DNA from: Siniperca chuatsi | Lineage: Eukaryota; Chordata; Actinopteri; Centrarchiformes; Sinipercidae | Length of the DNA: 64,000 nt | Assembly: GCF_020085105.1 (NCBI RefSeq) | Contig: NC_058063.1 | Span: 6,172,501-6,236,500, forward strand | Direction: 5' to 3' | In this document: positions 1 through 64,000 of the stretch, piece after piece | Layout of the letters: each line of letters starts with the position of its first letter | How positions within the stretch are numbered: position 1 is the first letter of the stretch | Notes under the pieces: generated by a model | The model's database searches: none | What the model was told of the DNA's origin: nothing | What the model saw: the letters and a program-made list of their open reading frames with translations, nothing else | Translations under genes and position numbers: made by a program

Positions 1-715
1 AAAGGTCTCGCATCTTCAACCCGTCGCAATGCTAACAAAATTGCCAGCATCTCCCCAGCATACACCGATACTCCATCACTGATTTGTTTGCGAATTCTAA
101 TGTTGAAATCTGGAACTATGAATGAAATACCAATTTTGTTAGCTGTGTTCTTTGAAGCATCTGTATAAATCTGAACATAGCTGTAGTAGATACTTTCTAT
201 ATAGGTCTTTATCATCTGTGGATGTCAAATAAGCTCATCTTTGTTCTTTTTGCCAAGTCATGTGAGATCTACAATAGGGTCAGGGAGTATCCAAGGATGT
301 ATTACTGAGAGTGGTACTGTTGGACTAATGTTTATTTCAGTTATTTCTAGTTATTTTTGCTTTCTGCTCAACTGTCCATCCAAAACTTTTTGCGTCTCTC
401 ACCTCCTTTTGCCAACAGGGATTTAGTGTATCTTGCGTTGAATGATCTTCATTATGTCCAGTAATTTAAAGATAGCTGTATTCTCCTTAATTCCAGTGGC
501 ATTTCTCCCATTTCCACTTGTAATGCTGATGTTGGGGTTGTTCTGATGGCACCTGAAAATAGTCTCAAAGCCTGATACTTAATGTTGTCTAACTTTTTGA
601 GAGATGTGTTTTCTGCAGATCCAAACACTACCCACCCATAATCTAATACTGATCTTATTAATCCCATGTAGATGGTTTATATATTGGACTTTAATGTCCA
701 GTTGAATGAGTTACT
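1..715 (-). mobile_element. I-type LINE fragment (ORF2 C-terminal part with RNase H)
   Basis: Reading the minus strand, positions 667-452 encode a stretch containing SVLDYG, YQALRL and LQVEMGEMPLELRR, the post-reverse-transcriptase region common in fish LINEs. Positions 180-10 continue with IYTDASKN, SDGVSVYAGEM and AILLALRR, the start of an RNase H domain (the YTDAS and AGEM..AI..AL motifs carry its acidic residues). RNase H after RT points to the I/Nimb group of non-LTR retrotransposons. The reading is interrupted between the two blocks and the element runs off the left edge, so this is a dead fragment. LINE identity is well supported; the exact clade is inferred. Confidence 0.8.
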
Positions 716-2480
716 TAGGCTATTGTATTGGGAAAGTAGAGAGTTCAAAGAGAACAGAACCAGGGATACCTCTTAAACTAGCTTCTGTATATCATATGGT
801 CTCGTCACATGATCAAATAGAAACTTGACATTGGACAACATCAACATACATATTACCCAGCAATCATCATTGCATACATTTATATGACAAAAAATACCAA
901 AGAAAATAAGAAATGATTCATTTAATTGAATTGTTTATATAGTCTATTTTACAAAAACAAAAGAAAAGAAAACCATGATGGAGATGTTTTTTCCTTTTTG
1001 AGGGCTTCTATAGCAAATGGCACCAGGATCATCAAAATCTAAGTTATTTTTTGAACATAGGTGTGTATTTCAGACGTTAGTAACACTAATGATCCTTTTC
1101 TCTGCTTTTGCCCAACACATTGTTGGAGGGCCTGGTCTCTCTGTGGCCCCATGGGCCCCAGTGCAACTGCACTGTCTATATTTATTCCCCTGCTTGAGAG
1201 GAGGTATCCCATGCACTACTGTTACACCAGCTATGCCTCAAATACTTTCTCCTGGTGTGAATGAATTTCATAAATAACCCCAAATGCCATTTCTTGCGTT
1301 ATCCCAGTTCTGGGATTGGGTATCAAATCTAGAAAGTGTCTCTGTAAGAACGTGAATGGTCAAAGCTGAAAGAAATCTTTCGACAATGTGCTTACATGTG
1401 TTTATGGTCAAAACTCCTTGTTGCATCGACCAGTGTCTCAATAATAAGGAGAACACAGTGTTTGTGCCGCGTGACGTCTTTGCTACCGTTGAGGCTGGTA
1501 TCTGATGGTGAAAACTCACTCTTCGGTTCTCATCCAGACTATTGGAATTCAGGCTGCTCTGGTTTATTCAAAACAAATTCAGAAAGAAAACCCAAACAAC
1601 CCTACAGCCAAATCTGGGCATGAATGTGTATCTTCTTACTCTTCCAAAATAAGATTAAAAAAAATACCTTAAAAACAAACTGTATAGGAGCTGTTTAGGA
1701 ACATCACTAGTGGGATTGACTTTGTGATTACGGGGGTCTAGGAAAAGAAACATGCTCTCTGAATCCCACCCTTCAGTGTTTCATGTCAATCTTTTCTTTA
1801 CATTAGACCTTAAGCTGCATACTAGGGCTGGTGTTTCATTAAGGGTTGAGAGGGTGTCTCTCATCAAGTTCATTTTAGATGCTTTACTAGAGCTTGTTGA
1901 ACTTGCAAGCAGAAGTCTTGTTTTGCTTTAATAAAGGTAAATAAAGTTTTCTATTCTTTAATACAGATCTTATTAATCCTATGTAGATGGTGTTCAATCC
2001 TGTTCTCTCTGCCCCCCATATTGGCTAACTGACCCCCATGTGGTCATTACAACCAGAGTTCTGCCTGCCTGCGAGAGCTGCTGCATGCCACTCGCAGGAG
2101 CGTGCACTGCGAAAGCCAAAATTATTGGACATTTTAATGATTTGTGAGGAAAATTACAATGCAATCTTCATTGACATTAACGATGATAAATGATGTGTAG
2201 TCTAGATTTGTGTCAAATTAAAAATGAAGTTAAGGGGGGGGTTTTTTTCAAAAAATGTACAAAAAAGGTTTTTGTTTTGTGATGACAGAGTTCCTCATGG
2301 CTGCACTGGCAAATATAACACAGTGCTCCCGCACATCACACTAGATAGCATACCATGGTACAAAATATACACTGTTCATCATCAGACTGCATCTTCACTG
2401 TATTCTTTCATATAAAAATCAGTCTACTTCAGAGCAGTTAAGACTAACTGAGTAGTGCTCAAGAACTGGACAAAGAAAAG
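716..2480. other. AT-rich spacer with a short LINE echo
   Basis: No gene is recognisable here. At about 1968-1993 there is a near copy of the 649-674 segment of the adjacent LINE (gatcttattaatcc followed by atgtagatgg), so a second small piece of the same element, in the same orientation, lies here. The rest is A/T-rich with short chance ORFs. Confidence 0.5.
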
Positions 2481-2486
2481 TGCCTT

Positions 2487-3134
2487 TCACTGCATTTCAG
2501 CAGGAAGGTAACGATCACTTCCAGGATATGCTGTGATGTACCTGTTACATTGTTCAGCTCCTTGCCTCTCTCGGTTTGGATCTGTATTTAAAACTCTTCT
2601 GCTTAGGGTCTGCTCTATAGTTGTCATGGTCAGTTCATAGTCAAAGCCATCTACAAGAGGTTTGATGAACGCTCTAAGTCCTTCCACCAGATGGACTATG
2701 ATGAAAGCTCATTCTCAGCCAGAGAGAGCATCTGCCATCCAGGACATGGACCACAAAATGCAGACTGCTGCATTTACCTTCAGCTCTGCACCTCAGAGGG
2801 GCTGGAAGAGGGACTTCTGGAGAAGAGATGGACGCTAAGGCTGTTTCCACATTGTGGCACAAAACTACTGTACTGATAATACAGTTTTACATGCTTACAT
2901 TGATATAAAATGCTCCTTGTTGCCAGTCAGAGGACACATCCTTGGTCAGGCTGGAGACCAGTGGAGTTGTGTACTTGGATGATGACCGGGAAAGAGGAAT
3001 CCCTGGTTCAGGACCCTGACTGCAATGTGAAGAAGAAGGAGGGAGTGTGTGCCTTCTGATGCTCCTTCTCTTTTTGGTTTTGCTGTGCCAGATTGATGAA
3101 CGTATTTCTGCCCTTGCTGCAGTGGCAAAGACAA
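2487..3134 (-). other. unrecognised ORF cluster, possible relic exons
   Basis: Three minus-strand ORFs lie end to end (3134-2946, 2862-2674, 2687-2487). The last, about 66 residues, has ordinary protein-like composition (EGLRAFIKPLVDGFDYEL, then TLSRRVLNTDPNRERQG) and is preceded by a possible acceptor (catcatag). A possible donor (gaaggtaaatg) lies in the middle ORF. I do not recognise the protein. It may be relic exons of a host gene, part of a degraded transposon, or chance. No signal peptide, membrane span or known motif is visible. Confidence 0.25.
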
Positions 3135-3930
3135 TAAGCTTGACTAGCAGGGGGGTTTGTGAGGTAGGGGGGATAACTAGGGCTCACAATTAAAATAATT
3201 ATTATAATGACTTCTTATTATCAGTACAGTAGTTTATTTGAAGAGATTACATGATAGAAGAGATTGTCACTTGTTGGGCTCTCTGGCTGCTGCATCCAAA
3301 GGCACTCATCTACCTGCTATTGTCAATAATATCTATTCTGAGCCTTTTTTTCTTCTAAATTCTTTGTTCTGCACAATTTTAACAGCCGTGTAAAGAATTT
3401 CTACAAGACAAGGTTAGATCTAAAACAATTGACTGAGCAGGCCCTGTATCCATCACATTCTCTCCTGTCCATAGGCCTGTTGAATCTGGGGTTCCACAAT
3501 TGTGAGTATTCCTGTGCTGCATGGCTCTCATGTGTGCTTCTCACAGCTGTTTCCTCACAACAGTCCATGCCCATATCTGGTCTTCTCGGTGCTGTATTCT
3601 TGGTGCTTTGTAACCATACCCTTTCCTAACTTTTCCCGCCCTGCTTTACACTTCGACTAATTATTGTACTGCAATAAGGTCACAGCCACAGTTTTGTGGG
3701 TTGACAAGATTACAAGATGTGCCAATAAGCATAAAAGAAATCCCTAATCCAGTGTGTTTTCCCTTATATATGGGTGTTTCTAGCATGTGATGTAACTTTT
3801 GCTTGGTACATATTATGTATAGTAATTTCACTGTAGTGCTGTTTACACAATGGCTGGTGGTCCTCACTCATCAATGAGTGGGCAAAATTAGACATGGGAG
3901 CCAGTCAATTTGAGTAAAAGTATAACTGAC
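3135..3930. other. spacer upstream of fxr2, nothing recognised
   Basis: A/T-rich sequence with no ORF that looks like a protein, no repeat family I recognise and no RNA gene. The base composition changes towards GC-rich from about 4050 as the fxr2 promoter begins. Confidence 0.5.
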
Positions 3931-3934
3931 ACGG

Positions 3935-4792
3935 AATAAAACCAATGGATTGTGTTAGGATGCGACTCTTTGGATTGTATTGGTCATGCTTATGGACCAA
4001 CCCTTATTTGCTAAACCAATTAATGAAAGATAGAGTTGATTGTCGAGGTTTTCCACCAATCATAAGCCTGAGTTTCCTAATAGGCGGGTCTTTGTCATGG
4101 AGGGGTGGGGTGTTCGAGGTCATTCAGTCCCTCTCCAATTCACTCTATCGGCGTGTGTTTGTGGGGACGGGTAGTTGGAGTAAGAAGTCGCCGGGCGGTA
4201 GTGCATCTCAAACGCTTTTTGGGAAAGAAACGCCGCTGAAAATTGCACCACAGACTGAAGGAACGACCCCCGGTGACGACTTCTGGGAAACTATTCAACG
4301 CAACGACTGCGCCACACGCACAATCAACAAACGCAACCAGGCTATCAAATGCTAGCCAGCTAGCATCCCTGAAAACTGACGGGATCAAGGTGTTGATAGC
4401 TAGCCTCCCAGCTAATTATCCATCAGCTAGCATCCTCCTCCAGCCGTAGCATCATTAGCTTGCTTTTCCTCCTCGCGTACGTTGAGACTTCACCATTGCT
4501 CGTGGCGGTGCCTTTCAGCTCGCGAGCACCAAATCCCACATTCAGGCAAAAACAAGACAACGGAGCTTGCTTCTGCTGGAGACAGCGTCTGCGTTGCATT
4601 AGTTGACACCATCACACCCATCTCCCCAACCCCTTCTCCTCTGCCCCTCTCCCTCCACCCGAAACACTGGAAATCCACAAGCGGCCGGATAGCGGCGAAG
4701 GGCCGGCGAAGCTGGGGGTGGTAACGTTACCGGACTCGCAGGGAGTCGTAACGGCTACAGACAAGCTCAGCCGTGGGGATCTACCGACAAGT
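3935..4792 (+). promoter_or_regulatory. fxr2: fxr2 promoter and 5'UTR
   Basis: Several CCAAT boxes in both orientations (inverted near 3977-3985, forward near 4013, 4056 and 4135) lead into GC-rich, CpG-containing sequence up to the start codon. No TATA box is seen near a likely start site, as expected for a housekeeping-type promoter. The leader holds two upstream ORFs (4243-4449 and 4482-4724), several GCTAGC hexamers (about 4350-4430) and the 12-base perfect palindrome GGTAACGTTACC (4720-4731). The transcription start is not fixed by the sequence; somewhere around 4150-4300 is likely. Confidence 0.55.
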
Positions 4793-7517
4793 ATGGACGG
4801 GCTGGCCGTGGAAGTTCGCGGCTCGAATGGGGCCTTCTACAAGGTAACCTGGTTACAGTCGTAGTTTCTAGTTGTCCCAGTTAAAAGTTTTGTTTCAGGA
4901 AAAACGGTTAGGTTTCATTCTTCTGAGCCCAACCACAGCTAGCCATTACTTGACTAATGTTAGCTTAGGTTCAGACCTGACAAACAGGGATGGTTTTACG
5001 TTCCATTAGGGTTGGCCATTGTGGGGTGGGTAACGTTAGCTAGCTCCAGCTAGCTGTTAAGCTAAGTACACTTGTCATCACCATGTATGGCCCATATTTG
5101 GTCGTTTTTAGCAAATGTGAAGATAAACACAGGCTATACGTTAGGACACAGATTCTCGTAGTTTTGACATGCCATACAGTGATTCTCATAACATGTTGGT
5201 TTGTCTCGAAATGTGGGATGCAAGCATTTAAAAGTCAAGCGAGCTGCTAATCAGACAGCTGTTTTGCAGTTCCTGCGTACAAGTGTGATGAGAAGCTACG
5301 TTAACGCTCACATACTTTGTTTTGTTGCCCTACCCACGTTCTAGCTGCACTACTGAGCCTTAAATCGCATGTTTATTGCTCTGACACGGACGAACTAGAG
5401 TGTTGGTTTCTGTTTCAATTCTCTGTAATTTTCAAAAGAAAGTATACTTTCATAACCAGACACATGACTTCAAGTCTTTGTTGCTGCTATGTCACAGCTT
5501 GTTTTCAAACATCACATTAAGACAGCAACTTGGTGACTTCAAATTGAATTCTACACATTCATTTTTATTAAAAGGCAGCTTAAATATCAGTGTTTTTTAT
5601 TAGTCAGTCACACAGATTTGGGTCTTGGTGAACATTGTAGATGTAGGAATTGTGAGCTAAAAATCTGATGTAGGCAATCCCAAATCATGGTTGTGGATAG
5701 ACAAACAAAACCCTACCTGTGCTCAACCTGCGTTCTGGTCTAAACCTTTGTGACATCTTATTTTTTTACTGCTCTCAGTTTAAACACATTTAGGATATGT
5801 CTCCATGTGCTCTTCTCTTTTCTGTCTTCGGGTGTTCAGCCGGTCAACCGACCACATGGTGGTTTAGCGATGAGCCTATATTTACTCTCCTCATGCTGCT
5901 TCACCTGTCGTTCTGTTTTACAGGGTGACAGTTTGGCTCTGGCGTGAATGAACGCTTTCCAGTCATCTCTATTACGTCCATTATCTCACAGCTCTCATTT
6001 TGTGGATGAGATGGACACTTAACTGTGTTAGTGACATTCTAAATGTCATATTCCAGAAGATATGTTGTCCTTGATGGGAGAGAGTGGGGCAAAAAGCTTT
6101 ACTGCTTTTTTTTTTTCCTGTTGTGATTGACACACCGGGAAAAGGGATTTAGCTTTTTGAATTGCTCATTCACCTTGGTGTCAGTGTGAGTCAGTTAGTT
6201 TTGTCTTTTTAAATATGATTCGTGATCATTTTTATGAACATGTCAGGTCAATACAGCACCTGTATGTGGCACTTTGTCCTGTTTTATAGTCTGCGTCTTT
6301 TGCAGCAGTAAGCATATGCCAGGCAAGCCTGATGAAAGCCTAATTGAGGATTCAAACTTAATTGTAAGTGAATTTCCACATACATTTTTTCTTCTTTTCT
6401 TCTCTTCTCTTTTTTTAGGCTGGGTATCTTGCATCAACAAAGATCTCAGTTTTTGCACATTTATTTATATTTTATCATAAGGAGGCCACCACATTGGCTA
6501 CTTGTGTGGAAAAGATACAACTATCCCGTCTAATCCATTTTCGTGAGAGAGGAAGGTTGCAAACCTGGCCCCTCTGGTCCGAAAGATCTTGGTCACCACA
6601 TGGACCTGCATGAGGCTGCTGGCCTGAGGATGAAGGATGAAGTCATTACAGAGCTGCCTGTGACCCTTCTCTGCCCCCACCTTTCCACCAGTCATGTCAT
6701 GCTAGAAAGAGGGCTTGCCTGCCCTTCGACCTGGTAGTACTCAGTGGAAGCAATACTTAATCTGACATAACATGCTCTTGCAGCTGTCTCCTAACCTTTT
6801 GGAAATTGGAGGATGAGCACTTTTTCAGTCAGACCTGTTGTCATTGCTGGCTTCTTCTCCAGAAGCTGCCCAGCTCTAGTGCCACTGGGACCGTGTAGTG
6901 TGAGAGACAGAAGTTAACTGTGTGTGTGTCGATACAGAGGCATGTTTTGACCATTAACCAGGACCATCTCAGAATAGCAATAGGTGGTGATTGATAATCA
7001 GAGTTGTAGTCAGAGTGGACTGCTTAAAGGGTGTAAATGGGTGTAAAAATACTAATGTGTCTACACACATATTGCCCTTGATCCAGGCTGAAACCCTAAC
7101 CAACTCTTGCAGTGCAAAGGCAGCACCTTCCCAGCAGGTGAATCCACACCGCTCCCAACCCCCACGCATGCTTGCAAGTGAAGATAGTGCCTGACTTCTC
7201 TGTCCCATATATGGTAGTGTCACACTGAGAGACATGCCACACCCACCACTTTCCTCCTCTCGTCATTGCTCAGCGTTGGGGGGTGTTGGTCAAAGTTTAG
7301 GGCTGCTGTGACAGATTTGCAGATGGTCATGATGGACAAGTAACACGTTGAAGTGATCTCTCTCGTAATAGTTGTCTCTGGGCTAAGACATAATCTGTCC
7401 ACATGGGCTAGGCTGATTGAGTGTCTGTCTTCCCCATACATGTGCTCTCATGAGCATGTCTCTTGTAAAACTATAGTCTTCCAACTTACACACAAAGAGA
7501 GAGCTCATGCATTTTTA

Positions 7518-7553
<36 letters not shown>

Positions 7554-10500
7554 TTCCCGGGCTGTCTGTGCTGTCAGGAGGAGTCGGTGTTCCTCATCAC
7601 TTTATCCAGCACAGAATTCACAGCCAGAGGATTGTGTCAGTGATGTGATGTCTTGGCTTCCAAAAAGCCCTAGATGCTCTTTTTCAGTCAACAGTCACAG
7701 TACTGGTCTGGCATGCCTTACAAGCCAGCTGTCTATGTTGTTTACATGCAAAATCAAACGCTCACAGCCCCACCCCTCATCACTGTCTCTGTCTTGTGCA
7801 TTCATGGGAATAAAATTCTTTCTCTCTCTGCTTTTCTTTTAGGGTTACATCAAAGATGTCCACGAAGACTCACTCACAATTGTTTTTGAAAACAAGTAAG
7901 TTTGCTCTTTCTGTTAACCTCCTATATGTCTGCTTTATGATAAATAGTCCATACATGGGGAAATAAAGTTTGAACTGTAGTAATTGACAGTTATGACGAC
8001 TGCTCCAGGCAAGTGCTTTACCCAGACATTCAAAATTGTCCTCTTGAGCACCTGTGCTTGGCATGCAGCTGTCCATACACGTCTCTAAGTTTTTTTTTAC
8101 CTCCTGCTCTGACCCCTCCTGTCCTTGCCATTCTGATAGCATAGCATAGCCCCACCTACTGTCCCTTTCCACCACCACCACCCCCCACCCACCCATCCAT
8201 CCCTCTGGTCCCTCTTGTCCCTCTTTATCTGCTTGGCTCAGAGTGTAGAGCAGGTTGCCCCTAAAAATAGTGACCCAAGGTATGCAGGGTAGGAGGGGTG
8301 GCAGTATGGTGGCCTGTTTCGTTTTTTGGGATGGTTCCCACCCCTTCTCCTTTTACTTTCTCTGAGCACATGGTGTTAGAGTAGCTGGTTGTATAAGATG
8401 AATAAAACCCCTATTTGGTCTATAATGATAGTAATAAGTCTCTTAAATGTAAATTCCTTTTTAAAGCTAAGATTCAAAATGAGCTTGAGAGGGTTTTTTT
8501 TTTTAGATATCAATTCTGAATGAACATAGAAATGAGCTGGTTTTCATTTTATGTGTCCAGTGTAATAATCTCAAATTTCACCTTTGAAACTCATTTACTG
8601 GACTTTATGACACTCTGTTGAGTTATTTTCAAGTTCTTATTTAATGTAAAAGGACATCATACAATGAACATAGTCACTCACTGTCCAGACATAGTTCATC
8701 AAGCTTCCTCATTAAACTTAATGAGCCATTTTCATTTTCATTAGGCCTATGTCTGTTAATGTGCTGCATTAATGCAGTGGGTAATACACCCATGTCATTG
8801 CAATCCCAGTATGACACGAGTGAAAAAGAACTTGAGCTAGACTGCTTGAACTATGTAACAGTAATAAATATTGGTTACCTGTGATTGTTGATGAGCTGAC
8901 GTGTTGGTGTTTTGTCTCTGTGTCGTCTTGCCATAGCTGGCAGCCAGAGAGACAGTTGCCCTTCAGCGACGTGCGGTTGCCTCCTCCAGCCGACTACCAC
9001 AAGGAAATTGGTGAAGGAGAGGAGGTGGAGGTAAGGCCTGCTGCTTTGCTCTCTGACTCTGCTCATCTACCTGAGTTTTCACTAACCTCATGTCTCAAGA
9101 CCTTGGTGTCTTTGCGCTTCATCAGATGGATCATTATAGGCTAATATTGACTTTCGACTGACATTTCCAGAACATCCATATGGCCTCTAAATTATTTAAA
9201 AAATCTCAAATTAAACTATCTACATGTATGCCCTTTAAAGTATTCTTACTGTAAAATACCCAAAACAGCTTCAGTATTAAATATGAGCCATAAAAGCTGC
9301 ACACTTGAGTCTTTGTTTCAAGACATTTCATATTTTCTTCGTGTCATAGTGTCTCAATTTACCAACAATTTTACCTCGCATATTTAGCATTTTCTCCACA
9401 TCACACAACACTAGTTAGTTGTACAGTATGCTTCCTGTCTGCTTTACTAAAAGCTAGACAGTGGATAGTAGAATTCCATTCATGACACAGCATGATGCTT
9501 TCTGGAAATGCAGCCAAGGCCATGTTCACATCTTGCTTTCCACTGCTAACTGTTTGAAGCACAGTTAATGGGTGTAGTAGCTGTAGTTCTTTGTCTCTGA
9601 CTCAGCTGTCATTCACTGTGTGCCTCCTTGCAGGTTTACTCCAGGGCCAACGAACAGGAGCCATGTGGCTGGTGGCTGGCGCGGGTCAGAATGATGAAGG
9701 GAGAGGTAAGTGGTTGCTAGGAACCAGGGAACATTATCTGAACAAAAACTGAAACAGAATTTACAAATTGTTTGGCTGCTGACACAGAGAAGAGTAACCA
9801 GAAAAAAAAGCACTGAGCATGTCCTCTCTGCTCCCCTCTACTGTGGAGACATGTGTTTTGCCTTCATGGTAAAAATTTCAAATTCCCTTTCCACCTCTGC
9901 ATTTGTTTATTAATTCAAACATCATAGGCACACGACATTAATTACAAAGAACAATATGATCCTGTTTGTTGTTTTGTCATGTGCAAAAATACATTTTAAA
10001 CCATGCAGCTGGTCTAATTTGCCTAATCTTCACAGTGCCTTGGACGCTGTGGAAACACCAATACACTGAAAGAATTGTTAGTTCCTGAGTTTTAGTTCCT
10101 GGGGCTTAAATTTCCTGGAGCTATTTCGTCAAAAAGGACTATTATTATTGAGAAGATGATACTTTGTGTCAGTAATAAGATCCAGTTAGGCTAGCTTCCT
10201 CTGTATCTCAGTATTTAATAATCAGTAATAGAGGCTAAGCAATTAGCTTTCACCTTGCCTAAGTGTTCTGTTGTATTGCCAGTAGCTGTCTATTGAGCTC
10301 TGGGTACTGCTGTATGTAGAATGAATACAGGCCTGTAGTAAGATACGCTGCTGGGTAATGAGCTCAAAGAGTCAGTATGTCCTGATGTGGTCTGACACTG
10401 TACCTTCAAATTATATTCTCGTACACTCTGTGCTTTTACTTCACACTGACTTGTGTCAACATGGATTTACACCAGGCTCAGTCTAACAGGCACGGTTGGC

Positions 10501-13500
10501 TTATTTTGACATTTTATGAATTTTTTGCTAATTTCCACCTGGCTCTTAGTCAGCAGCACAAGCTGCAGGTTTAATAGTGGGTCAGTGGGATATGAAAAGG
10601 ACAGCTTTGTAGTGCTACTGTGTCAGGGGAGTTGCTGCTGGTGTAGTGCTGTTATTTGGAGCAGTCTGATAAGAACCTGCAGGAATGTCTAGCATTGACT
10701 GATGGCTTTAATTCTGTCCTTTGAGCATGGAGTGTGCAGTGTTCATCTCACTGCCTCACTCTCTTATGTTTCCCTTTTTCTTTGTCTACATTTTTTCATC
10801 TTTCTCTGCATCACATGCTGGTACGCCTTATTTCTTTCATCTTATGTTGAAGAAACTGGGCAAGGAGTGTACTATAGCTTCATTGAATAAATGAATGAAG
10901 CTATAGAATAAATGCATTTTTTAAAAGTATAAATTCTTAATTTGAGAGTAGACATCAATGAATTTTAAATTAGACAGCTGATTCAGAATTTTTATATGGA
11001 TTGAATACAGCAGTTCTCCTCTTTTTATATATATATTGGAATGATGTTGTTTTTAACCAATTCACATTGGTTATCTGAGCTGTCATACTTGCATGTGTCT
11101 GATATTTCTGGCTACATTATTAAAAATCTGTATCTCCTGTGCTGTTTTCAGTTCTATGTGATTGAATACGCGGCATGCGACGCCACATACAACGAGATTG
11201 TCACATCAGAGCGCATCAGGCCCCTTAACCCCAACAGCCCTTCCTCTCGAAACTCGTTCCACAAGGTTCCCATCCCCGTCCCAGAAGACCTGAGGGACAT
11301 GTGAGTGTTTTTACATTGTCGAATTTACATCCTGTAGATTTATTTGAATTAACATCAGCACTGCACCAAGCTTAAGACCTGGTCATTGGGCAGTGGCAGA
11401 GAAATTGCAAAAGTAAATGATGAATTGAGATTTTCTTGTGTATATGAATGGATGATCTCGTATGTCTAAGCAGCTTCTTTGAATGTTAAGATCTTACATC
11501 ACAAGTTGTCTCAGTGAGCAGCGATGGTGGCCCACTGCTGCCAAATGAATAACGAAGCTGACTTTCCCATGGATTGTTTTCTTATCGACAGCTGTGCAAA
11601 TGACAATATTCACAAAGACTTCAGGAAAGCTATCGGAGCCAACTGCATCTTCTACAGTGCCCAAACACACGAACTCATTGTGCTGGTTAGTACTCAGAAT
11701 ACACACTTCAGCTGGGTCTCACCTCATAAACAAGTGAATGGCTTTGTTACATATCCAGAGATGTGGAAATAATTCAAATGAGCTGTAGTAACTGTAGCAT
11801 AAAAATCTGAAAGGTTTAAATGAACTGCATTTCAGGGATTTTCTGGGTATTCCTAAAATATTGTTAGGTGTAGATTTGAATCCAGCTCGTACCACATATC
11901 TTGTTTCCTCTTTCCATCTCTCTTAGGTGTTATTTATTTATTTATTTTTTTTAGACAAAACGAACACTCTCATTTGCTCATATTGACAGACACTGACTAA
12001 ACAATTGTTGATATATTGTAACTTAATCCTTTTTTTGGTTTTCTTCACAGTCTACAAATGAAACCACAGTAAAGCGTGCAACTCTTCTGAGCGACATGCA
12101 TTTCCGCAGCATCCGTACCAAGCTTATGCTAATGTCCCGCAACGAAGAAGCCACCAAACATTTGGAGGTAAACATACTCTTACATACACACGCACACACT
12201 GTGTCAAATACACTTAATGTTGCCCGGTCGGTGTCATTGACAAATGGCTTAGGTTGTTTGTGTGCAAATGTGTAAACTATGTGTTTTCCCTCCCAGACAA
12301 GTAAGCAGTTAGCATCAGCATACCAGGAGGAGGTGAGGGTCAGAGAGGACCTGATGGGCCTCGCCATCGGCTCCCATGGTGCCAACATCCAGCAGGCAAG
12401 GAAGGTGCCTGGTGTCACAGCTATCGAGCTGGAGGAGGAAAGCTGCACATTCAGGATCTACGGAGAGGTACGCTGCTTAATGAGCGTGTGTGTGCCATTG
12501 TATGTACTGGGTATGTCAGTTCTTGTCCCAATATATGGATAAATATACTGTAATAATTTGGCCTAATGTCTGTGTTGTGTTACAGACCCCAGAGGCAGTA
12601 AAGCAGGCTAGAGAGTATCTTGAGTTCAAAGAAGACTACTTTCAGGTACCCAGGAACCTTGTAGGTGAGTGAGCTGCATAACATTCCTGAAGGGAGCTCA
12701 TTTTGTTGCTGACAACATTCCACTTCATGACCATAACATATTCCTTATTACTACAGATATATATCCTCTTATTATCATGACATTCTTTTAACCTTCTTTT
12801 TGTCTTGTTTCTCTCTTGTGCAGGCAAAGTCATCGGCAAGAGCGGCAAAGTCATCCAGGAGATTGTGGACAAGTCGGGCGTGGTCCGTGTCAGGATTGAG
12901 GGAGACAACGACAAAAAGCTTCCCCGAGAGGAGGTAGGCAGGCAGGGGGCAGGCAGGGACGACACTGCCAGCAGCAAAGAGGTGAATGGACCGTTCGGCT
13001 GGTCTCTCAGTCTCCTATACCCCCCCTCCCCATCCCAAAGCAAAGCAACTTAATTGCAGCAGGGTGTAGACGTCCCATGTGCTGTCTGCTTTGACACTGT
13101 TCCATTCTGCTGCTTTGTCAATTATTTTGTCACTACTACTTATGTTTTCATTGCTTTCAATACACACAGCCCACCGCACAGCATATGTCAGTTATGTTGA
13201 GCATGTGTGGGCACTTAGCTGTCTGTTGTCTCTGATGGGTTGATATGTTTCTGTTGAGTGTGCTTCGTGTGATTTTATTTTTATTTTTTAAGCATTCCAA
13301 TCATTCCAGAAATGGTCTGTAATTCACCACTTAAAATGTTATTTTTGAGTAAGGTCTAAACTGTTTCCAAGTCAGTGATATCTTCCCAACAGGGGGGGGG
13401 GCTCTGTATTTAAAGTGATGATTATCTGTTTTCTTAAAAAAGACTCAACTCTTCATCTACCCCTCTTTGTGTTTTATCAGGGCATGGTTCCCTTCGTGTT

Positions 13501-16500
13501 TGTGGGAACTAAAGAGAACATCAGCAATGCTCAGGCGTTGTTGGAGTACCATGTGTCCTATCTCCAGGTTAGTCGATCCTCCATGTTCACCAGTAGATGG
13601 CGGCACTAGCCTTTTCTCTGTTCCTGTCACTCAAAAAACTTCAGAAAAAATAGACCTGTATGTTTATTTCTGTCATTTCTGTACATTGCAGCCATTTTAA
13701 CTTTTGAATTAGAATCAATAAATGTGTTTCTGCTCAGAATATCTGGACACTTATTAGAGGAAACATATTAGAAGCACAGGTCCTTTATGTGACATGTGGG
13801 CGTATGTGCAGGGTCATTTCATATTGGTCACCTGTCTCCCTCCAGCACCACATGAGGAAAGCTGCTGCGAGCACCTAATTTTTCCCTTACCTCATGTGCT
13901 TTTATAAATAGCTCCTCTCTCTGGGATGGGGTGAAAGGTATGCTGGAGTTTAAATTACCAGCTATCTGGACCCTGAGCTTCCAAAAATAAAATCAGACCC
14001 CCTGCCCTGCCTCACTTCCTTCACACCTCCCTTGAGGTTCAGCTGTCGTTGGTGGAGGCAGCTGTCACACTGTGAAGTGAGCCCCCCTCCTCCACCACTA
14101 AACCACCATAGAAACTGCTGTCATTGCACTGCTGCCGTTAGACGGCAATGCCCACAACCCTCATCTATGAAGATGGCATATGTGGCTTAGCTGGAAAATC
14201 TGAAACTGTGAAAGTCCCAAAAGAAAATAGTATTTATTTATTTATTTTTTTAAGATTCCATTTAAGTGTCAGCAAACATGATAAACTGATACCTTTTGAC
14301 GCCATCCTGGCTGTAACGTTGTTTGTTAAAGAGTGCTGTGAGTGAGAGCATTGGTTGTCACATGGGTGGTATGGTGATCCAAGGGATCCCTGGCATATGA
14401 CATAGTTGGAGAATTGTGGGAATGACTGTAACAGTCACTCATCATTAATAGTTTCCCTTGTCAACAACTGCTTTTCCCATTTTTGGGTACCTGAGATAAA
14501 TCTTAACAACCAAATGGGATTATCTGTCTAATCTTTTTTTGGCATCTGCGAATCAAAGAGGCTGAGAACATCTAAGCCAGAAAACACACCTTGAAGCTCT
14601 TTCAGCTATCCTTGTACCACGCAATATTGCATTCATTTTGTCCCTTTACTTTTTAATCTCTTTGGAGAGAGACAATTTCACATCCACTTTGTCATCCAGA
14701 AAATTTCAGCTGTTTTCTGCCAACACTGCCTTTTTTCCTCATTTTAAATTTAGTTGTGGTTTGGAAAAGACAGGAGTCTACAAAAATAGCAATGGAGTGA
14801 ATAATGGTTGTGTTTGACAGATTCAGCTGCTTATCTTAACCTTGATTACTACAAACTGCTACGTAAACCCAAGCAATCAGCCATTGGTAGGTGTTACAAC
14901 AGAAGTGGGTGTTCTGTCAAAATGGTCATGTTCAGTGTTTTTTGGGGGGGTTGAACTTGCCCACTGTCTATCTGGTTGGAACACTGAACTTTACGCATTA
15001 CTGCCACTTAGTGGCAGAGTGATAGAACAATCACGAAGGCAGCCCAAGCCCACAGCAGATGTTTTAAGACCATGGCTTGGACCCAGCTCAATACAGCAGA
15101 ATTTGTGTGGCAAACTGAGTTTTTGCAGAATTAATTATTTTATTTAACCATGCTTATAATAATTTTACATAATCCCAATTTGATAGCTTTAAGTCGTTGC
15201 AATCCCTACACATGTGGATCATCTGATTTAAATAGTAGCATATGTGCTTTGTTTGTAGTTAAACCTGATAATGCCTGTTGGTCAGATGATCTGCATACAA
15301 TGGTAACACTCTTGGCACATGGCATTATTTTGTCACTGGACAAGGGGCCCGGGCACCCTGTCATGCTAGATGGCTCAGGGAACTTTCACCTAATGTTGCT
15401 GATACAATACATCCTACATGGTAATAGCAACAACTTTAACAAGGTATTGGTGCCATTAATGACTTTTTCATACATTTTACTAAGTTTTGTAGATTTGTTC
15501 ATCTGCACTAGTATTTCCCAACCATTTGGGTGTATGGATGGTGGTGGAAGGGGGGGGTGTGTGGGAGGGAGGAGAGTGAAGGAGGGAGTGACAAAGCACT
15601 CCAGGGAGCATTTCAAGATGTACAGTAGGATAGGGTGCAGGGAGGGAGGCGGATTTTATTGAAACATTTCAATAAACCATGTGCTGAGGAACAGGCTATG
15701 AAGTGCACACTATCTACAACTGTCTCCCCGTCCCTGTCCTATAGGAAGTGGAGCAGCTGCGCCTAGAGCGTCTCCAGATTGACGAGCAGCTCCGTCAGAT
15801 CGGGGTTGGGTACCGCGCACCTCCTAGTCGAACTGGGGGCCCTGGTGTTGACCGGGAGAAAGGCTACATGACAGATGAGAGCAGCAATTCACTCCACACC
15901 TCTCGCACCTATGGGGGCCGCGGCAGAGGGCGCAGGGCCTCCAACAGCCAGTATTCTGGATATGGTGAGAATGAAGGAGCTGAAACTTCAGAAATTTCAG
16001 TTTAAAACATTTGAGAGTAATATAGAAAATGGAGGATAATTAAGTCATTTAAAAAGTCAAACGCTTATGTTTGTTTTTCCATTTTTTGTCTCTGCTTGAT
16101 CCCAGGCACAAACTCTGAACTGTCCAATGCTTCTGAGTCGGAGGATACTATCGAGCGAGACCAGCGGCCTCGTGGCATAGGAGGCGATGAGAGAGGCTCC
16201 AGACGGGGCGGCAGGGGCAGAGGCTCTAATTCAGGACGAGGCCGTGGAGGGCCAGGGTCCAAGCCTTCCAACTCCATCAGCTCAGGTAGTTAAAGCCCAT
16301 GTTCAGGTTACCAACAGACAAGGGCCTATACCCACTTAGAAGATTACTGGCCATATTTTATGTATCAACATTTCACTCTGTTCTTTCGGTTTTGAGAGCT
16401 TTTCCACGTAGTCATTGCAGTAATGGCATGTCAAGGTATTCAGATAAGTTTAGAATCTTTTAGGACACTTGAAACAGCCTTTTCACAGCCCATTTCATTC

Positions 16501-17834
16501 ATGTGTACTACTGTGTCTTACAAGTTCATCATTTTAACAATGCTGTGATTTGAAAGTTTCTTGAAATTTGCATACTGGTAATAATTGAATTTCAACCTGT
16601 CGTTCACTGAGGAAGGAGACTGCATGTGATCTTACAATGATGTTAAGATGAGAAACAGAACCTAGAGTATGGTGCTGCTAATTAAGTGTCCAAGTCTTTC
16701 CAAGAAGCAGGTGACAGGTGCTATTAGTATTTGAGGTGTGTTCCTCTCACATGATGAAGTAAGGAGAGCTCACCTGAGAGTCAGAGGGAGATTAGTTGGA
16801 GACTGTGCATTGGTGAAATGAAAAAATGTACTGAATCTAAGTCAGCTGTTAAGCCACCATACTGTAGAATTGTCTTTGTCAGCTATGGAAGGATATCCAC
16901 AGTATGGGTTTTTAATAAGACAGCGTTTGTGTTAAAACTAGAGCAGATACATAAAAATGAAAGAATATTAAGTGTAGTTACTACTATTATACTATTTTTC
17001 TGTGACATATTCAGTGCTGAGGGACCCAGACAGTAACCCATACTCCCTGCTGGAGGGTGAGGGAGAGCTGGCCGACACAGACATCAGTGAAGGCATGGGA
17101 GGAGACCGCCGCAGACGCTCCCGGCGCCGCCGCAACGACCAGGAGCCCAGCGTGATGGACGCTGCAGCAGAGTCGGACAGCCAGGCCGGCCCCAGCGAGA
17201 ACGGACTGGGTGAGAACTTGAGTTTTGTATTCTCATCTCTGTTGCGCAGTCATTTGTTAAATAAATTGTTGCCATGGCTCACAGTAGGAACGCATTTTAA
17301 ATCGCTGAAATTAAAGAGATAATATTTTCTCATTTGACTGTTAGATGAAGAAGCCAGACCTCAGCGCCGCAACCGAAGCCGCCGCCGTCGTAATCGTGGC
17401 AACCGCCCAGAGGGAGGTTCAACCAGCCGTGACAGACAGCCAGGTGAGAGTGGTGAGTCACCTTTTTTTTTTTTTTTTTTTTTTTTTTTACTAGTTAACA
17501 TTTTCCTCTTCAAAAAGAACAGGATATCTGTATCAAAATAAGCTTCAATATCTATCAATATCAATATAACTGATATGTTCTGGGCAGCTTGATTGCCTTT
17601 GGTATTTATTGCTACAGGGTAGCAATAAATAGCCTTTCTTAAAGCAACACCAGGGCATTTTGAATCTGTATCTACACTCTATGTACAATGTAACCCCCAG
17701 TCATCGTTCTAGCTAAATGATTTTAATGTTTCCAGTGACTGTTGCTGACTACATATCCCGTGCTGAGTCCCAGAGCAGACAGAACCTGCCCCAGAAGGAA
17801 AACCACGCTGGCCCCGAGCCCAAGGTACAGGCAG

Positions 17835-17886
<52 letters not shown>

Positions 17887-18067
17887 GCCTTAGCTTTACT
17901 GACATAAATCAGATTGTTGGACCGTTCTCACCTTTTCCCACCTTTTGTACCCACAGGAGAACGGGACCAGTGCCCAGATGCCTGAGCGAACGCCCTCCAA
18001 GCGTTCCCCCAGCAAAGGCGTGACCTCGGCCAGCGAGACCCTGACCTTGGTCAACGGGGTCTCGTAA
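4793..18067 (+). CDS. fxr2: FMR1-family RNA-binding protein FXR2 (17 coding exons)
   Basis: RNA-binding translational regulator of the FMRP family, mainly cytoplasmic on ribosomes and RNA granules. Coding exons: 4793-4843, 7843-7895, 8937-9030, 9634-9705, 11152-11300, 11592-11685, 12051-12167, 12297-12467, 12586-12664, 12824-12933, 13481-13567, 15745-15964, 16106-16285, 17015-17209, 17345-17443, 17736-17824, 17957-18067. All borders are GT..AG and phases add up to 656 residues (human FXR2 is about 673). Order: two Tudor/Agenet domains (about 4-115), KH0 region, KH1 with GSHG at 235-238, KH2 with GKSG at 298-301 and the conserved Ile at 304, leucine-rich export signal (364-374), RG-rich segments, then arginine clusters at 524-532 and 565-578 that resemble FXR2 nucleolar signals. 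[19 protein letters not shown] and the VNGVS end fit FXR2 better than FXR1; FMR1 lacks these clusters. No damage seen. Confidence 0.9.
7522..7548. repeat. (GT)n microsatellite in fxr2 intron 1
   Basis: About 13 GT units just upstream of exon 2. It creates spurious Cys-Val ORFs in the forward frames. Confidence 0.95.
13568..15744. other. fxr2: fxr2 intron 11, no recognised internal gene
   Basis: At about 2.2 kb this is one of the longer introns, lying between the last KH2 exon and the export-signal exon. It contains A/T-rich runs, a G-rich GGAGGG tract near 15550-15655 and several open frames (for example 15150-15662) that show no protein family resemblance. I see no alternative exon of the kind FMR1 uses here. 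Confidence 0.5.
17463..17489. repeat. poly(T) tract in fxr2 intron 15
   Basis: A run of 27 T immediately after the two alternative donors of exon 15. Confidence 0.95.
17837..17881. repeat. (AC)n microsatellite in fxr2 intron 16
   Basis: About 22 AC units beginning 13 bases after the exon 16 donor; the whole intron is only 132 bases, so this repeat is over a third of it. Confidence 0.95.
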
Positions 18068-18767
18068 AGAGACGGCCCTGCTCTTTGCGAACCCAAGTCT
18101 AGAGCAAGACTCCATGGCAATCTCTGTCCCTGCTTGCATTAACTTAAACCTTAAACAGATGAGTGAAAAGTATCTGACAAAATACCTGAAATCATACTAT
18201 GAGAGTGAAAAAGTACAAAAAAACGACAAACGCATCTACTTAAAAACACACGTTAACGGTGTATGCTATTCTATCTATCAGTACTTAGTGCTTATTTAAA
18301 AAAAACAACTAGCTTGCCAAAAAAGAGCTGGTGGATATGACTTGATTTTTAAAAATACTGAAATACGAGAAACAGGACGAGACTTTTTTTTTGTTTTGTT
18401 TTTGAAACGGTTGTCTTTATTTGTGTTTTTTGTTATGTTAATTTTGTTCATTGGTTATCACTGGTTTGGACTTGGCGGTCGCTCTCTCAACCAAAACAGA
18501 CGCTTCTCTTAACAGTGTTAAAGTACAGACGAGGGAGATGTAAGCTGTAAGGAGTTGCGTACAAGCAGATAGTCCAATAGCTTATGTGACGCGATGTTCG
18601 CACACTGTACCTGGGAGTGAAGACAGACAGACAGACAGACAGATTGGAATATTGATAGACATTGTGCCTTGAATTTGAAAAAAAAAAAATAATAAAAAAA
18701 ACTTGAGTTTTTTCATTAAGTTTGTATTTGTTTCCTGAGAGGCAGAAAAGAGGGAGCGGTGTTCTTC

Positions 18768-18804
<37 letters not shown>

Positions 18805-19775
18805 GGGTTCCAAGAAGAACAGACCTGTGAGGGAGTGATGAGTGAAATGAGTGAAAAGAGGATACAGTAAAAGAGGGAGTGGCTGGCCAACGTGAGGAAA
18901 AAGAAGTCTGGTGCCAAACACGAAATTCAAGGCGCTTGTCCTCGTTCCGAGTAGAATGGACAGCGTCGGGGGTCAGTGCGCGCGGAAGTATGCGTGTGTT
19001 TGTGTGTGCACAGTTGAGATATTTGGCATCCACAAAACTAAACTGGAAGGGGTGAGGTAATGAAATGCAACGCAGCCCTGGGCGGGTCATGCATAGTGAG
19101 GCATCTCTATTTATCAACAGGACTGAGGGGGTGTCAGGTGATGTGTCACTTCCTCCTCTCACCTGTTTTAGGTCTTTCGAGGGTCCAGGGTGGCACCCGT
19201 ACAGCCTTGTAAACAGAACTAGCTGAGACCAGACAGACGGCAGACTTGAACTATAGATTTAGACTTAAAGAGAACTATACCGTGCCTCTTTCTCTGTTTC
19301 GGAGGGGGTGGCGGTGCTAGCTTCCAGCCACACTAGTGTCTTGATAAAGCACTGCAGCACGCAGCTCCGGATGCACACGAGGGCGACCACCTTTCTGGGA
19401 CGGGTGCTGCTAGTGGGGGAGGGCCTGGAGACTGCGGACTGTGGGATTGGGACAGCTTCAAATGACATGAGAGCCACATGACACACAGGCCCACACTTAC
19501 AGGTACACACAATAGGCATACACACCAGGTGCGTGTAAGTCGACGTGGTCGCCCGCGTGGCGCAAAGTAGAGGACCGCAACAGAAAACTGTAAACAAGCC
19601 AAGTGTCTGTCTTGTACCTGGCAGTTTGGGTTGGCAAATAGAGTAAGAGAGGGACTCGAAACCTCAGTGGCTCTCTGCTCATGTTGTTACTGTTGTCTTG
19701 GTTACCGCTCTCAAGTTTTTTTTGTTGCTATTTCCACATCTTAGAAAATATGAAATAAAAAACTGAAGTGAAATC
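18068..19775 (+). other. fxr2: fxr2 3'UTR with polyadenylation signal
   Basis: After the TAA at 18065-18067 there is no further coding frame. The region holds a (CAGA)n stretch near 18625-18642 and a poly(T) run at about 18773-18803. The first good polyadenylation signal, AATAAA, is at 19754-19759 and is followed within 60 bases by T/GT-rich sequence. A second AATAAA at 20585-20590, also followed by T-rich sequence, could give a longer transcript. Confidence 0.6.
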
Positions 19776-20440
19776 AACCTCTTCTCTGGAGATGAACTTT
19801 GATTTCTCTGTCTTGTGAGTTTGCAGTCTATTTTTCTAACTTGCATGGCATTTAGTTAACGAGTAGTAGGTGGTGCCTGTCCTGTGCATGAGGAAAGGGT
19901 GTTATTAATCTGACTTACAAAGCCATTGTTTCATTCACTAGAATTGCTGCTAATGTACACATTGAATGTCCAACTAACGTAGAAACTCTACCTTGAAGAG
20001 CGAGAAAATATTTGTGACTTCAAAAACATTTCTCATCTGCCCAGAACGTCCCAGTTTCTATCGGTGGATGCGAGTCAGGAAGGGACCCATTCCTTCGCTC
20101 ACAAGTTTCAGAGTCTCACAAAGTATTAAAATTACAAGGGCAACATTGTGCATGACAAGCAAGCGTCCACATGACCAAAGGTTTTGAGAGACAGATGAAT
20201 GGCAGTGTGGTTGAATCGAGATGACCCAGTTGCTGCTCTTATACATTTCTGCTCACATGTATGTTGTGTTTTTAAAGAATGAACGAGCACTTGAGTATTT
20301 GTACCTTGGTTCAGTTGCATGTGTGTGAGTGGAGGAAGAAGCCCTGGTATGTTTGTGTTTACCTTTATACCTCATTGTGTGAGTACTGTATTTCCTTATG
20401 TATCTGTATCCCTCATGTCCTGTTGAGAGACTGCTGGCTG

Positions 20441-20510
20441 CTTTGTGTGTGTGTGTGTGTGTGTGTGTGCGTGCGTGCGTGCGTGTGTGTGTGTGTGTGT
20501 GTGTGCGTGC
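20441..20510. repeat. (GT)n/(GTGC)n microsatellite
   Basis: A GT run interrupted by GTGC units, lying before the possible distal fxr2 polyadenylation signal at 20585. Confidence 0.95.
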
Positions 20511-21257
20511 AGATGCTGGTTGTACAGTCGACTCCTCACTCTGTCAGATTTTGTCTCTGGTTTTCTCACTCATGTTCTGATGGCAATAAAGGACTTTTCA
20601 TTGTTTGATATACATTTTTTTCTGAACAGTTTGTTCTTATTAATACATGGCCAAACTCTGACACAGCAGCCAGAAAAAATGTCAAGTGAAACTTCTGCAG
20701 GGTTTTATATAATTGAGGCACTTAGTTATTTATACACACACGCATACTGCATTAATTTAAGCAGTGACTTGGTTACAAAAAACAAATGGAAGATACAACT
20801 GCGTCACTTGTGGTAAATTCGTCTCAAGCGATTTTAAGCAATCCTGGTCTTCGTCCAGCTATTGTCATTTTTAGCAGTTAGCAGTACTTTGCTTCATGCA
20901 CATGACCCTTGTGTAACAATTCTCGCTGTGAATAGGCCTTTGCTTAAATATGGGTTTTCATCCTCTGTGGTGTTAAACAGACAAGTTTCCTTTTACACCT
21001 GCAGTCTTGCTCTAATTAACCCATTAAAAGTTACTGTTGGATAATACCTATATTATGTTCTGATGTAATTCTACTTTGGATATGAATCAAAGGTACTTTA
21101 CTCAGTAGAGCTCCTTGTAGAGTGACTCAGCAGGGTATTTTCAGGATCATGCTAGCTGTTTGTGTCTAGACCCGTAGGGACACTGGACATGGAGCATCTC
21201 TCCCTCTTTTTAGCGAATGTATCAACCTGTAAATGATGTTTAATCATGAGCACAGAC

Positions 21258-22128
21258 AAAGTGCCTGTCGAAAGTATTTGCTCCCCTTTGGACGTTGTTT
21301 CATTTTATATATTTTGTACAAAATGTAATTACATTTTTGACACTCGTTAACAGAAAAAAATGTAAATGCTTTCCAGGCAAAAACGAATAAAGGAACATTC
21401 TAAACACATCTGTGATACCAATCAGGAGTTTGATACTAGAATGTAATATGAGAAAGGCAGTAGTTAGGGAGACCGACGAGAGGAATGTGAGCACTGAAGC
21501 TCCAGGGCTGCATGACTGAGACACTGAGATACAGCAACTGTTGTCTGGGTCCTTCACCAGTCAGCATGGCAAGCTAATTACCACTGTTAAAAAAAAGTCA
21601 CATAACATCTGAGGTTAGTCAGACAGCATTTGGGAGATTCTATGGTCTGATGAGAACAAACTCTCTGGTGCTGGCATATTAAATGCTGTGTTTGTTGTAA
21701 ACGAAACGCAGCACAGCATCAGAAAGACACTATCCTCATGAAGCGTGGTGGTTTGCAGGATCATGCTGTGAGGAGGGGGTGCCGCTCTGTGGCAGGCCCT
21801 GAAAAGACTGTAAAGGCAGATGGTACATAGGATGCAGTGAAATACTAGGAAATGTTGGAGGAAAAACCTGATGCAGTCCGCAAGAAACCGGACAGTTGAG
21901 AAGGGTTGAAGGGTTATTTTCTAGCAAGGCAAGACCTCAAACTGAAAGCCAAAGTTACACAGGAATGGCGTCAAAACATATTAACGCTCTGGAATCCCCG
22001 AGTGTGAGAAGTTTTGCAGATGTCCGGGTGTTCAAAACTGATAAAGATCTATTATCCTCGTAGATTCAAGGCTGCATTTGCTGCCAAAGGCACCAATATC
22101 TAAAAGGAGGGGAAATACTTGTGCTGTT
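21258..22128 (+). mobile_element. degraded Tc1/mariner-like DNA transposon
   Basis: The left end reads gtgcctgtcgaaagtatttg followed by ctcccct, and the right end near 22110-22128 is its inverted match (aggggaaatacttgtgctgt). This is the terminal-repeat type seen in fish Tc1-like elements whose ends read GTGCCT..AAGTATT. Between them, about 21640-21960 resembles the 3' half of a Tc1 transposase: the GGTCTGATGAGA region, then the AAGC.TGGTGG..ATCATGCTGTG block. Many stops and indels remain, so the copy is long dead. Confidence 0.75.
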
Positions 22129-23479
22129 ACTTAATTTGTGTTTCTCTTCGTTTGGATTAATTCACGTCCAGCAAACCATGAAAAGTACTGTAGGGATAGT
22201 TGACTAGTGTGAGTTAAGTCTTGTGGCCTACCATATACTTTGATTTACCTACAGTTGTTTTCATTTGCACATTTATTTCAGCTGGTCCTGTATTTCATTC
22301 CACCATGCATTAAAACGGTTTTATAACTTGGTGAAACTTCACCTCATTTGATGAGTTGTTCAGCCACGAGACACATCGGTCAATGTCTACATGAAAATTG
22401 TGGTTCTATATTATTCATAGAATAATCATACAAAGCATGATTCTGTTCAGAACAATGTTCAACCTTACTTTTTTCCTGGAAAGTTACTGGGGCGCAGGAA
22501 ATGAACTTGGCGTGCTGATTTACACATCATTTAGGAGGATGCTGCAGTAAAAAAGTCCATCTGTGACTTCCCTTCTGTCAGCGTGTGTCTCCCTCTGCTG
22601 GACATTTACTGTTGTAGTCAGATCCAATAGACTTGGTGGTCACCTGCTGAAACAAAAAAAATATATATTAACAAAAGTAAAGCAACACTTTAAGGAGAAG
22701 TGATCTCCTCAATATCAGCCATGAGGCAACAGCTGTGTCTTTTATCATGCAGCTGTCACATTTCATTAAACAGCATTTCTGTTTGCTTGGACTCACAAAG
22801 GGATGGAGCATCTTCCAGGCGTACTTTTTAATTTTGCTTTTGGGATTAATCGGAGAAGCCCCAGTAGGAGTGACAAATCCCAGGGGCCTTGTTCCTCCCA
22901 GAATCCTGCCACCCAAGTCCCCAGACATACAGGTCATTTCTTCAAATGTATTTGGACTGACAGTATCAATAACACAGGACTTATTGTGTTTGTCATTTCA
23001 CACCTTACTGCACTTGATGAACTTTTGATATTCTCAGTGTTAGTTTATCATGCTCTTCCCTGAATGTGCCTGCGCTTACTTGTGAGTTTAGTAATTTTCC
23101 CATCCTATGGTAATACTGTACCATTTCTAGATTTTTTCGTTGTTGTATTTTAATAGCATCCTGCTAGAATTCAGTACAGCAGAAATGCACTGTATTTCTA
23201 CCATATTTTGTACAGGAGGGCATTCATAAAACTGCATAAACTGGAAAGATAGTTCATTGTACAACATAGATCATTTTGACCAGCATTATGTTTTGGTACA
23301 GCTTACATTTTTACTATGCCAGTTCAGTTTTCTTCAGTTTTACAGAGCTTTTTTAGCATCTTTTAGCTCATTGTTTTGGTTTTACAGCCCACAACTTTAC
23401 TCTAGGGCGCAGTCTCACAGCTCTCATCAAGCTCCTTTCCAGCCACAGCAGGCAGTTGTTTTCAGCAAAAACAAAACAA

Positions 23480-23865
23480 AACCTGGCTGTAGGCAATATG
23501 AAATTCACAAGGCCATAACATGTCAAACATGTGATTCTTTTAGTTTACAGTGGAGTTCTGCCCCCAAGTGGCCAAACCAACCAAATTGATTAATGCAGCT
23601 TTAAATTTGAGTGAAGTTCCATTCACTATTTTCTATGAGTCTCTTATTATTAATCTCACCTTCTGTCAGTCACATCCCTGTTAAGCAAAAAAACATCCTC
23701 AACCAAAATCCCACCAATGATAGTAAACTTCTATTCTTACTTGCAGATTATTATTCACACAGACATCATTTTATGCAATTCTTGAGGATTGCATTTAAGG
23801 TTCATTTCGGCCACGTGAAGCTGATATATATGTGAAGTTGCCTAATGCAGCTTTAAGATCAGGCC
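23480..23865. repeat. two copies of a short teleost-type interspersed repeat
   Basis: The phrase aatgcagctttaa occurs at about 23592 and again at about 23842. The first follows a block containing tgcccccaagtggccaaa, a combination I remember as recurrent in perch-like fish genomes. Probable MITE or SINE ends; family not determined. Confidence 0.4.
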
Positions 23866-24435
23866 AGTGGTTATTGAGGCTCTCTAAATGGGTGCTAAGT
23901 CAGAATTTCAGTGGCCACATGGACTCTGAGGAAACTTCTTGGAAAACACAGGCTTGTGCTCACAGGGGAAATACGTAATAGATAAGGATAGTCCCTTCAA
24001 GAGGTTTTCCAGAGCTTTTCACTGCTCCTGTTTCCCTTTATTTCCTCACTAATGATGTAAATTACTCATTGCAGGAGGACAAACAGAAATGTATGGGGAA
24101 ATTGGAACAGCTAATTTGTTTCTGCATCACAACACAGTTCATGTCCTTAAATCATAAACTCAGGGTCCCAAAGGCCAGCTAGAACATATACAAGTTTCTT
24201 ATTCCCTACTCCATACAGACACTGACCACAGAATGATTGCATCATCGAACACGTTATTTTATCAAATTTGCTCTTTGGTATTATTTATTTAAATAACCTA
24301 TTTGCTGCTATCTGCCCATTTGGTATGTTGTATATTCTGTACGTTTTTATGGTGTGCTGTAGTACCATCACACCAATGCAAAGCATATGCGATATTAAAC
24401 CTTTTATACAGTCCATTAAACGAAAAGCCGTTTCC

Positions 24436-24610
24436 GGAAAACAACTTTCCTTCATACCTTTACCCAATCATAGTCCGTAACGTTACGTTTTGAGAGACAT
24501 GTCCATCCACCAATCAGATTTCTACTTGTGCGCATATCGCCAGCCGGTATCCACTGTATCTTTGTCTTATCTTTTGAGTTTCGACTTCGCTGTGGCGCCG
24601 ATCGCGTGCT
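24436..24610 (+). promoter_or_regulatory. rbm4: promoter and 5'UTR exon of rbm4-like copy 1
   Basis: The 12-base palindrome CGTAACGTTACG (24476-24487) and CCAAT-type boxes (caatcat near 24465, caatcag near 24512) precede a C/G-rich stretch that ends at a consensus donor, gtgct|gtaagtat, at 24610/24611. The matching acceptor is tttttag at 25134, so a non-coding first exon ending at 24610 is spliced to the start-codon exon at 25135. The start site itself is inferred. Confidence 0.55.
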
Positions 24611-25154
24611 GTAAGTATGGTCGTTTTAATGTTTTTTCGCTTTTCGTTTCTGTTGCGTCATTTGTCGCTGTAGTTTTCACGCGTCTCCAAGCGTACATAC
24701 AATGCATACAAATTTCAGTGGTTGAACTGAATTTAATTTTGTTCAGTTACATGAGACAAAATGGCTAATACCTGGTAGCTAATGTTAGCTTGCTAACAGC
24801 AACCATTCAAATGAAATGAGCCTGGCTAGCAGCTCTCTGACCAGGAAGTGTAAACACGGAAACGTCTTCGACTTCAGCTTTTTTTTTTAGTCAGCGGTAT
24901 TTGAAGTTGTGTAACGTGAGCTTTTGGTTAATAAGAACGAAAGTAAACATGCCACTTGGTGACGGATCTGATTATCGTTTTGCTCCGGTGGCCCTTAGCC
25001 TACAGTCGCCTCGATTACAAGCGTTCTATTTCCTGATAATGACGTTATACATTCACCATTTGCTCTTTCACTGGTTACTTTCTGTTACTACATGGTGGCC
25101 TCTGTTGTCTCACCCTGTCTCTCCCCCTTTTTAGAAAAGTACACTAGAGCAACA

Positions 25155-26301
25155 ATGGTGAAGATTTTCATTGGGAACCTGTCTCAGCACGCTGGGAAGG
25201 AGGAAGTGGAAGCTCTGTTTACGCAGTATGGCACAGTGACAGAATGCGCCAAGTACAAAAACTATGCTTTTGTCCATATGGAAGACCGCAAGTCGGCCAC
25301 CAAAGCCATTCGTGAGCTCCATCTGTATAAGCTGAATGGCAGGCCCATCAATGTGGAGCCCAGCAGAGGGAAGAACCAGGGCCCTGTGAAGCTCCACATA
25401 GCCAATGTAGAAAAGGGCTTCGATAAGGAGCTCCGCGATCTGTTTGAAGAGTACGGCACAGTCACAGAGTGTTCCATTGTCAAGAACTTTGCCTTTGTGC
25501 ACATGTCCAATTCTGATGAGGCCATGGATGCCATACAGGGTCTGGATAACACAGAGTTTCAAGGTAAGTAAAGGTTGATATTCTACTCTATGAATGAAAG
25601 GATTGGAAGTAGTTGGGGTTTCCATACTGTTCATATTCATCCTTTTTTAGATTTGAGGGACAATGTTTTTCTCTCTCTCAGGAAAGCGCATACATGTTCA
25701 GATATCAAAAAGCAGACCCAGAGGGGAACCCGAGGAGGAGGACTATCCACCTCCGCCTGGCAGAGGAGGCTATTATCCTCCTCGCTTCCCAGGGGAGAGG
25801 CCTGAGCCTCCCTTCAGAGGCCGCATGGCCCCTTACCCTCCTCCGCCTCCGCCTATGTCGTCCCCTCCCCCGAGACGAGGAGCGTATCCCGACCGTGGCT
25901 ATGGCGAGCGAGACGGCTATGGGGTGGTTGATTACTATGAGAAATTCAGAGCCCGGCCTTACAGCATGGCAGGCTACGATGACAGGCGTTCCAGTGCCAT
26001 CCCCCCCCCTCCTCCGCCTCCTCCCTCGGCACTGGTTAGAGAACGTCTCGGAATGGGGAACCTTGACCCATACGAGCGCCGTCCGCTCCCCCCTCCTCCT
26101 CCGCCCTACATGGTCAGGGACCGAAGCCCCATCAGACGACCCCCCCCGCCGCCTGCTCCATCAGCTGGTAACGGGTACTCCTACGAGCGGTCCCGGCTCT
26201 CCCCGCTGTCCAGGGGTCCGATGTATGCAGCTCCCCGCCCCAGGGACTCCTTCTCAGAGAGAGTGCCGTTGCCGCCACCACCTCGATATGCAGGTTATTA
26301 G
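25155..26301 (+). CDS. rbm4: RBM4/Lark-family RNA-binding protein, copy 1
   Basis: Likely nuclear RNA-binding splicing/translation regulator of the RBM4 family. Coding exons 25155-25563 and 25682-26301 (phase 1 join) give 342 residues. Two RRMs: residues 2-68 (RNP2 KIFIGNL, RNP1 NYAFVHM) and about 77-145 (RNP1 NFAFVHM), ending in [20 protein letters not shown]. The CCHC zinc knuckle that follows the RRMs in mammalian RBM4 is absent; the rest is a Pro/Arg/Tyr-rich tail with polyproline runs and the RBM4-like pieces [16 protein letters not shown] and YERSRLSP. The start is the first ATG after the 5'UTR intron acceptor and opens directly into RRM1. A second copy lies 10 kb downstream. Which of the teleost rbm4 paralogues this is cannot be settled here. 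Confidence 0.85.
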
Positions 26302-27360
26302 GCACATAAGAGTGTAATACAAGGTGAGAACAGATGGTGGATGTTTCATGACATAAATCACATTGATAAGAAGAAGGCATGAGAAAATATTAAATAAATA
26401 TATTCCGAAATTAATTTGAGAGCTGAATCCATAAGTTGAGGTAGAATCACGCTTTAAACCATCACCATCAGCCAGAGCTCTTAATTCTAGTTCAGCCAAG
26501 AGGTCAATATACAACAATTAAAGATTGCTGATAGATAAAATAAAATATTTCTGCTTGAACATCAAAGATCAGTCTTGCGCGAATCCTGAGTAAAACGCGC
26601 TCCTTGACATGTGTGGTGTGCTCTCTTTCCAGGTTTAGAATATGACAAGATCGTCGTTGTCTGCTGATGCACGTGGCGCTATACACCCCCCTCGTCTATG
26701 GCGGATTGCGTTGTGCTCGCCTGAGACTTACTGGAAGATACTGTATTGCGGACAACCCCGTACTTAAAATCATACGATTCCATGTCTACAGTTCACGTAT
26801 TCTTCTGAGCTGTTTATGCCTTTTCTGTTCCTCTGCTTGTTTTACTGTTCAAGTCCATAAAATGTTTTGCAGTATAGGATGCTGGTTTAGGTGCTTAGTC
26901 TATTTCAGTGTGCCGCAATACTGTTAATGGCCAAAAACACTATGCTCTTCAATCTTCCTAAATGGACATGGCCTCTGGGAAACGGACAAAATTCCATAAC
27001 AAGGGAAATCATTTAAATGAAAATATGTAGTCTTTGTAAACAAAATTATTGTGTTCAGACAAAGGTTGTTGGTTGACAAAATGCTCAACAAAATAAGATT
27101 TAAAAAAAAAATTCAGTACAGAAGTGTAGTTTAGAAGTTTACTTGATACTTGTGTGGCAGGTTGTACAGTAATCTCTAAGATTTGCGACACATGTTAGCA
27201 TGACAAATCAAAAGTTCCAGTGTGATTTTGTTCTTTTTACACTTTGTGTTATCTTTTCTTGCGAAAATAGACTCTATAGCACCGTTATGTATGATTTTAT
27301 TTACTTTACAAGTTGCTTTTCATTTGAAGGCTTTTTAATAAACAAATCAAACCAAAAACC
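26302..27360 (+). other. rbm4: 3'UTR of rbm4-like copy 1 with a spliced 3'UTR intron
   Basis: Just 22 bases after the stop a consensus donor (acaag|gtgaga, intron from 26324) faces an acceptor (tttccag, exon from 26633), so the 3'UTR is probably spliced. The following exon runs to AATAAA at 27337-27342. Because the junction is less than 50 nt from the stop it should not trigger nonsense-mediated decay. Confidence 0.6.
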
Positions 27361-30300
27361 ACGTTTTAACTGTGAAATTATTCCTCGTTTGGTAGGCCTT
27401 TTAGTCTAATGACTTGGCAGACAGCCATTATTCACCAGACCAGATATATTTAGTAATACCCATGCGTTTAACTCTTAACACGCTTTCAGTTTCATTCTTC
27501 ACACCCTTCAGAGTTATCCGCTTGACACATGGTAGGTGATGTTTTCTCAGCCTCGTTCATTTCCAGTGGAAATGCTGGAAAACGCGTGAGACTTCTCGAG
27601 TTCTTTGTTTGCGAAACACCCAATCCGCTTTCCATTGAAATCTTGTGTTGATGCATGTTCACCTGAGCAACCAGGCTTGCGATGCAAAGTGAGGGGAGGG
27701 GGAAAAAAAAACAAAAAACGTTTTGCCGCTGTTCCCTGATATTGACGCGAAGAAGGTTCAATGAATTTCTACTTTCTTGGATCGTTGCCACTGTAAAATA
27801 CACGTATGCAAACTTAAACATTAACAGTGAGTAGAGTTTGAGTCCGACTTCCGCTCTAAGACCCACAAAGTTAATACCGCTAAAGTTCTGTGGCCACACA
27901 CAATGTTTTTAAGCTGCGTCCATCAGCTGCCGCGTGTCGTCCCGGCACACCGGGAGCTGCATCTTTCCTCATTAACCGTCGTCCATTGCCTACCTTGTGT
28001 CGAGCCAATTGCTGGTTTTCCTGAAAGTAGAACAATTAGTAACTGAGCTTTGCGATGGCCCAGGTTTCTGTCTTGCGACAATTGTTCTAAAGTCTTGCTT
28101 TGCATTCTTCATTTCTGTCATTGAGTTCACACTACATATTAGTCATATATTCCATCATTGTGTTTACTTTCAACATTTATAACTTTATATCTGTACCACA
28201 AATTGCATGCAGTCTTGGTATTCTTAGTATTTGTGCTCTTTATAGGTTGTTAGACTCTATGCAGGAGATTGCCAGCTCATGGTAAGTTGTCCTCGGAAGA
28301 TGTGCAGCATCATGTAGAAAAGAGGTAGGTGTTGTTTAAACTTTACTGCAAAACACCTCTTACTAATGCAATAAATTGTCTCCTCTCGTGTTGCATTCAT
28401 ACTGCAGTGTCAGAACTTTAAAATTGTATTTTTAAAATCTGGAAACCTTGACATTTTTTTTTTTTTAAAGGAAGTTTAAAAAAATCTTTTTTTTTACTCT
28501 AGTTTTGCACATTGCCAAAATGTTTAAGTGAACATAAAGACCTCCATGGAATTTGTTTTTATTAATTGTAGTTTTTATTTAATTTTATTGTTAATATATT
28601 GTCCTTGATGAGGAGTGGGAGTGCTGACCCGGTCTCTTTGTCTGCAGGCCTGTCTCTGCTCTGGTGGCTGTAATAAGTCTTTCTGAACATTACAAGCTAG
28701 AAAAAGATGGGACCAGATGGTCCTGTAGTTAAAGGTAAAGAAGTATGAGTACACTATGAAGTCCATAAGATACATTGTCTATTTTGTGAACTTTGAGTGA
28801 AATGTCTTGTTTTTTGATTGTTGTTTTTATTTATAGGACGTGGATTTGGTCCTTCAGTGAAAGTTTGGTCCGTTGGCTGGTGAGCTGGAGTAAACGTCCA
28901 GTCCTCAGAAAACCTGCATGGTTACATCTTTGTTCTCTGCAGCTGAATAATAACAGCAAAATAACTTATATTTCCTGGGTGAAATACATGTATGTATGTA
29001 TGTATGTATGTATGTATGTATGTATGTATATAAATAACTATATGTTGTTTTATTTATTTTATGTGTTATCCTATTTTAATATACATGGAATTATCAGTTA
29101 TGTTCTCTCATCTAATTATGTTGTATAACCTTGTGTTGTAAAATGATAAATAAATTACCTTGTCCCTTTTTGTATAATGGGTTTGATAGAGGAACATTTA
29201 ATTTGGATCAATCCTACAGGTCACATTGATCCATTCTTACAGACTCAAATCATCTCAAACTTGACAAAGAGCACCCCATCTGTCCCACCTGCAAGGGTCC
29301 TCTAACCAGCCCTCTTCACCTAATTCATGAATCTGAGATACGGCTAAAACCATGAAGTGTTAAAATTGTGACAGGGTTTTGTTACAGTCCACATGGCCTG
29401 AAATGTTTACTTGAAACCATTGCACGATCTTTTACACACAACTGTTACACCTTTTGTTTTGCTAGCATAGTATAATTACTATTATGAACCTAAAACTATT
29501 TCATACAAATATACTGTAGGTTACTGTATATAGGCAGTTGCATCCAAGTATATGCAGCACTTAATTGTTAAAATGTATTAATGTCATCTTTGATTTTTAA
29601 TATGGATATAGACTTTTTTTTTTACATTGTCTTTTCAGTATGAAAAGTTTAAACATCATAAAACCTTAGTAAGTACAGACTCTTTTTCTGTCTGAATTGA
29701 TGTCTTCTTCCTACACCTTTTTTTTTTTTTTAAAGAATGTAGAGTAACGAGGTTACACTTACAATCTGTTAGAGGCTGTTTGATACTAAGGGTTTCTAAA
29801 TACATTTTCAAACGTTTGCTGTTAATCCCAGGTGGCGTATTGTGATCTATCCTGCCCCTCCAAACATTTATGGGTTACCTGGGCTGTCTAACGTTTACCT
29901 CTAGTGGTCGAGCTAAGAAAGTTCTCCCAGTTTGACCCAACCTCTGTTCTAGTTAACAGTCTCAGTGAAAATTTAGCCTGATTTTGAAATATGTGGACAA
30001 CAAAAGATTCCCCTCAGTGTACAAGGTGTGGGATATAATTACAGACGAACTGGTATTACAGAATCCACACTTCTTACTCAATTCAGCTGTAACAAAAAGC
30101 ATCAGAATTTCATTACATGGTGGTAAATTGTTGGATCACTCTCAGTCAGTGTCACTGGATTTATCATAATATTTGACTAACATGATGCTGTGTCTCTTGA
30201 TGAGGGAGAAAAGGTGACTAACAAAGGAAATCTTCCAGATTTACAAAAGAATGAGTGTCACTTTCTCTCTCCCCTTTTTGGAAGTGTTGTTTGCTAACTC

Positions 30301-30945
30301 AAGTTTCTCAGTTCAAATGAGGTTTCCTTTAAGCACGCTTCCTTCTTGCTGGCCTTGAGTTTCGCAAAGTCATAGGTGGTGGTTAGATTCTCATTACTGT
30401 GGTTTGCTGGACCGGTCCAACTGCCACCCGCATGGCACATGTCACATTCTGAACTTTTCTTTTGTACGCATCATTCCTGGAGCCCGCTGTAGTTAACAGC
30501 TACAATAACACTGTGATCGCTCTTCTGCTTCCGCGTGATAAAGATCTCGTATTGAATTTTCTGCTTGAAATTAAATATAGTAAGATAAGGATTCTCGAAT
30601 CGGACTGGACTTTGTTCTAAGACCTATTGTATATAGCACCAGTTTCTGGACCTGACCCAACCAGTGTGTCTCTAAGCTTTGAGTTGTCAGACTTGTCTGA
30701 GACAGTCCATGCCTCCATGAAGTAATCCACACATGCAATCAACATAACGTTCACTGCCACCGTAAACACACTGGTAGGGTCCCTGTTTCAAGTGACATCT
30801 CTGCCCAAATTCATCCCCTAGCACCCATGGGGCATGGACTGTCCAACCCCCACTCCTGCCCCACCTGTAAATCCCATCCCAGTCTGTCTCACACCCAGAC
30901 ACCGACATTTTGCCTCCAAATGACCTTATTGAAATGATCTTATTA
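27361..30945. other. spacer, nothing coding recognised
   Basis: A/T-rich sequence with short chance ORFs. A (TATG)n microsatellite lies at about 28988-29030. A segment near 28605-28860 shows acceptor-like and donor-like sites and could be an alternative 3' exon of the upstream gene, but no coding signal supports it. Confidence 0.45.
28988..29030. repeat. (TATG)n microsatellite
   Basis: About ten TATG units; gives a spurious MYVC-repeat ORF. Confidence 0.95.
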
Positions 30946-30949
30946 CCAT

Positions 30950-31540
30950 TACACCTACAATAACTCCATCCACGCCTCCATTATTTCTATAGGCCCTTTT
31001 TCATCGTTTGAATTGCTGGCCCTCTGCCTTCTAATGTACAGACCCCCTAAGCCCAATATTCATTTTTTTATCAGTGAATTCTCTGATCTCCTTTCCCTAA
31101 ATGCTCCAAAATACGACAATATTCCCGGACTAAACTCTTCAAAGAAGTCATTGGCACCACTCCCTGGAAACCAGCCCCCCATCTCCCAAACATGCAGTTG
31201 TCCAGCCACTTTTAAAAAAACAGAATCCAGATCCTTCAGTCCTCAATAACTACAGACCAATCTCACTCGCCTTTGACTGTGCCTGAAACTAATCCAGGTA
31301 TTTCCCCTGAAGTCTCTGTAGGTCTGTGTCGTTATTATGGGCTCTGTGTGACCATGTGCCTTAACAATTATTATTATTATTATTATTGTTATAATTACTA
31401 TTATCATCATCGTTGTTATTACTATGAGCACTCTGATTTTTCTGCTTGTGTTTGTTTCCTTCCTTTGCTTTATTTTCCTCTGTGTTTGCCCAAAAAGCAC
31501 TTTGGATCAGCTGTGTGTATATAAATAAATAAAGCTAAAT
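30950..31540 (+). mobile_element. L2/Rex1-like LINE relic
   Basis: Positions 31010-31110 encode ALCLLMYRPPKPN followed by FFISEFSDLLSLN, matching the endonuclease segment of L2/Rex-type LINEs (YRPPK.N..FL.EF.DLL). At about 31240-31262 LNNYRPISLA matches the start of the reverse transcriptase (NYRPISLLP). Most of the interior is deleted. The end at 31363-31540 has an (ATT)n tract and the line-end phrase cactttggatcagctgt followed by aaataaataaag. Dead copy. Confidence 0.65.
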
Positions 31541-32455
31541 GAAAGATGCTGTTATTACCCAAATCCAGTATTACCACGATACAGCTCTTCACTTTTGCAC
31601 CTGCGTGCTGTTTTTGTCTGATCATGTCGCGCTGAGAGGAGAATCTGATAAACATGTCTGCACACCCTGCTCTGCAGCCTGCTGTCATTCCTTTCAGAGT
31701 AGTAATGTGCTCAACGAAGGTCTTGGTCAATGTTTTTTATGAACATATCCACTGAAATTCTCAGGCAGTGGACACAGAGACATTCTGTGGGCTAAAACTG
31801 TACTTCTGCACAATCTGTTACGATTACTGAAGCTGTGCTTGCTGCACAATACAAATGTTCTGAACAAATACTATATGCCACTGTGCTTATTTCTAATGTA
31901 TTTAACTTAATAATCCACCACTGAGTGAAACCGATAGAAAGATCACAATTTGATGCCAAGAAGAGGGTTTTTTTTTTCTTTTGTCTTCTCACTGTTATCT
32001 GAGCTCAAGCAGAGAAACTGGGGCTATTTCATCTCAAGCAAATCTGTAGAAACCTGTTTCCAGAACGTTAGCTGCTAAGCCACTCGGCTTTGTGTTCAGG
32101 GAAAAGTGCTATACAAATGACTGCCATAAACTAGAGCGTTTCCCTGAATTGGTTGTCAAATCTATGGCTGATATAGGGTATTGAACAACAACATTCACAA
32201 AAAATTGGTACCAAAAAAAAACAATTTAATGTGCTCAAGTTGAAAATGTAGAAATCAGTCTGTTACACTTTAAAAGTAGGTGTCATTATATAAGATTTTT
32301 AAGCTTTTTAATCTGGAGTAATAGGATATAGGGTGCAAAATAATACTATGATTTCACATTACAAAGAGGGATCTTATCCAAGCTTGCTTGAACTCTAATG
32401 TGACAACTACAACCATCATTTGTATTGCAGAAAGTAAAAAGTCACATTTAACAGA
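31541..32455. other. spacer downstream of tifa, nothing recognised
   Basis: A/T-rich with no family recognised. It should contain the 3'UTR of the minus-strand tifa gene in its right part, but I saw no clear minus-strand polyadenylation signal. Confidence 0.4.
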
Positions 32456-32469
32456 GCAGTGATAGTTCA

Positions 32470-33060
32470 TCATAAATTACACATGAGAGTCTCATCAGTC
32501 TCCAGGGGGCCAAGTACTCGGAGTTCAGCTGGGAAACTGTTCACCACACATGAGCCTGTGTCCATGACAGGTGTCGTGGTAGGCACACACATGCATGTCT
32601 CTCTGGACGGAGGCACTGGCAGCACCTCAAACAGCACCTCGAAGCTCCCCTTGGCCTCGCCAGACTCTCGGATGATCAGCATCTCGTACTCTCCGAACCG
32701 GATCAGGGCCTTGTCCGGGAGGTCCATCCTTTCCAGGTAGCCCAGTGCTGAGCTGTTCACTGACAGTAGCCCCCTCTGGCTCAAGTTCTGGATGGTGAAC
32801 AGCATGTCCGGGCTCTTGGGGGTGCGGTAGGCGTGGAGGGCCAGCTGTTTGCGGGACACCCGGATGTCGACCAGGGCGAAGGTGCAGGCCTGGGCGTCAC
32901 GGCCCAGCCTGAGAGGGTCATCTGCCGAGTGTCTGCTCCGGTTCCCCAGAGGAAGCAGCCCGTAAAGGCCCTTACAGCTCTGCTGAGGGTGGTAAAGCTT
33001 GATGTGGAGACAAGTGAGGAGATCCTCCTCTGTCTCCATTGTCTGGGTCACATTCATCAT
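32470..33060 (-). CDS. tifa: TIFA, TRAF-interacting protein with FHA domain
   Basis: Cytosolic adaptor that, after phosphorylation of an N-terminal threonine, oligomerises through its FHA domain and recruits TRAF6 to activate NF-kB (in mammals downstream of ALPK1). One uninterrupted coding exon, 196 residues (human 184). Visible: METEED with Thr10 in the position of human phospho-Thr9; FHA core LRLGRD (Gly53, Arg54), VSRKQL (Ser69, Arg70), TIQNLS; the family signature LGYLERMDLP and RFGEYEMLI; and a C-terminal P185-x-E187-x-x-E190 that fits the TRAF6-binding consensus PxExx(acidic/aromatic). Two Met codons start the ORF; either is possible. The Thr site and TRAF6 motif exclude the shorter paralogue TIFAB. 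It lies antisense between the two RBM4-like genes. Confidence 0.9.
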   Translation of the reverse strand: MMNVTQTMETEEDLLTCLHIKLYHPQQSCKGLYGLLPLGNRSRHSADDPLRLGRDAQACTFALVDIRVSRKQLALHAYRTPKSPDMLFTIQNLSQRGLLSVNSSALGYLERMDLPDKALIRFGEYEMLIIRESGEAKGSFEVLFEVLPVPPSRETCMCVPTTTPVMDTGSCVVNSFPAELRVLGPLETDETLMCNL

Positions 33061-33225
33061 GACAAAAAAAGAGGGTGAATTGACCTGTTGACACTCAGTG
33101 ATGAAAGCCTGTTGGGACAGAAGACAAACGAACCTATTAGAATTCCAGTCAGATGAGGTGGTTTACCAGTCAAAACAAAAGTAACGTACAACATGAATTG
33201 CTGCTGTTATTTGTCTGTGCCTTAC

Positions 33226-33430
33226 CTGTATGTGGAAGTTTTTGATTTGAAGATAGGTGCTTTTACTCCGTCCACAGAAAAGCTGTATCACATGTAGCCT
33301 ACTCTGAGCACCGAGTGGGAACTAACGGTGTTGGAGCTGAGAGTGAAAACAGGAAGACTCCTCCCGACTGCTCTTTGCAAGCTCTTGTTTTCTCACAAGA
33401 CCAAGTCGTAGCAATGCTGCTTTCAAGTGC
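33226..33430 (-). promoter_or_regulatory. tifa: tifa 5'UTR exon and promoter
   Basis: On the minus strand a consensus donor (atacag|gtaaggc) ends a non-coding exon at 33226. Acceptors caacag near 33108 and 33085 lead into the coding exon. The right edge of the exon and the start site (about 33300-33430) are inferred. Confidence 0.5.
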
Positions 33431-33678
33431 AAATCCGGAAAAAAAAAAACCGCGGTTATAAATTGTGGATGAGGTAAAGCAGTGGTGAATAGAACGGAAA
33501 AGTCTGTATTTTCATTTCATAAAGTAAGCATGGATGTTCTGTCCAGCAACTGGGGAAAAAAATACAACTGTTAGCCAGTTTGTCAGTCTGGCAAGGTCAT
33601 TTGCCACTAACACAGATGCAAATCAGTGGCCCACCAGCTACATTTACAAATATGTTAATCACTTTAGTGCTCCACTTT

Positions 33679-33928
33679 AGTGCTGAAACGATTAATTGGT
33701 GAGTTGATTAACAGCAACAACAATTTTGATTATAAATTAATCGTCATTTGTCAAGCGAAATGCCAAGCATTCACTGGTTCACGCCTCTCAAATGTGACGA
33801 TTTGCTGCTTTCTCCGTTTTATATTGGCATATTTCAACATTCCCTGACGTTTAACAGACTGTCCATTGGACAAACCAGTCAAAATAGTCAACAGATTACA
33901 CCATAATACCAATAATTATAGTTGCATG
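33679..33928. mobile_element. non-autonomous DNA transposon (hAT-like MITE), degraded
   Basis: The left end reads tgctgaaacgattaattggt and the right end taattatagttgca, imperfect inverted versions of each other. The interior (caagcgaaatgccaagcatt, then ggttcacgcctctcaaatgt and gatttgctgct) matches the abundant teleost repeat that begins GCTGCAACGATTAATCGA, as I remember it. Assignment to hAT is uncertain. Confidence 0.6.
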
Positions 33929-34599
33929 GCTACTCCAGATTATTGTGCTACATGTGCCACTAGCTTTTGAAAATAAAAAAAACTTCACTCTACTCACTGC
34001 TACCTTTGTTACAATGTTTATTTATTTTATTTTTTTAATTTTTCGAATCAAATATTCAATGAATGGGTTGCCGTTCTGTAACATACAATTTTAAGATGTG
34101 CGCCTGAACGTAGCATTACAGCACTGAAAATTCCCTGATGATGCAAGCAACCTGAAACAGAAAGGAAGTCACAGAGGTGTAGTCACGTAGTCTGCATTTT
34201 GTTACTTTTATTATTGACCCAGCAATATTAACCACCATAGCGGGAAACAAAGCCCTGCTGTAAAATCAAACTGTTACAAATTAACCCTGGGCGCTTAGTT
34301 ACGATGAGAAGTCGTTACCAACTTGCATTCCTTTGGTAACTCTATGAATCAAGCAGTGAAAAGTGACGTTAATAAATACAAAAATTTAATTTGTGAGTTA
34401 TTACCAAACTTGGTCCTGTGGGCTCATGTTTTAGTTTCATACAGAATTTGGGAAAAGACTATATGATATACAGCTAGCACAAGGTAGAACATATGTAAAA
34501 TGATCGTTTATGTAGACATAAAGCAGCTAAACGTTTGTTGATATAATCCATAAAACTATGATGGATACTACACCCTCCTGGACTGTGCGGGGCAGTGTG

Positions 34600-35190
34600 G
34601 TTGTGACCCGGGAAAAACGTAGACGAAGAAAAAGGAAAAAAAAGGCAGACAAAACCCAAACGGAAGTCGGCAAAGGAAAGCTCTCGAAAAGGGTTTGAAT
34701 TCTTTGCAGAGGCCGTCTGGTAAAAAGGTAACCGAAAATTTACACGCCAGGGTCGTGACATTTGCAATTAACAGTGTTTTAAATTCCTGAAATATCGCCT
34801 AACCTCTGAGTGTTCGCCAGCTCGACGCTTTGTGTGATAGCGTGGCTTGACTAGCAAGCTAACTGTAGCTAATAGTTAGCACTAGCAAATTTGCTAAACA
34901 AAGACCTGGAATTATGTTTAGAAAATCAATACTGTAGCGTTATAACAACAAATTTGATATAATCGTTTTAATGTTAAAATAAGTACGTTGACTTAGGCAA
35001 AAAAAATAGTAAATTAAGGCTAGTTGACTTGCTGCGTTAGTTAAACCGACGCCAGCCATTTTGCAATGAACGGGCCCGTTTAATTCGCACCTGGGACTAA
35101 CGTTATACTGTCAGATAATCGTTATTTAAACGTTTATTCCCTCCACGTCCCCACGTATTCCTTTTATTCTCTTATTTGCTCTAAAACAGA
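34600..35190 (+). promoter_or_regulatory. rbm4: upstream region of rbm4-like copy 2
   Basis: By analogy with copy 1 a non-coding first exon should lie here. Possible donors occur (for example aaaaag|gtaacc near 34728). The acceptor ctaaaacag ends at 35189, ten bases before the start codon. A TAACGTTA palindrome lies at 35098-35105. First exon and start site are not resolved. Confidence 0.4.
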
Positions 35191-35199
35191 TCTTAAACA

Positions 35200-36360
35200 A
35201 TGGTGAAGATTTTTGTGGGAAATCTGCCCCGAGAGGCAGACCAGGATGAAATCAAGGCACTCTTTACCGAGTACGGCACAGTCACAGAATGTGCCATCAT
35301 CAAGAACTACGCTTTCGTCCACATGGATGACCGCAAGGCAGCCACCAAAGCCATTAAGAATCTGCACCTCTACAAGCTTCACGGCACGCCAATCAACGTG
35401 GAGGCCAGCCACGGGAAGAACCAGGGCTCAGTCAAACTGCATGTCGCGAATGTAGAAAAGGGATCTGATGACGAGCTCCGTGCTCTCTTTGAAGAGTACG
35501 GCACAGTCACAGAGTGTGCTGTTGTCAAGAACTTTGCTTTTGTACACATGTCCAACTCTGACGAGGCTATGGATGCCATCAAGGGACTGGACAACACTGA
35601 ATTTCAAGGTAAGGAAGGACATTATGTTAAACAAGTAAAGAAGTAGTTGTAACATGTTGTCATATTTTAAACCTAATTATTTAATTTGTCTTTTCTTCAT
35701 CTGTACTTTTAATTTTTTTTGTATTTAGGCAAACGCATCCATGTCCAGATTTCTAAGAGCCGTCCCAGACATGACGAACGGGATGACTACCCCCCTCCTC
35801 CTCCAGACAGGGGTGGCTATTGGCCCCCTCGCTATCCAGGAGAGAGGCACGAGCCTCCCCCACCCAGCTACCTGAGAGGCCGCCTCAGCCATATACCCCC
35901 AGGTTACCCCGCCCCTCCTCTGCCACCCCCTCCCCCTAGACGAGCTGTTTACTCTGACCGTCCCTATGAGGGTGAGAGGGACAGATACGGCGTGGTAGAT
36001 TACTATGAGAAGTACAGAGCCCGGCCGTATGGCATCGCCTCCTATGAGGACCAACGGGCTGGCGCCCCTCCTCCTCCCCCTCCCCCCTCTGCCGTCGTCC
36101 GAGACCGTCTTATGACCTCGTCGCTTGACCCATATGAGCGTCGGCCCCTTCCACCTCCTCCGTCCTCGTACTATGCCCGAGATCGCAGCCCCCTCAGGAG
36201 AGCGCCTAGCACGCCAATGCCCCCCGCCAGTAATGGCTACTCCTACGAACGCTCCCGACTCTCTCCGGTTTCCCGGGTCCCGGCATACGGAGTTCCTCGC
36301 GCCAGGGACCCCTACGCAGACCGCCTGCCTCCGCCACCGCCTGCACGCTACGCTTATTAA
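35200..36360 (+). CDS. rbm4: RBM4/Lark-family RNA-binding protein, copy 2
   Basis: Second RBM4-type RNA-binding protein, 346 residues from exons 35200-35608 and 35729-36360. The first coding exon is exactly as long as in copy 1 (409 bases) and the intron is in the same place and phase. Two RRMs (RNP2 KIFVGNL, RNP1 NYAFVHM and NFAFVHM), EYGTVTECA in both RRMs, then [20 protein letters not shown]. There is no CCHC knuckle; the tail is Pro/Tyr/Arg-rich with [32 protein letters not shown] and YERSRLSP, all shared with copy 1. RRM1 differs more between copies than RRM2. Both copies are intact, so the duplication is old and both are kept. Paralogue number within teleost rbm4 genes is not certain. 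Confidence 0.85.
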
Positions 36361-37400
36361 GCAAGGCCCTGGCATGTGAAGGTGAGAATAGGTCTGAGAT
36401 AGACTGGTGTTCTTATCTTTTCTAAAATTTCCATTCGTCCCTGTAAAGGCAGAGGCAGCTTTTGATTTGTCCTGCACGCTCTAGATCTTGTGGGGGAAAA
36501 CAAGGTTTGAAACAGCATGTGTACGACAAGTTGTAAATTCGTTGGTAATGCACATCTGTGCACTAATTTGGATTTCAGCTAATATCAGTTTTTCAATGTG
36601 GCATTATACGACATAATCCGACAAAGACAGACTGTTCAGTCTGGGATCTCTGTGACTGAAGAACGGGACCCGAGATACAGAACTCGAAAAAAAAACAAAA
36701 GTCAACATGTAGATAATTAAGATGGAGCAACGTTCTTTGTATCATCAGTTGCAGACAGTTCATTTGTGTCATTTGCTCTTTTTCAGGATCGTCCGACTGC
36801 GTCGCCGCTCGCCGGCTCCTGAAGCACGTGACACTATCCTCTTCCTGTCTGCGGCTGAGCGCGTTACGTTCCCCTGCGATGCTCACAGGAGGAACTAAAT
36901 TGCCGACGTCCACGTCTGTTTTTGTTATTATTTTTGGGACAGGTTTTACACTCGTATTTTTTCCCCTGATTGTTTTAGTTTGTTATTGTGCTGTAGTATT
37001 TTTAATGCTTGACGTCTGAGTTAGGCGTTTTTTTGGTTTTTTTAATTTGTACTTTTACGTTTTGAATAATTAGTGTTCTGATGTTGTGTGTGACCTTGGA
37101 AAGCTGAATGATTTCAGCAGCAGTTTCTAGGCGATACTTGTGACTGTAGATTAACTGAACTGAATCATGTTTGGTATTAAATCTAATCTACACGTTGGTT
37201 CCATCATGTTAATCTTTTCCATCGAAAAACCAAACGTACATGTGGCGTTACTGTGAAAATTTAAACTAAGACGTAGGGGTTTGACAAATATAGAAAGTAA
37301 CTGTTAATAGGACAGTTACCGCAAAACGTTCACATGTACCTGTCCATTGTCGAAACTTGTTTTTAATAAACGGATTTGTGTAATGTTGTTCACAGATGTG
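36361..37400 (+). other. rbm4: 3'UTR of rbm4-like copy 2 with a spliced 3'UTR intron
   Basis: A donor (tgaag|gtgagaat) 21 bases after the stop (intron from 36382) and an acceptor (tttttcag, exon from 36787) mirror the arrangement in copy 1. AATAAA at 37365-37370 is preceded by a T run, as in copy 1, and followed by GT-rich sequence. Confidence 0.65.
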
Positions 37401-38850
37401 CTCAAAATTATGCCCAGCGCTAAAACGCCTCATTAGTGTAACCGCTTGAATTGATTAGAATACTCTACTAGGATATTTAAAAAACAAACAAACAAACAAA
37501 CAAACCAAAAAAAACCCATCAGCTCCTATATTTAATGATTATCCGTTTATTAATGATGAAATCACGTATAACAAGCTTGTTAAAATCGTCACGCTGATTA
37601 AAGAAATATCTCCCCTCTGGTCTTGTCTGAAGTGCCACAGCTTTAATCTCTCATCAGCGTACCTTCTAGCTTGTCCCCTTCAGTGCCAAAATTGAGTATT
37701 TAAGTGAAGAAGGGGTGTAACACAATCCAGCCATACTCCACCAGCTGAGATTTCATAGCTGAGACTAGTTAACCTTGAATCTTGGGGGAGATGACATCAG
37801 AGGCTGCTGGAGACCTTCAGAGTCAACAGGTAAGTCAAGGATTTTAAGGACTACTGAAGTAGAAAGTAATGCTCACATTTAACTTTTTTATAGGTCAATA
37901 TTAGTAGTTACAACAGAGGTTTGTGACAGTGGCATAAACTTTTGATTATTTACAGGTCCTGCAGTGTTAGCTAGTCAAGTGTTTATTCACTGTACACATA
38001 CAACTATCCATTCAGCTGTAAATCTGCTACTCTTTGTCTCCAGTGTTTGCTGGGAAATAATTCAAAGCCATGTACATAGTTCACAGTCCTTTTTCGGGCA
38101 CTGCCAGCAAATGGAATACTGACTAGACCGTAGTTAGCTTCAGGTAAAATGTTTTTGATTATTGGAAATGAAGAGAATCATTCAGCATAGCATAGTTTGG
38201 TTAAGCTTGACAAGAGAAGATTCTGACTGAATGGACTTGAAGAAAACATCAGTAAATTCTGCACTTGGTCTTGCAGACACCAGATTTTTAAAGACTTGTA
38301 AAATAAGTTAATTAATACAATGAAATTGCTATAGTAACTGATTTTACACAAAAGGATTTTGATGGACGTGAGAAATTCACAGTACTTTGCATTGTATTGC
38401 CCTTTTGGAATCTGACCTGCATGAATAAAATATTTAAAACAACACGGACTCCCTGTTAACTAATGTACTGCTGTGAAAACTGTGTAGGTGTAGTTTCTGA
38501 AATAGCATCATTGTTGCCACTTTGCAACTGCAAGTCGAACTTAATATTTGGATGAGAAATATTTAAGCAGACGTTCAGCATGACAGTGTATTCACAATTC
38601 AGAATATTGTTGTATGTGAACTAATTTCAGTTATTCAGAAAATACAGGCCTTGCACATGGAAACAGACCTGCAGAAATATATGAACCTGAAGGCAGCATT
38701 ACAGTAGACTTTTCTCATTCTCACTTTGTAGCTCCTCGATAGCGAGCAGAGGCGGCGAGGAAGAGACTCGAGGCAGGTGATATACAGTAGATTATATATA
38801 TGACTGAGGGATATACAATATTCGTGTGATTTATGGACTACACACAAACA
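37401..38850. other. spacer, nothing recognised
   Basis: A/T-rich sequence starting with an (AAAC)n stretch at about 37480-37505. No convincing coding frame, RNA gene or repeat family. Confidence 0.5.
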
Positions 38851-38857
38851 CACTAAG

Positions 38858-39594
38858 TAAATTTGATCTCAAATGCAGCCCACAGCCCCAGCTGCAACTG
38901 TCCTCACAGGACTGTACTGTTGGAATGACATTTGCAGACAACATAATGGGCAATAGACTATATGACAACATGAAATACTGCAAATTAGTGCTGAGAAGAG
39001 AATGTTCTTGTTGGTATAATGTGATGTTAGCAGCTGTTTGCACTTGTAAACGTCATGATTGTACAGTAGCAGTTAAATTGGGTGTAGCTGATAAAAACAT
39101 AATATCAAGGTGAAATGTCATTAAGGAATGCGGTTAGAACAGCAACAACAACTACACAAACGGTGAGGGGCAGGAAGTTTGATCGCGTATTTGATCATCC
39201 TGCTCCCGCCATGGTTTGTATATTCCAGCTGTAGGCTCTTTTCATGTCTCTATTTTGCGCCTCCTGCCTGTGACCCGTAAATGGATCTCAGCGCGCCATC
39301 TTGAAGGACACCTCGAGGAGCTATGATCGAGGATACGCCGGTGTATCCTTTGCGGAAGGCTTTTTGGCACGTGTTGTACACAAGAGGGGTGACACACTGG
39401 AATATACAAACCATGGCAGGAGCAGGACTCTACGAGTGATCCTGTTGTATTCACAAACACTAATTTTCTGTATTTCATGTTGTTATATAGTCTAATGCCC
39501 ATTATGTTGTGTGCAAATATTCCAACAGCACAGTCCTGTGACGACAGTTGCAGCTGGGGCTGTGGGCTGCATTTGAGATCAATTTTACTTTGTC
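38858..39594. repeat. imperfect foldback (inverted repeat) element
   Basis: The left arm (38858-39228) is matched in inverted orientation by the right arm (39398-39594). Clear pairs are tgcagcccacagccccagct (left) with its complement near 39553-39572, the cataatgggcaatagactat block with its complement near 39486-39505, and ggtttgtatattccag near 39213-39228 with its complement near 39398-39413. The right arm lacks about 170 bases present in the left arm. The loop (39229-39397) contains a copy of the repeat that also lies at 40786-40900. Confidence 0.75.
39233..39322 (+). repeat. inverted copy of the half-LINE 5' leader
   Basis: Reads cctcctgcctgtgacccg, then gcgcgccatcttgaaggaca and cctcgaggagc. 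The same sequence occurs in reverse complement at 40786-40900, at the 5' end of the LINE ORF1 fragment. It includes a YY1-type site (AAGATGGCG on the minus strand). Confidence 0.75.
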
Positions 39595-39774
39595 ATTGTG
39601 TTTCTATATAATATACTGTAGCCTATATAACTCAATCACATATATAATATACTGTATATCCCTAAATCATATATATAATATACGATATGTCACTTTATTT
39701 GTATAATACGTTTCATACCAACATTTGTAGTGCTTCACATAAAATATATAAAGCTATATAACGTTACTATCATA

Positions 39775-40900
39775 TTCTTCTTCTGCTTCTTCTTCTTCTT
39801 CTTCTGTTGCGTTTTATGGCGGTTGGCATCCATAATTGTGCATTACCGCCACCTACTGGATTGTAACAGCTTCACAGTGTAAACTATTTACAGTGTCCAC
39901 CCAAAGTGCCCCCATGCCATAGTCCATTCTATAACCCAGACCCCGTTGTCTGAGTTGGTGCAGCTCCTTCCCTCAGTGTAACATCCAGATCCTCTCCAGA
40001 TGTGTCCACAATGTCCAAGAATCTTCTTGCTGCGTCCAGCACCATCTTAATCCTTTCCGACGTCCCCTTTATTACAGCCGCGCAATTTATAACCACGGCA
40101 ATAAATGCCAGAAATCGCTTCTTGTCCACACTGATGCTCTGATCATTTCCATTTCCTTTCTGCTCCTTTTCCTTTTGCACTGCCAGCATTTCACTTAGCA
40201 GCTTCAGCGTATGACAATCCCTTTTCTGCTCTGATCTTATTCATTTTTACTTCCTTAATTCTTTTTGGACACTGTTCTGATCCCATATGGTGATTTCCTT
40301 CGCAGCGCAGGCACTTTGCACTTCTCCACATTACAGTCATCCTTCCCACATCTCCCACATCTTCTGCCTCCTCTACATACTGCAGCAACATGTCCATATT
40401 CCTGACAGCAGAAACACCTGAGAGGCGCTCACTCATACGGCCTCACCCTGTAACACACATAATCTAGGTACACTCTTTCCGGCAACTCCCCCTCAAACGT
40501 CAAACACACCCAGTCACTCTCCTCTTTCTCCCCTTTTCTGAATCTTGTCAGCCTTCTTGCCTCACACACATCTTTGACCTCCCGAAATGACTCGGCCTCT
40601 ACCGTCAATGGCACGGCGCTTACTACTCCCTTCTTCTTTATTTCTGCTCCAAGTGGGAAGCAATCCACACTGCTATGAACTCTAAATGCATGAATCTTCA
40701 GGGCTCTATCTCTAGCTCTATAACAATGGACAGATGATGCAGCTGTGCCACACGACGGTTTTTAAATTGCCTCCTGTCTCCTTGCTCCTCGAGGTGTCCT
40801 TCAAGATGGCGCGCTAAGATCGATTTCCGGGTCACAGGCAGGAGGACGGAGGAACGAGGAGACGAGGAGGCAAAAAAATAGAGAAATGACAAGAGCCCCT
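39775..40900 (-). mobile_element. ORF1-only LINE ('half LINE') with 3' tail
   Basis: On the minus strand a GC-rich leader (40900-40786) is followed by an ORF1-like protein in two adjoining frames: 40668-40429 (CFPLGAEIKKKGVVSAVPL, then RRLTRFRKG and YRVRPYE) and 40436-39929 (with CLRCEGNHHMGSEQCPKR, a knuckle-like Cys/His stretch, then GLSYAEAAK and KRFLAFIAVVIN). This is the nucleic-acid-binding ORF1 type of I/Nimb-group LINEs. ORF2 is absent: ORF1 runs straight into gtaggtggcggtaatgcaca and gccaaccgccataaaacg, a common teleost LINE 3' end, and a (GAA)n tail at 39779-39806. One frame change near 40430 is visible and an earlier knuckle appears deleted. Confidence 0.7.
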
Positions 40901-42131
40901 GAAGGGTGGATGACACTGGATCGGCTTTCCCTTTTTAAACACTGCAAACAGCAAAATTGGTTTTCCCCAGTTCTAGCCCAGACTACAACATAATACTGCA
41001 TAAATCTAACATTTACTCACCCTGAAACAGAGGCACAAGGAGCAGTCACTGAACTATCTACAGTTATAATTAGGACCGGGTATAGTTTATAAATGTTCAA
41101 TATTAGTATGGGTGTGATACCTGAACCAAAACCGAAACCAAAAAAAATACTCTGTTCGACACCTTTGAATTATATAAATATGTTTTCCACAAAACCTTTG
41201 GTTTCACTTAGCAAAATAGTTATGTCTCTCAAAATTCTGGGCCGTATACATAAGCAGTCTCTGATGATTTTTTTGAAGATAAAATTTTGTTTTCATAACT
41301 CTGACCAGAATGCACCAGTAACAGTAACATTGAAAAAAACAAGGTAAGCTGATATATATCTTTTAAATTAAATTGTCTTGTTTGGATAGGCCAAATAAAA
41401 ATAGGCCTATTTCTAACATAATTTAAACATCTAAAAGTGAAAAACAGAACCATAGGTTATATTTTAATTAGACTCTGCCTCATTGATCACCATGATCTTC
41501 AAATTGGAATTATTCTCCTCAGCTCTTGGTTTACTTGGCCTCTGAAAATGATGGTGGATCATCTGGCATTTAAAATGTACTGTCTTTTGAAGGCCGTTGT
41601 GGGCTCAGTTTTTAAGCTAGGTATATATGAATCTTGAGATTGCAATGAATCTGTTGATAGCAAACAAGTCATGCTAGCTTACTGGGAATGGGGCTGAACA
41701 CCTCAACGTCAAATGATTGCTTGTAATTACTTTCAGTAGCCACTTCACGAGCTCACCCTGTCTCATGTCCTCGGTACGCCACATTTTCTTTGCCTTCGTC
41801 GGTTGGGTTGGTTAGGTTTAGGCAAGAGGAGTGAGACTGGTTAGGGTTAGGGTAAGAATATCAGCCAATCAGAGGCAGAGTAGGGCGGGTCATGCCTTTG
41901 CCATACTAGGACAAAAAAATATCTCCCTCGGTACCTGTCTGACCTGCTGCTGCTCCACTCTCAGTGGCTGTGTCTGAAACTGAGGGCCATGTAAGCTTTT
42001 CTTAGGTAATGTTGATAGATATAATGTCATATGTAGCTGTGATGCTGATTAATTTATGTTTATACGATGCAAATACGCTCCAAGCTAGATTCCTAGAAAG
42101 TGGGACTCCACTGGTTCACTCCCACTTTTGA
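40901..42131. other. spacer with short repeat motifs
   Basis: No gene recognised. 41750-41910 holds a segment with ggttagggttagggtaag (telomere-like by chance or part of an interspersed repeat) and a CCAAT box. The rest is A/T-rich. Confidence 0.4.
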
Positions 42132-42393
42132 TTAAAATAGAATATAGTAACTTTCACCACTGCTCATTTTAGAAGGACCAACGCAAGAAAACATGTTCTT
42201 TGATTAGATTATCAAATGGAGAATGGATCTTAGCTAGCGAGCCTTCATTTTCCCAGGATCGTGCTCGGTAGGCGGAGAAGGGTCCAACTGCAGTCCTCCC
42301 TCCTGAGGCCGCTAGTTCTGTGAGCCAATAAGTTCACGACGTGCGATTTCTAAAATGAGCAGTGGTGAAAGTTGCTATATTCTGTTATTCACT
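42132..42393. mobile_element. MITE with ~40 bp terminal inverted repeats
   Basis: The left end (42137-42174: gaatatagtaactttcacca, ctgctcattttagaa) is the near-perfect reverse complement of the right end (42348-42388: ttctaaaatgagcagtggtg, aaagttgctatattc). The interior of about 170 bases has no coding capacity. Superfamily not determined. Confidence 0.75.
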
Positions 42394-43395
42394 TTAAATG
42401 TTGATTAAAAACGTTGCTGTCTGTTGATCCTTTGACTAGAGCTGAAAACTTTGCATCTAAACACTGAGAAACGAGGTAAGTTTGCTTCTTTGTGTCGAAC
42501 CTCCCCCTTCTCACTACGAGAAAGACGATTAGTCGAATTAAAAAGTGATTGACAACTGGTTCAGGCGGCTTATTGGTGGAATTAGTTTTTGAATGGCAGA
42601 GTATTGTAAGCCTCTAATTGACAGTTACCCCTCCCATTCAAAGTCTCCGGTCTGCAGAGATCCCCTACTCACTTTCCCCCAACTATGACGCCCCTGCAAG
42701 CAGCTATACAAGAACTTGCCTGAATAAAATAGTCTAAAATTGGTAAAATCGTTTCTATCACAGATCAACAAATTGGAGTTTACAGCTAAATAAATACTTT
42801 AAATTTGTACTCTTTCTTGAATAAATGCCATCTTTTTTCTTGACAGTTTTCTGTGGACCCCAAAAGTCCTGAAAATGTATTTATTGAATCTATTGTGCAC
42901 ACAAGATGAAAAAATATAATCTTGTGGGACGTCTGTTTAATTTTTTCCATAGGTTCCACAGGATTCCTCAACAAAAGAACACATTTTCGTCAGTACCGTG
43001 AAAGAACTGAGGTTTGACACATAGCCATCTTTATATATGTTTGTACATATACAAGAAACAAATATTATTGATTGATTGATTTGTTATGTCTGAAGCCATC
43101 CTTTTATAGAAATTAGATTTCTACTTTGATGTAAATACATTTTAAAATATTAAAACCTTTTTTTTTTAAAACATTATGCCAACATTCATTCAGATTCCAA
43201 GTGGTTTCAGTTTTGCTTTTGTTAATCTAGGGATACCACTCAAGGCCAGCAGGGGGAATATGCTCACAACACAAAACTTTCTTCTGGCTTGACAAGAGCA
43301 TTGATGTCGCATGGTGTTATTAACACAATGACCCTCCACAAGCTGTTTCACACAGAGTTTATAGAGTGCTGATGTAGAGTTGTTTGGACAAGATA
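42394..43395. other. spacer, nothing recognised
   Basis: A/T-rich, no coding frame or known repeat seen. Confidence 0.4.
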
Positions 43396-43399
43396 TTGT

Positions 43400-43700
43400 G
43401 TGGTCAAGTCAGTTTTATTGATATAGCTCAATATCATTTGCCTCAAGGGGCTTTACAATCTGTACCGCGTATAACACCCTCTGCCCTCAGACCCTCGAGT
43501 CGAATGAGGAAAAACTCCCCTTAAAAACCACTTTTAACAGGGAAAAAATGGAAGAATCCTCAGGAAGAGCAACAGAGGAGGGATCCCTCTCCCAGGGCGG
43601 AGAGACATGTAATAGATGTTGTGTGTAGACAATAGATTCATAACAGAAAATCATAGTACATTTATGATGACAAAATATAGATCCTAAAACATAAATAGAG
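43400..43700. repeat. teleost interspersed repeat ('aaaaactccccttaa' type)
   Basis: Contains cagttttattgatatagctc, aaggggctttacaatctgta, aggaaaaactccccttaaaa and agagcaacagaggagggatc in that order, the order of a repeat I remember as very common in teleosts (beginning 'tttatttatatagc'). Class uncertain. Confidence 0.55.
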
Positions 43701-44099
43701 CTGCATAGCTGTATAGAGCTCTGGGTTGAGGAATCAAGTGAGGACCAGGACGAATATGAGAGGGAATTCAAGTTTGTATTTTACAACATTGAAGACATGT
43801 GGAAGTGTTGTTAAGAAATTACAGATAGCCAAGGGTATTTGGTGTACCGTGAATGCCGAACTAATGACATTGAATACAAGCAGTAGCGCACTACTATTGT
43901 TGTGATATGCTGTTTGCTGAACAAAGGGCCTTTATTTGATCATTTTGTCCGTTTGTGTGTTTTTTTTTTTGCTTTGTTTTTTTTAATGAAGCACTTAATA
44001 ATATGAAATGAATGATGGGTAAGAATAAGAATAGAAAATAAAAATACACAAAGGAAACTAAAATGAAAAAGTCAAGCAATATGCATAAACTTATACAAT

Positions 44100-44620
44100 A
44101 GAAAACCTTCCGCGTCCCTCCCTGCTGCTCGTATCACTCCGCTAAGCCCCTCCCTCGAGACCCACAGCAGAGCAGAAGGAGCCGGTTGCCCTGTGAAGCC
44201 TCGTTCCTCAGAGGTCTCTCTGCACTGCCTGAGTCTCGCTAAGACCCCGGTCCCTCTCCAGCGTCTTCTCCGACACCCCGCGGCACTTTTATTAAATTAG
44301 CGGAATTTAACAACCTCTCCGAGGCACCGACGCATTTGCTCGCATCGAGTCGCTCCCAGGACAGCGCGCCCCAGGCTTCAGAGGCAGCTGCAACGCAGCG
44401 GCGTGAGAGGAAGGTCCAGACCTCTTCGACTGCCTCAGCAGCACTTTGCTTCGGCGGTAAGGGGCAAGAAACAGCGGAGATTTCTACGGGAGGGGTGCGC
44501 CGTATTATTGGACTGCCACGCTGACCTCTAATAACAGGAAAAAAAAAATTGGAGACGTTCAACTTTGTGCCAGCGAAAGCCGCGCGGCTAGTAGCTAACG
44601 TTACACCACACACACCACTG
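44100..44620 (+). promoter_or_regulatory. orphan CpG-rich promoter-like island
   Basis: About 500 bases far richer in G+C and CpG than the surrounding 10 kb. On the plus strand a strong donor-like site (cttcggcg|gtaaggggc, about 44457) would end a non-coding first exon. A TAACGTTA palindrome, also found at the fxr2 and both rbm4 promoters, lies at 44596-44603. No coding exon follows on the plus strand in this window. It may be the start of a long non-coding RNA, of a gene with its exons elsewhere, or of a minus-strand transcript. Confidence 0.4.
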
Positions 44621-46317
44621 CCCCCCCCTCAGAAGTTATTCACCGCTGTTTGCCATCATGCCTCTTTGCCTCTCGTCGATACGAGCGACTTGGCATCTAA
44701 CGTAATGAGTCCGAAGCTCCGTGTGGAACCAGGACGTGTTCACACAAGTGTTTTGTACTAAACGTCGTTGTAGGCAAAGGAGGAATGGGCAGTGTTTTCA
44801 TTGCTGCTTGTCGTTTCTGTGTTTGCAAAGCTTCTCTTGATGCAGTGCGCTGAAGATATTGAGCTTGAGTGTGCCGGGGAGAGGGCGGTGTAGCGTGTGC
44901 ACGAGCAGTGATTGACAGCCCGTTAGAGACGACTCCTGACTCTGATTGGTTGTTTTCTTTCGGGCACGGTGGATTCTTGCAAATGGCATTAGGAGCACTA
45001 GGAGGAGCCAGAGGAACCTGATTTATTTCACAGATTATCTGCTATCTACTGTTAGGATATAGTGACAGTTTCAGCAAATATGCCAAAAAAGTTAGTTTTT
45101 ATAAAAGTTACCTACTGTAGTTTTAAGCCAGTAGTGCGGTACAGTCTAAAAGTTAAATGATAGTGAGTAATGTAGCATCAAAGTATAGTTTTAAGGAGTT
45201 AGGTGGAACCATCTACCGTAATAGCACACAACAGAATAGTGTATATAACATGATAAATATTTTACATAATAAGTTGTTGGGGCTTACAACATAAATAAAA
45301 GGCTAACTATTTTATGAAAATAGATAAGGTTTTAACTAATTATTCCTGCCCTCCATCATAGGTGCGAGGTCAATATTATCCCAAAGTGCATGTCAAGTTA
45401 TACAAGGTTTTGTGCAGCGCTTACCCAAACTTGAAAACCGATGCACAGGACAACTCACTCTTCTTTTCTTCTTTTATTTTCAGTCCGCTTCACTTAGTTT
45501 ACTTTGTTACAGTCCAGTTTTGCTTTTAGTAAAAGTAATATGAGCACTTACTAGAGTTTAGTCAGGTTGATAACCTTTTAAGAAAACAAAGGAAAAATGT
45601 ACACAAATGCCATTACTTTCAAACAAAGACATCTGCTCTTTAAAATAAACATTTTCTTATTTACTGTACCTATTTATTGTACTTTAATTCTCTCTGTCTG
45701 TAATAATATACACATCACTCATAACCAAGGTAAGTCAACTCATAACAGCGACAAAGTACTACCATAAATTAAGCCAGACTGATATGTAGGTATGCTGCTA
45801 AACATTATTACCAGTCAGTCAATCATTTAATATGACATGAACTTAAATTAAACAGGCGTTTCCAACATCAATAGGCCTACCAAAACCAACACTTCTGTAA
45901 TCAATATTTATGATTCATTTCATAAGCGCGAGCTGAATCCTCCTTTCTTCTCTCTTCCTCTCACTCGCTGAGTGTCCACACAGGCGTTCCTAATGAGCTT
46001 TGTTTTCCTCTCTTCAGCGGTGTGCTGATGAATTATCTCCGCTAGAAACTGAAAGTGAAACTTGAGTAGTAGTTTATATTATCTGAGGTTTAACTCAATA
46101 CATTTTGTTTAATAAAAAAAAAAAAAAAACCCACTAGGGGGTTCTGTGAGTCCCCTAAACCAATGCAAACTGCGCCTGTGCCCTCCATGTGTGCCGATAT
46201 TGCTTGCATAGATTAAAATTTGTATTGGCCTACTACATCTCTTCTAAAGATCTTCAGGTTTACAGTCGACGCATCAGCTTCTTGTGTCATATCAAATACC
46301 CACAGTTGTCAGTATTT
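44621..46317. other. spacer, nothing recognised
   Basis: A/T-rich sequence without coding frames that resemble proteins. A poly(A) run lies near 46114-46129. Confidence 0.4.
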
Positions 46318-47120
46318 ATGCCTCTGCGCTGGCGATAGCCGTGGCCGGAGGCATTATGTTTTCGGGCTGTCCGTCTGTCCGTCCCTTTCTCGTGAACGTG
46401 ATATCTCTTGGACTCAAGGATGAACTGATTAGAATTTGGTGGTCAAAGGTCAAGGTCACTGTGACCTGACGTCCGTCCCATTCTCTTGAACGCCTCTCAG
46501 GAACGCCTGGAAGGATTTTCTTCAAATTTGGCACAAACGTCCACTTGGACACAAGGATGAACTGATTAGAATTTGGTGGTCAAAAGTCAAAGGTCAAGGT
46601 CACTGTGACCTCAAAATACGTTTTTAGCCATAACTCAAGAATTGATGATCATATTTCACAGTTGGTCAGAAAATGAATTGGTGACACTTTTTAATCAAAG
46701 GTCAAGGTCACTGTGACCTCAAAATGACCTTGACAAACATATTTTGGCCATAACTCAAGAATGTATGTGGTAATTATGACAACATTTCACACAGATGTTT
46801 AAAGGAATACAACAATGAAGTGATGACATATTTTATCCAAAAGGTCAAAGGTCAACTTCACTGTTCATCATAATGTCCTGAAAAACAAAACTTTTTTGGC
46901 CATTATTCAGCACCATAACTCAGGAACAGAAGGGGAGATTGTGACCATATTTCACAGTTGGTCAGACACTGAATAGGTGACACTTTTGACTCAAAGGTCA
47001 AAGGTCACTGTGACCTCTAAAGAGGTTTTTAGCCATAATTTAAGAATTAATTGGGCGATTCCAGATGTCACACACATGTTGACTGGGATGACACAATGAG
47101 TAAACAGTAACTAGCACAGT
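46318..47120. repeat. internally repetitive element with nuclear-receptor-type motifs
   Basis: A sub-repeat of roughly 110-150 bases (ggtggtcaaaggtcaaggtc, then actgtgacctc and gccataactcaagaat) recurs about five times. The perfect palindrome AGGTCACTGTGACCT occurs at 46453-46467, 46597-46611, 46705-46719 and 47002-47016. The head (gcgctggcgatagccgtggc, cggaggcattatgttttcgg) fits a repeat I recall as abundant in fish. It has no coding capacity. Confidence 0.75.
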
Positions 47121-47624
47121 ACGGGGCTTTCCTCCATCTTGTCCATTCTGCCTTTCACTTCCTGCCTCATTCTGAATTTCGAGCACCTTCGGAATCACTT
47201 GTAACAAACAGACAAACAACTTATCGCGCGCCTAGATAATCGTGATCTTGTGAGTGAGTGAGTTTTACCTACAACTCATAGAGAGGCTTTGCATCTAAAA
47301 ATGCCAGATGAAAACAAAAGCACCACATTTTGTGTCGCTATACTCTATAAGAATCCAACTTTACATAGTAATCAAGTACATGTGTACCTGTTTAGCCAAT
47401 ACATCTATGATAATCCTTCATCAATCTATGTATATTCACTGGAATCATACATATGTATCATAAGTATAGTGATAACTTCCATTTAGCCAAAAAATACACT
47501 TTATACCTCTTTATTCAATTCCTTTAAAGTATTCATAACATAGATTATGACAACTTGACTGGTTGGCAGAGGCATACAGGGTTGGTAATTCTAGTTTATA
47601 TTAAATTCAGCTGATTGCAGTAAA

Positions 47625-48110
47625 ATTCTTCTTTTCCTTTCGGCTGTTCCCTTTCAGGGGTCGCCACAGCGAATCATGTGCCTCCATCTAACCCTGTCCT
47701 CTGCATCCTCTTCACACACACCAATTAACTTCATGTCCTCTCTCACTACATCCATAAATCTCCTCTCTGGTCTTCCTCTAGACCTCCTGCCTGGCAGCTC
47801 CAACCTCAGCATCCTTCTACCAATATATTCACAGTCTCTCCTCTGAACATGTCCAAACCACCTCAATCTGGCCTCTCTGACTTTATCTCCGAAACGTCTA
47901 ACATGAGCTGTCCCTCTGATGTACTCATTCCTGATCCTGTCCATCTTCGTCACTCCCAAAGAGAACCTCAACATCTTAAGCTCTGCTACCTCCAGCTCTG
48001 CCTCTTGTCTTTTCTTCAGTGCCACTGTCTCTAAGCTGTATAACATCGCTGGTCTCACCACCGTCTTGAACACCTTTCACCTTTCCTTTCATTCTTGCTG
48101 ATACTCTTTT
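47625..48110 (-). mobile_element. RTE-type LINE fragment (3' end of ORF2)
   Basis: The minus-strand ORF 48073-47654 (139 residues) reads VVRPAMLYSLETVALKKRQ, ELKMLRFSLGVTKMDRIRNE, RLRWFGHVQRRD, RRSRGRPERRFMDVVREDM and RWRHMIRCGDP, the conserved C-terminal part of RTE-clade reverse transcriptases in fish. It remains open, so the insertion is fairly young, but the element is 5' truncated, as is usual for LINEs. Confidence 0.85.
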
Positions 48111-48544
48111 ATCACACAACACATACCTGACACTTTTCTAAAATGCTGTAGTATTATTTTTCAAAGGGAAATTATCAATGAAAAGTGTGTGTTTGTGTTT
48201 TGAGAAAGACGGGAAGAAATGCTTAAGCTCCAATTGTTCAATTAACAAGCTTTATGTTTTTCTGGGAATTGATGTCTCTAGGCTATATGGACGGAGTTTG
48301 TTCTATTTTGACAGAATAAATCAATAGCGAGTGTAAATAAGACACTGTGACTTGTTGAATTATTGAATTGATATATGTTGCTACACTGGCATAGATACCC
48401 ATGTTACATGCTACGTAGACAGAATAGGCAAAATCAATACATATGTTACATTTAAGAAATTAATAGTTTTCACGTTACAATGTTGACTGATTGATTAAAT
48501 GTAAATCAATGACAAAATTGCTTCTACCAGAAATGTCTACAGGA

Positions 48545-49600
48545 TTTTATTTTGTATTTTTTGCGTGCATTTCCTGTCCTGACAGTGGAGCTGCCCTGAG
48601 AGCGGAGCCTGCACTGGAAACGACCCTACAGAGGAACACTGCAGGCAGACCATCTTGAATTGTTTTTCTGGTTTTAGTTAAGATCTTAGCTGCAGCATTC
48701 TGAACCATTTGAAGACTTTTAGTAGTAGTGCGTGGTAGGCCAGACAACTAAACGTTACAGTAATCCAATTTAGATGAAACAAAGGCATGAATTAGGATCT
48801 CTGCATCAGCCAAAACAGAAAATACCAAATTTTAGCTATGTTGTGTAGGTGGAAAAAGGCGATCTTGGTAATTTCTTTAATGTACTGATCAAAAGAGAGC
48901 GTAGGATCAAGTATAACACCAAGATTCTTGGCTGCCAATGACCAGCATCTCAGTTTTATCAGAATTTAGGTGCAGCAAATTACGTGACATCCAGGATTTC
49001 ACAACACATAAACAGGCCTCTAGATTTCTAATTTGAGCATCATCATCTGCCTTTGCAGGCACATATAGCTGAGTATCATCAGCGTAGGTAGCAGTGGAAA
49101 TTAATTCCAAAACTGCGTATATTTTGGCCAAAAGATGAAATATATAAAGAGAAAAGCAGAGGGCCAAGAACAGTGTCCTGAGGTACACCATATTTCACAT
49201 CAGAAAATTATGATGTAATGTTATTATAAGAAACACATTGTTCTTCCAAAAAGATAAGATTTTAACCATGCGAGAACCAAGCCAGAGACGCCAAAGTAGT
49301 TTTCAAGAAAATCTAGGAGTATGCCAGTATGCTGGTGGTATCAAAAGCCGCACTGAGGACCAGTATTAGAAGTACCAAAGTGGAATTTGAATCAGTGGTA
49401 AGCAAAATGTAATTTACCACTTTATTCAGTGCAGTTTCAGTGGAATGACAGGCCCTAAAGGCAGACTGAAAAGGTTAAAATAGATTGCTGTTACTTATGT
49501 GAGCTGGAAGTTACTGAGAAACACTGAAAAGAATGGAAGGTTAAGGACTGGTCTATAGTTATTGAGAGATCCTGGATCAAGGTACAGTTTCTTTACTGGT
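48545..49600 (-). mobile_element. L2-like LINE reverse-transcriptase relic
   Basis: The minus strand at 49191-48907 encodes [33 protein letters not shown] and the NLLHLNSDKTEMLVIGS block. YADD is the RT catalytic motif. Further on are LGVILDPTLSFDQYI and, near 48760-48660, LPRTTTKSLQMVQNAAAKIL. These are L2/Rex1-type motifs. Frame changes break the protein into pieces. Confidence 0.8.
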
Positions 49601-50687
49601 TTAACCACAACAGTTTTAAAAGGTGGTTGGGGCAAAATGTGATAAATTAACAATATTCAACTAAAAAAGATGTCAGTCTATTGAGTAATTAAGGTGTCTT
49701 CACTTGTAGTTTTCAGTTGCTGTTTTATGGTGTGTACTATTATGCATTGCTTTGCTTGTTATATTGCTTTAATTGTTAAGTATCTGTTTTCGTTTTTTAA
49801 TAATTTTATGCAGCATGTAATCATCTGACTCACCTTATAGATAGAAACAATGTGACATACAAATGTCAGTGAAGATGTTTTCCTGCCCTAAATTGTCCCC
49901 ATTATGCCACTTGTCAACAACTCTCAACATTGGGAATATGATAGCTAATAATCTGTCACGTTTTCAAACTAAACATCATGGAATGCATGGTAAAAATGTA
50001 AAGTTCTATTTCAACACACTTTAACGATAAATTAAGGGATTGGATCTGATTAAAAAAAAGAAAATTAAAGAATATTTTTAAGGGTTTTACTAAAAAAAGT
50101 CAATTAGTCTTTATTGTGTGTAGTTATAATGCAGAGAGCTGAAGGCTCGTCTCTCTGTAGTTGAATCTTTAAATTTAGCTGTTACTGACAGCACCGTTCA
50201 TCACCACAATGGAAAATAACAAGTAGGGCATCAACACCTTCACTATGCATGCCCACTAATGCATGCAAGCACATATCAGCAGCATTGTGCTCAGACCACA
50301 CTGTGCTTCCTGTCAGAGAATAATGTGTACCCCACTCACTCTTCCACTGCAGACCTCCATCTAAAACTCAGTATATGAGAATCTGGACATCCATCAATGT
50401 ACTTACTGGCTTTTCCTTTATCAAACACCAATCATATTCTTTTGTTCTCAGACAGACAAGGCTTACAAAATAAGCTAGATTTTGTCTGACAGACAGAAGA
50501 AAATAAAGAGATAGATGAGACTTAAAACTCAGCCTAGCCAAAAAGATTTCAAATTTGACATGCATATATGTTTATTAAAAAAATAGATTTTTGGTGATGG
50601 CAACACATATGGTAACAAGTGATGGGAACTCCTCCAACACACTAAAGCAGTTCAACTCTGAGCTGCAGTTCCAGTTGTTTCCTGAGT
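49601..50687. other. spacer and 3' flank of Ig-receptor copy A
   Basis: From about 50130 the sequence belongs to the Ig-receptor array: gagagctgaaggc, the cttcctgtcagagaataatg block and the gcagacctccatcta and caaacaccaatcatattctt blocks recur downstream of each copy. 49601-50130 is A/T-rich with nothing recognised. Confidence 0.5.
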
Positions 50688-51921
50688 CTATCTGGTGGCA
50701 GCGTACACCACGTTTGGCTCCAGCTCACTCTCTGATGCAGGCCTGCGGTTTCTTTTTGTTTTTGGATGGAAACTGGGCGCAGCATAGTTCAGGTCATCTG
50801 AGCCCAGATTCTGGTTTTGTGGATTGTGCTCTTCATTATGAGCTACATATATGACAGAGACAAATGTCAAATGTCAGTTCAACAATTCCATATTAATGTC
50901 CATAAATGTCACAGTTAATTGCATTTTGGCACAAAGGAGGTTTGGGATTATTCCGTCACATTGGCACAACTTTAAAGAGGATGAGCGAACAAAGCCAAAC
51001 ATAGATTCAGTAGCTAGTAAAAGTACCTGTCTGAAGCTTCCTGCTTTTAACAATCAGACCAATGATGAGCATTACGAGGAAAACAGTCAGACCGCCCAGG
51101 ATCACACTCATCAGCTTTGCTATTCCGTCAAACTCTTCTACAAGAAAGATGATTAAATGAAACATTAAAATGAACAAAACTGAATCCATCAACAACTTTT
51201 ACATTTTACATCAACAATCTGTTAAATGAAAGAAATATTTAGGACAATCCTACCTTCACACTCAACATTGACGACATCGTGAGATTCGTCATTGCCTTTA
51301 ATGAAATATGAGATTCATTTTATGTTGATTTTATTTTCATAAATCAGTTATGCGACTGAAATTTCAGTGTATTGAAATGGACACCAAAATAAAGACAAGA
51401 CATCAGCCTTACCGTGAACATTTAAATGTATTACATTAATCACTGTGTGTCCATCAATGTAAAATCCACAGAAATACATCCCAGAGTCAGATAAATCCAC
51501 TTGTTTGATTTTAAGAAAAACTGTGGAGATGTTGGATCTCATTTCAAAGTTTCCATTTTGAAAGCCATCACAGAATGAAGCATTCATGTTAGACCCGTAT
51601 GCAGAAGCGATACAGCTGATCTTGGCTCTGTTAACGAGTCTGGACCAGAATGTGTGAGTTGAACTTCTGGAAATGGAGCACAGCAGTGTGACCTCTTCAC
51701 CAGGCTGGACCTCCACAGTCTGAGACTCAGAAACTGAGACAGAGATCCAGCCTGAAACAAACAGCAGAGACAACAACAGAGTAACTCCTCAGCTGATAAA
51801 GCAACAACAATACATCTCAATTAATATAATAATCACATTGCAGTAGGCATTTAATAATCCAATACCAGTACTTACTGAGGCTGCAGAGAAGTAAGGCTGA
51901 AAGCAAGGTAGAGTTCATCAT
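50688..51921 (-). CDS. Ig V-domain transmembrane receptor, copy A
   Basis: Predicted type I surface receptor of the immunoglobulin superfamily, probably a leukocyte receptor. Exons on the minus strand: 51921-51876, 51751-51413, 51295-51254, 51137-51027, 50842-50688; phases fit, 230 residues. Signal peptide MMNSTLLSALLLCSL; one V-type domain with Cys40 and Cys110 (DSGMYFCG), Trp51, and an extra pair Cys62/Cys76; sequons at Asn72 and Asn89; short stalk; transmembrane segment SVILGGLTVFLVMLIIGLIV without charged residues; tail with LNYAAP (Tyr199) and VVYAAT (Tyr226). The first resembles an ITIM but has Pro at +3. There is no J-like FGxG, so it is not an antigen-receptor or typical NITR V domain. 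Family resembles unnamed teleost CD300/SIRP-like receptors; no symbol is justified. Confidence 0.8.
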
Positions 51922-51999
51922 TGTGCGTGATCGTCTCGCTGCAATGACCCTTCATATCACTGAGCTCTTGTACAGAGGGTTTTGTTGGAAATAGGCGGA

Positions 52000-53431
52000 G
52001 TGTTGTACATGTTCATCTCTTAGTTCAAACTGGCCACATAAAGTACTTCCGAACAAGAAGTGCAAAAGCCTCTTCAGAACCTCAAAGAGTCATTTATGAA
52101 GTTCACAGTACAACACAAAGGTATTCTTCAGCATGTTATTTGAAAATGAAACCTAATGTTCCACCCAAAGTCCTTAAAAAAATATATCAGTGTTAATATT
52201 TAAAAGTTAACTGTACTCTTCTCATCTAATAAGGAAGCTATTTTAAGCTTTTCTTAACCCTGAGCTTAAATAATGTCTTCATACTACAACTGATAGGACG
52301 CCTAACATTAGAATTAATGTTGGGTGATCCACACTCACGTCTCATTTTGTCCAAACAACACTTCTTTTTGAGGGTATTGGCTTTTAATTGTACAAGAGGC
52401 CTTCGCCACAGCAGACATTTTAACATAGTAGGAAAAGCACAGGTGTTGCTAATGACATCAATGATGGCTCTGTTCTCAGTGTCCCAGTGAGCCAGCATGC
52501 ACAACGGCAGGAGCCTGAAACTGAAGCGGCTAAATGGAATTCAGCCATCATTCATTTTATTATTTACACCCGTGCGCTCCCTACTGTGACAGGTCAAAAT
52601 GTCCTCTGTGAAAAAGGTCCATAGTGGCCCCCCTTGCTCTCAACAGAGGCCACATGTGGTCTCACAAGAGGAATAAAGATCATGTCTGTCTTTGGCATAC
52701 AGAATTACAAATCATGGCTGTCAAGATGAGCTCAAACCTTTTTAGGTTACGAGTAAGTGTTACATCAGTTCTGTCATCAACACAGTCTATCAAGAGTGAG
52801 ATAAAGCCAAAAAGTACAGGTTTTTATTATTATTTGTTGCTGATGACTGTTTCTTACATTGTGAAAGTTACACACTGGAGAAAATAGCATGCAGCTGAAG
52901 GCCAGTCTTCCTGTGGTGAGACTTTATTTTAGGCTGATACAGACAGGACTGTTTGTTACAGTGGAAAGTGCCAGGACGGGCAGGTGGAGGACATAATCCA
53001 AAGACACTGAGGGCCTGAGTAGCTGCTGTGTCCTTTGCATTTTTCAGCTGGACATTTAGCACTCAAATATAGGCTGCCAGGCTGTGATGTCAGCTGTTAA
53101 TAACAAATCCAGTTTCTATAATGTGAAGTCTATAATTTTCAAAAACATCTGTACAACGTAGAGGCTGATTTCCTTTTCTTGACAGAAGAAAGTCAGCCTG
53201 TATTCACTGCTTCAGGCCTCATGATTTTCACCTCAGGCTGTCCTCAGCCCACACTGTGCTGTCTCTTGCTGTCAAACAAGTGATGTGTAGCTCACTCACT
53301 CCTCCACTGCTGCAGACCTCCATCTAACTTTAACTGTAAGAGACTCTGGACAGTCATCAGTGTCTTCACAGGCCCCTCCTCCATCAAACACCAATCATAT
53401 TTTTTTAGACATCATTGAAAAGATAGACTTT

Positions 53432-53503
<72 letters not shown>

Positions 53504-53683
53504 GAGATGATGGAGCAGGTGAGAATTAAAACACAGCACTACCAAACATTTGCATGAATATAAGCTTTTTATTTCAGTATGTATTTTTACAAAGGTATGG
53601 TAACTTGAGCCACACAAAATCCCTTCAACACATTAATATAATAAGGCATCAGTTTTACTCTGATCTGCAGTTACAGTTGCTTC
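52000..53683. other. intergenic spacer of tandem unit 1
   Basis: Non-coding spacer between copies A and B, nearly identical to 55000-56645. It begins just 5' of copy A (gcggagtgttgtacatg, the likely promoter side) and ends with the 3' flank of copy B. It includes an (AG)n run at 53435-53501 (about 33 units) and recurrent flank blocks (ctgcagacctccatcta, caaacaccaatcatat). Confidence 0.7.
53435..53501. repeat. (AG)n microsatellite, long allele
   Basis: About 33 AG units. The equivalent place in the duplicate unit (56445-56463) has only about nine, the largest length difference seen between the two units. Confidence 0.95.
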
Positions 53684-54926
53684 CTAAGTCTTCCTGCTGG
53701 CAGCGTAAATAACATGAGTTTCCACTTCTCTCTCTGATGCAGGCCTGCGGTTTCTTTTTGTTTTCGGATGGAAACTGGGCGCAGCATAGTTCAGGTCATC
53801 TGAGCCCAGATTCTGGTTTTGTGGATTGTGCTCTTCATTATGAGCTACATATATGACAGAGACAAATGTCAAATGTCAGTTCAACAATTCCATATTATTG
53901 TCCATAAATGTCACAGTTAATTGCATTTTGGCACAAAGGAGGTTTGGGATTATTCCGTCACATTGGCACAACTTTAAAGAGGATGAGCGAACAAAGCCAA
54001 ACATAGATTCAGTAGCTAGTAAAAGTACCTGTCTGAAGCTTCCTGCTTTTAACAATCAGACAAATGATGAGCATTATGAGGAAAACAGTCAGACCGCCCA
54101 GGATCACACTCATCAGCTTTGCTATTCCGTCAAACTCTTCTACAAGAAAGATGATTAAATGAAACATTAAAATGAACAAAACTGAATCCATCAACAACTT
54201 TTACATTTTACATCAACAATCTGTTAAATGAAAGCAATATTTAGGACAATCCTACCTTCACACTCAACAGTGACGACATCGTGAGATTCGTCATTGCCTT
54301 TAATGAAATATGAGATTCATTTTATGTTGATTTTATTTTCATAAATCAGTTATGCGACTGAAATTTCAGTGTATTGAAATGGACACCAAAATAAAGACAA
54401 GACATCAGCCTTACCGTGAACATTTAAATGTATTACATTAATCACTGTGTGTCCATCAATGTAAAATCCACAGAAATACATCCCAGAGTCAGATAAATCC
54501 ACTTGTTTGATTTTAAGAAAAACTGTGGAGATGTTGGATCTCATTTCAAAGTTTCCATTTTGAAAGCCATCACAGAATGAAGCATTCATGTTAGACCCGT
54601 ATGCAGAAGCGATACAGCTGATCTTGGCTCTGTTAACGAGTCTGGACCAGAATGTGTGAGTTGAACTTCTGGAAATGTTGGAGCACAGCAGTGTGACCTC
54701 TTCGCCAGACTGGACCTCCACAGTCTGAGACTCAGAAACTGAGACAGAGATCCAGCCTGAAACAAACAGCAGAGACAACAACAGAGTAACTCCTCAGCTG
54801 ATAAAGCAACAACAATACATCTCAATTAATATAATAATCACATTGCAGTAGGCGTTTAATAATCCAATACCAGTACTTACTGAGGCTGCAGAGAAGTAAG
54901 GCTGAAAGCAAGGTAGAGTTCATCAT
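53684..54926 (-). CDS. Ig V-domain transmembrane receptor, copy B (chimeric tail)
   Basis: Same receptor type and exon plan as copy A: 54926-54881, 54756-54415, 54297-54256, 54139-54029, 53844-53684; 233 residues. Nearly identical to copy A through the signal peptide, V domain, stalk and membrane segment. Differences include one extra Asn in the V domain (LLCSNIS, restoring a sequon) and Asn to Thr in the stalk (DVVTVECE). The tail starts like A (LNYAAPSF) but ends EREVETHVIYAASRKT, the ending encoded by pseudogene C rather than A. The switch occurs in a ~27 bp tract (53729-53755) shared by all three. Tyr motifs are LNYAAP and VIYAAS. Intact and presumably expressed. Confidence 0.8.
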
Positions 54927-54989
54927 TGTGCGTGATCGTCTCGCTGCAATGACCCTTCATATCATTGAGCTCTTGTACAGAGGGTTTTG

Positions 54990-56645
54990 TTGGAAATAGG
55001 CGGAGTGTTGTACATGTTCATCTCTTAGTTCAAACTGGCCACATAAAGTACTTCCGAACAAGAAGTGCAAAAGCCCCTTCAGAACCTCAAAGAGTCATTT
55101 ATGAAGTTCACAGTACAACACAAAGGTATTCTTCAGCATGTTATTTGAAAATGAAACCTAATGTTCCACCAAAAGTCCTTAAAAAAATATATCAGTGTTA
55201 ATATTTAAAAGTTAACTGTACTCTTCTCATATAATAACGAAGCTATTTTAAGCTTTTCTTAACCCTGAGCTTAAATAATGTCTTCATACTACAACTGATA
55301 GGACACCTAACATTAGAATTAATGTTGGGTGATCCACACTCACGTCTCATTTTGTCCAAACAACACTTCTTTTTGAGGGTATTGGCTTTTAATAGTACAA
55401 GAGGCCTTCTCCACAGCAGACATTTTTAACATAGTAGGAAAAGCACAGGTGTTACTAATAACATCAATGATGGCTCTGTTCTCAGTGTCCCAGTGAGCCA
55501 GCATGCACAACGGCAGGAGCCTGAAACTGAAGCAGCTAAATGGAATTCAGCCATCATTCATTTTATTATTTACACCCGTGCTCTCCCTACTGTGACAGGT
55601 CAAATTGTCCTCTGTGAAAAAGGTCTATAGTGAAGGGCCCCCCTTGCTCTCAACAGAGGCCACATGTGGCCTCACAAGAGGAATAAAGATCATGTCTGTC
55701 TTTGGCATATAGAATTACAAATCATGGCTGTCAAGATGAGCTCAAACCTTTTTAGGTTACGAGTAAGTGTTACATCAGTTCTGTCATCAACACAGTCTAT
55801 CAAGAGTGAGATAAAGCCAAAAAGTACAGGTTTTTATTATTATTTGTTTCGGATGACTGTTTCTTACATTGTGAAAGTTACACACTGGAGAAAATAGCAT
55901 GCAGCTGAAGGCCAGTCTTCCTGTGGTGAGACTTTATTTTAGGCTGATACAGACAGGACTGTTTGTTACAGTGGAAAGTGCCAGGACGGGCAGGTGGAGG
56001 ACATAATCCAAAGACACTGAGGGCCTGAGTAGCTGCTGTGTCCTTTGCATTTTTCAGCTGGACATTTAGCACTCAAATATAGGCTGCCAGGCTGTGATGT
56101 CAGCTGTTAATAACAAATCCAGTTTCTATAATGTGAAGTCTATAATTTTCAAAAACATCTGTACAACGTAGAGGCTGATTTCCTTTTCTTGACAGAAGAA
56201 AGTCAGCCTGTATTCACTGCTTCAGGCCTCATGATGTTCACCTCAGGCTGTCCTCAGCCCACACTGTGCTGTCTCTTGCTGTCAAACAAGTGATGTGTAG
56301 CTCACTCACTCCTCCACTGCTGCAGACCTCCATCTAACTTTAACTATAAGAGACTCTGGACAGTCATCAGTGTCTTCACAGGCCCCTCCTCCATCAAACA
56401 CCAATCATATTTTTTTAGACATCATTGAAAAGATAGACTTTGGCAGAGAGAGAGAGAGAGAGGGTGAGATGATGGAGCAGGTGAGAATTAAAACACAGCA
56501 CTACCAAACATTTGCATGAATATAAGCTTTTTATTTCAGTATGTATTTTTACAAAGGTATGGTAACTTGAGCCACACAAAATCCCTTCAACACATTAATA
56601 TAATAAGGCATCAGTTTTACTCTGATCTGCAGTTACAGTTGCTTC
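54990..56645. other. intergenic spacer of tandem unit 2
   Basis: Near-identical duplicate of about 51990-53683, with scattered single-base and short indel differences and a shorter (AG)n run at 56445-56463. No coding sequence. Confidence 0.7.
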
Positions 56646-57660
56646 CTAAGTCTTCCTGCTGGCAGCGTAAATAACATGAGTTTCCACTTCTCTCTCTGAT
56701 GCAGGCCTGCGGTTTCTTATTGCTGTTGAATACAAAGTCAGTGCTGCGTCCTTCAGGTCATCAGAGTCCACATTCTGTAAATAAGAGTCAGACAACTCTT
56801 ACGTACAGGGCTTCAGAAACAACAGTCAGATGATGTCAGAAACGCTAAAATAATCGGAACTCTATAATAAATAAATAATCCTGAGTTAAAGTGATTCATG
56901 TGATCTTTCAAACCTTAGACCATACATAAGTGGTTAACAGGGGTTGGCACTTTCGCCTCACAGCAAGGAGGTTTATGGGTTCACACCTTGTACAAAACCC
57001 AGAAGAAGCCAAAGCTCCAATTGAATACAAGACAGCGCTCATGAAGTACCTGTCTGAAGTTTCTTGATTTTGACAACCAGACCAATGATGACCATAATGA
57101 GGAAAACAGTCAGAGCCCCCCGGATCACACTGGTCAGGCTTGGTATTCCACCAGGCTCTTCTACACGGAAATTGAAAAACTTTCTATAGATCTAGCAAAC
57201 ATTTAAATAGACAGAACTGCCTCTGTGGATGAGCTGTTTCAGCTTCCAACAATTTACGAACAGCTACCTGCACAATGACAGATATTTTAACAAGAGGCAG
57301 CGAGGACCTATAATTTAGGGTGCATGTTCTCATGAGGTACACCAGCGCCTTCCAAAATGATGACGATAAAATTCCTCTAATGTTGTTGATGTTATTTAGA
57401 CACATATTCAACAGAATCCTTATTTTAACAATAACCAATTAGACCACATATGTTTCTTTCCAATAAAAGACAGACAAGACTTAACAACAATCCTATCTTG
57501 AACATTTAAATAAGTTGTGCTGATAATAACTGAGTTTCTGCTTACATAAAATCCACAGAAATACAGTCCAGAGGCAGATAAATCCACTTGTTTAATTTTG
57601 ACTCAGAACCTGAGACAGAAGTAAAAGTAGTAAGAAGTAAAGCTGTCACTGCAATGGCTT
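56646..57660 (-). pseudogene. Ig V-domain receptor, copy C (pseudogene)
   Basis: The last exon (56774-56646) is open and encodes NVDSDDLKDAALTLYSTAIR followed by the same ending as copy B. The transmembrane exon (57160-57050) is intact with SVIRGALTVFLIMVIIGLVV. No exon joining them in phase could be found; a repeat has landed in that interval. The V exon is reduced to its last third ([19 protein letters not shown], near 57603-57505) fused to a few bases of its start, so about two thirds including the first canonical Cys is gone. No signal-peptide exon is seen. It cannot make the family's protein. It retains the tail intron that A and B lack. Confidence 0.75.
56935..56995 (+). repeat. short SINE-like fragment inside copy C
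   Basis: ggttggcactttcgcctcac, agcaaggaggtttatgggtt and cacacc resemble the fish repeat phrase 'ggttagcactgtcgcctcacagcaagaaggt..gggttcgaa', as remembered. It lies between the last two exons of copy C. Confidence 0.5.
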
Positions 57661-59478
57661 TTTATAACATTGGAAGGGCGTTTAAAGAGGTGGGCTGTGT
57701 TTGATGCTTATCTTGTTGTTTACACTGATCACACAAGCGCTACACTACAAAGTTATTCTTAAACTTCAGTTGTTCTAAATTCTTTAATGGACAAAGACAA
57801 AATTAAGAATTTTTAACTTTTACGGTAATTATGGTTTATACTTGTGATGTTGATGATGGTAATGTAACACACCATTTTCCAACCTATTCCAACACATGTA
57901 TCATGATCGATGTTTTTTTCCACTCATGGTCATAAAGGCAGGGATATCCAGATACAGCATGTACTAGGCTTTCCATGTTGTTTTTGCGGTTGTGTCCAAT
58001 TTCATCAAGTGTCACCGCGCTGTTCCGTTGTCGGTGATTGCGTCAACAAAAACCGTCCGCCAAAACAGCAAAGCAACTATCAATGCTGGTTTATTTATTA
58101 TTTCTCGTTTTCTCTTGTTAAAAACAAAACTTGCCGAAGTTCCAGCTGCCTAGTTTGTTTATGTTGCCATCTTGTTTTGTATGAAAAAGTAACCCTCACC
58201 CTAATCAAGAGGGGCGAAGATGTCGACAAAACATCAAAATGAACATCAGTGCCAGCAGTATACAGAGTATTACACAATTTGAGGTAAATTGTGGGTGTTA
58301 CTTACATTGTGAAAGTTAACACTGCAGATAATAGTAAACATATTTCTTACCATGTCAAAAAACTGCATATTGACATCATCTTTGCTTCATAATGTAAGCT
58401 TGATAAGTTGCTTACAATAGGTTACATTTTCCTATCAGGCCAGTGACTGATAAGTAGCTTTAAAACATAGATATGTTGCCGGGCAGTCTGGCAAATCTGA
58501 AGCCATGCTTAAATAAAGCTTGACATTTTATCTGTGTGTGTGATCTGTGTGTGATTGGGATCCTCCAGGTAGCTGCAAACACAGTTGCATTTAGTACACA
58601 TCACAGTGGAGATGGATGGGAGCTGCACCTGCTGTGATCTGTCATGTCCCAAACATGTCCAGTCTGTGGAGGGAACGGTTTCATATGAGGCTGTGCAGCA
58701 TCTTTTCACGAGTTTTAGAGTTTGAGGCCTCTCTCGTGTTACAGATTCCTCACCCATGCTGTTACTTTAGTGATGTACTGTTTTTTTTTTTTTTTAAAGC
58801 TTCTATGTATACATATGTAGAGGCTGATCTTTTTGTCTGCTTGACATCAACCACTGTTCTTTTTTAATTATTCTCTTACGGAGCTTTAACTCTTAACAGG
58901 CCTCATGATTTGCACCTCAGTTGTGTTCAAACCACACTGTGGTGTCTCTTCCTGTCAAACAAGTGAGGTGTTGCTGATGTCTAGCTAGTTTTCATACCCT
59001 GGGCCTGAGAGAAATGGTATTTCATTCAGCTGCATTTTTTATGGTTGACATGACAGCTAAACTTGAAACTGCACTGCTGCAGACCTCCATCGAACTCTCA
59101 CTATAAGAGAATCTATACAGTCGTCAGTGATTTTACTGGAACCTCCTCTATCAAACACCACTCATGTTCTTCCTCTCCTCAGATTGACATGTAAGGCAGT
59201 CAAAAGTATGACACACAGGAAAAATAAAGAAATATTATATATTTTGCATGAATCTTTGTCACCAAGCTGGTCTTTTTGACAACATGATAGTAACTATGAT
59301 ACTATGGTAATGGTTTAAAGTGATGTACACCAACCAACCACACTAAAACATACCAGTGTGTTAAAAATAAAACTCAAGATCCACTTTAAGCTGCAGTCCC
59401 AGGTGCTTCCTCGGTCTGTCTGGTGGCTGAATAAATAGCATTTGGCTCTCCTTCTCATTCTGATGCAGGCCTGTGGTT
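57661..59478. other. spacer between copies C and D
   Basis: Contains the recurrent array flank blocks (cttcctgtcaaacaagtgag near 58949, ctgcagacctccatcgaact near 59077). A segment at 58130-58230 is similar to 61095-61220 (cagctgcctag..tgttgccatcttg..aaaaagtaaccc), an older shared piece of the repeat unit. The 57910-58242 frame is open but not recognised. Confidence 0.55.
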
Positions 59479-60737
59479 TCATTTTGTTTTTGGACGAAAA
59501 GTCACTGTTGCATAGTTCAGTTCTGAGCCCAGACTCTGTGAATAAAACTATTTTCAGTCACTCATCTCACATAGCTGACAATAAGAAGACAATATCATTG
59601 ACTGACAAATGACTGTAGCACCTGCTGAAATACAAACATTTAAATATGAAACTTAACAAACTTCACCTCTGTCCGTTGTAGATTCTGTTCTTCAGCATGA
59701 CCTAATGACAGAAAAAAACATGTTTGGTCAATTGACTAGCACTGTATTGAACAATGTTGCTGTTGCATTTTGTCCAGTAGGAAGTTGTGGATCATATAGG
59801 CTCAAAAAAGGATGTGTAAATACAGTAAAACTAAGTACAATTACCTTTCTGAAGCTTTTTGATTTTAACAGCAAGACAAATGATGACCATAAAGAGGAAA
59901 ATAATCAGACCGCCCAGGATCACACTCAGCTTGGTTATTCCATCCAACACTTCTACAAGAAAGATTGTTCGGTTAGATTCTGTACATTTTACCTCTAGTT
60001 GCTTGAGATCTGATTAATATTTAAATGGACAAAAATGCCTGACAGAAATTTTAATGTGAGGCAGGAAGAATTTAAAATTTGTCTGATAAATCTAAAATCT
60101 CAAACTTAGTTCTACATCGCGAGGTTTACCTAAATTAAATATTAAGGTGATAGTATTCCATCAAAATCCTTATTTTGACAAGCAGACAATTAGGCCATCA
60201 ATCAAAAGACAGAGCAAACTTTACAAAAATCTTACCTTGGACGTCTAAATATGTTGCATCGACAATAACCGGGCTTTTGTTTATGTAAAATCCACAGAAA
60301 TACAGTCCAGAGTCAGATAAATCCACTTGCTTGATTTTGAGAAAGATAGTAGAGATGTTAGATCTCATTTCAAATGTTCCATTTTGATATCCATCACAGA
60401 ACATAGCAGGGTTATGAGGCTTGAACATAAAGGCGATACAATGGGGCTTGGATCGCTTGACCACTCTGAACCAGATTATCTGAGTGGGAGAACTTGAAAA
60501 GTTGGAGCACAGCAGCGTGACTTCTTCACCAGACTGGACCTCCACAGCCTGAGACTCAGAAACTGAGACAGAGATCCAGCCTGAAACAAACAACAGAAAT
60601 ATTGATCATGTAATCAACATCTTTATATGATTTTATTAATAGCAAGCAATGTCAGTGCTGTGGAGTAATTCCATGGCAGTAGGCTACTTACTGAAGCTGC
60701 AGAGAATTACAGCTGTAGTCAAAGAGAAGTTCCTCAT
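59479..60737 (-). CDS. Ig V-domain transmembrane receptor, copy D (ITIM-bearing)
   Basis: Diverged member of the same family. Exons on the minus strand: 60737-60692, 60580-60236, 59952-59845, 59701-59667, 59535-59479; 196 residues. Signal peptide [16 protein letters not shown] domain with LLCSNFS, the extra Cys pair ([12 protein letters not shown]) and DSGLYFCG; a membrane segment [19 protein letters not shown] without charge; tail with [16 protein letters not shown] (Tyr186) fits the ITIM consensus (I/V/L/S)xYxx(L/V/I), so an inhibitory receptor that could recruit SHP-type phosphatases is the likeliest reading. The stalk exon seen in A and B is missing. A stop replaces the Arg codon after RPKTK, so the second tyrosine motif (downstream AIYSAT) is not translated. 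The tail uses two exons where A and B have one. Confidence 0.75.
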
Positions 60738-61465
60738 TGTGCGTATGATCGTGCCACTGAAATGACGCACTACAACACTGAGGTCATGTCAGAGGGTCTG
60801 AAGAGGCGGGGCATTTTTCAATATATTCTGTATCTTGTTATTAGCACACAAAATCAAAGCCTTAAGGGGTGACTTATGAAGTTTACAGTACAACACAAAG
60901 TTAAGCCCATTTCACATCTCGGGATGGGGATGAGCTCACGAAGAGGCCCGTCATATTGTGAATTCCACTCAGTCATATTCTTAATGTTATTCCAGATACT
61001 ATCAAAATCCTGATCAAGAGCTACACTATTCAAGTACTTTGGAAGTGCTGCTTAACCACCATATGTTACCTGCTCTCTTCCTTTTAAGAACGTTGTGAAA
61101 TTCCAGCTTCCCAGATTTCCTTTTTGTCATTGTGTTCTTGTTCGGTAAAAAGTAACCCGAACCCTTAACAAAAGGTCCAAAGGTCATGATCGTGCATGTA
61201 TAATGTCAAATCATGGGCATCAAAATTAACATCCATTTTTCGCGATGTTCTCGCCGTTTACGCTCCTGAACATGTTATAAATATATTAAAACTGGAACAT
61301 GAGCGCCTTTTTTGTCTTGAAGACTTCACTCATGATACAGATACAGGTACCTCACTGACACAGACAGTGCTGTACCACATTGGGAATTCTAGGTGACAAT
61401 GAATACTTTTATTGTTGATACTCTAAGTACATTTTGCTGCTGATAATACAGATTAAGCTAATTTC
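60738..61465. other. spacer between copies D and E
   Basis: Immediately 5' of copy D lies ccgcctcttcagaccctctg on the minus strand, similar in place to the cgcctatttcc element before A and B, so the promoter side is conserved. The remainder includes flank blocks shared with other units (catgatacagatacag near 61330 and 62706). Confidence 0.5.
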
Positions 61466-62030
61466 CACTCAGAGTTGCAGTTCCAGTTGTGTCCTGAGTC
61501 TCTCTGGTGGCAGGATACTCGACATTTAGCACAATCTGTGCTACATGGCTGTTTGTTTTTGGGTAAAAAAAAGAGTGACAGAAAAAGAAAAGAAAAGACT
61601 TAGCGTGATATTAAATTGCACAAGTCCAAAAACGTTCCATCATAAAGACACAACTTTAAAGACGCTGTGAACAACAATAAAGCAAATACAAAATAGACAC
61701 AGTAGCTCTCAATAAGTACCTGTTATACTTATATAGCGCCTTTCTAGTCTTTTTCCAACTACTCAAAGCGCTTTAACTACATATCACATTCACCCCATTC
61801 ACACACAGAAGGCACAATTTGGGGTTCAGTGTCTTGCCCAAGTACACTTCGACATGTGGGCTGACGGAAGCTGGGATCGAACCGCCACCCTTTCGATTGG
61901 TGGACGACCCGCTCTACCACTAAGTCGCCCGCAATGACGACCACCATGTGGAAAATAAACAGACCGCCCAGGATCACACTCATCAGCTTTGCTATTCCAG
62001 ACTCTACACAACGGTTATTAAATTAGACTC
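61466..62030 (-). pseudogene. Ig V-domain receptor, copy E (relic)
   Basis: A tail-exon remnant (61480-61570, with gtcctgagtctctctggtgg on the plus strand) and the 5' part of the transmembrane exon (about 61935-61997, encoding LMSVILGGLFIFHMVVVIA) remain. A SINE occupies the rest of that exon. I found no V exon or signal exon between 62030 and 63900, so only debris of this unit survives. Confidence 0.65.
61729..61934 (-). mobile_element. tRNA-derived SINE inserted in a receptor exon
   Basis: On the minus strand the head reads gcgggcgacttagtggtaga, gcgggtcgtcc and then gtggcggttcgatcccagct, giving Pol III box A (TGGTAGAGCGGG) and box B (GGTTCGATCCC). The body contains cttgggcaagacactgaacc and the end reads agcgctttgagtag, aaaggcgctatataagtata, an L2-like tail typical of teleost SINEs. 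It directly abuts receptor exon sequence, and about 30 bases of that exon are missing at the insertion point. Confidence 0.85.
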
Positions 62031-63909
62031 TGCCTATAGTGGCTTGAGACCACGAAATCTTCAAGCTTACCTTGCATGCATGAATTCCAATTGTCTTTAT
62101 GTTCTGGAGCTTTCCAGAAATGCAGCTCCAAGACATCTAACAACTTTCAGTGCTGCAGACAAGGACATACTGTTTAGGTTCAAAACCCAGATCTACAGAT
62201 GGGCAGTCAAGGAAAAATAAAGCTGTGTGTAAATCAAGATTTTTATTTGAAATGTGTATCTCTGATTAAGATCCATCATGTTGCTGCAAACAACTTGCAC
62301 AGCAAAGACTGAGTACACATGACAGCAGAGACGGATGTGACCTGCTCCTGTTGTAGCTTTGCTGTGGTCTGTCATGTCTTAAAAGCGTGCAGCCTGAAGC
62401 CGTCCTATGAGGCTGAGCAAATGTCACACTGCTTCAGGCATCTTTTCACAAGTTTGAAAGACACTGATGCACCGTGTGGAGGTGAACTGGTGGTGTGAGT
62501 CTGAGGTGTTAAGGTGTTGCCTGTGATTTACCTCCACATGCATGCTCACTGATCTTTACCAATACAATATAGCATATATTGTAAATTCACATTAAAAATG
62601 TCTTCCTGAAGTAATTTCAGTTCGGTGGGAACATGAAGACCTTTGTTGTGTGTGGTTATGATGCAGAGAGCTGAAGGCCGAGCTTCCTGTAGTTGAGATC
62701 TCAGTCATGATACAGATACAGATATCTCACTGAGATCAATAGTGCTATTTGTTACTGCAGTGCAACTATGTGCAGGTAAGGGTCATATGTATTTGTTTTT
62801 ACAAATGCAACAATGAATAATTTTTTAAATACGTTTCATTTTTAATTCAGACATTTAGCATACCTTCACACACACACACACGATATGATATTACAGTTAA
62901 CGTATTCAGTTTCCACATTGATTCATTTTGTTTTTCAGATGATTCTGTTGAAATGGTTCTTATTGTGTCAACTTGACAGAAGACAGTACACAATTGTTCA
63001 TTGCTTGATTTCACATTTTATTTCGCCTCACCTCATGATTCTCACATCAGCTGTGCTCTGCCCACATTGTGCTCTCTCTTCCTGTCAAACAAGTGATGTG
63101 AAACTCACTCTCTCCTCCACTGCTGCAGACCTCCATCTAACTCACTATAAACCCTCAGTCATCAATGTCCTTATTTCAACTCCTCCATCAAACGAAAGAG
63201 AAAATGTACTCTAATTATCTCAAATGTTTCCAATTTTGCATGAATACATAGCATTTATTGCAATATTACCTTTTTTTAAACCTCACATAGGTGATCTTAA
63301 TTCCTCCTACCCATCACTTATAAACAAAAATCACACTGGCAGATTATTATGATAAAGCATCAGTTTTGCTTTCTTCCTGAGTCCATCTGCTGACAGAGGG
63401 ATAACCGAATGATCAATAGTTAGCGTGATGTCAGACTCAGGCTCAGCTCCTCGCCCTGATTTCCATCAAAAACTGCGCTACTTGTCACGTTTACTTTCAA
63501 AAGTTTAAACACTCCACGGAAGCTGTCACTGAAAAGTCTGTTCTTGTCACAGCATACTGTTTACCGATAACATTCAACCTTCTATATCTTCCCATTGGGA
63601 AAACAAAGATTTCTTGGTATCAATCTTTGGAAACATGAAGGCCTTGTTGTTGATTCATTAAACACCAATGATATTCTCTTGCTCTCTATCTAAGACAAAT
63701 TGAAGACAAACAAAACAAGTAAGAAAGAGACTTTGGCTGGAGAGTAGAATTAAAATTGTAGCAGAGATAGCACAGTTTGCATGAATACAGAATCTTTATT
63801 ACAAAATGAGAATTTTTTCGACAATGATGGTAAGTCCTCCTTTAGTAGCAGTTCAATATGATAACGCATCAGTTCCACTCTGAGCTGCTGTTCCAGATGT
63901 TTCCTGAGT
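62031..63909. other. spacer of the array before copy F
   Basis: No coding exon recognised. 62240-62460 is similar to 58520-58720 (gctgcaaac..gtacaca..cagcagagacggatg..ctgtcatgt), and 63070-63190 repeats the flank blocks found 3' of the other copies. A short (CA)n run lies at 62868-62881. Confidence 0.55.
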
Positions 63910-64000
63910 CTATCTGGTGGCAGCATACACAACATTTGACTCCAGCTGCTTCTCTGATGCAGGCCTTCTGCTGCTTTTTGCTTTTGGGTGGAAACTCAGC
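63910..64000 (-). CDS. Ig V-domain receptor, copy F (partial, last exon)
   Basis: The minus strand from the right edge encodes LSFHPKAKSSRRPASEKQ, then LESNVVYAATR and a stop (63912-63910). This matches the end of copy A (SFHPKTKRNRRPASESELEP, NVVYAATR). The rest of the gene lies beyond the window. The exon is open as far as it goes, so this may be a further working copy. Confidence 0.7.
   Translation of the reverse strand, partial: LSFHPKAKSSRRPASEKQLESNVVYAATR

Follow-up and report, generated by a model that had tools for sequence, protein, structure and literature searches.

In mammals, KIR and further inhibitory NK receptors with a tandem arrangement are encoded in germline arrays shaped by unequal crossover and carry ITIM tails, as do the genes considered here, from which they differ in their C2/I-type domains and in the inclusion of activating members. 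In teleosts, most members of the NITR family contain an I domain with six conserved cysteines, and a J or J-like motif, FGXGTXLXV, is characteristic. V-only forms are included among the published NITRs, and the NITR block of zebrafish chromosome 7 and medaka chromosome 18 is linked to men1 (PMC2442602). The NILT genes of salmonids and cyprinids have six exons, the first of 46 nt, with introns 1–4 in phase 1 and intron 5 in phase 0, and the extra cysteines of their V domains are spaced as CX3C, CX6C or CX7C (PMC3022915). The signature of CD300 is a WCR motif in strand C (PMC3031540); CD300/CMRF35-like receptors resemble the present genes in having a single V domain, and they possess two cysteine pairs and both inhibitory and activating members. 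The CD28 group is small, with nine members at conserved loci on several chromosomes and tails of the YxNx/YxxM or ITIM/ITSM kind, and receptors of the CD28/PD-1 type combine a single V domain with a stalk and, in PD-1, an ITIM (PMC11599192). Carp SITR, with two Ig domains and no transmembrane (TM) region, is unlike the genes described here.

In this study, a window of 64,000 nucleotides (the whole stretch of DNA that was analyzed) was compared with these systems. It probably contains part of a multigene family, encoded in the germline, of inhibitory leukocyte receptors with a single V domain, which forms one 223-kb cluster abutting the NITR genes and appears to be distinct from them; the status of the family as 'unnamed', judged by searches of open-licence papers, is not proven. 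In the encoded products, a signal peptide is followed by a single V domain, a hinge of short length, an uncharged span and a tail that, in most tails read, carries one canonical ITIM, together with a distal tyrosine motif. The original prediction had described a tandem array of units A–F ranging from near-identical copies to relics, and this array is real: units A and B are intact and share a duplicated stretch with 97.9% identity over 2820 bp (2.1% divergence), and units C, D and E are broken. The features, in window coordinates, are as follows.

51876..51921, minus strand: unit A exon 1, start of the signal peptide (MMNSTLLSALLLCSL), 46 nt, phase-1 donor
51413..51751, minus strand: unit A V exon, phase 1-1, Cys pair 62/76 present (Pfam V-set, E 1e-11)
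51254..51295, minus strand: unit A hinge exon, GNDESHDVVNVECE, with a cysteine
51027..51137, minus strand: unit A transmembrane exon, span uncharged
50688..50842, minus strand: tail exon of unit A, encoding linker and tail together, LNYAAP and NVVYAATR motifs
54881..54926, minus strand: unit B exon 1
54415..54756, minus strand: unit B V exon
54256..54297, minus strand: unit B hinge exon, cysteine present
54029..54139, minus strand: unit B transmembrane exon
53684..53844, minus strand: unit B hybrid tail exon, front A-type, rear C-type
53730..53755, minus strand: 26-bp run shared without mismatch by A, B and C, duplication breakpoint (counted by hand from the exon start)
56646..57602, minus strand: unit C relic, whole extent
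57602-57501, minus strand: unit C, 3' fragment of V
57160-57050, minus strand: unit C TM exon
60692..60737, minus strand: unit D exon 1
60236..60580, minus strand: unit D V exon, Cys pair present
59419..59944, minus strand: unit D downstream part, whole extent
~59944-59843, minus strand: unit D TM exon
~59693-59664, minus strand: unit D linker exon
~59541-59419, minus strand: unit D tail, two stop codons
61909..61998, minus strand: unit E, relic of the transmembrane exon alone
63910..64000, minus strand: unit F tail exon, cut at the window end, running on to 64035
65083-64772, minus strand: unit F V exon, just outside the window

The prediction of a single-V receptor family was borne out by the gene anatomy, with one V domain per gene. 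The typical gene consists of six exons, which encode in turn the signal, the V domain, the hinge, the membrane span, a short linker and the tail; introns 1–4 are in phase 1 and intron 5 is in phase 0, and the first exon measures 46 nt in units such as A. Intron 5, which separates linker and tail in other units, is missing from unit A and likewise from unit B. The signal and V exons of unit D are intact and no hinge is recognizable in this unit; the tail of unit C has lost its proximal tyrosine (LKDAAL). A hinge with a cysteine was found in only 10/30 fetched loci, about a third. The signal, hinge and short linker exons were missing from the earlier description of units A–F.

Duplication by unequal exchange had also been predicted, and a crossover could be located. 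Unit B is A-like up to the 26-bp run inside its tail exon and C-like after it; read from this junction, unit B is an unequal-crossover product with its breakpoint inside the tail exon. It provides a clean and recent example of unequal crossover exchanging part of a signalling tail between receptors.

Units A–F lie on one strand, as predicted, namely the minus strand at 50.7–64 kb; however, they represent only the left edge of the cluster, since the array does not end with the window but continues for another ~210 kb, and the V-exon matches are divided between the minus (33/38) and plus (5/38) strands. At least 38 V-exon matches of the family extend over 223 kb (C22:6223911-6446512), and this cluster is the sole site with family-level matches in the 719-Mb genome (150 of 166 candidates scored in both cases). 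Among the 56 genome matches in all, E was below 1e-7 for 37 of the 38 family V matches and weaker for the remaining one. All 36 tail matches fall inside the cluster, and V and tail matches together are confined to C22:6223191-6446512. Chance can be excluded as the source of the family likeness because the V domain of unit D matches other full-length copies with E values of 1e-26 to 1e-46 and because exon order is conserved. Five exact family strings occurred in none of the papers of the open-licence PMC literature, and no paper describing the family was found among the titles and abstract beginnings of open-licence PMC papers; an NCBIfam scan of spliced unit A, using this prokaryote-oriented library, gave no match.

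The additional Cys 62/76 pair, which the original prediction took to be conserved, is common but not universal. Among the 31 of 38 family V matches that lie in fetched loci (L025 being read by eye, with both present), 19 have both cysteines, 11 have neither and one broken copy has a single cysteine; the spacing is C-X13-C. In the V tree, judged by eye, there is one branch across which the two cysteines change together, which is a single event on a tree whose columns included both sites, and a 62/76 disulfide is weakly supported by this co-change. Structure prediction, which had been suggested for the second disulfide, yielded a poor model from three window V domains (pLDDT 59, pTM 0.53) that is too weak for judging the bond. 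The claimed lack of a J motif holds for FGXG, found in 0/31 V exons, but 11/31 end in T-x-L-x-V, which the loosest published NITR definition (FGXG or TXLX[VLI]) accepts as J-like (PMC2442602).

Within sub-clades, variation is high in the CDR2-like loop, which is framed by the extra pair where present, and in the CDR3-like end. The within-clade difference is 0.191 in the loop versus 0.093 elsewhere (column permutation P 0.013) and 0.216 in the CDR3-like end; the loop window ranks 8th of 95 for variability, and CCz, one of the four sub-clades, shows no excess of loop variation (0.077 versus 0.080). In the loop, dN exceeds dS in 4/4 sub-clades, but the codon bootstrap P of 0.10–0.20 is not significant, and dS is zero in two of the four, with few sequences each; positive selection on the loop is only suggestive. 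Four loci with stops, breakage or truncation (L026, L034, L037 and L050) entered neither the dN/dS set nor the loop-variability set, and the latter was also used without L031, which is identical to L032; the unclustered copies L021, L029, L036 and L038 belong to no sub-clade of that set.

The predicted uncharged membrane span was seen by eye in 26 of the 27 loci with a TM match. The exception, L026, has a stop in V and a lysine in the span, and the window relics C and E also contain charged residues there, such that the claim fails in damaged copies; among the 27 loci, no copy whose V exon is intact has a charged TM of the activating type. The tyrosine motifs were also supported, with qualifications: a canonical ITIM is present in 19 of the 25 tails found near the 30 loci, but the tyrosine is lost in four, and the proximal motif of units A and B, LNYAAP, is a non-canonical ITIM. 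The distal tyrosine motif has T or S at +3, and the tail motifs of the family are YAAV/YAAL and VVYxAT.

According to the original prediction, the family resembles receptors of the CD300, SIRP and NITR types but fits none of them cleanly. The cysteine patterns of CD300 and NILT are indeed absent, but the nearest relatives by profile include NITR V domains, and the NITR cluster begins, with its first V exon, 3.0 kb past the last family V exon on C22. It is possible, if doubtful, that the family is a subfamily of NITR, reduced to the V domain by loss of the I domain and the J segment, whose copies multiplied at the margin of the NITR cluster, V-only NITRs being on record (PMC2442602). In a PDB search with the family profile, catfish NITR10/11 were the best single-domain PDB matches (36.8 bits, compared with 30.6 for VHH, 29.6 for a TCR alpha chain and about 20 bits per domain for the top antibody entry), and local NITR V domains scored 24–35 bits. 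However, V domains of Ig light-chain-like and TCR-like type in this genome scored almost as high (26–33 bits), VHH exceeded NITR10 when a single sequence was the query (32.5 versus 28.0 bits), and the best pairwise match outside the family was an Ig-light-chain-like V. On the V tree, the family (100/99) and NITR (99/95) each form a clade of their own, and the partner of NITR is a TCR-like V, not the family (85/81); a joint family and NITR clade was nevertheless not rejected (p-AU 0.28), and the tests of five possible sister groups on this tree rejected none. The tail layouts are similar (LHYVAL...CVYSSIK in local NITR and LNYAAL...VVYAATR in the family), both combining an ITIM with a second distal tyrosine, and tandem clustering, birth-and-death evolution and the uncharged TM of inhibitory NITR forms are further likenesses. 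In contrast, the family has the CX13C pair in most copies examined and no FGXG, and none of the 39 genome matches to the local NITR I domain falls in its cluster. The gene men1 is on the same chromosome (C22:2296509, 3.9 Mb away), and this location together with NITR is in line with the zebrafish/medaka synteny block. Filing the family as NITR was not accepted in view of the missing I domain and the separate V clade.

The remaining alternatives are less probable. It is unlikely that the array consists for the most part of duplicates in decay that retain little function: units C, D and E and the four excluded loci are damaged, and the whole-domain dN/dS of 0.96 to 2.5 across the four sub-clades, at or above roughly 1, would also be expected under relaxed constraint, but 18 of the 30 fetched loci have matches to every exon type no farther than about 1.5 kb from the V exon (19 if L035 is counted, whose tail match is a 14-residue fragment), all 15 aligned rows keep the canonical cysteines and the tryptophan of strand C, splice sites are kept in most units checked (part of the units, with some ambiguous TM acceptors), and the ITIM survives in the majority of tails. 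Membership of a NILT, CD300, TREM or pIgR-like group is very improbable, although the six exons, intron phases and 46-nt first exon match the published NILT layout (PMC3022915), except for intron 5 in A and B, and a single V, an ITIM tail and tight clustering are also common to both; pIgR entries scored about 26 bits in the PDB profile search. Against this, the extra pair is C-X13-C, or missing in 11/31 copies, rather than CX3C, CX6C or CX7C, it lies elsewhere than in CD300, strand C reads WFR, WSR, WFT or WFK instead of WCR, and copies with an intact V exon have no charged TM of the activating type. The CD300 and NILT filings were rejected on the cysteine pattern. It is scarcely credible that these genes encode costimulatory receptors of the CD28/PD-1 type, in which the V domain would have a second disulfide and the stalk a cysteine: the single V, the stalk and, in PD-1, the ITIM are shared (PMC11599192), but the family is a tandem array with 38 V matches in one place, its YAAV/YAAL tails are without YxNx or YxxM, its strand-C tryptophan is kept, and no CD28-family receptor appears among the best 60 PDB profile matches. 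Copy number, tail motifs and profile ranking led to rejection of this filing. No molecule named SIRP, LITR or DICP is among the same best 60 matches.

If the genes encode inhibitory receptors distinct from the NITRs, their mode of action may be like that of inhibitory NITR or KIR-type receptors. New copies would arise by unequal crossover with a breakpoint in the tail exon, and copy turnover would change the receptor set. In the protein, the extra cysteines may form a disulfide stapling the C'–C'' (CDR2) hairpin, and the hinge cysteine, where present, could produce dimers; on ligand binding by the variable loops, the ITIM would become phosphorylated and recruit SHP-type phosphatases, thereby damping leukocyte activation. 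The several broken units, the scarcity of the hinge cysteine, the occurrence of LNYAAP in the intact units A and B and the T or S at +3 of the distal motif weigh against such a role. A more specific reading is tentative: the family would lie outside NITR, the disulfide stapling a hypervariable CDR2 hairpin would have come or gone as a whole between sub-clades, and tail-exon crossover would shuffle ligand-binding domains between ITIM-bearing and tyrosine-less tails. Some units have the two kinds of tail one after the other, an arrangement that could permit a switch by splicing.

The medaka NITR survey began from the I domain (PMC2442602). If expressed, the family would constitute a large germline receptor repertoire beside the NITRs that is open to being missed or misnamed by such I-domain-based surveys, and it would add a fast-turning set of inhibitory receptors to fish NK and myeloid biology.

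Units A–F, the copies in the window of the single-V-domain receptor genes under study, belong to one receptor gene family and occupy the minus strand of the window (C22:6172501-6236500, C22 being NC_058063.1) from 50.7 kb onwards to its end; units A and B are intact, unit F is truncated by the window end and units C, D and E show damage. When the whole 719-Mb genome was searched at the protein level with the V domain of unit D, 150 of 166 candidates were scored and 56 matches had E <= 0.001. The 38 family V matches among these all fall within C22:6223911-6446512, with 33 on the minus and five on the plus strand, and all but one have E below 1e-7 (the weaker match, 5e-5); the remaining 18, all weak (28-36 bits), hit other V domains. 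With a composite tail exon as the genome query, E <= 0.01 was reached 36 times, each time within this cluster. Since both the V and the tail matches are confined to this interval, the window shows the left edge of the cluster, which extends over 223 kb. The features to the left of the receptors are as follows.

Window 24999-26301, plus strand: RRM-domain gene (Pfam)
Window 35197-36360, plus strand: RRM-domain gene (Pfam)
Window 32470-33162, minus strand: FHA-domain gene between the two RRM-domain genes (Pfam, E 7e-5)
Window 47654-48076, minus strand: open frame just outside the cluster edge (read from the sequence)

The two RRM-domain genes, which are presumably RBM4-like, are 79% identical over 421 bp, and the FHA-domain gene is taken to be TIFA-like. 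The open frame, as translated, resembles the final part of a reverse transcriptase from a retrotransposon; a Pfam scan of it gave no match.

A typical unit comprises six exons encoding the signal (43-46 nt), the V domain (about 342 nt), a hinge (42 nt), the transmembrane segment, a short linker and the tail, with introns 1-4 in phase 1 and intron 5 in phase 0. Units A and B do not have intron 5, so that linker and tail form one in-frame exon. Splice sites were verified for part of the units, the other loci being represented by tblastn exon matches; every exon type was matched in 18 of the 30 loci fetched, or in 19 if locus L035, in which the tail match is a 14-residue fragment only, is counted. 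A charged residue in the membrane span was found in one of the 27 loci with a transmembrane match, L026, the V exon of which contains a stop. A canonical ITIM is present in 19 of the 25 tails found, a set that takes in the L035 fragment as well as L021 and L037, which are broken copies; the tyrosine is lost (LKDAAL) in four, and units A and B have LNYAAP. Furthermore, four units have a second, tyrosine-less tail exon 1.4-2.5 kb downstream of the ITIM exon, which may permit alternative tails.

C22:6257910, 6326686, 6331795 and 6342869: second tyrosine-less tail exons (composite tail-exon genome search)

Unit B is a composite of its neighbours. In an alignment of the tail regions of units A, B and C, its upstream part is 97-100% identical to A and its downstream part is 98-100% identical to C, except that a CT repeat differs in length. 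The change from A-like to C-like sequence falls at a 26-bp run common to the three units, lying between the proximal tyrosine motif and the distal one. Over 2820 bp, the duplicated copies share 97.9% identity, with an offset of about 3.0 kb. The simplest reading of these sequences is that a single unequal crossover joining two tail exons would have created unit B as a new gene with the distal tail and 3' region swapped. A block a few hundred bases 3' of the tail exons is also kept between units (about 82-99% identity), and is probably a 3' UTR or duplicated flank.

Window 53329-53213, 56336-56223 and 63142-63031, plus similar places along the cluster: conserved block downstream of the tails (alignment)

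The V domain carries an extra cysteine pair (Cys 62/76) in 19 of 31 V exons from the 38 matches; 11 have neither cysteine and a single broken copy has one. Read by eye, the V tree, in the alignment of which the two cysteine columns were included, has both sites changing across one branch, and one additional loss in the broken copy. A hinge cysteine is present in ten of the 30 loci (for example GSDEPHDDVDSKC). The clade without the V pair has a hinge of the type GSDESHEDVDRKSK, and in ten of its 11 copies the transmembrane exon instead begins with a cysteine-containing stretch (ECDRITML). Locus L038 retains the V pair yet has the KSK hinge and ECD start and otherwise resembles the pair-less clade, while L025 has the pair and a hinge without cysteine. 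From general V-domain geometry, we infer that the two cysteines would lie opposite each other on the C'-C'' hairpin; the alignment to catfish NITR10 is gap-free in this region, and an AlphaFold model from three window sequences (pLDDT 59) was too poor to judge this arrangement. The pair brackets a 13-residue loop at the CDR2 position, which differs within sub-clades by 0.191 per site versus 0.093 elsewhere (column permutation P 0.013) and ranks eighth of 95 windows in variability. In one of the four sub-clades the loop is not more variable than the rest (0.077 versus 0.080); variability in the CDR3-like end (0.216) equals or exceeds that of the loop, and the CDR1-like part reaches 0.159. In the loop, dN exceeds dS in all four sub-clades, with all bootstrap P >= 0.10, and dN/dS for the whole V domain ranges from 0.96 to 2.5 (lowest P 0.052).

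The novel immune-type receptors (NITR) are the neighbours of the family. The genome has 39 NITR I-domain matches, 23 on C22:6450299-6561707 (including two fragments of a single domain) and 16 on C8:9025939-9142737, and none of the 39 lies in the family cluster. In the first NITR, the V exon at C22:6449523 carries a J motif and lies 3.0 kb beyond the last family V exon.

C22:6449445-6450724 (L053 945-2224): first NITR of the adjoining cluster, with V and I on separate exons and a membrane-span arginine

Because of this arginine, it looks like an activating form. Unlike it, the NITRs seen farther along the cluster have fused exons, and no family match lies beside the C8 cluster. C22 also carries men1 at 2.30 Mb, a distance of 3.9 Mb from the window; this linkage, checked for one of three markers, is in line with the NITR block on zebrafish chr7/medaka chr18 described in PMC2442602.

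By Pfam, the V domain matches V-set best (E 1e-11 and 1e-12), followed by other general Ig models, some barely past the cut-offs. Against the PDB, the family profile placed catfish NITR10 and NITR11 top among single-domain matches (36.8 bits for one domain), above VHH (30.6 bits) and TCR alpha chains (29.6 bits); only a chain comprising two antibody domains, each at about 20 bits, stands higher. With a single-sequence query, VHH (32.5 bits) exceeded NITR10 (28.0 bits). In the same genome, the profile gave 24-35 bits for NITR, 29-33 for Ig light-chain-like V on C21, 26-28 for TCR-like V, 20-25 for Ig heavy-like V and 6-22 for other V domains, the classes except NITR being assigned by reading sequences. 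A tree of 64 V domains separates the clade of the 31 family rows (100/99) from that of the ten NITR rows (99/95), and the latter joins a TCR-like V (85/81) and not the family; sister-group tests rejected none of five candidates (p-AU 0.14-0.31). Unnamed predicted proteins of a similar kind presumably occur in other percomorph fish, and five exact family strings had no match in open-licence PMC papers. Zebrafish NK-like cells with uncharacterised V-set proteins, encoded by different genes, are described in PMC5340972, which fits the general picture.

The family agrees with NITR in location, tail and uncharged membrane span, but does not have the I domain that is a NITR feature. The J motif and the V grouping point neither way: none of the 31 V exons has FGXG while 11 end in T-x-L-x-V, and the V domains form a clade apart from NITR, with a clade uniting the two not rejected (p-AU 0.28). 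The family agrees with NILT in gene layout but differs in cysteine spacing, as these are described in PMC3022915, and the WCR motif given for CD300 in PMC3031540 was not found in the family. The family is accordingly not filed as a member of NITR, NILT, CD300 or KIR; its putative function would be like that of an inhibitory NITR or KIR-type receptor.
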